From NCBI GenBank assembly GCA_017458125.1, contig JAFTGB010000045.1, positions 1-41,770 of the forward strand: a DNA stretch of 41,770 nt, in the 5' to 3' direction. This document shows positions 1 to 41,770 of the stretch, piece after piece (within the stretch, counting starts at the first letter, position 1; each line of letters starts with the position of its first letter). The stretch is from Prevotella sp. (GTDB taxonomy: Bacteria; Bacteroidota; Bacteroidia; Bacteroidales; Bacteroidaceae). The translations under genes and the position numbers were made by a program. Under the pieces are notes generated by a model, which worked only from the letters and a program-made list of their open reading frames with translations, was not told where the DNA came from and ran no database searches.

Positions 1-816
1 GAAGTTCGGACTCATATACAGGCGGTTCAGCTTGCTGCTGAGGTTGACACCCGCCACGATGCGATCGTTGTTCAGTTTCAGTCGCTTGCCGTCGTTCACT
101 AAATAGAAGTTCACGTTACTGTTCTTGGGCCTGTAGTAGCTCTGGAAGTGCGAGCCGCTCAGCTTCAGGGTTGTCGTGGTCTTGGTCGGGTTCTCGGCAG
201 AGATGTTCTCCGCCTCGCACTCCAACGTGTAGGTGAGTCCCGTCTTCTGGCGTCGGGAGTCGAGCTTGAACACAAACAGGTTGTCGTTGTCCCAGTCGAG
301 GATTTTGTACTTGATGCGCAGCGTGTCGCCCGGGTTGCAGCCTATGCGGTTCACCTTGATGATGAGCGAGTCAGACTGGTCGTCGGTGTTGATGAAGAAG
401 TAGTTCGTCGCTATCATCTCTTTGTAGACCACCTTGCTGCCATACATCTTCACAAAGGAATTACTGGTGCCGAACGACCGTACGCTGGCCTTGAACTCGC
501 CATGTCTGCCGCTGCCGTCCTCAATGCGGAAGCACAGCAGGTTTCTGTCGCGCATCTTCCAGAACAGTTCCTGGTCGGCACGTGTCTTCTCGTCGGTCTT
601 ACTGAACATCGCCTTCACCAAGTTCACGTCATTGACGTTGCTGTAGGTGACGCTGCCGTTACCTACTTCTTCCCAATGCAGGCCAGAGTTGGCTCCCTTG
701 ATGTTCTGCAGGCTCGTTATCTCGTCCACATTGTTGGCGAAGTACAACTTGAAGTCTATCTGTGCCTGCATGGTTAGGGACACCAGCAACAGAAACAATA
801 GCGATACTCTTCTCAT
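1..816 (-). CDS. Secreted protein of unknown function (3' end cut by window edge)
   Basis: The minus strand is open from the ATG at 816 down to base 1 (272 codons, no stop), so the C-terminus lies outside the window. The product starts MRRVSLLFLLLVSLTMQAQ, a clear signal peptide with a probable cleavage after the AQA-type site; the mature protein is polar with beta-rich spacing and no cysteine lipobox. I do not recognise the family. It is the last visible gene of a run of five exported-protein genes on this strand, 165 bp below the S37-like peptidase, separated from it by a strong hairpin. Export to periplasm or surface is inferred from the signal peptide; no catalytic motif is visible in the part seen. 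Confidence 0.8.
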   Translation of the reverse strand, partial: MRRVSLLFLLLVSLTMQAQIDFKLYFANNVDEITSLQNIKGANSGLHWEEVGNGSVTYSNVNDVNLVKAMFSKTDEKTRADQELFWKMRDRNLLCFRIEDGSGRHGEFKASVRSFGTSNSFVKMYGSKVVYKEMIATNYFFINTDDQSDSLIIKVNRIGCNPGDTLRIKYKILDWDNDNLFVFKLDSRRQKTGLTYTLECEAENISAENPTKTTTTLKLSGSHFQSYYRPKNSNVNFYLVNDGKRLKLNNDRIVAGVNLSSKLNRLYMSPNF

Positions 817-882
817 CTTATCTTATCTTATTAAATCTTATAATTACCTCTTTAAGTTTTAATTATGCGGGTGGCTTGCTCG

Positions 883-925
883 CATCCCCCGGCATCTCCT
901 TGAAAAAGGAGGCGCCGGGGGGATG
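883..925. repeat. GC-rich hairpin between two exported-protein genes
   Basis: A 19-20 bp stem (CATCCCCCGGCATCTCCTT, 883-901, against 906-925) closes on a GAAA loop. There is no T-run on either side, so it is not a canonical intrinsic terminator. It may be an intercistronic mRNA-stabilising element or a dispersed palindromic repeat; similar C-rich palindromes occur inside the ABC-F gene at 17740 and 18371. Confidence 0.6.
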
Positions 926-981
926 ATAGAATCTGTATTCCGAGCAGTGTTGCGGTAATTGGCAACATGAGTGTCATTTTT

Positions 982-2610
982 TTACAGCTCAAAGCCCAGG
1001 TTTTGGAGCCACTGGAAGAGCTGGTTGCGCTCAGAGGCATTCCATGTGTCGATGGCATCGTTGTGACGGCCGTTCTCAATATAGAGAATCTGGCAGTTCT
1101 TGCCTAACTTGTCGTCAGGAATACGGTTGCCAGTCCAGGGGTCCTGCATGCCATAGACGAACATCATGTTGCAACTGGACTGCTTGATGCCGTCAAGGAC
1201 TTTGCGGATATAGCTGCCGTTGTCGTAATTGAAGCCAAGGCTGGCAGGAGTACTACTCGAAGTGAGGTGTGATTTCTCCTTGTCAGTCAGCAGGTCGTCT
1301 ACCCAGCCTAACGTAACTGCAGCCGAGCCTAACTCTATGCAAGTATGTGCCTGGAACGGATCCAAACGCGCTTTCTCCACTCCTGATGCACGGGTCAGGC
1401 CTCTTGTCGTGTTGTCGAAGATGGTCGTTTCAGGCTCCAAGTCGTCCACATAGTCCTGTCGGCGCTGGTAGTCGATATCTGTATCACCCGCATACCTTGT
1501 CCTGTCATTAGCCAAAATAAAGGTCAGGAACTTGTCGGCACCGTCGCCTTCCTTGGGCACCAGGGGCTCCCAGAGGCTATAGTGTACGTACGACATCCTC
1601 TTCCAGTGTGAATCGAACAGCGTTGTCAATAATGTCATACGCACTGCGTCGTTATCTAAGCTGTTGTTTTCGAGGAATTCCTTCTTGTAGAGTTTCACCG
1701 TTTCCAGCTGCAAGGTCTGGTTGCCACAGTATGCGCGGAAAGCTGCCTTCACTTTCTCATAGCGGCTCCCCAGAGCTTCGACGGTCTGGATGTGGTTGTA
1801 GGAACCCGGCTCATCCTGTTTAAGCATGAAGGGTGCACAGAAGGGCACGTAGGCATCCATCTCGCCCGGATATTCGTAAGCATAGTAGGAGGCGGTCATA
1901 CCAGGCTTGCTGACGCCGGTGGCGAGCCACTTGCCCTGTCCGACGATACCGCTCTGCTTGATGGCGGTGACGATGGTGTGAAGGTCGGCAGAATTCTGCT
2001 TGGCCGTCAGGTAGTTCCATTTGTTGGTGAATCCCTCAGGCAGCGACCATCCGAAATAACGGTGCTCCACCTGCAGGCAGTTGGCATTGAGCACGTCTAC
2101 CAGTGTCGGCTCGAAGATACTGTCCAGACGGTTCTTGTAATTCTGGGCACTGCCTAAGGCATAGCCCTCGGTCAGCAGCACGGTGGGACGGTCCTTGCCG
2201 GCCACGGTGAGCACGCACTGCTGCTTGAACCAGCCCTTCGAGGGGTCGTTGTGGTCGATGTCCTGCTTGTAGTTGAAGAAGTACGCAGTCGTGTTGACGA
2301 ACTTTTCTGTCTGTAGATCATACGAGTGTACCATCACGAAGGGCTTCACGTCGGTCACCTTGTCGATGGCCTTCAGGGCGTTGACGATGTTCTGGTCAAA
2401 GTTGGTGGCGGCAGGCACCTTGGTCTTGAACTCGTTCTCAGGCAATGTCAGTCCTGCTTCCACTTCAATCGTGTAACCGTCCTCGTCGGTAGCAGGATTG
2501 ACGGCTTCTTTACCGCCGTTCTTGTCATCACTATCACTGCACGAGGTCAGCGTCATTCCAAGACCGCAGGTAAGTATGGCGGTCAGCATCCATAGATTCA
2601 TCTTTTTCAT
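982..2610 (-). CDS. S37-family (PS-10-like) serine peptidase lipoprotein
   Basis: 542 aa. The N-terminus has a lipoprotein signal ending LTSC with Cys24, so the protein should be lipid-anchored. The middle carries TGVSKPGMTASYY, close to the G-x-S-K-x-G nucleophile motif of the secreted tripeptidyl-aminopeptidase (S37/PS-10) alpha/beta-hydrolases. Near the end FVYGMQDPWTGNR offers the acidic residue and IENGRHNDA the histidine, completing a Ser-Asp-His triad. Length and layout fit that family. Predicted role: removal of short peptides from protein N-termini at the cell surface, feeding amino-acid catabolism. It sits in a minus-strand cluster with a subtilisin, consistent with joint protein digestion. 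The family call is from motifs only; substrate is inferred. Confidence 0.75.
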   Translation of the reverse strand: MKKMNLWMLTAILTCGLGMTLTSCSDSDDKNGGKEAVNPATDEDGYTIEVEAGLTLPENEFKTKVPAATNFDQNIVNALKAIDKVTDVKPFVMVHSYDLQTEKFVNTTAYFFNYKQDIDHNDPSKGWFKQQCVLTVAGKDRPTVLLTEGYALGSAQNYKNRLDSIFEPTLVDVLNANCLQVEHRYFGWSLPEGFTNKWNYLTAKQNSADLHTIVTAIKQSGIVGQGKWLATGVSKPGMTASYYAYEYPGEMDAYVPFCAPFMLKQDEPGSYNHIQTVEALGSRYEKVKAAFRAYCGNQTLQLETVKLYKKEFLENNSLDNDAVRMTLLTTLFDSHWKRMSYVHYSLWEPLVPKEGDGADKFLTFILANDRTRYAGDTDIDYQRRQDYVDDLEPETTIFDNTTRGLTRASGVEKARLDPFQAHTCIELGSAAVTLGWVDDLLTDKEKSHLTSSSTPASLGFNYDNGSYIRKVLDGIKQSSCNMMFVYGMQDPWTGNRIPDDKLGKNCQILYIENGRHNDAIDTWNASERNQLFQWLQNLGFEL

Positions 2611-2644
2611 CTTAATTCTAATGATTTTTTTATTAATGTGTAAT

Positions 2645-3376
2645 TTACTTCTTATGGTGATAGTCTTGAATGAGTCCCTTCTTCACCAGAATGGGCAGGA
2701 TGTTGGCTGCCGACTGGCGGTCCACCTTCTTCTGGCGGCCATAGTATTGCTCGAAGGTGACGGGGTCGTCGCGCAGCAACTGCTCCATGAAGGCATCGTT
2801 GAGGCGGGTCATGACGTACTTGCCTTTCTCGTTGGGGGCCTTGTCCACCAGATACAGAATGTGGTGCTGCATCAGGTCGTCGTTGGTCAGCAACAGGTCG
2901 GTGGCGAGGAAGATAGAGCCCCAAGTGGTATGACCAGTGGCAAGCAATGCGATGTCGAGACCGATGTTCACCAAGTCCAGGACATCACCCAAGGTCACAT
3001 GGTAACTGACCACCAACAGCTTGTTACCCTTGTAAGGGAGGGCACGCAGGTAGTTATTGACTGGCAGGATACCACCGTCCTCGTCACGCAGGAAACGCTG
3101 GTTGATAAACAGCTGCTTGTCAATCTGCATCATGAAGACGTCGTGCTTGATGACCTTGTTCACCTCCTTGTCGGAAGTTTTGAGGGTAAAGTCCTGTCCG
3201 TCGTACTTGACACGTATCGAGTCGGGTTCCTTTTCAGGAATCAGGTCTGCATAGGGTTTCCACTGGTTAGCCTTGTACTCGGCATAACTGTTACAAAACT
3301 TGGTCTGAGCCTGTGCATTCAGTGCCATGAGGCACATCAGCACCAATAATAACTTTACATGTTTCATTTTTTTCAC
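2645..3376 (-). CDS. Small exported protein of unknown function
   Basis: 243 aa starting MKKMKHVKLLLVLMCLMALNAQAQ, a typical signal peptide with an AQA-Q cleavage site and no lipobox. The mature part has a short hydrophobic stretch around LVNIGLDIALLATGHTTWGSIFLATDLLL, which could be a membrane-associated helix, and a Lys/Arg-rich C-terminus. No catalytic motif is recognised; it looks like a Bacteroidales-restricted family. It lies 34 bp upstream of the S37-like peptidase gene and 17 bp downstream of the subtilisin gene on the same strand, so co-transcription is likely. The 17-bp junction to the subtilisin gene is a TCACT-rich low-complexity spacer. Confidence 0.75.
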   Translation of the reverse strand: MKKMKHVKLLLVLMCLMALNAQAQTKFCNSYAEYKANQWKPYADLIPEKEPDSIRVKYDGQDFTLKTSDKEVNKVIKHDVFMMQIDKQLFINQRFLRDEDGGILPVNNYLRALPYKGNKLLVVSYHVTLGDVLDLVNIGLDIALLATGHTTWGSIFLATDLLLTNDDLMQHHILYLVDKAPNEKGKYVMTRLNDAFMEQLLRDDPVTFEQYYGRQKKVDRQSAANILPILVKKGLIQDYHHKK

Positions 3377-3393
3377 TATTTACTTTTCACTCT

Positions 3394-5649
3394 TCACTTA
3401 TTCAAATACTTACGTCCCTTGTAAATCACAAGTCCCTTCTGCGACTTGCTGACGCGCTGGCCCATCATGTTGTAGACGGGCGCATCCACGCTGTACATCG
3501 TGGCGGGAGTGGCCTCACGATGGCCGTCGGCACTGATGGTCTCGATGCCAACGGTGCCCAAAATCTTCTTCAGACCTGCCAGGGCGTTAATCTTGCCATA
3601 GCCAGCCTGCACCTTGTTGACCGACGGAATGTTGGCAGTGTTGGTGGTCCACTCGTCGTTGACGCAGGTCTCCTTCAGAATGGCGTTGATTTCGTTGACA
3701 GTCAGCGAGGGCTTGGCCTGCATCCACAGAGCTATGATTCCGGCTGCGACAGGACAAGCCATCGATGTGCCCTGCGACAGGATGTACCAGTTGCTACGCT
3801 TGTTTTTCTCTACGTTCTGACACAGGTAAACCGATCCGCCTTTGCTTGGATTGGGTACACCAGCCTGATTGTCATAGAAGATCTCACGGTCCCAGTTGTT
3901 GCCGGCCGAGATGATGCCCTGACCTGGAGCTATAGCAGTGGGGCGCGGTTTACCGTTGTCGTCGACACCATAACTGGAGAAGTCGGAAATCTCGCCTACA
4001 ACCTGCAACTTATTGGTTACAGCCGACTCTATATATTTTCTAGGATTACCAAGATAGTCCGTCCATTTGTCACGGGTGATATAGGATCCGATGCCGATGA
4101 CGTAATCGCTGCATATCGACGTACTGATGGTTAAGTCGCCATTGCCTCTGGTATAGCCGTTGTCCCGGAAGTTGTAGCCGCCTTCTACCACGGGTGCAGA
4201 GAAGCAAGGCTCGGCGGAGTTGTCGCCGTTGCAAATCAGCTTGATGGTCTGCCCGTCATGACTGCCTTTGAGCAACAGCACAAGTCGGTAGTCGACATTG
4301 TCCAAATAAACGGGATGAGACCTGAAATTAAACATATATTCGTATGCGTTACCGCCGGCTGCCGTAGGTTCCTCGTTATAACCTATTATATTCTTGGCAT
4401 CCAAGATTTGCACTTGGCCGTTCGCGCCGATGTCCTTGAGGTGGTCAATACCCACAAACTCACCTGTCTTGATGTCCACAACGGCATATCTAACGTCGAA
4501 CTTCTGATAGTCGTCTGCATAGATGAAGTAATTGTCATTATACCTCACCGGCAGGTCTGCCCTGTCTGTCTTGGTCTTGCTGGCGCCTAATACCGTCTTC
4601 AGTTCAAAGCCGTTGGCATCGGCATTAGCCTTGTTCAAGGGCTTGATGATGGACTGGCAATTGGCGGCGGCATTACTGCTGCTGATAACTACGACACGTC
4701 CTTCCTCGGTACCGTTTTTAGTCAGCTCGTTTACAGTCTTGCATACACCCTCGCTGCCGTCATGCAGGCCTAAAGGATTGCCTAAGCTGATGCTCACCAC
4801 AGCAGGTTTTCCTACACTTTTGGCATAGTCGAAGATTTCTTTAATACAGTCTTGGATGTTGACGGTGGACAGCCAGTCTCCCAGTCCGCAGAGAACGAGG
4901 TCTGCCTGCGGAGCCATGCCCTGCTGTCCGTTGCCGGTGTCGGAACCGCCGGCAATGGCCGAGGTGTGGGTGCCGTGTGAGTCGTCATTGGCATCATAGG
5001 TCAACCCCTTGATATCGGCCTCGGTGGTGTATATTCTCTTAACGGCTGATTCTCCCCCCCTCTCGAAAACGACGGCTTTCTTGATGCGGGTCGATCCGTC
5101 GGGATTGCGGAAGGCAGCATGGTTGAAGTCGATGCCACCGTCGATGATGCCTAACACGACACCCTCGCCGGTATAGGCCTTGGGTAACTGCTGGGCAGCA
5201 GCCTTCTCGGCGGTATTCACCTGCTCCACGCCGGTGGCGATGCGGGCCTTTTCGTTGTCCTTCTGCATCACCTCGTCAGCCTTTACGTAGCGGAACTCCT
5301 CTATTCCCTCCAGTGCCGCCAGCTTGTCAGCGGGGATGCGCAGTGCCACCATGTCGCCAATCTGGAAGCGCACCTCGATGCCCATCTGCTGCAGGTGCTC
5401 CGTAGGACACTCGGCCCCTTCCTTCAGGGTTGCGATGGCTGAGAGGGCTGCAATCGTGCCGTCAGCTCTGAAGTCGACGGCAATGGACTTGTTTACGTCC
5501 TTGGGGGCAAAGGGTAGCGCCGTGCCCTGAGCACGGTGCAGAGCGGTTTGTTCTACCAGCTTGGTCAGTCGCTGGTCAATCTTCTGTGCCGACACCGACA
5601 GCGATGTCAGGAGCAACAGAGACAGTGAGATAAAAATCTTCTTCATCAT
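3394..5649 (-). CDS. Subtilisin-like (S8) secreted serine protease with C-terminal sorting tail
   Basis: 751 aa. A signal peptide (MMKKIFISLSLLLLTSLSVSAQ) is followed by a propeptide of about 120 residues and a subtilase domain: Asp170 in LGIIDGGIDF, His225 in DDSHGTHTS, and Ser629 in SQGTSMACPVAAG; the oxyanion Asn is probably in the SSSNAA segment. The domain has an insertion of about 200 residues between the Asn and the Ser, which in S8 proteins is often a jelly-roll or PA-like insert. The last 30 residues (VYNMMGQRV...KGLVIYKGRKYLNK) match the Prevotella style of C-terminal tail resembling type A T9SS sorting domains, suggesting surface display or release through type IX secretion. A 7-C run at 5054-5060 lies in the coding region. 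Confidence 0.9.
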   Translation of the reverse strand: MMKKIFISLSLLLLTSLSVSAQKIDQRLTKLVEQTALHRAQGTALPFAPKDVNKSIAVDFRADGTIAALSAIATLKEGAECPTEHLQQMGIEVRFQIGDMVALRIPADKLAALEGIEEFRYVKADEVMQKDNEKARIATGVEQVNTAEKAAAQQLPKAYTGEGVVLGIIDGGIDFNHAAFRNPDGSTRIKKAVVFERGGESAVKRIYTTEADIKGLTYDANDDSHGTHTSAIAGGSDTGNGQQGMAPQADLVLCGLGDWLSTVNIQDCIKEIFDYAKSVGKPAVVSISLGNPLGLHDGSEGVCKTVNELTKNGTEEGRVVVISSSNAAANCQSIIKPLNKANADANGFELKTVLGASKTKTDRADLPVRYNDNYFIYADDYQKFDVRYAVVDIKTGEFVGIDHLKDIGANGQVQILDAKNIIGYNEEPTAAGGNAYEYMFNFRSHPVYLDNVDYRLVLLLKGSHDGQTIKLICNGDNSAEPCFSAPVVEGGYNFRDNGYTRGNGDLTISTSICSDYVIGIGSYITRDKWTDYLGNPRKYIESAVTNKLQVVGEISDFSSYGVDDNGKPRPTAIAPGQGIISAGNNWDREIFYDNQAGVPNPSKGGSVYLCQNVEKNKRSNWYILSQGTSMACPVAAGIIALWMQAKPSLTVNEINAILKETCVNDEWTTNTANIPSVNKVQAGYGKINALAGLKKILGTVGIETISADGHREATPATMYSVDAPVYNMMGQRVSKSQKGLVIYKGRKYLNK

Positions 5650-5674
5650 GTTTGCTATAATTTCAATACTTCAA

Positions 5675-7189
5675 TTACTTCAGGTTCTGCTTGATGATGC
5701 GGTCCACCAGTTTCATGCCGGCGGTATCGTAGAGTTTTGTCTTGGTGTAATCGGGACTCTTGTCCATGCCGGCAAAGTCCATGTAGATGATGCCTACGGA
5801 GCCTTTGTGGCTGTCGAGCCAGTCGATGGCCAACTTGTTGGCACTGACTGCGTTCAGGCGGTAGTTGTCGGAAAAAGCCCCACTTATGTAAGCCGACGGG
5901 TAGTTGATGACCCATGCCGGTGCAGCGGCAGTCATGTCACGCGTCACGGCAGCCTCCAGCATGCGGAGGAGGGCCAGGTCTTTGTTGGCACGGGTAATGT
6001 CCTTCCAATAGTCCTGTACCCAAAGGGGAGTCTCGCTGCCGTCAGCGGCGGTGATGTGCCCTTGCTGCTGTTTCTCCAGTTCCATATCTTCGCTCCATCC
6101 GTAACAGTAACCGCCGAGCGGCTTGGCGCCATATTCCCACTTCGAGAGCATCAGCACCTTGCCGCGCAGCTCGCCTACGGTGAGACGGGCCTTGAAGTCG
6201 GCAAACATGCTCTTGAACTCAGTACTGTTGACAAGCTCGCTGTAGGCCTTGCCCCATGCCGTCTTGTTTTTAGTGGCTGTGAGTTCGACGGTCACGATAC
6301 AAAACTCGGTGGGGTTAGCGGCCAGCCACTGCTTCAGGGTCTTGAAGAAATCGCTGACATACATCTTTGTGCCTGCCGGACCGTGACTGCAGCGCAGTAC
6401 GTATTTGGAGCCGTCCAAGTCGTGCTCAGGTCGCAAGTCGAACACACGCACGCCCACCTTCAGCTGCTCTTGAATAGTCAGGTCCTGACACTTGGCTATC
6501 ATCTCGTGGATGAAGTCAATATACGGGTTATTCCAGCCCTCTGCCGTACAGGCGTCGTGGCTGCCGGGCAGCGAGAGGTCTGCCACCAGTCGGCTGTCCT
6601 TCAGCTGTTTCATCCATTGGCTGTTGTCCACGCCCTTGGGCTTAAAGTCTGCGACATTGTACTTGATGTCGGCTGAGCCTCCGTGCCAAGCATCAGACAC
6701 GTTCTGGTACAGCGTGGTTTGCTGCTCGGTAGCCCGCGACAGCGTGAGCTGTGCTTCTTCGTACTTTACCGACAGCCTGTTGCCGTCGAAGAGGAGCTCT
6801 TCTGACTCCTCGCTGTCTGCAAAATCGACAACGACTTTGCCATTACCTTCAACGCTGTATTTGCATCCGTCGGTGCTGTAACGGTCTACAGGCTGGTCTG
6901 CCAGCCTGCCCGCCTGCATCACATCGATTTCCTTCCAGCACGAGCCGTCATCGTAGAAGTGATAGATGAGGGCCACCGTATAGTCACCGTCTGAGAAATC
7001 CAACTCCGCGTCAGCGTCATTCAGGCCGATGTCATCAGCCTGCATTTCAACAATCCACTCACCTACCAGTGCCTCGGCACGGACTGTAGACTGTTGGTTG
7101 TTGTCTTCGTCGCTGCTGCATGCTGTCAGCATCATGCCATAGCAGGATAAAAAGATTGAAAAAAATGTTATCCAATTTCTTTTCATCAT
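5675..7189 (-). CDS. Lipoprotein with PI-PLC X-type phosphodiesterase domain
   Basis: 504 aa. Signal peptide with lipobox LTAC, Cys24, so lipid-anchored. Residues about 35-140 look like a lipocalin-like domain (LVGEWIVEM at its start, repeated short beta segments). From about residue 195 the sequence has the PI-PLC X signature: LPGSHDACT with the first catalytic His, GVRVFDLRP, and LRCSHGPAGTKM with the second His region, followed by the conserved NPTEFCIVTVE strand. Such bacterial enzymes cleave phosphatidylinositol or GPI-like lipids, or related phosphodiesters; the actual substrate cannot be read here. It is the first gene of the minus-strand cluster, directly behind a Bacteroidetes promoter and the candidate regulator sites at 7253-7294. 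Confidence 0.85.
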   Translation of the reverse strand: MMKRNWITFFSIFLSCYGMMLTACSSDEDNNQQSTVRAEALVGEWIVEMQADDIGLNDADAELDFSDGDYTVALIYHFYDDGSCWKEIDVMQAGRLADQPVDRYSTDGCKYSVEGNGKVVVDFADSEESEELLFDGNRLSVKYEEAQLTLSRATEQQTTLYQNVSDAWHGGSADIKYNVADFKPKGVDNSQWMKQLKDSRLVADLSLPGSHDACTAEGWNNPYIDFIHEMIAKCQDLTIQEQLKVGVRVFDLRPEHDLDGSKYVLRCSHGPAGTKMYVSDFFKTLKQWLAANPTEFCIVTVELTATKNKTAWGKAYSELVNSTEFKSMFADFKARLTVGELRGKVLMLSKWEYGAKPLGGYCYGWSEDMELEKQQQGHITAADGSETPLWVQDYWKDITRANKDLALLRMLEAAVTRDMTAAAPAWVINYPSAYISGAFSDNYRLNAVSANKLAIDWLDSHKGSVGIIYMDFAGMDKSPDYTKTKLYDTAGMKLVDRIIKQNLK

Positions 7190-7214
7190 TCCTTTATTGT
7201 TGTCAAATCGTGTG

Positions 7215-7245
7215 CAAATATACTGCTATTATCACACGCGTGCAA
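7215..7245 (-). promoter_or_regulatory. Promoter of the exported-protein operon
   Basis: On the minus strand TTG (7243-7245) is followed after 20 bp by TATATTTG (7222-7215), which fits the Bacteroidetes TTTG/TAnnTTTG sigma-ABfr promoter. The PI-PLC start codon at 7189 is about 25 bp downstream. Two direct repeats lie just upstream. Confidence 0.65.
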
Positions 7246-7252
7246 GAAGCAA

Positions 7253-7294
7253 GACAAATTGGACCCTAAAAAAAGACAGATTGGACCCCAAAAA
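7253..7294. repeat. Two direct repeats, 22-bp period, upstream of the operon promoter
   Basis: GACAAATTGGACCCTAAAAA (7253-7272) and GACAGATTGGACCCCAAAAA (7275-7294) match at 18 of 20 bases and start exactly 22 bp apart, i.e. two helical turns. They abut the -33 element of the operon promoter and lie just after the 3' end of the TPR-AraC regulator gene. I infer an activator operator, most simply for that regulator. Confidence 0.65.
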
Positions 7295-7308
7295 ACACCT
7301 GAAAAGAG

Positions 7309-9144
7309 CTATTTTGTCAGGCAACTATTCTGGTTGCGGTACTCGGTGGGGGTGATGGAGTAGCGTTCCTTGAACAGGCGGCTGAAGGTGCGACGGGTGC
7401 CGAAACCGGCGGCAGAGGCAATGTCGTCGACCGTCATCTCGGGACAGGTGGCAAGCTGTTCCTTGGCATATTCCAGACGACAGTGGTTGATGAAGTCGGC
7501 TATGCTGTTATGCTCGCTCCCCTGTGCGAAGGCAGCACCTATGCGCTCTTTTTTCAGGTGAAAATACTTAACCGCGGCCTGACGGTCGAACTGAGGGTCA
7601 AGGAAGAGCCGCTCGCGGATAATGACAGTCCGGATATGCTCAGACAGTTCTTTTGTGGTCAGAGCATTTAAATCAATCTTGTCATTGTTTTTTTCCTCGT
7701 CGCTCTTCACGCTGTCCTCTTCATTCCTCACTCTTAGCTCTTCACTCTTCACTTTAAAGGTGGCCGCCTCGGTCATCTGCTCGATGAGCACGCGGTTCTT
7801 CTTCTGAATGAGTCGTTGCTGACGGAAGTAATAGACGGCGAAGCCTGTGGCTAACAAGGCTAAGAGGAGAGCGGCGACGGCGAGGACGGCATTACGGGCG
7901 GCCTCGGTTTCCTGCTGTCTGATTTCCATCTGCTGTTCGTAAGCATGGTAGCGGGCGGCATATAGCTGTGCCTTGCTGCGCTGGAGGTCATCGTTGAGCA
8001 TGTTCTTCAGGTTCTCATAACGGTTCAGATAGTCGTAAGCTTTTTTTAGTGAAGAGTGAGAGAATGAGGAGTTTGCTGTCGCCGTTCCTGTTGCTTGTGC
8101 GTAGGCTATCTCAGCATGTCCGTGGAGAATCTCAACCAAGCGACCGTTCACCGTGTCGCCCTCAGAGAGCAGTTTCTGTTCTGCTTCATCGTAGGTGGAG
8201 AGCACGGCATCATAGTCACCCAGCCTGCCCAGTGTCGGAGCCATCATAAGGCGTCCGTCGAGACTCTGGCCATAGGGATACTTGCTGAAGGCATCCACTT
8301 CTCGCTGGGCGGCAACGAGGTTGCCTTGTATGGCGTAGGCCCTGGCCTTAAAGGCGCAAGCTTGGGCATAGTAGAAATCATGATAGAAGGGTATGTCCTC
8401 CTTGTCAGGCTCGCGGTAGGTGTCGTCATGGTAGTCGTCCGGGTGTGCGGCAAAGTCGTCCAGACGTTGCTGCATGCGGGTGGCCAGCTCTACCATTAGC
8501 GTCTCGTCATGTCCCTGTTCGGTGAGCACGTTTAACTTTCGTTTCACGGCTATGAGCCAGGCATCCAGTTCGTTGAATTTCCTGATGTTCTCAAGTTGAC
8601 GGATGCAGTTGTCTATCTTCGCCAGTCCCTCGTCTTCCTGTCCGATGTGAGTCAGGGCCAGACCGAGGTCAGCCTCAGTGCGCAGGGCTTCGGCCTCCAA
8701 GTGTTCGTCTCGCAACAGTGTGGCCAGTTCAGTAGTCCAGCGTACCATCTCCTCATAGTCATAACGACAGCGCGAGGAATTGACCAACAGCTCCAGCACA
8801 TCCTGGCGGAAGTCAACATTACGCTTGGCCTCGTCCTGTTGCAACAGGGTCTCGCAAATCATGAAAACTGAGTCCTGCTGCTGCATGGCGGTCGATGAGC
8901 TGAGTATCTTAGCCCGCAGGAGCGCGGCACGATAGTCTGTCAGGTTGCCTGCTGCCTTTGCCGAGTCAAGTATCTGTAACGCCTGCTCAGGCAGCGAGTC
9001 ATAGATGGCCATCGCCCGCTCTTCGTTGTAAAGCGAATCCGCTGTCTGCGGTTTCCGCCCCTCGCTCGCGCTGCCGTTGCAACCCGACAGCAGGAGGGTT
9101 GCAACGGCGGCGAGGGCAGCGAGGTATAACCGGATGCAGGGCAT
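7309..9144 (-). CDS. Membrane-anchored TPR-AraC family transcriptional regulator
   Basis: 611 aa. The N-terminus ends in a lipobox-like LLLSGC (Cys22), followed by about 390 residues of helical TPR-like repeats, one transmembrane helix (about 418-440), a charged linker and an AraC-type DNA-binding domain at the C-terminus (about 510-605: MTVDDIASAAGFGTRRTFSRLFKERYSITPTEYR). This architecture, sensor outside and HTH inside, is common in Prevotella and Bacteroides. It lies on the same strand as and just upstream of the exported-protein operon, so it probably controls it. The linker at about 460-490 (VKSEELRVRNEEDSVKSDEE) is encoded by a low-complexity run of GTGAAGA-like units (7695-7756); a similar run in the other orientation lies at 8048-8073. 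Confidence 0.88.
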   Translation of the reverse strand: MPCIRLYLAALAAVATLLLSGCNGSASEGRKPQTADSLYNEERAMAIYDSLPEQALQILDSAKAAGNLTDYRAALLRAKILSSSTAMQQQDSVFMICETLLQQDEAKRNVDFRQDVLELLVNSSRCRYDYEEMVRWTTELATLLRDEHLEAEALRTEADLGLALTHIGQEDEGLAKIDNCIRQLENIRKFNELDAWLIAVKRKLNVLTEQGHDETLMVELATRMQQRLDDFAAHPDDYHDDTYREPDKEDIPFYHDFYYAQACAFKARAYAIQGNLVAAQREVDAFSKYPYGQSLDGRLMMAPTLGRLGDYDAVLSTYDEAEQKLLSEGDTVNGRLVEILHGHAEIAYAQATGTATANSSFSHSSLKKAYDYLNRYENLKNMLNDDLQRSKAQLYAARYHAYEQQMEIRQQETEAARNAVLAVAALLLALLATGFAVYYFRQQRLIQKKNRVLIEQMTEAATFKVKSEELRVRNEEDSVKSDEEKNNDKIDLNALTTKELSEHIRTVIIRERLFLDPQFDRQAAVKYFHLKKERIGAAFAQGSEHNSIADFINHCRLEYAKEQLATCPEMTVDDIASAAGFGTRRTFSRLFKERYSITPTEYRNQNSCLTK

Positions 9145-9168
9145 GTTTACGCTATCTGTGAGATGGCT

Positions 9169-11106
9169 TTATCCGTTCATTGACAGCAGGAACTCCTCGT
9201 TGGAGTGGGTTTGCACCAGTCTGTCGCGCACGGTGCTCATGGCTTCGATGGGGTTCATCTCGGCAATGAACTTGCGGATAATCCACATGCGGTTGAGCGT
9301 CGTCTGGTCCTGCAGCAGGTCGTCGCGGCGTGTCGAGCTCTGAACCAGGTTGACAGCCGGGTAGACGCGCTTGTTGGCCAGCATACGGTCGAGCTGGAGC
9401 TCGCTGTTGCCCGTGCCCTTGAACTCCTCGAAGATGACCTCGTCCATCTTGGAACCCGTGTCGGTGAGTGCCGTGGCGATGATGGTGAGCGAGCCGCCGT
9501 TCTCAATGTTGCGTGCTGCTCCGAAGAAGCGCTTGGGCTTCTGCAGGGCGTTGGCGTCGACACCACCGGTGAGCACCTTGCCGCTGGCCGGAGCTACGGT
9601 GTTGTAGGCACGTGCCAGTCGGGTGATGCTGTCGAGGAAGATGACCACGTCGTGTCCGCACTCCACCATGCGCTTGGCCTTTTCCAGCACTATGCCGGCT
9701 ATCTTGACGTGACGGTCGGCAGGCTCGTCGAAGGTTGAAGCGATGACTTCAGCGTTTACGGTGCGTGCCATGTCGGTCACCTCCTCTGGGCGCTCGTCTA
9801 TCAGGAGCATCATGATATATGCCTCGGGGTGGTTGGCTGCTATGGCGTTGGCAATGTCCTTCATGAGCAATGTCTTACCCGTCTTGGGCTGGGCCACGAT
9901 GAGTGCGCGCTGCCCCTTTCCGATGGGTGAGAAGAGGTCGACGATGCGCACCGACGGATTGGTGGTGGCAGGGTTGCCGCAGAGTGTGAACTTCTCGTCG
10001 GGGAACAGCGGTGTCAGGTGCTCGAAGGCCACGCGGTCGCGCACCTCAGCAGGCTGTCTGCCGTTGATGCTGGTGACGTTGGACAGTGCAAAGTATTTCT
10101 CGTTGTCGTGCGGCGGGCGTACGGTGCACTCCACGACGTCGCCGGTCTTCAGCGAGTAGCGCTTGATTTGCTGCGGGTTGACGTAGATGTCGTCGGGCGA
10201 CGACAGGTAGTTGTAGTCGCTGGAGCGTAGGAAACCGTAGCCGTCTTGCAGTATTTCAAGCACACCGTTGGCGGTGATGAGGTCGGCGAAGTCGAAGTCC
10301 TCTGTCTGCTTCTGGCTGTTGTTGGGCTGGTACTGCACAGGCTCCTGCGGCAGTTGCTGAGCCATGGGACGGTCGAAGATGTCGACAGCAGGAATGGCTG
10401 CCGCGTCTTCTATGGGCAGGTCCACGGTAGTGATGAAGTCGGTGCCGTCGCCAGGGTCGCCTTCCCACACTCCATCGGGTGTTTCAGCGGCCACGACTTC
10501 CGTCTTCTGGACCAGGCGATTAGTGTTTTCCATCATCTTCTCCTGCAACTGCTGTATGGCCTCGCCGTCAGCCTCGTCGGCAGGAGTTTCCGTCGTAGTG
10601 GCTCCCTCGGGGATGTCAGTCTCATCGGCACTCTCCTCCTCGGCCTTCTTGGCGGCTTCGGCGGCGGCAATGGCCTCTAACTCCTTCTTCGACTTGCGTC
10701 CGCGCTTCTTCGGGGCGGGCTTCTCCTCGGTGGCTGGCTGCTCTGCGGCTTCTTCGGCCTGCTCGGCGTTGGCTTCGGGAGCACTGGCGGCTTCAGCGTC
10801 GGCGGCAGCGGCCTCTGCTATGACCGCACTGAGCGACTGCTTCTTAGGCGCCTTGGTGCTCTTGGCATCGAGGTTCTCGCCCTCGCTGCCGTTGACGGTG
10901 TAGACCTTGCTGTTATCCTTGGCAATGCGTGTGCGCTTGCGCTTGGGGGTGGGCATGCCGGCAGCCGAGTTTTCGGCGGCCTTGTCCAGTATGGCGTAGA
11001 CGACGTTTTCCAGTTCGTCGCTCTGCGACACCTTGACACCCAACTCGTTGGCTATCTCCATGAGTTCAGGGATAGGCATCTGCTCTAATTCTTGCTTTGT
11101 GTACAT
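9169..11106 (-). CDS. rho: Transcription termination factor Rho
   Basis: 645 aa. Residues 1-45 form the Rho N-terminal helix bundle. A long Ala/Glu/Lys-rich disordered insert (about 50-260), typical of Bacteroidetes Rho, follows. The cold-shock-like RNA-binding domain starts near [17 protein letters not shown]. The RecA-type ATPase has Walker [11 protein letters not shown] (about residue 405), [10 protein letters not shown], the Walker B region [16 protein letters not shown], and the R-loop/Q-loop segments through SSTRRDDLL. Product: hexameric RNA-dependent helicase that ends transcription. It is monocistronic, with its own promoter, divergent from the acyltransferase gene. The insert is strongly acidic and low-complexity, which may drive RNA binding or condensation as reported for other Bacteroidetes Rho; that role here is inference. 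Confidence 0.97.
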
Positions 11107-11210
11107 AATAATATACAGTGACTCGTTAATGTTTCTTATGATGTTGGATTTGATGAAAACTTTGGATAGAATGCTTCACGGAAGGAAGCACGTTTTCTGA
11201 AAATCGACTG

Positions 11211-11242
11211 CAAAGGTACGAAAAGTTTCTGAAACCCCCAAA
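11211..11242 (-). promoter_or_regulatory. rho promoter
   Basis: Minus strand TTTG (11242-11239), 20 bp, then TACCTTTG (11218-11211). The rho start codon at 11106 is about 100 bp downstream, giving a long leader that could hold autoregulatory signals; I see no clear hairpin in it. Confidence 0.75.
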
Positions 11243-11357
11243 TTTTCTACCTTCTTTCTTTCCCCTAATCCTTTTTTGTCCCTTCTGATATCCGTTTCCG
11301 TTTCATAAACAATCCTAAATTCTGGCATCATAATCAGCAATTTTTATCAGAAATGAT

Positions 11358-11365
11358 TATATTTG
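11358..11365 (+). promoter_or_regulatory. -7 element TATATTTG before the acyltransferase gene
   Basis: TATATTTG ends 10 bp before the ATG at 11376, leaving a 5' leader of at most a few bases. No clear TTTG is seen at the -33 distance. Next in-frame Met is residue 33, inside the first membrane helix, so the start is unlikely to be later. Confidence 0.55.
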
Positions 11366-11375
11366 CAGCATAGTA

Positions 11376-12452
11376 ATGAAAACATGCAATAAAGAAACGA
11401 AAGATTTGTCCCACATCCCTCAAAGGCTGCCTGTATGGGACCTGTTAAAGTTGTTTGCTATCTTCCTTGTTATGTGGGGACATAGCATTACGGCTTTTTC
11501 GTCGTCAGTCAGCGAACAAAATCCTGTCTTCATTAGGCTCAATGGTTTTCATGTAGGGCTGTTCATGATGATTTCCGGCTATTTCTCTTTGTCAGCGTTT
11601 CGACTGTCGCCATTGCGGTTCCTAAGCAAGAAGTTTTATCAGTTAGTATATCCCTGTTTTGCATGGGGAGGTGTCAAGTGGGTAATTATTGAAACGGCCC
11701 TGATTATCACCGGTGGTCTTGCAAGCCTGACGCTGTCCGGACTGTTGTCAGATTTATACTGGTTCTCAGACTTCTGGTTTCTGAAGAGCTGCTTCCTTTG
11801 TTTTTGTATTGCCTACCTTGGCCACATATTGCCGATAAAAAGCCGATATTGGATGCCGTTGACAGTCATCGTCAGCCAGGTCGTCCCGCCTTTCTCCATA
11901 CCTTTTATGTATCCTTGCTTTTTGGCAGGTATGGTGCTCAGGAAAGACGAGGGGCTGATGAAGTGGATTGTCTCGCATCCGTCTGTCCTTCTCGTCTTGT
12001 TTTCCATGATGCTGTTTGGATGGAACCAGGAGGCATGGAACAAGAGTCACGGCATTCCTGCCGGTGTGTTAAGTAGCGATGTGTTTACGTGGGTTGGGCT
12101 GTTGTTCTACAGGTCTTACAGGCTTATGCTTGGAGTGGTGGGAGGCCTTACGTTCATTTCTTTATTCCACAATGTCTTCACCAAGGCCTGCTGCTCGCCA
12201 GTCATCAAGACTTTAAGCGAGTGGGGACGATACACCTTAGAGTTATATATAGTCCAGCATTTCGTTCTTGAACAAACACTCTGTCATTTCATACAATTCG
12301 ACAATTACAGTCTCACAGTCTTTAGTGTCCTTATATCTCCGGTAGCCTCCGTCTTGGTTCTGCTATTATGCCTGTGCATAATAAGGCTGATATACCAGTC
12401 AAGGACACTCTCAAAGTTCCTGTTTGCCAAAGAACCGCCCTCTGTAGCTTGA
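11376..12452 (+). CDS. Acyltransferase 3 family membrane protein
   Basis: 358 aa with about ten hydrophobic helices. The opening LPVWDLLKLFAIFLVMWGHS carries the family's conserved helix with the catalytic-type His in WGH, and RLNGFHVGLFMMISGYF the typical second motif. Such proteins move acyl groups, usually acetyl, from the cytoplasm to sugars of cell-surface polysaccharides or lipids. Substrate cannot be told. The gene stands alone between rho (divergent) and the 7TM-AraC gene 33 bp downstream. AT content and codon use look a little different from the GC-richer neighbours, which may mean later acquisition. Confidence 0.88.
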   Translation: MKTCNKETKDLSHIPQRLPVWDLLKLFAIFLVMWGHSITAFSSSVSEQNPVFIRLNGFHVGLFMMISGYFSLSAFRLSPLRFLSKKFYQLVYPCFAWGGVKWVIIETALIITGGLASLTLSGLLSDLYWFSDFWFLKSCFLCFCIAYLGHILPIKSRYWMPLTVIVSQVVPPFSIPFMYPCFLAGMVLRKDEGLMKWIVSHPSVLLVLFSMMLFGWNQEAWNKSHGIPAGVLSSDVFTWVGLLFYRSYRLMLGVVGGLTFISLFHNVFTKACCSPVIKTLSEWGRYTLELYIVQHFVLEQTLCHFIQFDNYSLTVFSVLISPVASVLVLLLCLCIIRLIYQSRTLSKFLFAKEPPSVA

Positions 12453-12485
12453 AACTGACAGTTACGCCATAAATCATCATTCATC

Positions 12486-13628
12486 ATGTACGAACAAATT
12501 CGCGAAGATACTCTCTTCATTATATTATATACAGTAGTGACAACAATGGCTGTGCTGGCAAGCTGCTACCTGCTGCTGCGTCGGGGCAATGCCATAGCCC
12601 CGGACATTGTGCCGCCAGTACGCTTGCGCCGGTGGACAGCAGCATTCTTTGCCTCCATCGCCTTGAATCATATATGGTATATGCCGATTATGTTCCTTGC
12701 CTCAAGCGATGATATACTGATGACCGATCTTGTAGGCGGTATGCTTGACACCATTACGGTTATTCCTTTGGCGATAGTCGTATTGCTGACCATGCTGCAA
12801 GACCGTAGGCGGCCGCTGTGGCCTGTTGCCGTGCTGATGGCTCCGCTTGTCGTAGTAGGGCTGCACAGCGTCGTTAATCGCAGTTATGCCCTTCTGCCTG
12901 TGATGTATGCCTATTTCCTTTTGATGGGCATTGGGCTAACTATATATATGGTACGTGCAGTAAGGCAATACGGTCGCTGGCTGCGCGACAACTATGCCGA
13001 CCTGGAACACAAGGAGGTTTGGCAGGGTTTCGTAGTGCTGGTCATCATGCTGCTGGTGTTCGGTCTATATACCTATATCTACGAGGGCACGGTTTACCTG
13101 TACGCCTTGCTGGTTGGTTTCGCCGTGCTGGTCTGCTACCTCCTGTGGCGAGTGGAAACGTTAAGCGACCTTAGCATCCCCCCATTGCAGAGCCAGCCAG
13201 TAGCAGGCTCTTCCGCCACAGACGGAGAAACAGTGGAAGACGATGCCCTTTCACAAGCCACCCACGACCGCATAGGAGCATTGCTAAAGAAGCATTGCAT
13301 AGACACACAGCTCTATCTGCAGCACGACCTGAGCATCGCACAACTTGCTAAAGCCATTGGTACCAACCGCTTCTATCTCAGCCAGTATTTCTCCACTCAG
13401 GGCATCACTTATAATGCCTATGTCAACGACCTGCGCATCCATCATTTCAAGCGACTCTATCGTGAGGCTGTTGCCGAAGGCCGTCCCTTCACTGCCCGGC
13501 AGTTGGCAGGCGAAAGTGGCTACCATAGTTACAGTACCTTCAGGCTCGCCTTCAAGCAGCGAATGGGACAAAACGTGAGAGAGTGGATGCACGCGATGAC
13601 GCAGAACTCTCAAGAACAGCAAAAATAG
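12486..13628 (+). CDS. Membrane-integrated AraC family regulator (7TM-AraC)
   Basis: 380 aa. Six or seven hydrophobic helices fill residues 10-225 (for example LFIILYTVVTTMAVLASCYLL near the start and VLVIMLLVFGLYTYIYEG). A short linker leads to an AraC HTH domain at about 265-375, with SIAQLAKAIGTNRFYLSQYF as first HTH and ARQLAGESGYHSYSTFRLAF as second. Membrane sensor fused to a DNA-binding domain: the signal is probably a small hydrophobic or envelope compound, not determinable here. It lies just upstream of the DUF3089 lipoprotein gene on the same strand; that gene has its own -7 element, so it may be the regulated target. Confidence 0.85.
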   Translation: MYEQIREDTLFIILYTVVTTMAVLASCYLLLRRGNAIAPDIVPPVRLRRWTAAFFASIALNHIWYMPIMFLASSDDILMTDLVGGMLDTITVIPLAIVVLLTMLQDRRRPLWPVAVLMAPLVVVGLHSVVNRSYALLPVMYAYFLLMGIGLTIYMVRAVRQYGRWLRDNYADLEHKEVWQGFVVLVIMLLVFGLYTYIYEGTVYLYALLVGFAVLVCYLLWRVETLSDLSIPPLQSQPVAGSSATDGETVEDDALSQATHDRIGALLKKHCIDTQLYLQHDLSIAQLAKAIGTNRFYLSQYFSTQGITYNAYVNDLRIHHFKRLYREAVAEGRPFTARQLAGESGYHSYSTFRLAFKQRMGQNVREWMHAMTQNSQEQQK

Positions 13629-13692
13629 TGTCAAAATCAGCAAAACCTATTGTGGCAGGCATCCGGTGCAAAGCAGTTTTGGGGAAAATGGC

Positions 13693-13700
13693 TACCTTTG
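13693..13700 (+). promoter_or_regulatory. -7 element TACCTTTG before the DUF3089 gene
   Basis: TACCTTTG lies 61 bp before the ATG at 13762. No TTTG is present at the usual distance upstream, which would fit an activator-dependent promoter. Confidence 0.5.
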
Positions 13701-13761
13701 CAAAGTCTGAGAAGACAACGGATACCTGAAAAATGTTTAACCCCAATAAATATTTTGTATA

Positions 13762-14802
13762 ATGAAAACAATGAAAAAAATGATGCTTGCCGCCACACTC
13801 GTTTGCGGCGCGACAACGGCACTCACTTCATGCAGTGACAAAACAGACAACCTGGCTCCAATAACTCCAGAACAGAGCGACGCACCCGACTATTCCAAGA
13901 AGTCCTGCTGGTATAAGCTGCCGGAAATCACCAAGGAGTTCGACACGTTCTACATCTACTCGACCATCTACTTCGCCGCTAACGAGGGCGACCCCGACTA
14001 TGCGACGCTCGACAACCGCGAGATGCTGGACGGCATAAAGGTGGAGCACGCCATCAAGTCGAGCGTGTTCGAGGAGTCCACCAATCTGTTCATCCCGCTC
14101 TACCGCCAGGCTGGCATGAGACTCGCTGGCGAAACATGGAAGAAGACTGGAAGCATTGAGGAGGCTATCAAGAGCACACCCTACGGCGACATTACCGCTG
14201 CACTTGACTACTACTTCAAGAACTACAACGAGGGTCGTCCGTTCGTCATTGCGGGCCACAGTCAGGGCGCGGCCATCCTCCGTCACGTGCTGAAGAACTA
14301 TTTCAAGCAACATCCCGACTACTACAAGCGCATGGTGGCCGCCTACGCCATAGGCTACTCCATCACGAAGGAAGACCTTGAAACCAATCCGCACATGAAG
14401 TTCGCCACCGGCGAGACTGACACGGGTGTCATCATCAGCTGGCACGCTGAAGGTCCCAAAAGTGTAGGAAGTAAATTCCTGTCCGCAGCGATGCTGCCTA
14501 ATGGTATCAGCATCAATCCGCTGAACTGGAAGCGTGACGAAACGTATGCGCCTGCCAGCATGAACCTCGGCTCAATCGTGTTGGACGAGAAGACAGGTGC
14601 AACTGAGATACGCGACATTGAGGGTGACGCACAGGTTGACCTCGCCCGTGGCACTGTCATAACAAACGCCAAAGCAGTAGCCAATGAAATGGTGGAGTTT
14701 GCCGGACCTCAGAGCTACCACCAGGACGACTACTCCATCTTCTACAACAACGTCAAGGACAATGTGGCCAAGCGCATCGCTGCCTATAAGGCAAGGCAGT
14801 AA
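13762..14802 (+). CDS. DUF3089 alpha/beta-hydrolase lipoprotein
   Basis: 346 aa. Lipoprotein signal with LTSC, Cys24 when counted from the first Met (the second Met, four residues in, could also serve). The body has the serine-hydrolase elbow AGHSQGAAI and the surrounding order of strands typical of DUF3089 proteins; ISWHAEGP and the C-terminal YHQDDYSIFYNNV supply possible acid and His residues. DUF3089 members are thought to be lipase/esterase-like; activity is unproven. Anchored at the envelope, probably facing the periplasm or surface. It follows the 7TM-AraC gene with a 133-bp gap holding its own promoter element. Confidence 0.85.
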   Translation: MKTMKKMMLAATLVCGATTALTSCSDKTDNLAPITPEQSDAPDYSKKSCWYKLPEITKEFDTFYIYSTIYFAANEGDPDYATLDNREMLDGIKVEHAIKSSVFEESTNLFIPLYRQAGMRLAGETWKKTGSIEEAIKSTPYGDITAALDYYFKNYNEGRPFVIAGHSQGAAILRHVLKNYFKQHPDYYKRMVAAYAIGYSITKEDLETNPHMKFATGETDTGVIISWHAEGPKSVGSKFLSAAMLPNGISINPLNWKRDETYAPASMNLGSIVLDEKTGATEIRDIEGDAQVDLARGTVITNAKAVANEMVEFAGPQSYHQDDYSIFYNNVKDNVAKRIAAYKARQ

Positions 14803-14823
14803 CGGAGAGCATAACATGGAACA

Positions 14824-14871
14824 TGAAACCACCGCCCGAATGCCGATAGTGGCATCCGTGCGGTGATTTCA
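14824..14871. terminator. Hairpin between convergent genes
   Basis: A 21-bp imperfect stem (TGAAACCACCGCCCGAATGCC, 14824-14844 in two halves, against 14851-14871) with a 6-base loop and three non-Watson-Crick positions, two of which could be G-U. It separates the DUF3089 gene from the convergent DUF2023-like gene, so it may end transcripts from both sides. The T-run is short (ATTTG). Confidence 0.6.
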
Positions 14872-14889
14872 TTTGTCGCGGAAGCGTCG

Positions 14890-15291
14890 CTATGAGCATG
14901 CCTTGCAGTTTTTCCCCTTTCGCTTGCAGAACCGTTGACACTGTGCACAGATGTCGTAGCCCAGTACAGCTCCAAGGATGAAGTCTTCCTCGGGCGTCAG
15001 CTCGTTGAGCGGTCGGTTCACGATGAGCCTGATGGCGTCAAGACACTCCGAACGCCCGAAGTAGAGGTTCAGGTTCTGCCGTCCGGCAGGCTGCACAAGA
15101 TAGGGTATGCCCATGTGCTCCAGACGCTGACAGGCAAAAGCCTCATAACGTCTGTGGCAGGTGAAGAGCACCATCTGACGCACGCCTTTGCGAAACTCGT
15201 AGATGTGGTTCATCAGTACTTTCAGGTCTATGGGGCAGGCTCCTGTGCGGCGAGCCTTGTCATGGTTTGAGGCGGTTGGGGTTTGCTGCAT
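14890..15291 (-). CDS. DUF2023-like small protein paired with flavodoxin
   Basis: 133 aa. The core LMNHIYEFRKGVRQMVLFT...NLYFGRSECLDAIRLIV...LTPEEDFILGAVLGYDICAQC resembles the DUF2023 proteins of Bacteroidetes and Helicobacter that sit next to flavodoxin genes. The last 25 residues are Cys/Lys-rich (CAQCQRFCKRKGKNCKAC), suggesting metal or cluster binding. The ATG at 15291 lies 12 bp after the flavodoxin stop; an internal Met (about 15213) lines up better with what I recall as the family start, so the first 26 residues are uncertain. Likely a flavodoxin accessory or electron-transfer partner; function unproven. Confidence 0.75.
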   Translation of the reverse strand: MQQTPTASNHDKARRTGACPIDLKVLMNHIYEFRKGVRQMVLFTCHRRYEAFACQRLEHMGIPYLVQPAGRQNLNLYFGRSECLDAIRLIVNRPLNELTPEEDFILGAVLGYDICAQCQRFCKRKGKNCKACS

Positions 15292-15303
15292 GGCCGGGAG
15301 TTT

Positions 15304-15798
15304 TTACAGATTAGGAGAAATGGCTGCAATCCATGCGTCAATACGGCTGTCAGTCATGTTGTCCTCGTTCACGTCGTCGAGGGGTAGTCCGATGAACTGT
15401 CCGTCAACGATGGCGGCAGAGTCGTCAAAGGTGTATCCGTCGGTACTGACGCTCCCCACGAAATGGGCGCCGCTCTGTTTGATGCCATCGTACAGTTCAC
15501 CGATTCCGCCAACGAAGGTGTCACTATACGACTCGCAGTCGCCGCAGCCAAAGAGGGCAATGGTCTTGCCGCTCAAGTCAGCCAACTGCAGCACCTTCAA
15601 GCCGTCATACCAGTCGTCCTGCAACTCACCGGCTCCCCATGTGGAGGTGCCCAGTATCAGGTTATCGTTGGCACTGACGACGTCGGCTGTCAGGTCCTGT
15701 ACGTTCAACACTTCGGCACCCAGCTTGGCACCAATCTTTTCGGCAATGGTCTCGCACGTACCGGTGGAAGAACCATATACTACTACTGTTTTCTTCAT
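15304..15798 (-). CDS. fldA: Flavodoxin
   Basis: 164 aa. VYGSSTGTCETIAEKIG is the FMN phosphate loop, LGTSTWGAGELQDDWY the 50s/60s loop with Trp at the isoalloxazine side, and FGCGDCESYSDTFVGGIG the 90s loop with Tyr. Length near 165-175 fits the long-chain type with the 20-residue insert. It is a low-potential electron carrier that can replace ferredoxin, for example with pyruvate oxidoreductase. First gene of a two-gene operon with the DUF2023-like gene. The promoter (15840-15870) contains a 12-bp palindrome, a candidate iron- or redox-dependent operator. Confidence 0.95.
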   Translation of the reverse strand: MKKTVVVYGSSTGTCETIAEKIGAKLGAEVLNVQDLTADVVSANDNLILGTSTWGAGELQDDWYDGLKVLQLADLSGKTIALFGCGDCESYSDTFVGGIGELYDGIKQSGAHFVGSVSTDGYTFDDSAAIVDGQFIGLPLDDVNEDNMTDSRIDAWIAAISPNL

Positions 15799-15839
15799 GT
15801 TTAAACTACTGTCTTTATGTGGTTAAAAAATTTCGAGTG

Positions 15840-15870
15840 CAAAATTACGGTCTTTGGCGTAATTACGCAA
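15840..15870 (-). promoter_or_regulatory. Flavodoxin promoter with GCGTAATTACGC palindrome
   Basis: Minus strand TTG (15870-15868), 20 bp, TAATTTTG (15847-15840). The perfect 12-bp palindrome GCGTAATTACGC at 15857-15868 lies directly against the -33 element, inside the spacer, where a bound repressor would block RNA polymerase. Confidence 0.65.
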
Positions 15871-16020
15871 TACCTAAAACTTATGCCTTTTTCCCCGGTC
15901 ACCAAGAGTCGTGTAGCCAAAAAAGATTAACAAGAAGTAGGGCCTTGAAGACTCCTACGGTCAGGGAGGCCAGAGTGTTCAACAGCCGAGCAGGAAGTGA
16001 AAGGGATGACTAAGATTATC

Positions 16021-16196
16021 ATCAGCGGCACGATATAAAAACATCAGCGGCGGTGGTAAAAAGAATCAGCGGCGGTGGTAAATTTCATTGCTGACGGTTG
16101 CAAATTTGATTGCCCGATTTGGTAAAACGGGCGATGTTTTTTACCACTGCGGGGCATAAAATTCGGTGCCGCGGGGCATGAAATTTTAACGCATTG
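16021..16196. repeat. 22-bp-period repeat array in both orientations (non-coding)
   Basis: Three direct units begin at 16021, 16043 and 16065, each opening ATCAGCGGC; the second and third share 18 identical bases (ATCAGCGGCGGTGGTAAA). Weaker units continue at 16087 and 16109. A second set, GCGGGGCATAAAATT (16149-16163) and GCGGGGCATGAAATT (16171-16185), is again 22 bp apart, and TTTTTACCAC at 16138-16147 is the reverse complement of GTGGTAAAAA in unit two. So the tract reads as two opposed sets on one face of the helix. The rest of 15871-16020 shows no gene or clear signal. Confidence 0.7.
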
Positions 16197-16250
16197 AATA
16201 TCAATAGTGTTTTGTGTGCTTGTTTTTTCAGCATTTCCAGAAATTTTTCG

Positions 16251-16258
16251 TACCTTTG
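16251..16258 (+). promoter_or_regulatory. -7 element TACCTTTG directly before engB
   Basis: TACCTTTG ends only 4 bp before the ATG at 16263. With the usual distance from -7 box to start site, transcription would begin at or within a few bases of the ATG, so the mRNA would be nearly leaderless. Confidence 0.6.
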
Positions 16259-16262
16259 CAGC

Positions 16263-16871
16263 ATGGAAATCAAACAAGCAGAATTTACGCTTTCGGCTCC
16301 TATGGTGTCGATGTGTCCCAAGGACACGAAGCCTGAGTATGCCTTCATCGGCAGGTCGAACGTGGGCAAGTCGAGTCTCATCAACATGCTGACGAACAAC
16401 CGTAAGCTGGCCAAGACGTCGTCGACGCCGGGCAAGACGCTACTCATTAACCACTTTATTATTAATAGGGAGTGGTACTTGGTGGACCTGCCCGGCTACG
16501 GCTATGCCAAGCGCTCAAAGAAAGAGGTGGACCGCCTTGACCAGATGATCCGCGGCTACATTCTGCAGCGCGAGCAGCTGGTGAACGTCTTTGTGCTGGT
16601 GGACATCCGGCTGGAGCCTCAGAAGATAGACCTGGAGTTCATACAGTGGTTAGGAGTGTCGGGTGTTCCCTTCTGCATCGTGTTCACCAAGGCCGACAAG
16701 CTGACACCCAACAAGTGCCGTCAGGCTGTGGAGGCCTACCGGCAGAAGCTGTTGGAGACGTGGGAAGAGCTGCCCCCCATGTTTGTGACGTCGGCCGAGA
16801 AAAAGGAGGGCAGGGACGACGTGCTGGGCTACATTGAAACAATAAACGTTGAACTCTCAACAAACAAATGA
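16263..16871 (+). CDS. engB: Ribosome-biogenesis GTPase EngB (YsxC/YihA)
   Basis: 202 aa. G1 [12 protein letters not shown]2 region STPGKT, G3 [10 protein letters not shown]4 FTKADK and G5 TSAEKKEG are all present in order. It assists maturation of the 50S ribosomal subunit. An upstream in-frame start at 16194 exists, but the family start is MEIKQAEF and the promoter -7 box lies between the two, so 16263 is used. First gene of a plus-strand operon; its stop overlaps the start of the ABC-F gene (ATGA). Confidence 0.95.
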
Positions 16872-18697
16872 ACGTATATCTTGACGTACAGCACCTTAGC
16901 AAGTCGTTCGGTGCCCTGACGCTGTTCAGCGACATCAGCTTCAGCATAGGCGAGGGTCAGAAGGTGGGACTGATAGCGCGCAACGGCACAGGCAAGTCGA
17001 CGCTGCTGTCCATCTTGGCCGGCAAGGAAGGCTACGACGCAGGCAGCATCGTGTTCCGCCGCGACCTGAAGGTGGGCTTTCTGGAGCAGTCGCCGCGCTT
17101 CGACCCTGACGAGTCGGTGCTCGACGCGTGCTTTAACCATGAGGGCGAGGAGGAGAAGGTGCTGAAGGCCAAGCAGGTGCTGACGCAGTTGAAAATCAGA
17201 GACCTCAACCAGCCCATGGGGCAGCTCAGTGGCGGCCAGCAGAAGCGTGTGGCCCTGGCCAACGTGCTGCTGACGGAGCCGGACTTCATCATACTGGACG
17301 AGCCCACCAACCACTTGGACCTGGAGATGATAGAGTGGCTGGAGGGCTACCTTGGACGCAGCAACCGCACGCTGCTCATGGTGACGCACGACCGCTTCTT
17401 CCTGGACCGCGTGTGCTCGGTCATCCTTGAACTGGACGACCGGACCGTCTACACCTATCGCGGCAACTACGCCTACTACTTGGAGAAGCGTCAGGAGCGC
17501 ATAGACAACCGCCGTGCCGAGATAGCACGAGCCAACAACCTGTACCGCACCGAATTGGAGTGGATGCGACGTATGCCACAGGCCCGTGGCCATAAGGCCA
17601 AATACCGCGAGGATGCCTTCTACGAACTGGAGCGCGTGGCCAAGCAGCGCATAGAGGAACGGCAGATAAGGCTGAAAGCCAGCAATGTCTACATCGGTTC
17701 CAAAATCTTCGAGTGCCAGTACATATCGAAAGCCTTCAGCCCCTCCGGAGGGGGAGAAGAGGCTATCACCATCCTCAAGGACTTCTATTACAACTTCTCG
17801 CGCTTCGAGAAAATGGGCATCGTGGGCAATAACGGCACGGGCAAGTCGACGTTCATCAAGATGCTGCTCGGGCAGGTGCCTGTCGACGAGGGCCGCATCA
17901 TCATCGGCGACACCGTGCGCTTCGGCTACTTCTCGCAGGAGGGGCTGCAGTTTGACGAGCAGCAGAAGGTCATCGACGTCGTCCGCGACATTGCCGAGTA
18001 CGTCGACTTAGGCGGCGGCCGCAAGCTGTCGGCATCGCAGCTGTTGCAGCATTTCCTCTTCACCAACGAACAGCAGTACAACTACGTCTACAAGCTCAGT
18101 GGCGGCGAGCGCCGCAAGCTGTACCTGTGTACCGTGCTGATGCGCCAGCCCAACTTCCTGGTGCTTGACGAGCCTACCAACGACCTCGACATCGTGACGC
18201 TGCAGATACTGGAGGAATACCTGCAGGACTTTCCCGGCTGCGTCATCGTTGTCTCGCACGACCGCTACTTCATGGACAAGGTGGTAGACCACCTGCTCGT
18301 GTTCAAGGGCCAGGGCGTGGTTCAGGACTTCCCCGGCAACTACACGCAGTACAGGGAGTGGGAGAAGACGCTCCCCCGGCCCCTCCCAGTGAGGGAAGGG
18401 AGTAATAACTCCAAAGGCGGCAAGAAGACGGCTGCACCATCTGCTCCCCCAAAAACAAAGGAGGGACAAGGCGGTGGGTCTTCTTCTCGAAAACTCACCT
18501 ACAAGGAGAAGCGCGAGATGGAACAGTTAGAGAAAGACATCGCCGCCTTGGAGGCCGAACAGAAAAAGATAGAAGAAGCCCTCTGCGGCGGCACTACCTC
18601 AGTAGACGAAATAACAGCCCTGAGCAAGCGCCTGCCCCAGCTGAAAGACGAGCTGGACGAGAAGTCGATGCGGTGGCTGGAACTGAGCGAGATTTAG
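16868..18697 (+). CDS. ABC-F family ATPase (Uup/EttA-like)
   Basis: 609 aa, soluble, two ABC domains: Walker [10 protein letters not shown] with LSGGQQKR and [10 protein letters not shown], then GNNGTGKST with LSGGERRK and [10 protein letters not shown]. No membrane helices. The C-terminus (about 535-605) is a charged coiled coil like the Uup C-terminal domain. ABC-F proteins act on ribosomes or, for Uup, on branched DNA and ribosome assembly. Start overlaps the engB stop by 4 bp. Two parts of the gene are unusual: residues about 291-297 (SPSGGGEE) come from a perfect 14-bp palindrome, and the linker about 502-535 ([14 protein letters not shown]...) is encoded by C-rich palindromic repeats. 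Both sit at domain junctions. Confidence 0.92.
17740..17753. repeat. Perfect palindrome CCCCTCCGGAGGGG inside ABC-F gene
   Basis: A 14-bp perfect palindrome in the coding sequence, read as SPSGGG just ahead of the second ABC domain. It resembles the G/C-rich dispersed palindromes seen at 883-925 and 18371-18402. Confidence 0.6.
18371..18465. repeat. C-rich palindromic repeats in the ABC-F linker
   Basis: CTCCCCCGGCCCCTCCC (18371-18387) pairs with GGGAAGGGAG after AGTGA, and a second TCCCCC...GGAGGGA pair follows at about 18443-18465. Both are translated in frame as a low-complexity Pro/Gly/Ser/Lys linker. This looks like an intergenic-type repeat captured inside a gene. Confidence 0.55.
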
Positions 18698-18701
18698 CAA
18701 T

Positions 18702-19328
18702 ATGATACAACAACAATATCCGTCTAAACTCTTGGAACGTGCCGTACAGGAGTTCGCCAAGCTGCCAGGCATAGGGCGTAAAACGGCACTCAGGCTGGTG
18801 CTGCACCTGCTGCGTCAGGATGTTGACGACGTGCAACGGCTGTCGGAGGCCATCAGCACCATGAGGCGCGAAGTGCACTACTGCCACGTATGCCACAACA
18901 TCAGTGACAGCGACGTCTGTCCTATCTGCAGCAATCCGAGGCGCGATGCCCAGACCATCTGCGTGGTGGAGAACATTCAGGACGTGATGGCTGTCGAGAA
19001 CACCCAGCAGTTTCACGGCCTCTACCATGTGCTGGGGGGGATTATCTCGCCCATGGACGGCATTGGACCGTCCGACTTGGAACTGGACTCGCTGGTGCAG
19101 CGCGTCGGCGAGGGTGGGGTGAAGGAGGTCATACTGGCGCTCAGCCCGACCATAGAGGGCGACACCACCAACTACTACATTTTCCGCAAACTGGCTCCTT
19201 TCAAAGATGTCACGGTCAGCGTCATAGCGCGTGGCGTCAGCGTGGGCGACGAACTGGAATACACCGACGAGGTGACGCTGGGACGCTCCATACTGAGCCG
19301 GGTACCCTTTGAGAGAGTTGAGAGTTGA
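18702..19328 (+). CDS. recR: Recombination protein RecR
   Basis: 208 aa. N-terminal helix-hairpin-helix ([20 protein letters not shown]), the C4 zinc motif [16 protein letters not shown], and the Toprim domain ([14 protein letters not shown] ... [11 protein letters not shown]). RecR acts with RecF and RecO to load RecA at gaps. It starts 4 bp after the ABC-F stop. The gene ends in a GAGAGTTGAGAGTTGA low-complexity stretch that encodes the last residues ERVES. Confidence 0.96.
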
Positions 19329-19346
19329 AAAATTATAATTAAGAAT

Positions 19347-19586
19347 ATGAACGCAGAGACTTTGCTTTTCCTGTTAACTACCGTCATGGAACTGGCCACA
19401 CTGCTGTGCGCGTGGCTCGGCGTGCGCAGGGCACGCACTGACCGTAAGCAGGCATTGGCCATCGTGGGCGTGCCCTTGCTGGTCAATATAATCCTTTATG
19501 CCATCTACCGCACTACGCCATTCTTCTACCTTGGCGTCGTGCTGCTTATCTGTATTCCCTTCGTATGGCCAAGAAAATCAGCATAG
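19347..19586 (+). CDS. Small membrane protein of unknown function
   Basis: 79 aa with three likely membrane helices (LLFLLTTVMELATLLCAWLGV, ALAIVGVPLLVNIILYAIY, FFYLGVVLLICIPFVW) and a short basic loop RRARTDRK. No family recognised. It starts 18 bp after recR and overlaps the glycosyltransferase start by 22 bp, so translation of the two is probably coupled and the protein may be the glycosyltransferase's membrane partner. Confidence 0.7.
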   Translation: MNAETLLFLLTTVMELATLLCAWLGVRRARTDRKQALAIVGVPLLVNIILYAIYRTTPFFYLGVVLLICIPFVWPRKSA

Positions 19587-20446
19587 TCATCGTCAGCTAC
19601 AACGTCTGCCGGTTGCTGGATGAGTGTCTGGTGAGCGTGAAACGGGCCATGCAGGGCATTGACGGCGAAGTGTTCGTCGTCGACAACTGCTCGTCAGACG
19701 GTACGGTGGACAAACTCAGTCCGCGCCACCCTGACGTACACTTCATTGCCAACACCGAGAATGTAGGCTTCGCACGTGCCAACAACCAGGCCATCCGACT
19801 CTCCGAGTCCGAATACGTCCTGCTGCTCAATCCTGACACCGTAGTGGCCGAGCCCACCATACGTGGCTGTCTTGACTTCATGGACGCCCACCCGCAGGCG
19901 GGTGGGGCAGGGGTCAGGATGCTGAACCGCGAAGGAAAACCTGCCCCGGAGTCGCGTCGTGCCATACCCACGCCCTGGGTGTCGATGCTCAAGATGTTGG
20001 GTTTCACCCGCCGCTACTACATGAGCCACCTACCGTGGGACAAGCCATGCCAGATAGAGGTCATCAGTGGAGCCTACTGCCTGTTGCGCCGCAAGGCCCT
20101 CAGCCAGGTGGGACTGCTTGACGAGGACTTCTTCATGTACGGCGAAGACATCGACCTCAGCTTCCGTCTGCTGAAGGGAGGCTGGCAGAACTGGTACCTG
20201 CCCTACGACATCGTCCACTACAAGGGCGAGTCGACGCAGAAGTCTTCGTTCCGTTATGTCCACACCTTCTATCAGGCCATGCTCATCTTCTTCCGCAAGC
20301 ACTACGGCCACCTGACCGTCCTGCTGTCGCTGCCCATCCAGACGGCCATCTACTTCCGTGCGGTGCTGGCGCTCATACAAATGGTGGGCGCACGCCTGCG
20401 CCACTTTATCAACCCTCGTCAAGACCACTATGAACGAACTGCCTGA
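19565..20446 (+). CDS. GT2-family glycosyltransferase (rhamnosyltransferase-like)
   Basis: 293 aa. GT-A fold with ISIVIVSYNVCRLLDEC at the start, VVDNCSSDGTVD, NVGFARANNQAI, and the metal-binding LLNPDTVV; GLLDEDFFMYGEDIDLSFRL is the acceptor/catalytic region. These are the marks of WcaE/RfbN-like GT2 enzymes that transfer sugars to surface polysaccharide or lipid-linked glycans. A hydrophobic C-terminal segment (LTVLLSLPIQTAIYFRAVLAL) may anchor it in the membrane. Overlaps both neighbours: the small membrane protein upstream and the GNAT gene downstream. Confidence 0.9.
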   Translation: MAKKISIVIVSYNVCRLLDECLVSVKRAMQGIDGEVFVVDNCSSDGTVDKLSPRHPDVHFIANTENVGFARANNQAIRLSESEYVLLLNPDTVVAEPTIRGCLDFMDAHPQAGGAGVRMLNREGKPAPESRRAIPTPWVSMLKMLGFTRRYYMSHLPWDKPCQIEVISGAYCLLRRKALSQVGLLDEDFFMYGEDIDLSFRLLKGGWQNWYLPYDIVHYKGESTQKSSFRYVHTFYQAMLIFFRKHYGHLTVLLSLPIQTAIYFRAVLALIQMVGARLRHFINPRQDHYERTA

Positions 20447-20942
20447 CATCAGACTGAGAGCCATCGAGCCTGAAGACCTCGACCTGCTCTACCGTATAGA
20501 GAACGACCAGCGGCTCTGGAACGTTGGAGCTACCAACGTACCCTATTCGCGCTACACACTGCACGACTACATCGCCTCGTCGGGCGACGACATCTATACC
20601 GACCGACAGGTACGCCTGGTGGTGGAAAACGCCGAAGGCCATGCCGTCGGCATGGTTGACGTGGTGAACTTCGACCCGCGTCACCAGCGAGCCGAAGCAG
20701 GCATCGTCATTATGGATGCGCACCGTAGGAAGGGCTATGCCACTGCTGCCGTGCTGCAACTCTGCGACTATGCGCTCCGTGTGCTGCACTTGCACCAGCT
20801 CTATGCCGTGGTCGACGTAGGCAACGACAGCGCGCTGCGCCTCTTCCGGAAGGTGGGGTTCGAGGACAGTGCGTGCCTGAAACACTGGCTTTCCGACGCC
20901 CGTGAGTTTCACGATGCCATGCTGATGCAAAGATTTTTGTGA
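20430..20942 (+). CDS. GNAT N-acetyltransferase (RimJ/SpeG-like)
   Basis: 170 aa from the ATG at 20430, which overlaps the glycosyltransferase by 17 bp; a longer frame from 20358 would run inside that gene and is rejected. IRLRAIEPEDLDLLYRIEND is the typical start of the RimJ/SpeG group, and MDAHRRKGYATAAV the acetyl-CoA pyrophosphate loop. NVGNDSALRLFRKVGFE-type end (VDVGNDSALRLFRKVGF) is also diagnostic. Substrate may be a sugar nucleotide amine, a polyamine or a protein N-terminus; its place behind a glycosyltransferase favours none strongly. Confidence 0.87.
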   Translation: MNELPDIRLRAIEPEDLDLLYRIENDQRLWNVGATNVPYSRYTLHDYIASSGDDIYTDRQVRLVVENAEGHAVGMVDVVNFDPRHQRAEAGIVIMDAHRRKGYATAAVLQLCDYALRVLHLHQLYAVVDVGNDSALRLFRKVGFEDSACLKHWLSDAREFHDAMLMQRFL

Positions 20943-20959
20943 AATTTCCCCTAAAAAGT

Positions 20960-20990
20960 TTTGTTTATTCGATTTTTCTCATTACCTTTG
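20960..20990 (+). promoter_or_regulatory. tRNA-Asp promoter
   Basis: TTTG (20960-20963), 19 bp, TACCTTTG (20983-20990), 30 bp before the tRNA. A textbook Bacteroidetes promoter. Confidence 0.8.
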
Positions 20991-21020
20991 CACCCGCTAA
21001 GATGGAAAGACACTTCCAAA

Positions 21021-21094
21021 GGTGCGTTAGTTCAGTAGGTTAGAATGCCTGCCTGTCACGCAGGAGGTCACGAGTTCGAGTCTCGTACGCACCG
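21021..21094 (+). tRNA. tRNA-Asp (anticodon GTC)
   Basis: 74 nt. Acceptor GGTGCGT pairs with ACGCACC, discriminator G, anticodon arm CCTGC-CTGTCAC-GCAGG with GTC at 21055-21057, T-loop GTTCGAGTC. CCA is not encoded. Confidence 0.96.
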
Positions 21095-21113
21095 CAAAAC
21101 AACAGAGTAGAAG

Positions 21114-21148
21114 CTCACCGAAATCAGTCAGGTTCGGTGAGTTTTTTT
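21114..21148 (+). terminator. Intrinsic terminator after tRNA-Asp
   Basis: CTCACCGAA (21114-21122) pairs with TTCGGTGAG (21133-21141) and is followed by seven Ts. It separates the tRNA from the hydrolase gene at 21174. Confidence 0.85.
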
Positions 21149-21173
21149 ATTAATCAAAAAACATCCGTTAGCA

Positions 21174-21848
21174 ATGAAAAAGAACCTTTTACTCCTTACA
21201 GTATTATTGGCAGTGACAGTAGGCGTGCAGGCACAGAAGCGCTCCGTGTCCATTCTGGGCGACTCGTACAGCACGTTTCGCGACTTTGTAGTACCCGATA
21301 CCAACTACGTGTGGTATCCGCGAGACAGTGTCAAGCACAACGATGTGGTCAACGTGCGACAGACGTGGTGGCACCAGTTCATCAGCAAGGGCAACTTCCG
21401 TCTTTGTCAGAACAATTCCTTCTCGGGAGCCACCATCTGCAATACGGGCTACCGCGGCGAGGACTATAGCGACCGCTCCTACGTAACCCGTCACCGCTAC
21501 TTGGGCGACCCGGACATCATCATCGTCTTTGGCGGTACCAATGACTCGTGGGCTAAAGCACCCGTAGGCGAGTACAAGTATGCCGACTGGACGTCGCAGG
21601 ACCTCTACCAGTTCCGTCCCGCCTTGGCCTGCCTGCTGTCATCGCTGCAGGACCGCTATCCGGGCACCGAACTCTATGTCGTCATCAACAGCGAGCTCTC
21701 CGAGGCCGTCACCGAGTCGCTGCGCACCATCTCTGACCACTACGGCGTCCGCTGGATCCAGTTGCACGACATCGACAAGCAGTGGGGGCATCCCTCGCAG
21801 TTAGGCATGAGGCAGATAGCCGACCAGCTGGCCGAGGTCATACGTTGA
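21174..21848 (+). CDS. Secreted SGNH/GDSL-family hydrolase
   Basis: 224 aa. Signal peptide MKKNLLLLTVLLAVTVGVQAQ; then block I ILGDSYSTF with the nucleophile Ser, the Gly/Asn blocks NNSFSGATICN and FGGTNDSW, and block V D-x-x-x-x-WGHPSQLG with the catalytic Asp/His pair. Such enzymes remove acyl groups from carbohydrates or lipids. Exported, monocistronic between a terminator and galE. Confidence 0.9.
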   Translation: MKKNLLLLTVLLAVTVGVQAQKRSVSILGDSYSTFRDFVVPDTNYVWYPRDSVKHNDVVNVRQTWWHQFISKGNFRLCQNNSFSGATICNTGYRGEDYSDRSYVTRHRYLGDPDIIIVFGGTNDSWAKAPVGEYKYADWTSQDLYQFRPALACLLSSLQDRYPGTELYVVINSELSEAVTESLRTISDHYGVRWIQLHDIDKQWGHPSQLGMRQIADQLAEVIR

Positions 21849-21866
21849 AATAAATAGTCAGGAATA

Positions 21867-21898
21867 TTTGGCATTTCAAGCCTTTATTCGTACCTTTG
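21867..21898 (+). promoter_or_regulatory. galE promoter
   Basis: TTTG (21867-21870), 20 bp, TACCTTTG (21891-21898); ATG at 21926. The presence of this promoter argues against the earlier in-frame start at 21896. Confidence 0.8.
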
Positions 21899-21925
21899 CA
21901 CGAAATACTTAATAACACTAATGAT

Positions 21926-22966
21926 ATGAAACAAACAATTCTTGTCACCGGTGGTACGGGGTTCATAGGTAGCCATACCACCGTGGAACTGCAGAACGCA
22001 GGCTACGAAGTCGTCATCATTGACAACCTGTCCAACTCTAATGCCAACGTCGTTGACGGTATCGAGAAAATTACGGGTCAGCGCCCTGCCTTCGAGAAGG
22101 TGGACTGCTGCGACTTGGAAGCCTTGGAGAACGTTTTCAAAAAATATCCGAAGATAGAGGGTATCATCCACTTTGCAGCCTCCAAAGCTGTTGGCGAGAG
22201 TGTGGAGAAACCGCTGCTTTACTATCGTAACAACCTGACATCGCTCATCAATCTGCTGGAACTCATGCCCAAGTATGATGTCAAGGGCATCATCTTCTCC
22301 TCGTCGTGCACCGTCTACGGCCAGCCTTCGCAAGAGAACCTGCCCGTCACCGAGGAGGCTCCTATCCAGAAAGCCCTGTCGCCCTACGGCAACACCAAGC
22401 AGATTAACGAGGAAATCATCCAGGACTACATCCACAGCGGTGCGCCTATCAAGAGCATCATCCTGCGCTACTTCAACCCCATAGGTGCGCACCCCACGGC
22501 GCTCATCGGCGAACTGCCCAACGGCGTGCCCATGAACCTGATACCCTTCGTCACGCAGACAGCTATGGGTATCCGCGAGCAGTTGAAGATTTTCGGCAAC
22601 GACTACAATACGCCCGACCATACCTGCATTCGCGACTACATCTATGTCGTAGACCTGGCCAAGGCTCACGTCAAGGCTATGGAGCGTGTGCTTGACCAGC
22701 CGGATACGGATGCCGTCGAGGTGTTCAACATCGGAACGGGACGCGGCTTGTCCACCTTAGAAGTTGTAGAAGGCTTCGAGAAAGCCACCGGCGTGAAAGT
22801 CAACTGGACTTACGCTCCTCGTCGTGAAGGCGACATCGAACAGGTCTGGGGCAACGTGGACAAGGCCAACCGTGTGTTGGGATGGAAGGCAGACACGCCT
22901 ACTGAAGAAGTCCTGAGGTCGGCCTGGAAGTGGCAGCAGAAGTTGCGCGAGGACGGCATTCAGTAA
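21926..22966 (+). CDS. galE: UDP-glucose 4-epimerase
   Basis: 346 aa. NAD-binding VTGGTGFIGSH at the N-terminus, SSSCTVYG with the catalytic Ser region, and SPYGNTK with the Tyr-x-x-x-Lys pair; RYFNPIGAHPTALIGE is characteristic of GalE. It interconverts UDP-glucose and UDP-galactose for galactose use and surface sugar synthesis. Start chosen at MKQTILVTGG because the promoter lies just upstream. Followed by a hairpin. Confidence 0.95.
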   Translation: MKQTILVTGGTGFIGSHTTVELQNAGYEVVIIDNLSNSNANVVDGIEKITGQRPAFEKVDCCDLEALENVFKKYPKIEGIIHFAASKAVGESVEKPLLYYRNNLTSLINLLELMPKYDVKGIIFSSSCTVYGQPSQENLPVTEEAPIQKALSPYGNTKQINEEIIQDYIHSGAPIKSIILRYFNPIGAHPTALIGELPNGVPMNLIPFVTQTAMGIREQLKIFGNDYNTPDHTCIRDYIYVVDLAKAHVKAMERVLDQPDTDAVEVFNIGTGRGLSTLEVVEGFEKATGVKVNWTYAPRREGDIEQVWGNVDKANRVLGWKADTPTEEVLRSAWKWQQKLREDGIQ

Positions 22967-22991
22967 GGTGCTGAAGGCTGTGAAAAAAGTA

Positions 22992-23023
22992 AAGCGGAAC
23001 TTTCCAAGGTGGAAGTTCCGCTT
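22992..23023 (+). terminator. Terminator after galE
   Basis: AAGCGGAACTTTCC (22992-23005) pairs with GGAAGTTCCGCTT (23011-23023), one base bulged; followed by a T-rich CTTCTTCTTA. It lies 10 bp from the convergent tRNA-Cys 3' end and may serve both directions. Confidence 0.7.
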
Positions 23024-23032
23024 CTTCTTACG

Positions 23033-23104
23033 AGGTGCCTAGCAGATTCGAACTGCTGTAGACGGTTTTGCAGACCGTTGACTAAGCCACTCATCCAAGG
23101 CACC
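23033..23104 (-). tRNA. tRNA-Cys (anticodon GCA)
   Basis: 72 nt on the minus strand. Acceptor GGTGCCT/AGGCACC, discriminator T, anticodon arm ACGGT-CTGCAAA-ACCGT (anticodon at 23071-23069), T-loop GTTCGAATC. CCA not encoded. Confidence 0.95.
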
Positions 23105-23131
23105 AACAAAATTTTTTTGCGTAAGCGGGTG

Positions 23132-23163
23132 CAAAGATAATGCTTTTATTTGGAATGGCCAAA
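23132..23163 (-). promoter_or_regulatory. tRNA-Cys promoter
   Basis: Minus strand TTTG (23163-23160), 20 bp, TATCTTTG (23139-23132). The -33 element lies inside the last codons of the small Cys-rich gene. Confidence 0.75.
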
Positions 23164-23292
23164 TTTTCTGCAGTTTTTTTTCAGTTCGCATTGTCGGCAT
23201 GGGTCACCGTCGGCCTTGAATACGTTGTATATCCTCCATACAGCATATCCCGTGGCTATTGCCAAAACGCCTGCTACAACAATCAGTTCCAT
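23146..23292 (-). CDS. Small Cys-rich membrane protein (FeoB-associated type)
   Basis: 48 aa, too short for routine ORF lists. One N-terminal membrane helix (MELIVVAGVLAIATGYAVW) followed by a basic stretch and a Cys cluster, DPCRQCELKKNC. This matches the small FeoB-associated Cys-rich membrane proteins that often accompany ferrous-iron transporters, but no feoB lies in the window. An AAGGG sits close to the start as a possible ribosome-binding site. Stop at 23146 leads directly to the tRNA-Cys promoter, and the two could also be co-transcribed. Confidence 0.7.
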   Translation of the reverse strand: MELIVVAGVLAIATGYAVWRIYNVFKADGDPCRQCELKKNCRKFGHSK

Positions 23293-23385
23293 CCCTTGAT
23301 GCCTAACATATAGTCCTTACTCAGCAAAACCGCCAACTCTTAATTTTTAATTATTATTTTTTATTTTTTAATTTTTATTTCCCTC
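23293..23385. other. AT-rich low-complexity intergenic stretch
   Basis: From about 23339 the sequence is a TTAATTTTTAATTATTATTT-like run made only of A and T for some 40 bases, ending in a short C-rich piece at the stop of the lipid-kinase gene. No gene or clear hairpin is seen. Confidence 0.5.
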
Positions 23386-24432
23386 CTATCCTCTCAGCTT
23401 CCTCAGCAGCACCTTGTTGACGGCTTGGATACGCCGTCCTCGCTTCTCGATGTCTTTTTCAATGTCCTCGCGCACGTTGTTGATGTTGTTGAAGAAATCG
23501 CTGAAGGCGTTGAGCAGCATGTTGGGTTGCGCTTTGTCCTCAGGAATGTCGGGATTGGCAACGATGCGCAGTCCCAGGTGCTCTATGTGTACGTCGATGT
23601 CATTACCAGTCATGATGGGGTCGCCGTCGTAGTGGATGGCTCCAGGCTGTTGGCGGCGTATGTGCAGTTTCTGGGTTCGGAATGTCTTGATTTTCGAGTT
23701 GTTGCCGAGCGTCTTCATAAACAGGTCGGCAGCCATCTGTGGAGCTTCCAAGGCATCGAAGGGTTCCATGACGATAACGTCCATTTCGCCGTCCTTCATC
23801 GTTGCTCCCGGGGCGATGTAGGCATTGTTGCCGTATTGTGAGGCGTTGGCGCAGGCAATGAGAAAAGCCTTCAGACGGGTAGTGCCGTTGTCGTCGATGA
23901 TCTCATAGGTCTCCGGCTTGTATTTCAGTCCCTCCTTCAGCACGTTCTCTACGTAGGTGATGGGGCCTCGCTTTCCAGCTTCCGCGAACTTGAGCGAGAT
24001 GAAGGCATCGAAGCCCATTCCGCAGGTGCAGAAGAAGGGGAGGCCGTTGATGACACCATAGTCAAAAGTCTCTATCTGACACTGGTTGATGATGCGTATG
24101 GCTTGCGGCACGTTAAGCGGCAGGCAAAGATGACGGGCCAGACCGTTGCCCGAACCACAGGGAATGATGCCTAATGCCGTCTGGGTGTGCACCAGCGAGC
24201 GGGCCACCTCGTTGACTGTACCGTCGCCTCCGACAGCCACAACAATGTCGGCTCCGTCCTGTGCACGCTCTTGGGCTATCTCGGCAGCGTGCCCTGCATA
24301 CTCGGTCATCAGCACTTCGTATGTAAAGTGCTCCCTGTCGAGCAAATTGGCTATCTGACGCGGGATTTCGTCCTTGCTGTTAGTGCCCGAAATGGGGTTG
24401 ACGATGAACGTAATACGTTTTTTTGTTTCCAT
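23386..24432 (-). CDS. Diacylglycerol/lipid kinase family protein (YegS/BmrU type)
   Basis: 348 aa. IVNPISGTNSK at the start, the nucleotide-binding VAVGGDGTVNEVARSL and PCGSGNGLARHL, and a C-terminal beta domain with IHYDGDP: all marks of the DAGK catalytic family. It phosphorylates a lipid alcohol; diacylglycerol and sphingoid bases are both used by relatives. The C-terminal extension of about 45 residues is charged and helical. It is divergent from the serine palmitoyltransferase gene with only 109 bp between, so a sphingolipid link is a reasonable inference, not shown by sequence. Confidence 0.9.
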   Translation of the reverse strand: METKKRITFIVNPISGTNSKDEIPRQIANLLDREHFTYEVLMTEYAGHAAEIAQERAQDGADIVVAVGGDGTVNEVARSLVHTQTALGIIPCGSGNGLARHLCLPLNVPQAIRIINQCQIETFDYGVINGLPFFCTCGMGFDAFISLKFAEAGKRGPITYVENVLKEGLKYKPETYEIIDDNGTTRLKAFLIACANASQYGNNAYIAPGATMKDGEMDVIVMEPFDALEAPQMAADLFMKTLGNNSKIKTFRTQKLHIRRQQPGAIHYDGDPIMTGNDIDVHIEHLGLRIVANPDIPEDKAQPNMLLNAFSDFFNNINNVREDIEKDIEKRGRRIQAVNKVLLRKLRG

Positions 24433-24440
24433 TGACGCTG

Positions 24441-24448
24441 CAAAAATA
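24441..24448 (-). promoter_or_regulatory. -7 element for the lipid kinase gene
   Basis: TATTTTTG on the minus strand, 8 bp ahead of the start codon at 24432, so the leader would be very short. No clear -33 TTTG. Confidence 0.4.
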
Positions 24449-24467
24449 CAAAATAATCTGGTTTTTC

Positions 24468-24498
24468 TTGCACGAATTATAAAAAATGTGTAACTTTG
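24468..24498 (+). promoter_or_regulatory. Promoter of the serine palmitoyltransferase gene
   Basis: TTG (24468-24470), 20 bp, TAACTTTG (24491-24498), about 43 bp before the ATG. Confidence 0.75.
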
Positions 24499-24541
24499 CA
24501 GCCTGAAACTAAATCATAGTTTAGGTTATACCTATATTAAT

Positions 24542-25729
24542 ATGGGACAATTACAAGAGAAATATAAGCATTATCGTGAGCCGCAGAAGTATATGGAGGC
24601 TGACGTGTATCCCTATTTCCGCGCCATTGAGGGAAAGCAGGGAACGGAAGTTGAAATGGGTGGTCACAAGGTTCTGATGTTTGGCTCGAATGCTTATACA
24701 GGACTGACGGGAGATCAGCGCATCATTGACGCTGCCAAGGCAGCATTGGACAAATACGGCTCGGGTTGTGCCGGTAGCCGTTTCCTGAATGGTACGCTGG
24801 ACATCCATGTGCAGTTAGAAAAGGAAATAGCAGAATTTATTCATAAGGACGACTGTCTGTGCTTCTCTACCGGCTTCTCTGTCAACCAGGGTGTGCTGGC
24901 CATGGTGGTAGGCAAAGACGACTATATTATCTGCGACGACCGCGACCACGCCTCTATTGTGGACGGTCGTCGTTTGTCGTTTGCCCGCCAGTTGCACTAC
25001 AAGCACAACGACATGGAAGATCTGGAGCGCGTGCTGCAGAAACTGCCTCATGAGGCCATCAAGCTCATTGTCGTTGACGGCGTGTTCTCCATGGAAGGCG
25101 ATTTGGCCAAACTTCCGCAGATTGTGGAACTGAAGCACAAGTACAACTGCTCCATCATGGTTGATGAGGCTCACGGCTTGGGAGTCTTCGGTGACCACGG
25201 ACGTGGTGTGTGTGACCACTTCGGACTGACTGACGAGGTAGACCTCATTATGGGTACGTTCTCTAAGTCGCTGGCCAGCATCGGCGGATTTATTGCTTCT
25301 GACTGGGACACCATTAATTTCCTGCGTCATACTTGCCGCACGTACATCTTCTCTGCTTCCAATACTCCGGCAGCAACAGCGGCAGCCATGGAGGCACTGC
25401 ACATTATCCAGAAGGAGCCCGAGCGCATTGAGGCTTTGTGGGACGTGACCCGCTATGCGCTGAAACGCTTCTCTGAGGAAGGGTTTGAGATTGGCGACAC
25501 CGAGAGCCCCATCATCCCGCTCTATGTCAGGGATATTGAGAAGACCTTCTTGGTGACGGCGTTGGCTTTTAAGGCTGGTGTATTCATCAATCCTGTCATT
25601 CCTCCTGCCTGTGCGCCTCAGGACACGCTGGTGCGTTATGCCCTGATGGCTACCCACACCAAGGAGCAGGTAGACCGTTCGGTGGCAGCACTGAAGAAGA
25701 TTTTCGTAGAGCAAGGCATCATCAAGTAG
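24542..25729 (+). CDS. spt: Serine palmitoyltransferase (alpha-oxoamine synthase family)
   Basis: 395 aa, PLP-dependent. SNAYTGLTG, GSGCAGSRFLNGT, DEAHGLGVFG and the PLP-Lys segment GTFSKSLASIGGF are typical of alpha-oxoamine synthases. The pattern EGKQGTEVEMGGHKVLMFGSNAYTG... closely recalls the Bacteroides serine palmitoyltransferase (BT_0870 type) and not Kbl, whose N-terminus differs. It condenses serine with an acyl-CoA to 3-ketosphinganine, the first step of sphingolipid synthesis. No other sphingolipid gene is seen downstream; tRNA-Pro follows after 13 bp. The exact acyl substrate, and separation from glycine C-acetyltransferase, rest on recalled similarity. Confidence 0.85.
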   Translation: MGQLQEKYKHYREPQKYMEADVYPYFRAIEGKQGTEVEMGGHKVLMFGSNAYTGLTGDQRIIDAAKAALDKYGSGCAGSRFLNGTLDIHVQLEKEIAEFIHKDDCLCFSTGFSVNQGVLAMVVGKDDYIICDDRDHASIVDGRRLSFARQLHYKHNDMEDLERVLQKLPHEAIKLIVVDGVFSMEGDLAKLPQIVELKHKYNCSIMVDEAHGLGVFGDHGRGVCDHFGLTDEVDLIMGTFSKSLASIGGFIASDWDTINFLRHTCRTYIFSASNTPAATAAAMEALHIIQKEPERIEALWDVTRYALKRFSEEGFEIGDTESPIIPLYVRDIEKTFLVTALAFKAGVFINPVIPPACAPQDTLVRYALMATHTKEQVDRSVAALKKIFVEQGIIK

Positions 25730-25742
25730 TCCTTGCATACAG

Positions 25743-25815
25743 CGAGGTGTAGCGCAGTTGGTAGCGTTCCTGGTTTGGGACCAGGCTGTCGCAGGTTCGA
25801 GTCCTGTCACCTCGA
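25743..25815 (+). tRNA. tRNA-Pro (anticodon TGG)
   Basis: 73 nt. Acceptor CGAGGTG/CACCTCG, discriminator A, anticodon arm CCTGG-TTTGGGA-CCAGG (TGG at 25776-25778), T-loop GTTCGAGTC. It lies 13 bp after the spt stop with no TAnnTTTG box between, so it is probably cut from the spt transcript. Confidence 0.96.
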
Positions 25816-25875
25816 CTTAGGCATAAAAAAGACCGCTGACTCATTGTGAGTTAGCGGTCTTTTTTATGCCTAAGT
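25816..25875. terminator. Long bidirectional terminator after tRNA-Pro
   Basis: A nearly perfect stem of about 28 bp with a 3-base loop: CTTAGGCATAAAAAAGACCG... pairs with ...CGGTCTTTTTTATGCCTAAG, one G-T position. The A6/T6 tracts inside the stem would act as the T-run in either direction, serving spt-tRNA-Pro and the convergent DUF1294 operon. Confidence 0.85.
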
Positions 25876-25892
25876 CCGTCTGATTTATTTTG

Positions 25893-26255
25893 TTATTGGT
25901 ATTGCCAATAGCCGATTACTGCAAGTTGGATGATGATGATGGCAGGGATGCCATATCTGAACTTCTTATGCAGAGTCTTGTGATGCCAGACTTTCATGCC
26001 AAGCCATGCTCCGATGCTGCCACCGAGTACCGCCAGCATCAATAGCGAGTCCTCCCTAATGCGCCACATGGCTTTCTTGGCCTTCAATTTATCAATACCA
26101 TAGACAAGGAAAGTCACAATGTTGATGACAATCAAATAGTATAAAACTACTTCTTGTATCTCATCATTCTGCCAGTCGAGGGTAGAATGGATATAGACGT
26201 TCCGTTTCTGATGCAGGAAACTATATGCGGTCTCTATGCAGTCCTTCGTAATCAT
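25893..26255 (-). CDS. DUF1294 membrane protein
   Basis: 120 aa. The core YGIDKLKAKKAMWRIREDSLLMLAVLGGSIGAWLGM...HKTLHKKFRYGIP is the DUF1294 pattern, with two or three membrane helices. The first 35 residues (MITKDCIETAYSFLHQ...) are not usual for the family; a later start is possible but no good Met precedes the first helix. Last gene of the gpx-ohrR run. Function unknown. Confidence 0.8.
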   Translation of the reverse strand: MITKDCIETAYSFLHQKRNVYIHSTLDWQNDEIQEVVLYYLIVINIVTFLVYGIDKLKAKKAMWRIREDSLLMLAVLGGSIGAWLGMKVWHHKTLHKKFRYGIPAIIIIQLAVIGYWQYQ

Positions 26256-26264
26256 TGGTCATAT

Positions 26265-26510
26265 TTATTGCTTTTTGAATTTGTTCCGCAACCGTTTATA
26301 GCCTTCAACCCCTAAAATGGTCAGTCCTCCATACTGGCAGGTCTTAGCCAGTCCGAAGAGCACAGCCCACAATACACCCTTTGCGGTAGTGCTGATGGGG
26401 AGCAGCATCTGAGCGAAGGACAGGACATAGAATGGTATGCAGCATATTAGGACGATAACGCCCGTCCTGAATGACAGGGATTGCAGCCATTGTTTGATTT
26501 TCATGCCCAT
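26265..26510 (-). CDS. Small two-helix membrane protein
   Basis: 81 aa: short basic N-terminus, helix TGVIVLICCIPFYVLSFAQML, PISTTAKGVLWAVLFGLAKT, second helix region and a Lys/Arg tail. It resembles the short stand-alone proteins called transporter-suffix-domain proteins (P-I-S-T-A-K motif before the second helix). 9 bp ahead of the DUF1294 gene, so same transcript. Function unknown. Confidence 0.65.
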   Translation of the reverse strand: MGMKIKQWLQSLSFRTGVIVLICCIPFYVLSFAQMLLPISTTAKGVLWAVLFGLAKTCQYGGLTILGVEGYKRLRNKFKKQ

Positions 26511-26550
26511 ACTGTTTTTTCGTGTTGTTGCAAAGCTTGTGCCGATTGTT

Positions 26551-26991
26551 TTATTTCTTCAATGTTTCGATGATGGAGTCCAGTTCACTGGCCAGATGTG
26601 CATAGTCGTCCAACTGGAGCGGACAGGCTTTCAGCGTCTCGCCCATGCCTGCAGGGATGAGCCCGTATGCTTTCTCCTCCATATCGCGCCCTTTCTCGGT
26701 GAGGCTTACAATCTGCTGACGCTTGTCCTGCTCACCCTTCTTACGGCTGACAATGCCCAGCTTCTCCATGCGCTGGAGTAGGGGTGTCACGGTGTTTGTC
26801 TCTAATACCAGCCGATGGGCTATGTCGTTCACAGGTTGGTTGTCTTTCTCCCACAGCACCATCAGAACGAGGTACTGCGGATAGGTGATGCCCAGCTCAG
26901 TCAGCATCGGCGTGTAGGCCTGTGTGATGAGTCTTGTTGCGGTATAGAGACGAAAGCATATCTGGTTGTCAAGCTGTAATTCTGCGTGCAT
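26551..26991 (-). CDS. ohrR: OhrR-type MarR family peroxide-sensing repressor
   Basis: 146 aa. MarR winged helix with LDNQICFRLYTATRLI at the start: the Cys in NQ-x-C-F matches the reactive Cys of OhrR. VLWEKDNQPVNDIAHRLVLETNTVTPLLQRMEKLGIVSRKK is the HTH and wing. In the family, oxidation of this Cys by organic peroxide releases DNA. It lies 15 bp after gpx, whose promoter region holds three copies of TCGYNNGCGAT, the likely operator. Confidence 0.9.
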   Translation of the reverse strand: MHAELQLDNQICFRLYTATRLITQAYTPMLTELGITYPQYLVLMVLWEKDNQPVNDIAHRLVLETNTVTPLLQRMEKLGIVSRKKGEQDKRQQIVSLTEKGRDMEEKAYGLIPAGMGETLKACPLQLDDYAHLASELDSIIETLKK

Positions 26992-27006
26992 AGTCCTCCA
27001 TGTTAA

Positions 27007-27552
27007 TTATCCAAGCATTTCCTCAATGTCCTTCTCGAAGTCCTTGGGGTCTGTGGTAGGCGCAAAACGCTTGATGGTCTCACCATCCTTTGAGATGAGG
27101 AATTTGGTGAAGTTCCACTTGATGTCGCTATCCTTCTCCACGCTCTTGCTGATAGCCTTGAAGAGTGTCTTGGCGGCTTTAGCCTTCAGTCCGTTGTATT
27201 CCTCGGTGGGTGCCTGAGTCTTCAGATACTCGAAGACGGGATGGGCATCAGGACCGTTGACATCCCCTTTTCTCATGATTTGGAAGGTCACGCCATAGTT
27301 CAGCTGGCAGAACTCCTCAATCTGTGCATCGCCCTCCGGGTCCTGCTCCTTAAACTGGTTGCAGGGGAATCCGATGATGACCAGCCCCTTGTCTTTGTAC
27401 TTTTGGTTCAGCTCCTCCAGTCCTGCGAACTGAGGGGTGAATCCACACTTGCTGGCTGTGTTGACAATCAGCAGAACTTTACCTTTGAACTGTGAGAAGT
27501 CAATCTCCTTACCTTTGCTTGAAAAAGCCTTGAAGTCATAAATCTTTTGCAT
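27007..27552 (-). CDS. gpx: Glutathione-peroxidase-family thiol peroxidase
   Basis: 181 aa. The peroxidatic Cys sits in NTASKCGFTPQ, the Gln/Trp tetrad in FPCNQFKEQDPEG and KWNFTKFL. The second FPC Cys suggests a thioredoxin-dependent, atypical 2-Cys mechanism as in most bacterial Gpx. No signal peptide, so cytoplasmic. First gene of the operon gpx-ohrR-small membrane protein-DUF1294. Regulation by OhrR is inferred from linkage and operator repeats. Confidence 0.95.
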   Translation of the reverse strand: MQKIYDFKAFSSKGKEIDFSQFKGKVLLIVNTASKCGFTPQFAGLEELNQKYKDKGLVIIGFPCNQFKEQDPEGDAQIEEFCQLNYGVTFQIMRKGDVNGPDAHPVFEYLKTQAPTEEYNGLKAKAAKTLFKAISKSVEKDSDIKWNFTKFLISKDGETIKRFAPTTDPKDFEKDIEEMLG

Positions 27553-27626
27553 ACCTTACTTATATTTATTAATATTGAATCCCTGCATTATAGCCGTCCC
27601 TTATCAAGGGACTCTAAATGTTTCTG

Positions 27627-27717
27627 TCGTTTGCGATGCAAAGGTAAGAATAATAATTTGTATCGCAAGCGATTTATCTGGAACTTTAAGAATGATTAAC
27701 GAAATATCGTGGGCGAT
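27627..27717. promoter_or_regulatory. Three TCGYNNGCGAT sites at the gpx-ohrR promoter
   Basis: TCGTTTGCGAT (27627-27637), TCGCAAGCGAT (27663-27673) and TCGTGGGCGAT (27707-27717). The second overlaps the -33 region and the first follows the -7 box, so binding would block transcription. The third is part of a 20-bp palindrome, AAATATCG-4-CGATATTT (27702-27720 region). Confidence 0.65.
27639..27668 (-). promoter_or_regulatory. gpx promoter
   Basis: Minus strand TTG (27668-27666), 19 bp, TACCTTTG (27646-27639). The gpx start codon at 27552 is about 85 bp downstream. Confidence 0.75.
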
Positions 27718-27827
27718 ATTTGTGCCATCCTGTGACTTATCTGATGAAAACTAACCGTTTATGTATCATTCCTCTTAAACTTTGTTGTAAAACGAGACAA
27801 ATGTGCTCATTTCTGACCGATTTTCAC

Positions 27828-27835
27828 TACTTTTG
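27828..27835 (+). promoter_or_regulatory. -7 element TACTTTTG before the EamA gene
   Basis: Lies 21 bp before the ATG at 27857 and inside the reading frame that would start at a GTG at 27803, which is why the shorter start is used. Confidence 0.55.
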
Positions 27836-27856
27836 TACCATCAATTAGGATTGTTC

Positions 27857-28768
27857 ATGAAGACTTCCATATTCCAACGCCCGGCCTGGGTGGTTGTGTT
27901 TGCCCTGACAGCCGCCATATCATGGGGATGGGCGTTTCCGCTTATCAAAATAGGCTTCAGTGCCTTTGGCATCGCGGCAGACATGACGGGCAGCAAGATG
28001 CTTTTTGCAGGCATCCGTTTTGCTGCGGCTGGCCTGATAGTGCTGACCGTTGCGTACGCCAGTGGCCGGTCGTTCAAGACAGACATCAGGCACGACTGGT
28101 GGTTCCTCGTGGCCTTTGCACTGATGAACACCGCATTGCACTATTTCTTCTTCTACATCGGCATGTCGCACAGCGAAGGTTCGCGGGCCGCCATCCTCAA
28201 CTCGCTGAGCACATTCCTCGTGGTGCTGCTGGCCTGTGCCTGTTTCAAGAGCGACCATCTGACGCCGCGCAAGATGCTGGGTTGTGCCGTAGGGTTTAGC
28301 GGCGTGCTGGCCTTGAACCTTGGAGGAGCCGAAAGCGGGCAGTTCACCTGGCTGGGCGACGGCATGATAATCCTCAATGCCGTCTGCGGGGCCTGCGCCA
28401 ACCTGATGACTCGCGGGCTGAGCCGACGGGTGGACGTGTTTGTGGGCACGGGCTACGCCCTTACCCTTGGCGGCCTGCTGCTCGTCGTCCCTGGCCTTGC
28501 CCTTGGCGGTACCCTGCCCACTGTCAGCCTCCTCGGCATCGTGTGCCTGCTGCTGCTCATCGCCATCTCTGCCCTCGGCTTCACACTCTATAACAAGTTG
28601 CTCAGCATGAACCCCGTGGGGAAAGTGGCCATATACAACTCGCTCATCCCTGTCGTCGGCGCCGTCACCTCGTGTCTTTGTCTTGGCGAGACGTTCCATG
28701 CGAAGTATGCCCTTGCCGGGGGCCTCGCCGCCCTGGGCATCTTCATCGTCAATAGGGGGAGAAACTGA
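27857..28768 (+). CDS. EamA/DMT-family transporter
   Basis: 303 aa, ten membrane helices in two EamA repeats (first opens VVVFALTAAISWGWAFPLIKIG, second near WLGDGMIILNAVCGACANLMTRG). Drug/metabolite exporters of this family move amino acids, nucleobases or toxic metabolites; substrate unknown. Start placed at MKTSIFQRPAW after the promoter element. Convergent with apeB, 31 bp apart. Confidence 0.9.
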   Translation: MKTSIFQRPAWVVVFALTAAISWGWAFPLIKIGFSAFGIAADMTGSKMLFAGIRFAAAGLIVLTVAYASGRSFKTDIRHDWWFLVAFALMNTALHYFFFYIGMSHSEGSRAAILNSLSTFLVVLLACACFKSDHLTPRKMLGCAVGFSGVLALNLGGAESGQFTWLGDGMIILNAVCGACANLMTRGLSRRVDVFVGTGYALTLGGLLLVVPGLALGGTLPTVSLLGIVCLLLLIAISALGFTLYNKLLSMNPVGKVAIYNSLIPVVGAVTSCLCLGETFHAKYALAGGLAALGIFIVNRGRN

Positions 28769-28799
28769 CGCCTCGCTCCAGCCCCGCAAGGTTACGTCT

Positions 28800-30143
28800 T
28801 CACATGCTAAAGAACCGCGTGAAGGCTTTCACCGCGTAACCGTGGTCGGCTACGCTTCCCGTTTCACGGCAGCTATGCATGGCGAGGATGGCATTACCCA
28901 TGTCGACACCACGGAGGGGGAGCGTAGAAGTCAGGATGTTACCCAACGTGCTGCCACCCGCCACGTCGCTATGGTTGACGAACCGCTGACAGGGCACACC
29001 GGTCTCGCGGCATATTTCGGCAAACACCGCAGCAGAGACGGCGTCGCTGGCATACTTCTGTGCGGCGTTGAACTTGATGACGGGTCCTCCGCCCAGCAGC
29101 GGATGGTTCGTCGGGTCGTACTTCTCGCTGTAGTTGGGGTGCCAGGCGTGAGCATTGTCTGCAGATACCATGAAGGCGCGCTCGACGGCCTGATAGAAGG
29201 CTTCGGTTGAGCGAGCGCAGCGTGATGTTTGCATCGACTCTGCCGAGCTTTCGTCCGTACCGTACTGTGCCAGGACAATGCGTTTCAACATCATCGCCAG
29301 GAAAGGACTTGCCGCCCCCTGCTTGGTCTGCGACCCCGTCTCCTCATTGTCGAAGATGGCCAGCACTTTCGTGGCCTCCGTGGTCCCGGTGGCAGTCATC
29401 GCCTCCAAACCGGCAAAGCACATCGAGAGGTCGTCGAGTCGGCCCGAGGAGATGAATTCGTCGTGAGCGCCGAAGGTGCAGGCAGGCGTGGCGTCGGCCA
29501 GATAGAGGTCGAAGTCGAGAATGTCGTCCTGCCTGACGTTCAGTTCGCTGCAGATGATGTCCAGCAACAGGTTGCCCTGTTCCAGTTCGTCAGTCACGAT
29601 GCCGAGAATGGGCAGCATGTCCTTCTGCCTGCTCAGCTTCACCCCGTCGTTCACCTGCCGGTTGAAGTGGATGGCCAGGTTGCTGATTTGTAGCAGCGGG
29701 CGCTTCACATGCAGCAAAAGGGTTTTGGGCGAGAGCGCATCCCCGCCACGCACGACGACACGCCCCGCCACGGTCAGCGGACGGTCGAACCAGGTAGACA
29801 TCACAGGGCCCCCATACACCTCGGTGTTCAGTTTCACCATTCCCCCCTCGCAGGTCATCTCGGCATTCGGCTTGATGCGGAACGTAGGCGAGTCGCAATG
29901 GGCACAAATCATGTGGAACCCGGCTTCCGCCATTGGCTTCTGTCCGATGTGGAAGGCATAGACCGACGAGTCGTTCTTTGTCACGTAGAGTTTGTCGCCC
30001 GCTTTCACCTCGCCTAAAGGCTCCCGAGGGTCCACCAGCCGGTAGCCAGCCTGCTCCAGGCGTTCGGCAATGTTGTGTGTAGCCAGGAAGTTCACCGGCG
30101 AAGCATCCAGAAAGTCTAATAATCGCTTAATCATACCGTTCAT
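28800..30143 (-). CDS. apeB: M18 family aminopeptidase
   Basis: 447 aa. Zn ligands appear in order: ICAHCDSP (His), the region VVVRGGDAL/LLLHV, FDNEETGSQTKQGA (Glu pair) and NHSDVAGGSTLGN near the end (His). NTEVYGGPVMSTWFDRPL is the family's signature. Cytoplasmic, removes N-terminal aspartate, glutamate or neutral residues from peptides. Its promoter lies in a hairpin at the edge of the accessory island. Confidence 0.95.
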   Translation of the reverse strand: MNGMIKRLLDFLDASPVNFLATHNIAERLEQAGYRLVDPREPLGEVKAGDKLYVTKNDSSVYAFHIGQKPMAEAGFHMICAHCDSPTFRIKPNAEMTCEGGMVKLNTEVYGGPVMSTWFDRPLTVAGRVVVRGGDALSPKTLLLHVKRPLLQISNLAIHFNRQVNDGVKLSRQKDMLPILGIVTDELEQGNLLLDIICSELNVRQDDILDFDLYLADATPACTFGAHDEFISSGRLDDLSMCFAGLEAMTATGTTEATKVLAIFDNEETGSQTKQGAASPFLAMMLKRIVLAQYGTDESSAESMQTSRCARSTEAFYQAVERAFMVSADNAHAWHPNYSEKYDPTNHPLLGGGPVIKFNAAQKYASDAVSAAVFAEICRETGVPCQRFVNHSDVAGGSTLGNILTSTLPLRGVDMGNAILAMHSCRETGSVADHGYAVKAFTRFFSM

Positions 30144-30169
30144 TGTTTATCAGTCCTATATAATGGTTG

Positions 30170-30200
30170 CAAAGTTACGGAAAAGCGAGAGAAATGCAAA
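30170..30200 (-). promoter_or_regulatory. apeB promoter
   Basis: Minus strand TTTG (30200-30197), 19 bp, TAACTTTG (30177-30170). The -33 element is in the arm of the palindrome at 30191-30228. Confidence 0.7.
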
Positions 30201-30228
30201 AGGAAAGCTTGCTTTTCTTTTGCATTTC
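30191..30228. repeat. 38-bp palindrome at the island's left edge
   Basis: GAAATGCAAAAGGAAAGC (30191-30208), a 2-base centre, and GCTTTTCTTTTGCATTTC (30211-30228): 18-bp arms with one mismatch. A second hairpin, GTAACTT...AAGTTAC, follows at 30238-30262, and AAAGTTACGGAAAA (30171-30184) is nearly repeated at 30255-30268. The tract lies between the core gene apeB and the HTH gene. Confidence 0.7.
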
Positions 30229-30325
30229 CGAGTGACAGTAACTTCTCCGAAAGAAAAGTTACGAAAAATTTAAGCAAAACCTACTGTTTTTCTTCGTTTA
30301 ATTAGATAATATTAATTATTTTGTG

Positions 30326-30333
30326 TATATTTG
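30326..30333 (+). promoter_or_regulatory. -7 element TATATTTG of the accessory operon
   Basis: TATATTTG ends 21 bp before the ATG of the HTH gene. It overlaps a TTG at 30331 that would give a longer frame, so the ATG at 30355 is preferred. Confidence 0.6.
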
Positions 30334-30354
30334 CGCTCAAATACTGAACATCAT

Positions 30355-30591
30355 ATGGCAAATAATGAAAAAATAGAGGCTTTAAACCGCTTGAAAGTAG
30401 TCCTCGTAGAAAAAGGAAAGACCAGCCGATGGTTGGCAGAGCAGTTGGGAAAAACTGAGCATACCATCTCCAGATGGTGCCAAAATAAGACTCAACCTTC
30501 TATTGCACAATTAAACGAAATTGCAAGAGTGTTAATGGTAGATGTCAGGTCATTGATAAATCCGAGTCAAGAAGCATACAATGAGCAGTAA
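30355..30591 (+). CDS. XRE-type helix-turn-helix regulator
   Basis: 78 aa. A single Cro/C1 HTH fills most of the protein: NRLKVVLVEKGKTSRWLAEQLGKTEHTISRWCQNKTQPSIAQLNEIARVLMV. First gene of the accessory operon; its end overlaps the helicase gene start by 11 bp, so translation is coupled. Small HTH proteins in this position usually repress or delay the defence operon behind them. That role is inferred from context. Confidence 0.9.
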   Translation: MANNEKIEALNRLKVVLVEKGKTSRWLAEQLGKTEHTISRWCQNKTQPSIAQLNEIARVLMVDVRSLINPSQEAYNEQ

Positions 30592-33500
30592 GTTTTTCAA
30601 TAACGATTCAGGCAATACGCTCTTTGAAAAACTCAAAGGTATTGCATGTAATATGGCTAATTTTGACCGATTCCTGGCTGTTGTGGGATTCTTTCGTTCT
30701 TCTGGGTATTTCAAATTGCGAAAAGAACTGAATGATGTCGAGGAAATAAAGATTTTAGTTGGCATCAATATCGATGACATTTTCCGCCGTCATAATAAGG
30801 CCATGCTGATGTTAGAAAACGAGGAAAAGGCAAAGATGGTCTATGATGAGGAGTTCCGTCAGGATATTATCAATGCTCGATATGCTCCAGAGGTGGAGGA
30901 AGGCATCTTGCAGATGTGCCAGGACTTGGTTGATGGCAGACTCCAGATGAAGATTCATGCCACTAAGAACCTCCATGCCAAGTTTTATCTCTGCCTTCCG
31001 CAAAATCACAATGAGAATAGTGATGGCTGGGTAATCATGGGGTCTTCCAATATTTCAGATTCAGGACTTGGCACGTCAAGGGCAGAGCGTTATGAACTGA
31101 ATGTAGCCATGAAGGACTTCGATGATGTGGACTACTGCCATTCTGAGTTTAAGAAGTTGTGGGAAGAAGCCGTTACGCTGACGATAGATGATGTTGAAAG
31201 TATCAAGCAAAAGACCTATTTAGGCTATCAGCCCACACCTTATGAGATATATCTAAAGGTGCTCATTGATACGTTTGGCGACCAGATTGAGGATGATTTT
31301 TCAATTCAGCTGCCTAATGGCGTGATGGAACTGAAGTACCAGACGGATGCCATGATTCAGGGTTTCCAAATGCTCATGCGCCATAACGGCCTGTTCCTTG
31401 CTGATGTGGTTGGTCTTGGCAAGACGATGATTGCCACCATGATTGCCAAGCGATTCATAGAGGCGAATGGAAAGAACACCAGCATTCTGGTGGTATTCCC
31501 TCCTGCCTTGCGTGAGAACTGGGAAAACACCTTTAAGTTGTTTGGCATATCCCGTAAGGCGCAATTCATTACCAATGGCAAACTGTCAAGTGTGTTAGAA
31601 GGAAAAGAGCAGTACAAGGCGAAAGAAGAATTCGACTTGATTATCGTCGATGAAGCACATGGTTTCCGTAATGACGGGGCAGGTAAATACGACGAACTGC
31701 AAAAGATTTGTAAGGCAGATTGTGTAAATGCAGGCTTGTTGAAGAATCAGCGAAAGAAAGTGATGCTGCTTTCTGCAACACCGTTGAACAACCGTCCTGA
31801 CGACTTGCTTAATCTGCTCTTGCTGTTTCAGGACAGTCAGAATTGCACTATTGACGGTATTCCTAATTTGAAAGGTTTCTTTGCAGAATACATCAAGGCT
31901 TACAGAATCCTGATGAAGGAACGCGAAACACGAGATGTGACAGCCGATGTTGACAAGATCTATGAGGCCATCCGCGAAAAAGTCATCGATAAGGTGACAG
32001 TTCGTCGTACACGTCACAACATCGAGAACGACCCAGAATACAAGAAAGACTTACAGGCGCAGGGTATTATCTTCCCCAAGCCTCAGCCGCCTATCTCATT
32101 GGAATATAAGATGGATGCTGATACCAGTAGGCGCTTCTTTTATACGCTGAATGTTCTGTCTGATGACAAATTCGATCCTCATCTGCATTATGCGCGCTAT
32201 CGTGCAGTTGAATTTCTGAAGCCAGAGTTCCGGGCTAAGTATCGGAACGCAGTTCATGTTGGCCAGACGTTGGCAGGTATCTATCGTGTTCACATGGTGA
32301 AGCGTCTGGAAAGTAGCTTCCATGCTTTCAAACTTTCGTTGGCCACCTTGCTTCGTATCACCAACGACATGTTGAAGATGTTTGCCGAGAACAAGGTGAT
32401 TATTGCCCCAGAGTTGAATGTGAAAGAGTTGCAGGCTAAGAATATGGAATTGGACCAGATTATTGAACTGGCCATGAAGAAAGGCTACCAGGAAAGCGAC
32501 ATCCTGTATAAGTCCGACGATTTCGAGCCAGATTTCATTGACATGCTCCGCCATGATAAAGAGGTTCTGGAAGCCCTCAATGCCGATTGGCAGCAAGAGC
32601 GCGATGACCAGAAGTTTGACCTCTTCCGTGACAGACTGGAGCATGAGTTCTTCGACGTGCGTAATGTCTCTGGCAAACTGGTTGTATTCTCCGAAAGTGT
32701 TGATACGCTGAACTATCTGAAGGACAGATTAGAAAACGAGTTAGGCAGAACAGACGTATTGACGATTACTGCCGACAACCGTGACAAGAAGGCTACCATC
32801 ATCAAAGAGAATTTCGATGCCAATAGTGAGGTACAGAAAGACGAGTACAATATCATTCTTACTTCTGATGTGTTGGCGGAAGGTGTCAATTTGCATCGTT
32901 CCCACATCATTGTCAACTATGACTCCCCTTGGAACGCCTCTCGGCTGATGCAGCGTATCGGACGTGTAAATCGTATCGGTTCCGTGGCTGAGTTTATCTA
33001 TAACTATATGTTCTATCCCTCACCCCAAGGCAATGAGCAAATCAAACTCTACGAAAACGCGCTTGTCAAGTTACAGGGTTTCCATTCTGCCTTTGGTGAG
33101 GATGTGCAGATATATTCTAAGGAAGAAATCGTCAAGCAGTTCAAGATGTTCGACAGCAACGTGAAGGACTCGATGGATGAAAAGTTAGCTTTGATTCGCG
33201 AACTGCGCGAGGTTTATCACAACAACCGCGAACTTTACGACAAGGTGAAGCAGTTGCCACTGAAGAGCCGTGTGACCCGCAACACAGGGCGACATACGGA
33301 CAAGTCAATCATCTATGTATCGTCCGACGTAAAGACAGAATTCTATCTGGCTACCGATAAGACAGTAAAGCCTATCGATTTCTTAGAGGCCATCAAGTAT
33401 CTGAAGGCCAAACCTGATGAACAAGCCGCTCCTTTCCAGCCTGACAGCAAGAACTACGACCATGTGAATCGTGCTTTGCGCAAATACACCTCTGAATATG

Positions 33501-33859
33501 TGGAGGCTGCTGACGATGCATCCATCAATCGCACCGATCTCGACAATATCTCGAAGACGGCCCTGAACTTCCTGCGCAGGATTACGCAAGCAATCTCTGA
33601 CAATACAACAAAGGTGCAATGTCATATTCTCACCGACTATATTAATAAAGGTATATATACTCAGTTGCCTCGCCGCCTGCGTGACCTCTCCAAACCCTAC
33701 AAAGGTGACAAAGTGCAAATCAAGACGGACGAAGCCAAACTGAAAAAGGCTTTGGTAGAATTCGTTGATGAGTACCAGACGATGAGTAATGAGATGCAAG
33801 AAAAGGCAGTCCCAAAAGTCAGCGATCCACAAATCATTATTTCCGAAACGTTTATTTAA
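30581..33859 (+). CDS. PLD-nuclease / SNF2-type helicase fusion
   Basis: 1092 aa. Residues about 15-205 are a phospholipase-D-like domain: LHAKFYLC and WVIMGSSNISDSGL give the H-x-K and downstream Asn/Ser of one HKD half-site, as in single-domain nucleases that dimerise. From about 250 to 830 is an SF2 helicase core: LADVVGLGKTMIA (Walker A, near 276), LIIVDEAHGFRND (motif II), LLSATPLNNRPDDL (III), FSESVDTLNYL (IV), LAEGVNLHRSH (V) and QRIGRVNRIGS (VI). The C-terminal 260 residues are charged and unassigned. Role inferred: ATP-driven DNA translocase with a nuclease head that inspects or cuts foreign DNA, partner of the methylase 1.1 kb downstream. Confidence 0.9.
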   Translation: MSSKFFNNDSGNTLFEKLKGIACNMANFDRFLAVVGFFRSSGYFKLRKELNDVEEIKILVGINIDDIFRRHNKAMLMLENEEKAKMVYDEEFRQDIINARYAPEVEEGILQMCQDLVDGRLQMKIHATKNLHAKFYLCLPQNHNENSDGWVIMGSSNISDSGLGTSRAERYELNVAMKDFDDVDYCHSEFKKLWEEAVTLTIDDVESIKQKTYLGYQPTPYEIYLKVLIDTFGDQIEDDFSIQLPNGVMELKYQTDAMIQGFQMLMRHNGLFLADVVGLGKTMIATMIAKRFIEANGKNTSILVVFPPALRENWENTFKLFGISRKAQFITNGKLSSVLEGKEQYKAKEEFDLIIVDEAHGFRNDGAGKYDELQKICKADCVNAGLLKNQRKKVMLLSATPLNNRPDDLLNLLLLFQDSQNCTIDGIPNLKGFFAEYIKAYRILMKERETRDVTADVDKIYEAIREKVIDKVTVRRTRHNIENDPEYKKDLQAQGIIFPKPQPPISLEYKMDADTSRRFFYTLNVLSDDKFDPHLHYARYRAVEFLKPEFRAKYRNAVHVGQTLAGIYRVHMVKRLESSFHAFKLSLATLLRITNDMLKMFAENKVIIAPELNVKELQAKNMELDQIIELAMKKGYQESDILYKSDDFEPDFIDMLRHDKEVLEALNADWQQERDDQKFDLFRDRLEHEFFDVRNVSGKLVVFSESVDTLNYLKDRLENELGRTDVLTITADNRDKKATIIKENFDANSEVQKDEYNIILTSDVLAEGVNLHRSHIIVNYDSPWNASRLMQRIGRVNRIGSVAEFIYNYMFYPSPQGNEQIKLYENALVKLQGFHSAFGEDVQIYSKEEIVKQFKMFDSNVKDSMDEKLALIRELREVYHNNRELYDKVKQLPLKSRVTRNTGRHTDKSIIYVSSDVKTEFYLATDKTVKPIDFLEAIKYLKAKPDEQAAPFQPDSKNYDHVNRALRKYTSEYVEAADDASINRTDLDNISKTALNFLRRITQAISDNTTKVQCHILTDYINKGIYTQLPRRLRDLSKPYKGDKVQIKTDEAKLKKALVEFVDEYQTMSNEMQEKAVPKVSDPQIIISETFI

Positions 33860-33871
33860 GATTCTACAGGC

Positions 33872-34987
33872 ATGAAGCAAACAATCATATCATCAGAATA
33901 TATACATGCAGTCAAAGCGATAAAACAAGCCATTCTTGAAAGTCGCTATCGTGCTGCCCGGCATGTCAACAAAGAAGTGCTGGCTTTATATTATTGGGTG
34001 GGAAACTATGTTTCTGTACATAGTCGTACTGACGCATGGAACACAAATGCCATTGCATCCATCTCTAAAATGCTTCAACAGGAACTACCTGGCTTGACAG
34101 GTTTCTCCGAAACGAACATAAAAAACATGCGTATATTCTATGAAGCATGGAGTCCGATTCTAAATCGGCAACCATTAGCTGCCGATTTGGATAATATACT
34201 GAACCTTAATATTTTGCTAAATCGGCAGCTAATGTCTGCCGATTTGTCCGAAAGGGACTTCGAATGCTTTTTAAGTGTGGGATTTACGCATCATCGAGAG
34301 ATTATAAGAAAGACAGAAACAATAGAAGAAAGACTTTTTTATATTAGGAAATGTGCTACTGAGTTTTGGAGTAAAGAAACGCTTAAATATCATCTTGATG
34401 AGGATTTATATCGCAAAGAAGGTTCTATCCAGCAAACCAACTTCAATAAGACGATTGACAATGCTGCCTTCAAGCAACGTGCCCTTCAATCGTTCAAGGA
34501 TGAATATTTGCTCGATTTCGTTAACATTGAAGACCCTGAATTAGTCGATGAAAGGGTGATAGAGCAGCGTATTATCCAGAATGTAAAAAACTTCATTATG
34601 GCTTTTGGCGCTGATTTTACCTTTATGGGTAATCAGTATCGATTGGAGGTGGCAGGACAGGAGTTTGCCATTGATTTGCTTTTCTTCTCACGCCGTCTGA
34701 GAAGCCTCGTGGCTTTCGAACTAAAGCGTGGAGAGTTCAAGCCAGAATATACAGGCAAGATGAATTTCTATTTGGCTGCACTTGACAAATATGTGAAACT
34801 GCCTGACGAGAATCCGTCCATTGGCATCATCCTCTGCAAGACCAAAAACGAAGAAATTGTCGAACTGTCGTTTTCTGATACCTCTAAGCCAATGGGAGTT
34901 GCTACTTATCGCACAACCAAAGATTTGCCACAGAAGATGAAAGAAGCATTACCTGATATGGACGAATTAAAGAAACTCATCAAATAA
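33872..34987 (+). CDS. DUF1016 (YhcG-like) PDDEXK-family protein, paralogue 1
   Basis: 371 aa. N-terminal DUF1016_N helical domain (about 10-95: ...GFSETNIKNMRIFYEAW), a linker, then a PDDEXK-like domain with FTFMGNQYRLEV, the Asp in AIDLLFFSRRL, and the E-x-K in VAFELKRGEF; EYTGKMNFYL follows. Such proteins are predicted nucleases often found inside R-M loci. 12 bp after the helicase and 10 bp before the methylase gene, so clearly one operon. The linker (about 97-125) is encoded by two 27-bp palindromes that are inverted copies of each other. Confidence 0.88.
   Translation: MKQTIISSEYIHAVKAIKQAILESRYRAARHVNKEVLALYYWVGNYVSVHSRTDAWNTNAIASISKMLQQELPGLTGFSETNIKNMRIFYEAWSPILNRQPLAADLDNILNLNILLNRQLMSADLSERDFECFLSVGFTHHREIIRKTETIEERLFYIRKCATEFWSKETLKYHLDEDLYRKEGSIQQTNFNKTIDNAAFKQRALQSFKDEYLLDFVNIEDPELVDERVIEQRIIQNVKNFIMAFGADFTFMGNQYRLEVAGQEFAIDLLFFSRRLRSLVAFELKRGEFKPEYTGKMNFYLAALDKYVKLPDENPSIGIILCKTKNEEIVELSFSDTSKPMGVATYRTTKDLPQKMKEALPDMDELKKLIK
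34162..34245. repeat. Pair of palindromes inside DUF1016 paralogue 1
   Basis: AAATCGGCA-9-TGCCGATTT (34162-34188) and AAATCGGCAG-7-CTGCCGATTT (34219-34245). The second is the reverse complement of the first at 25 of 27 bases, loop included. 57 bp (19 codons) apart; coded residues NRQPLAADL and NRQLMSADL. Confidence 0.8.
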
Positions 34988-34997
34988 TAGAAGAACT

Positions 34998-37900
34998 ATG
35001 ACCTACAGCAAAGACAACCTACGACAGATATTCCAGCAACCATTCAATGAAGAAGGGTGGCAGAATATGCTGCAAAACTATTTTCATGCGAAGAATCTGA
35101 GGAAAGAACCAGAGCGCATCAACAACACACCCGATGACGAAGCGGGTTATTACCTTGGAAAGCTAAATACTGATCCATATTCCATCGGTCTGTTCTATTA
35201 TCAGATACAGCATGGCAATGTCGCTCGCAAGCGTGTCGGATTGCGCAACCTCGTCAAGTCGTTCATCAATCCTAATTGGGGTGAGTTCGATGCTGCCCTT
35301 GTAGTCTTTGATAGTGGTTCTGTCTGGCGTTTGTCTTTTGTCTGCGACATCAAGGGCGAGAACACTGCTGCAAAACGTTTTACATACGTCTTTGGAGAGA
35401 GCGACAACTACTATAATACACCTGTCGGACGTTTCGACGCCTTGCAACGTAATGGCATTTCATTTGAGACCATCAAGGATGCTTTCTCGGTGGAGCGTCT
35501 GAACAAGGACTTCTTCAATGGCTACAAGGATCGTTACGTGAAGTTCCTCAACCATATCAATGAAGACACCAAAGAGAACCGTGACTATGTGAAGAAACTC
35601 TTAGGCCGCTTGGTATTCCTTCAGTTCTTGCAGAAGAAGGGCTGGATGGGCGTACCTGCCAATCAGCAAGGGTGGAACGGTGGAGATAAATTCTATCTGA
35701 ATCACTTAATAGAGCGTTATGAAGGCAACGACCGCCTGTTGAGCGATGTTTTGGAACCGCTGTTCTTCAATACCCTCAATGAGCGCAGAATCAACGACCT
35801 TACAGACTCTCGTTTGGGAAAGAATATCAAGATACCTTATCTAAATGGTGGCCTTTTCGACAAGGACGACTTGGACAAGAAAGACATTGATTTCCCCTAC
35901 GACTACTTCAAGGAACTCATGGACTTCTTTGCCATGTATAACTTCACCATCGACGAGAACGACCCGGAGGACTCAGAAATCGGCATCGACCCGGAAATGC
36001 TTGGCCATATCTTCGAGAACCTGTTGGAGGACAACAAAGACAAAGGTGCCTTCTATACCCCCAAAGAGATTGTGCAGTACATGAGTCAGGAGAGTGTTGC
36101 ACAGTATTTGAAAAGTCATGCACCCGAAGAACTGCATACTGCCATCGACTCGCTCATCAAACAAAGGGTGGTAGAGCCGATTCTGCAAAATAAGGAGAAA
36201 GCAAGGCTGGTAAACAAAGCCCTTTCCGTCGTAAAAGTCTGTGACCCTGCCATTGGCTCAGGTGCATTCCCAATGGGTGTGCTCAATGTTCTGTTCGATT
36301 GCCGCCATTTGCTCTATGGCTTTATTGGCAAGAATGAAGATTTCTCATACGCCAAGGTGAAGCGTGACATCATCCAGAACAATATCTACGGTGTGGATAT
36401 TGAGAAAGGTGCCGTAGATATAGCCCGCCTCCGCTTCTGGCTGGCATTAGTGGTTGACGAGAATGAGCCGCAGCCATTGCCCAACCTCGACTATAAGATT
36501 ATGTGTGGCGACTCTCTGCTGCATCGTTTTGCCCTCGATGCCCCATTCCAAAACGTGCTGAAGGACTACAATCAAAAGAACGGTACGCACTACACCTTGG
36601 ACGACTATCGTCAGTGGGTCTATGACTATACCGACATTTCCGACCACACGCAGAAAGATGATTTCCGCAAGAGAATTGAGGACATCAAGCGTGCTGTCAA
36701 AACTGAACTCAACGACAAAGAAAAAGGAAAGATTGCTAAAGTCCGTGGAACCATAGACAATCTGCAGATGGAAGATATGTTTGGCGGCAAGAAAAATGAA
36801 AAGAAAATCAAAGCTTTGCAAAAGGAATTGAAGGCTTTAGAGCAACAACGAGCCGAAATAGAGTCTAACAAAATCTACGACCAAGCCTTTGAATGGCGCT
36901 TCGAGTTCCCTGCACTTTTAGATGAGAATGGGGACTTCATGGGATTTGATATAGTCATAGGTAATCCGCCGTATATTCGGCCACACCACCTTCCCGATAG
37001 TACAAAGCATTATTTATGGTCAAACTTTGAAACATACGAGAAAAAAGCAGATATTTATGTTTGTTTTATGGAAATCGCTTTACGAATAGTTAAATCAAAA
37101 GGAATTACTACCCTTATTGTTTCTGATGGTTGGCTCAGATTAGACAGCTTTGAAAAAATAAGGAAGTATATTTTAGCTAATGCCGATGTTTTACAGATAA
37201 TAGATTTTACCAAAGATGTATTTGAATCGGCAACAGTAAAAACCTGCATATTTGTTTCTTCAAAGTGCGCGACTAAAGACAGTCATTTATCTTCGGCGGT
37301 AATAGAAGACAAAGTCAATTTGGATAATATTAAGTTTAACATCATAGAGCAAAGTCAGTTTTCATTTACATACAAAAATGTTTTTGATTTGTCCATTAAT
37401 CACGCATCGACTCAATTAAAAAACAAATTAATGTCCCAATCAAGCACTTTAGGTTCATCATTCTTGTTAGCATTTGGCGTAAAAACGGGAGATGATGAAC
37501 GTTTCCTCACATTTGACCCATTTGTTTCTACAGATTGTAAGAAGTTGGTTCGTGGTGCTGATATAAATAGATGGACAATAGACTTTAAAGGTGAATATGT
37601 AATATATAAGCCCGAACAAATGCGTAAAAACAAGAAAACAGCTCGACCAGGAAATAAAGAAAGATTTGAACAGCCTAAGGTTTTGGTAAGAGATACGGGT
37701 GGAGGACTAATGGCGACATTTGATAATTCTAATTATTATGTCAAGGATGTTATTATTATAGAGCATACGACCAAGTCAACTGCCTTATTGAAAATGCTTG
37801 CAGCTATTCTCAACTCTAAAACAATGCGTTGGTTCTATGAGACCTCCTTCCCTACATTGCATGTTCAACGAGACGAATTAGCATCTCTGCCATTGCCTTC

Positions 37901-38114
37901 TTACATATATAAGACAGAAATTCAAGAAAAAGTTTTATCATTTGTTGACCAAATACTATCTTATAAAGAGGTGTCTATTTTAAATGATACATCTGCTATT
38001 GAGCAACAAATCGACCTCCTCATCTATCACCTCTACGGTCTGACCTACGATGAAGTCCTCATTGTAGATCCAGAGACTCCAATCATACGGGAAGAATACG
38101 AAAAGGAGCAATAA
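34998..38114 (+). CDS. Eco57I-like N6-adenine DNA methylase with target-recognition domain
   Basis: 1038 aa. AdoMet motif I DPAIGSGAFPMGVLN near residue 415; catalytic motif IV IVIGNPPYIRP near 656; both typical of N6-adenine methylases of the Eco57I/type IIG group. A Lys/Glu-rich coiled-coil insert (about 550-630) lies between. About 700-1000 is a TaqI/Eco57I-like target-recognition region (LVRGADINRW ... LPTLHVQRDELASLPLP-like pattern). The N-terminal 400 residues carry no evident PD-ExK, so cleavage may be left to the PLD-helicase or DUF1016 proteins. The DNA from about 36950 to 37980 is much AT-richer than the rest of the gene, suggesting an exchanged recognition domain. Its last 95 bp recur at 39224 and 40651. 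Confidence 0.9.
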   Translation: MTYSKDNLRQIFQQPFNEEGWQNMLQNYFHAKNLRKEPERINNTPDDEAGYYLGKLNTDPYSIGLFYYQIQHGNVARKRVGLRNLVKSFINPNWGEFDAALVVFDSGSVWRLSFVCDIKGENTAAKRFTYVFGESDNYYNTPVGRFDALQRNGISFETIKDAFSVERLNKDFFNGYKDRYVKFLNHINEDTKENRDYVKKLLGRLVFLQFLQKKGWMGVPANQQGWNGGDKFYLNHLIERYEGNDRLLSDVLEPLFFNTLNERRINDLTDSRLGKNIKIPYLNGGLFDKDDLDKKDIDFPYDYFKELMDFFAMYNFTIDENDPEDSEIGIDPEMLGHIFENLLEDNKDKGAFYTPKEIVQYMSQESVAQYLKSHAPEELHTAIDSLIKQRVVEPILQNKEKARLVNKALSVVKVCDPAIGSGAFPMGVLNVLFDCRHLLYGFIGKNEDFSYAKVKRDIIQNNIYGVDIEKGAVDIARLRFWLALVVDENEPQPLPNLDYKIMCGDSLLHRFALDAPFQNVLKDYNQKNGTHYTLDDYRQWVYDYTDISDHTQKDDFRKRIEDIKRAVKTELNDKEKGKIAKVRGTIDNLQMEDMFGGKKNEKKIKALQKELKALEQQRAEIESNKIYDQAFEWRFEFPALLDENGDFMGFDIVIGNPPYIRPHHLPDSTKHYLWSNFETYEKKADIYVCFMEIALRIVKSKGITTLIVSDGWLRLDSFEKIRKYILANADVLQIIDFTKDVFESATVKTCIFVSSKCATKDSHLSSAVIEDKVNLDNIKFNIIEQSQFSFTYKNVFDLSINHASTQLKNKLMSQSSTLGSSFLLAFGVKTGDDERFLTFDPFVSTDCKKLVRGADINRWTIDFKGEYVIYKPEQMRKNKKTARPGNKERFEQPKVLVRDTGGGLMATFDNSNYYVKDVIIIEHTTKSTALLKMLAAILNSKTMRWFYETSFPTLHVQRDELASLPLPSYIYKTEIQEKVLSFVDQILSYKEVSILNDTSAIEQQIDLLIYHLYGLTYDEVLIVDPETPIIREEYEKEQ
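38010..38105 (+). repeat. Methylase-tail repeat, copy R1 (within the intact gene)
   Basis: Encodes IDLLIYHLYGLTYDEVLIVD and the PETPIIREEYEK that follows. Compared with R2, about 7 differences in the first 90 bases by eye. Confidence 0.85.
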
Positions 38115-38141
38115 CCAACAATTAAGAATCGTTTTAATAAT

Positions 38142-39224
38142 ATGAGTAAAACAATAAGCATTATTGACAATGACTATAAGCAATGGGTGAAAGCCCTTGT
38201 CGTGCGCTATCGTCAGAGCCAAATTAAGGCGGCTGTCAAGGTGAATACAGAACAATTGTTGTTTAACCTCAGCTTAGGCAAAGACATTGTTGAGCGCCAG
38301 GAAGAAAATAAATACGGCTCCAAGTTTTACGCATCACTCAGTAGAGACCTGAAAGAAGAAATACCTGACGTTGAAGGACTTTCTGAATCGAATATCAGAT
38401 ATTGCAAGCGTTTCTATCAACTATATTGCCAAGCAATTGAAAATCTTCCACAACTTGTGGAAGAATTGAAAAACGAGAATCTTCCACAGGTTGTGGAAGA
38501 ATTGTGCAGCATACCCTGGGGACATCACAGGCTGATTATTGACCGTTGCTCCAATGACCCCCAAAAAGCATTGTTTTTTGTAAACCAGACTATAGAGAAT
38601 GGCTGGAGCAGGGCTATGCTACTAAACTGGATAGATACTGGTCTTTATGAACGTCAAGGAAAAGCAATTACAAATTTTTCGGCCTCCCTTCCTGCACCTG
38701 ACAGCGATTTGGCGCAGGAGGTGACAAAAGACCCATATAATTTTGCTTTTGCTGGAGTAAGAGGGAAATACAATGAGAAAAAACTAAAGGAGGCCCTACT
38801 TACTAATATCACAAATTTCCTTGTGGAGTTAGGTTCTGGGTTCTCGTATGTAGGACGAGAATACAGGTTGTTGCTTGGTGAGAAAGAGAAATTTATCGAC
38901 CTGCTGTTCTACCATCTGAAACTTAGATGCTATGTCGTTGTTGAGGTAAAAATTGACGACTTTGATTTTCCTGATGTTGGACAGATTGGCGGCTACATTG
39001 TTGCATGTAACCATATCTTGAAGCGGCCAGACGACAATCCGACTATTGGTCTGCTTATTTGCAAGAAGAAGAACGGGTTATTGGCCCAATACTCTTTAGA
39101 GTCAAGTAGCCAGCCCATAGCTATTTCATCTTACGAGTTGGAGCAATTCTATCCTGTAAAGGTGGAAGGTGCTTTGCCTACTATAGAAGAACTTGAAAAT
39201 AAACTAAATGAAAATCATGAATAA
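38142..39224 (+). CDS. DUF1016 (YhcG-like) PDDEXK-family protein, paralogue 2
   Basis: 360 aa. Same plan as paralogue 1 but more distant: N-terminal helical part ending GLSESNIRYCKRFYQLY, then WGHHRLIIDRC, and a PDDEXK-like domain with FSYVGREYRLLLGEKEKFIDLLFYH (Asp) and VVVEVKIDDF (E-x-K), then DVGQIGGY. 27 bp after the methylase stop. Linker residues about 101-120 (ENLPQLVEELKNENLPQVVEEL) are a duplication encoded by two 21-bp palindromes. Predicted nuclease or nuclease-like partner of the modification system; no activity can be claimed. Confidence 0.88.
   Translation: MSKTISIIDNDYKQWVKALVVRYRQSQIKAAVKVNTEQLLFNLSLGKDIVERQEENKYGSKFYASLSRDLKEEIPDVEGLSESNIRYCKRFYQLYCQAIENLPQLVEELKNENLPQVVEELCSIPWGHHRLIIDRCSNDPQKALFFVNQTIENGWSRAMLLNWIDTGLYERQGKAITNFSASLPAPDSDLAQEVTKDPYNFAFAGVRGKYNEKKLKEALLTNITNFLVELGSGFSYVGREYRLLLGEKEKFIDLLFYHLKLRCYVVVEVKIDDFDFPDVGQIGGYIVACNHILKRPDDNPTIGLLICKKKNGLLAQYSLESSSQPIAISSYELEQFYPVKVEGALPTIEELENKLNENHE
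38444..38500. repeat. Pair of palindromes inside DUF1016 paralogue 2
   Basis: TCTTCCACAA-C-TTGTGGAAGA (38444-38464) and TCTTCCACA-GGT-TGTGGAAGA (38480-38500), 36 bp (12 codons) apart. The second equals the reverse complement of the first at 20 of 21 bases. Confidence 0.8.
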
Positions 39225-39318
39225 TCGACCTTCTCGTCTATCACCTCTACGGCCTGACCTACGATGAAGTCCTCATCGTAGATCCAGAGACTCCAATCAC
39301 ACGAGAAGAATATGAACA
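39224..39318 (+). pseudogene. Methylase-tail repeat, copy R2 (no start codon)
   Basis: Would read IDLLVYHLYGLTYDEVLIVD followed by PETPITREEYE, as the end of the methylase, but an in-frame TGA lies just upstream and no start codon opens it. It begins on the last base of the paralogue 2 stop codon. So it is a remnant or recombination scar, not a gene. Confidence 0.85.
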
Positions 39319-39437
39319 TTCAAATAAATGAGAATAGAATAGACCAATGTCTAAACGACATTCAAAAATACGAGAAGTGGGGTAACTTGCTTGCAGGACA
39401 AATTGAATATACCTATTCAACTCCAATGCTCCTGTGA
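39312..39437 (+). other. Possible 41-codon ORF between R2 and DUF1016 paralogue 3
   Basis: ATG at 39312 opens MNIQINENRIDQCLNDIQKY and runs to a TGA at 39435, in another frame from R2. It looks like the cut-off start of a longer helical protein. No family recognised. The remainder up to 39491 has no gene that I can see. Confidence 0.35.
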
Positions 39438-39491
39438 GTGCATCAGCCCAATAAACACGTAATAAATATACAATAGAATCGTTATAGAAGT

Positions 39492-40649
39492 ATGAACACA
39501 GAAAGCAAAAGCATATCGACAGCAGAATTGAAACAAGCGGTCCAAACAATCAAGACTGCTATACTGCAAAGCCAAGGGCGAGCAGCCCGTATGATTAGCG
39601 GCACACAATTGTCTTTGTATTTTGGGGTAGGACTCTATGTCTCTGCCAATTCTCGCGAAGGAACATGGGGGACTGGAGCTATTGATGCCATCAGTGAACA
39701 ACTGAGAAGAGAACTTCCCGGGTTGCATGGCTTCTCTGCCCAAAGCATACGTAATATGCGCCAGTTTGCAGAATTTTGGCAACCATTCTTAATTTGCTCG
39801 CCGACGGCGAGTAAATTGAAAATCGAAGACTTGCAAAGAGAAATAGAGTATGATAGATTTGCCTTGTCAAAATGGTCGCCGACGGCGAGCGAAATTGTTC
39901 GTGATGAGTTCCTTGGCATCAGTTTCTCGCACCACATGGAGATATTACACAAAACGAAAGATATCAACGAAGTACTATTTTGTATCCATGAGACCGTCGT
40001 GCATCAATGGGACAAATATACGCTACGTGATGTGCTAAAAGTGGGAATCCCTCGCCCCGAACATATTGCACCCAACAACTTCGCCCAGACAATGCCATCA
40101 ACAAGACAGGCTATAAAGGCAATCAGAATGTTCAAGGACGAATATCTGCTTGACTATATCAATGTGGAAGATATTGATGCCCGAGAGGAGGACGTGGATG
40201 AGCGTTTGGTGGAGCAGCGAATCATCCACAATATCAAGCGGTTCATTATGACGTTAGGACGCGACTTCACGTTTGTTGGCAACCAATATCATCTGGAGAT
40301 TTACGGAGAGGAGATGTGGAGTGACTTGCTGTTCTTTAACCGTGAGCTGAATGCTTTGGTTGCCATTGAACTGAAAGTAGGTAAGTTCAAGCCGTCCTAT
40401 CTTGGACAACTATATGCTTATCTGCAAGTGCTTGATGATAAAGTGCGGAAACCGCATGAGAATCCAAGTATCGGCATTGTGCTCTGTAAAAGCACTAATC
40501 AGGCCTACGCTGAGTATGCTGTAAGAGATTACAACAAGCCAATGGGAGTTGCTACCTATAAGACTTTCTCGGACATGCCAAAAGAAATGCAGAAAGCACT
40601 TCCCGATATTGAGGAGTTGAAAAAACTGATGGATGATGATGATGTATGA
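39492..40649 (+). CDS. DUF1016 (YhcG-like) PDDEXK-family protein, paralogue 3
   Basis: 385 aa. Closest to paralogue 1: N-terminal domain with GFSAQSIRNMRQFAEFW, then GISFSHHMEIL, and the PDDEXK-like domain FTFVGNQYHLEIYGEEMWSDLLFFNREL (Asp) and VAIELKVGKF (E-x-K), ending NKPMGVATYKTFSDMPKEMQKALPDIEELKK, which matches the end of paralogue 1 even at DNA level (AAGCCAATGGGAGTTGCTAC in both). Ends in an Asp run coded by GATGATGATGATG, where the next reading frame begins. The linker (about 102-135) contains two SPTAS blocks encoded by palindromes. Confidence 0.88.
   Translation: MNTESKSISTAELKQAVQTIKTAILQSQGRAARMISGTQLSLYFGVGLYVSANSREGTWGTGAIDAISEQLRRELPGLHGFSAQSIRNMRQFAEFWQPFLICSPTASKLKIEDLQREIEYDRFALSKWSPTASEIVRDEFLGISFSHHMEILHKTKDINEVLFCIHETVVHQWDKYTLRDVLKVGIPRPEHIAPNNFAQTMPSTRQAIKAIRMFKDEYLLDYINVEDIDAREEDVDERLVEQRIIHNIKRFIMTLGRDFTFVGNQYHLEIYGEEMWSDLLFFNRELNALVAIELKVGKFKPSYLGQLYAYLQVLDDKVRKPHENPSIGIVLCKSTNQAYAEYAVRDYNKPMGVATYKTFSDMPKEMQKALPDIEELKKLMDDDDV
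39797..39889. repeat. Pair of palindromes inside DUF1016 paralogue 3
   Basis: CTCGCC-GAC-GGCGAG (39797-39811) and TCGCC-GAC-GGCGA (39876-39888), 78 bp (26 codons) apart and in direct orientation. Both read SPTAS. Confidence 0.75.
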
Positions 40650-40971
40650 AATAGATCGCCTCGTCTATCACCTTTACGGCCTAACCTACGATGAAGTCCT
40701 CATCGTAGATCTAAAGACTCCCATCACACGAGAAGAATACGAAAAACAAGTGATAAAGAATCTTTCACTGAGGCTCATAGGTCGATACGGGTCAGGATGG
40801 AGTGAGAAAAAGTTGAGACATTGTATCCGCAGCGCGGAGACTTTTTCGGAGCAAGACATTGTCTCCTCAACGCAGAGACAATTGAAATTGCCCGACAAAA
40901 AACTGTTGGCTCAAAAATTGAAAAAGGCTATCGCGATAGCACGGGAACATTATCAAAAGAACGAAAAATAG
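40633..40971 (+). pseudogene. Methylase tail (R3) fused to an internally deleted DUF1016 relic
   Basis: 112-aa frame opened by the overlapping ATG run at the end of paralogue 3. Residues about 7-37 (IDRLVYHLYGLTYDEVLIVD...TREEYEK) are a third copy of the methylase tail. Residues about 40-78 (LIGRYGSGWSEKKLRHCIRSAETFSEQDIV...RQL) match the end of a DUF1016 N-terminal domain, and LPDKKLLAQKLKKAIAIARE matches the extreme C-terminus of that other DUF1016 subfamily. The whole nuclease middle, about 200 residues, is missing. It may be a dead relic or a short regulatory peptide. The frame is intact, so expression cannot be excluded. Confidence 0.7.
40651..40745 (+). repeat. Methylase-tail repeat, copy R3
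   Basis: Third copy of the methylase 3' end, here read in the frame opened at 40633. It shares CCTACGATGAAGTCCTCATC with R2. Confidence 0.85.
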
Positions 40972-40978
40972 AAGATTT

Positions 40979-41620
40979 ATGTCACGACTTAGCGATTTAT
41001 ACAAGGCAATGGAAACATTGCGAAATGAAGGTCTCTCACTGAATGAGGATTTGGAGAGGCAGGTGAGTGAACTGGAAGAAGACATCATCAAAAAAGAGAT
41101 TCTTCCTGTGGTTACTGAGACTATTGAACCTGCATTGAAGCAGGTACAACGGGATTTGGTCTTGGTGGTTGACTACCATCCAGGAATGCCTATTAGCGTA
41201 TCATTGTCTCGCAAGACAAATATCACTCAGTTGATAGATGCCAAGAAGCTAGAGGCTGATCCAGAAGTTGAACACAAGGAGTTTGGGCCTCGTAAGAGCC
41301 GTTCCTCAAAGATTGCCCCCAAAACAGGCTTATGTATCTATCGGAAGGATGGCACAATATTGCAAGAGCATGATGCTGCAACAACATTTACTTCTGCTAT
41401 CGTTGAAGCAGGGTTAGTCAGGGTAAGAGAGCTTGGACTAAAGTTCTGTCGTGTAAATATCGTGGCTACAACTAAAGATAAGAAATACGGACATACCCAA
41501 CGTGAGGCAGCCCCAGGTCTATATGTACTCACCCATAGTAGCACCAAAGACAAAAAGAAGATGTTGGATAAAATCAATGCTGCTCTCAAAATGGGTTGGA
41601 AAATAGAAATCGTCAAGTAA
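40979..41620 (+). CDS. Island protein of unknown function (213 aa)
   Basis: Starts 7 bp after the DUF1016 relic. Residues 1-60 are a charged helix or coiled coil (LSDLYKAMETLRNEGLSLNE...); a mixed middle with two VD/VV strands; residues about 115-213 form a compact basic domain beginning KTGLCIYRKDGTILQE and ending KINAALKMGWKIEIVK. No catalytic motif is recognised and no family is claimed. Tight spacing to the upstream genes and AT-rich codon use tie it to the island. Confidence 0.8.
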   Translation: MSRLSDLYKAMETLRNEGLSLNEDLERQVSELEEDIIKKEILPVVTETIEPALKQVQRDLVLVVDYHPGMPISVSLSRKTNITQLIDAKKLEADPEVEHKEFGPRKSRSSKIAPKTGLCIYRKDGTILQEHDAATTFTSAIVEAGLVRVRELGLKFCRVNIVATTKDKKYGHTQREAAPGLYVLTHSSTKDKKKMLDKINAALKMGWKIEIVK

Positions 41621-41701
41621 TCCTTCAAAAGACACTACTGTCCCGTTAAAGTGGACTAATCGCTCTTTGAAATAATTGAAATTCAGTCTTTTACAAGCAA
41701 T

Positions 41702-41735
41702 TTTGAGGGTGCGACGATTTGAATTCGTATCTTTG
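41702..41735 (+). promoter_or_regulatory. Promoter at right edge of window
   Basis: TTTG (41702-41705), 22 bp, TATCTTTG (41728-41735). An ATG follows at 41748. Confidence 0.6.
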
Positions 41736-41747
41736 CAGTCAAAACAG

Positions 41748-41770
41748 ATGGCTGCATATGAACAAATCAA
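41748..41770 (+). CDS. Start of a gene cut by the window edge
   Basis: ATG followed by AAYEQI codons and the window end. It lies 13 bp after a good promoter. The preceding 41640-41700 (ACTGTCCCGTTAAAGTGGAC and following) looks like a possible insertion-sequence end, so this could be a transposase start; too little is seen to say. Confidence 0.35.

Follow-up and report, generated by a model that had tools for sequence, protein, structure and literature searches.

A 27-bp palindromic site within DUF1016/YhcG genes covaries with a predicted recognition helix of the encoded protein

Results

We analysed a 41,770-nucleotide stretch of Prevotella sp. DNA (the window; contig JAFTGB010000045.1) in which three DUF1016/YhcG genes carry palindromes within their coding sequences. 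The products of all three have both domains of the family, DUF1016_N and YhcG_C, above Pfam cut-offs, and a palindrome in a DUF1016_N fragment provides a fourth case. Recognition helices and specificity residues in the following list are predictions.

33872..34987, + strand: DUF1016/YhcG gene 1, 371 aa; DUF1016_N (PF17761, E 6e-28) and YhcG PD-(D/E)XK nuclease domain (PF06250, E 4e-52); PADLOC PDC-S02
34100..34150, + strand: gene 1 predicted recognition helix GFSETNIKNMRIFYEAW (alignment columns 603-619; covariation; AF2 helix of paralogue); predicted specificity residues T (34112-34114), K and N
34162..34188, + strand: gene 1 site copy 1, 27-bp palindrome with 9-bp arms and a 9-nt centre
34219..34245, + strand: gene 1 site copy 2, 27-bp palindrome, for which the inverted orientation is the better match
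38142..39224, + strand: DUF1016/YhcG gene 2, 360 aa (PF17761, E 1e-33; PF06250, E 9e-55)
38385..38441, + strand: gene 2 predicted recognition helix, residues 82-100 (AF2 helix H82-100; covariation columns 607, 610 and 611); predicted specificity residues S83, R86 and Y87
38441..38467, + strand: gene 2 site copy 1, 27-bp palindrome AAATCTTCCACAA-C-TTGTGGAAGAATT
38477..38503, + strand: gene 2 site copy 2, 27-bp palindrome
39492..40649, + strand: DUF1016/YhcG gene 3, 385 aa (PF17761, E 9e-20; PF06250, E 6e-49)
39729..39779, + strand: gene 3 predicted recognition helix GFSAQSIRNMRQFAEFW (alignment position; covariation); predicted specificity residues Q (39741-39743), R and N
39791..39817, + strand: gene 3 site copy 1, 27-bp palindrome, core CTCGCCGACGGCGAG, AATT/AATT ends
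39869..39895, + strand: gene 3 site copy 2, 27-bp palindrome, core TCGCCGACGGCGA
40633..40971, + strand: DUF1016_N fragment, 112 aa (PF17761, E 3e-8)
40858-40882: palindrome of the DUF1016_N fragment, ATTGTCTC-N9-GAGACAAT
39223..39316, + strand: methyltransferase 3′ end, copy beyond gene 2, 93% identical over 94 nt to 38009-38102
40660..40743, + strand: methyltransferase 3′ end, copy beyond gene 3, 92.9% identical over 84 nt to the copy before gene 3

Positions 30581-41620 hold a cluster of a PLD-helicase, a DUF1016 gene, an Eco57I-type methyltransferase and more DUF1016 genes, and the whole resembles a locus for defence or restriction. A stretch from the 3′ end of this methyltransferase gene (38009-38102) recurs after genes 2 and 3, as if a target of about 90 bp had been duplicated at each insertion.

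A sequence-only reading of the window had pointed to a pair of short palindromes in each gene, and these are present at 34162-34188/34219-34245, 38444-38464/38480-38500 and 39797-39811/39875-39889, with spacings of 57, 36 and 78 nt (19, 12 and 26 codons). The unit proved to be wider than the cores first described, extending to 27 bp with A/T-rich ends. When 2000 synonymous shuffles of each segment were searched for palindromes with arms of at least 7 and loops of at most 11, two or more appeared in 5, 4 and 5 of them for paralogues 1, 2 and 3. The view that chance is a poor explanation therefore holds for paralogues 1 and 2, which have two such palindromes each (5/2000 and 4/2000). It does not hold for paralogue 3 taken alone, in which one copy reaches arm 7 and the other has a 6-nt arm: since 147 of 2000 shuffles match its single qualifying palindrome, it is unremarkable by this measure. 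The suggestion, made for paralogues 1 and 2, that the second copy is an inverted repeat of the first was borne out in paralogue 1 (25/27 inverted, 22/27 direct) and marginal in paralogue 2 (20/21 and 19/21); paralogue 3 does not show it. Among 69 similar copy pairs across the family, the direct orientation matched better in 38, the inverted in 24, and 7 were tied, which leaves a hotspot for inverted duplication unsupported as a general rule.

The window palindromes were also sought throughout the 3.37-Mb, 88% complete assembly. Those of genes 1 and 2 had no further copy there at up to one mismatch. At up to two mismatches the sole other hit to gene 1 copy 1 had 2 mismatches, and the gene 2 core had none outside gene 2. 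The 13-mer core of gene 3 copy 2 has one exact occurrence elsewhere, although a core of this length is too short to judge dispersal alone. Palindromes of the consensus type were found at 28 places, five of them belonging to a sequence repeated within one genome; 15 of the 19 loci fetched lie inside DUF1016 genes. A dispersed repeat was thus rejected for genes 1 and 2 and is unlikely for the consensus type, and the many, mostly extragenic copies that define repetitive extragenic palindromes were not seen. Four fetched consensus-like loci (L265, L269, L271 and L273) lie outside DUF1016 genes, L269 being one of the five repeat copies, and at two of these four no DUF1016 link was seen among the ORFs. 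In viral contigs, exact hits to three patterns numbered 2/3, 1/57 and 2/23 inside/outside DUF1016 genes; phage DNA as the target was rejected because these hits fall mostly outside such genes and look like chance.

A site of nine codons across the family

The DUF1016 genes examined came from E. coli, from viral contigs, from named genomes spread over many phyla, and from the genome, family and order to which the window belongs. Filtering of 277 ORF hits gave 232 unique genes of at least 250 codons, 214 below 90% identity and 213 with the anchor column. In the linker, defined as the stretch that runs from the FYxxY to the W[GST]H motif, a palindrome score of at least 7 was reached in 88.3% of the 213 genes, compared with 4.8% of synonymous shuffles and 1.9% of other windows of the same genes; median best scores were 10.25, 4.0 and 3.5, respectively. 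The real linker scored above all ten of its shuffles in 183 of 213 genes. The sequence-only reading had named the lack of such an excess in other DUF1016 genes as grounds for refutation; the excess at this position proved large and the reading was not refuted. A chance origin of the palindromes was rejected by this survey together with the shuffles of the window segments. By named phylum, scores of at least 7 were found in Bacteroidota (31/34), Pseudomonadota (15/16), Bacillota (5/8), Planctomycetota (3/3) and the single archaeon (1/1), and in none of the single genes from Verrucomicrobiota, Chlamydiota and Deinococcota (0/1 each).

Under a strict rule, the site, a 27-bp dyad with AATT-like ends, is present in 183 of 213 genes and absent from the linker in 30. 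A held-out set of 62 ORFs, 56 of which were kept, gave 44 with the site and 12 without, one of these being an anchor failure. By a slightly looser rule, 122 of the 213 genes carry a single copy, 62 carry two to five, and 29 carry none. Many members of a subgroup that seemingly lacks the palindrome carry a PWGQN motif (L067, L070, L075, L238, L377, L379, L413 and L424); what this subgroup does might reveal what the site is for.

When 286 palindromes were aligned on their centres, pairing exceeded expectation at positions 2 to 13, fell to 0.45 at position 14 (0.31 expected) and was at chance level from 15, fractions that are partly built in because the palindromes were selected by score, although this selection does not account for the edge at 13 or for the kinds of mismatch. 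Some centres in this alignment, and likewise in the first covariation, copy-sharing and paralogue analyses, are misplaced between two copies. The edge at 13 gives the unit a length of nine codons (27 bp). A and T (AATT) predominate at positions 10-13, the letters at positions 3-9 vary among genes, and there is almost no constraint on the innermost pair (0.57, with 0.47 by chance). Of 8 arm letters, 5.1 are shared between copies in the same gene and 3.4 between different genes. At positions 3-12 of the coding strand, G.T mismatches were observed 32 times (175 expected) and A.C mismatches 104 times (229 expected).

The centre falls at codon position 1 in 181 of 183 strict-rule genes. This is the unbiased phase count; the whole-codon spacing of copies (101/101) is not evidence, as that list kept only in-phase centres. 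The single phase points to a probably ancestral site that has been rewritten, through two-sided substitutions, and not inserted anew. Outside the linker we found 20 copies of a gene's own site, where about 3 were expected from the sites of other genes; some are found in the leader or among the early or late codons, and others have their centre 15-20 nt beyond the last sense codon. Site density is 10.9 per kb in the linker, 0.19 per kb in the upstream 300 nt and about 0.1 in the background.

Covariation of the site with a predicted helix

The linker is preceded by a predicted recognition helix with the motif GFSxxNLxxMRxFY. In a computation on the 183 strict-site genes, which raised the signal over an earlier run with looser sites, 83 of the 84 genes with Arg at one position of this helix had G at seven bases from the site's centre. 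Twenty-one independent changes agree with this rule and none oppose it, and it held in 21 of 22 held-out genes; by the looser rule, G occurs in 6 of 100 non-Arg genes. Secondary copies follow it less closely: G stands in 28 of 38 of those in Arg genes, compared with 83 of 84 best copies. The rule is broken by window gene 1, which combines Thr with G, and by its phage relative, which has Ser with G. A viral-contig gene (L346, 316-1488) is 57% identical to window gene 1 and has the same CGGCA-type pair of palindromes. In another subgroup (L246, L250 and L191), a site copy near the start codon, far from the linker, codes for ILRQAVAVI-like residues close to the N-terminus and also follows the Arg-G and Trp-T rules.

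A second candidate contact region, GWSRxxL, showed a strong raw association with the site, which is not independent of phylogeny (about 2 independent pairs, p 0.5). Paralogues within one genome do not avoid each other's sites: they share 2.41 of 8 letters, compared with 2.39, over 34 pairs, some of them miscentred. Orthogonality of paralogues within a genome was accordingly dropped as an effect.

E. coli yhcG alleles provide a natural swap of helix and site. K-12 yhcG, a member of the same family (COG4804; PADLOC PDC-S02) with the same kind of sites, has three copies, the first with one mismatch, and a fourth after the stop codon. This non-coding copy is centred about 28 nt past the stop, and both of its arms change between strains. 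Ten alleles were compared: the helix reads GFSAKNLRQMRLFY in six (K-12, four others and O157) and GFSTRNLWQFKNFY in four. Identity between K-12 and one GFSTRNLWQFKNFY allele, per 60-column block with gaps counted, runs at 0.92-1.0, then 0.78-0.40-0.78 over the blocks that span the helix and palindromes, then 0.90-1.0; the upstream non-coding flank also differs between these two alleles (0.5-0.7 identity). K85R and R88W accompany a change of d9-d7 from CGC to GTG in both arms of the first site, a shift that agrees with what the putative code would predict for Arg (G) and Trp (T). Secondary copies conform less well: in the Arg class, C stands at d7 of the second copy. Copies 2-3 are lost in some strains, as in the O157 allele, and transposase genes interrupt others at copy 3.

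Discussion

The sequence comparisons demonstrate that the site exists, that it is concentrated in DUF1016 genes, that its dyad symmetry is constrained and that it coevolves with the helix. Because the site changes in step with the predicted reading residues, the protein in each case most likely recognises the gene that encodes it, and we consider it very probable that DUF1016_N does the reading. The evidence for such reading is the covariation itself, which lends strong support to the first of the proposals made from the sequence, a DNA site read by the encoded protein. A diversity-generating linker, another of those proposals, is not favoured, since the substitutions are two-sided and tied to helix residues.

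We envisage the palindrome as a 27-bp double-stranded DNA site that would be bound by a dimer of the protein from its own gene, a step that we infer from the sequences. Immediately upstream of the site lie the codons of the helix GFSxxNLxxMRxFY, which would touch bases roughly 5-9 from the centre of the dyad; those of GWSRxxL come immediately after it, and this region may reach bases 2-4. Site and helix change together. The site usually occupies linker codons between these two regions, where almost any sequence would be tolerated, and this placement would keep lock and key linked when the gene moves. Binding would then hold down the gene's transcription, so that a nuclease that may be dangerous would carry its own autoregulation with it, whatever the local promoter. 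A gene that arrives under an unfamiliar promoter must limit itself at once, and a portable intragenic operator would therefore suit it. We are less sure of this purpose than of self-recognition and put it at roughly even chances; the rarity of promoter-proximal sites (0.19 per kb, compared with 10.9 in the linker) is odd for autoregulation.

Our confidence in self-recognition does not extend to purpose, in which two of the alternatives, self-targeting and a lambda O-type role, differ while sharing the same core. In the first, which we regard as rather unlikely, the gene would be bound and then nicked or cut by the nuclease that it encodes, leading to gene conversion, copy change or mobility as a single-gene insertion. 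The catalytic columns are nearly invariant (E 232/232, D 231/231, E/D 231/231, K 230/231), so the activity probably matters; with these PD-(D/E)XK active-site residues and best PDB fold hits to nucleases (NucS/EndoMS 2vld, E 1.5e-5), nuclease activity is predicted. Flanking direct repeats were found at 19 of 215 gene entries (window gene 2 appears twice, so 18 genes are distinct), compared with 5 of 230 control ORFs, which are mechanical ORFs rather than proven genes, and 0 of 215 swapped flanks. The difference makes it probable that the gene is at times mobile as a unit, although homologous recombination can also yield direct repeats. DUF1016 genes on plasmids (463 of 72,556 records) and the E. 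coli alleles with copies lost or a transposase at copy 3 would likewise fit self-targeting. However, the site lies mid-gene and not at the gene ends, and cutting one's own gene would be costly.

A role in replication, with the sites acting as iterons and YhcG helping to start or restart replication as lambda O does, is a long shot. Its appeal comes from the synthetic lethality of a yhcG deletion with dnaB, dnaN and parE hypomorphs, reported in the available text of PMC2672614, which does not decide between autoregulation, self-cleavage or mobility, and replication. Against it, these are ordinary chromosomal genes, most often with one site (122/213), and the protein has a nuclease domain in place of a helicase-loading one.

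Binding to a hairpin, whether in mRNA or in a single strand, is more improbable still. Coding-sequence palindromes would fold, and the innermost pair barely exceeds chance; but G.U pairing would be tolerated in a sense-mRNA hairpin, and the stronger depletion of G.T than of A.C disfavours such a hairpin. The weaker depletion of A.C makes a template-strand hairpin thinkable. Positions 10-12, however, stay A/T even where unpaired, sites occur in leaders and past stop codons, outside the coding sequence, and the residue-base rules Arg-G and Glu-C fit duplex recognition, of which such rules are typical. The mRNA site that had been offered as an option is thus disfavoured. Functionless selfish palindromes (REP or Rickettsia-type insertions) or a palindrome-perfecting mutation bias can practically be set aside: coding palindromes of this sort do occur in Rickettsia, as mentioned in the available text of PMC4316617, but window palindromes 1 and 2 do not behave as dispersed repeats in their genome, the site keeps one codon phase (181/183) with a different sequence in most genes, and it covaries with helix residues, also in the held-out set.

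Returning to self-recognition, a broader reading, which we offer tentatively and at somewhat less than even chances, is that a nuclease family of bacteria and archaea marks "self" by a private 27-bp code word in its own gene. Lineages would rewrite word and reader jointly, the gene would move as one unit with lock and key inseparable, and a sequence-specific nuclease would act on, or be held in check by, its own gene. If true, this would be a self-addressed gene, for which we found no described counterpart among defence or mobile systems. The family is widespread, with a DUF1016 match in 162 of 295 genomes of the window's order (E <= 1e-20) and yhcG DNA in 4417 of 5426 E. coli genomes, and is listed among candidate defence genes as PADLOC PDC-S02. 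No assigned function for DUF1016 genes, and no description of internal DUF1016/YhcG sites, was found among the literature matches listed, a coverage that leaves out preprints and most subscription journals, nor are such sites mentioned in the available text of the papers cited here; as far as we have searched, the internal site and its reading are new. The N-terminal domain gains a probable function, sequence-specific DNA recognition, and a readable recognition code with a precise E. coli target makes a long-standing orphan directly testable. The family also offers hundreds of natural protein-DNA specificity pairs, the target legible in each gene, which would be useful for learning DNA recognition.

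Several known systems resemble parts of this arrangement. In pT181-type Rep/dso and in ParB/parS within spo0J, the protein binds or nicks a site in the gene that encodes it. Their roles are replication and partition, unlike DUF1016, and we know of no family-wide, self-coevolving code in either. A homing endonuclease has its site in an allele without the gene, and insertion of the gene destroys that site; in the DUF1016 genes an intact site sits inside the gene itself. Rickettsia palindromic elements place in-frame palindromic DNA of about 100-150 nt in coding sequences at many places, whereas the DUF1016 sites occupy one usual position in one gene family. The available text of PMC1189080 predicts YhcG to be a nuclease and describes its N-terminal helical domain as being of unknown kind. 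RptR, a dimeric repressor of defence islands, binds repeated palindromes and limits its own restriction-linked operon (available text of PMC12255303); it is a different protein, and its palindromes, as described there, are of 6 bp and lie in the promoter, not in coding sequence. Phage lambda O offers a parallel in layout: its origin iterons, inverted-repeat binding sites, lie in the middle of the gene of the binding protein and vary in copy number among phages, lengthening the protein in frame (available text of PMC7466680). The DUF1016 palindromes likewise lie inside the gene of their putative reader, with reading suggested by covariation; unlike that replication initiator, the family has a PD-(D/E)XK nuclease domain, spans bacteria and at least one archaeon, and carries 27-bp sites that differ from gene to gene.
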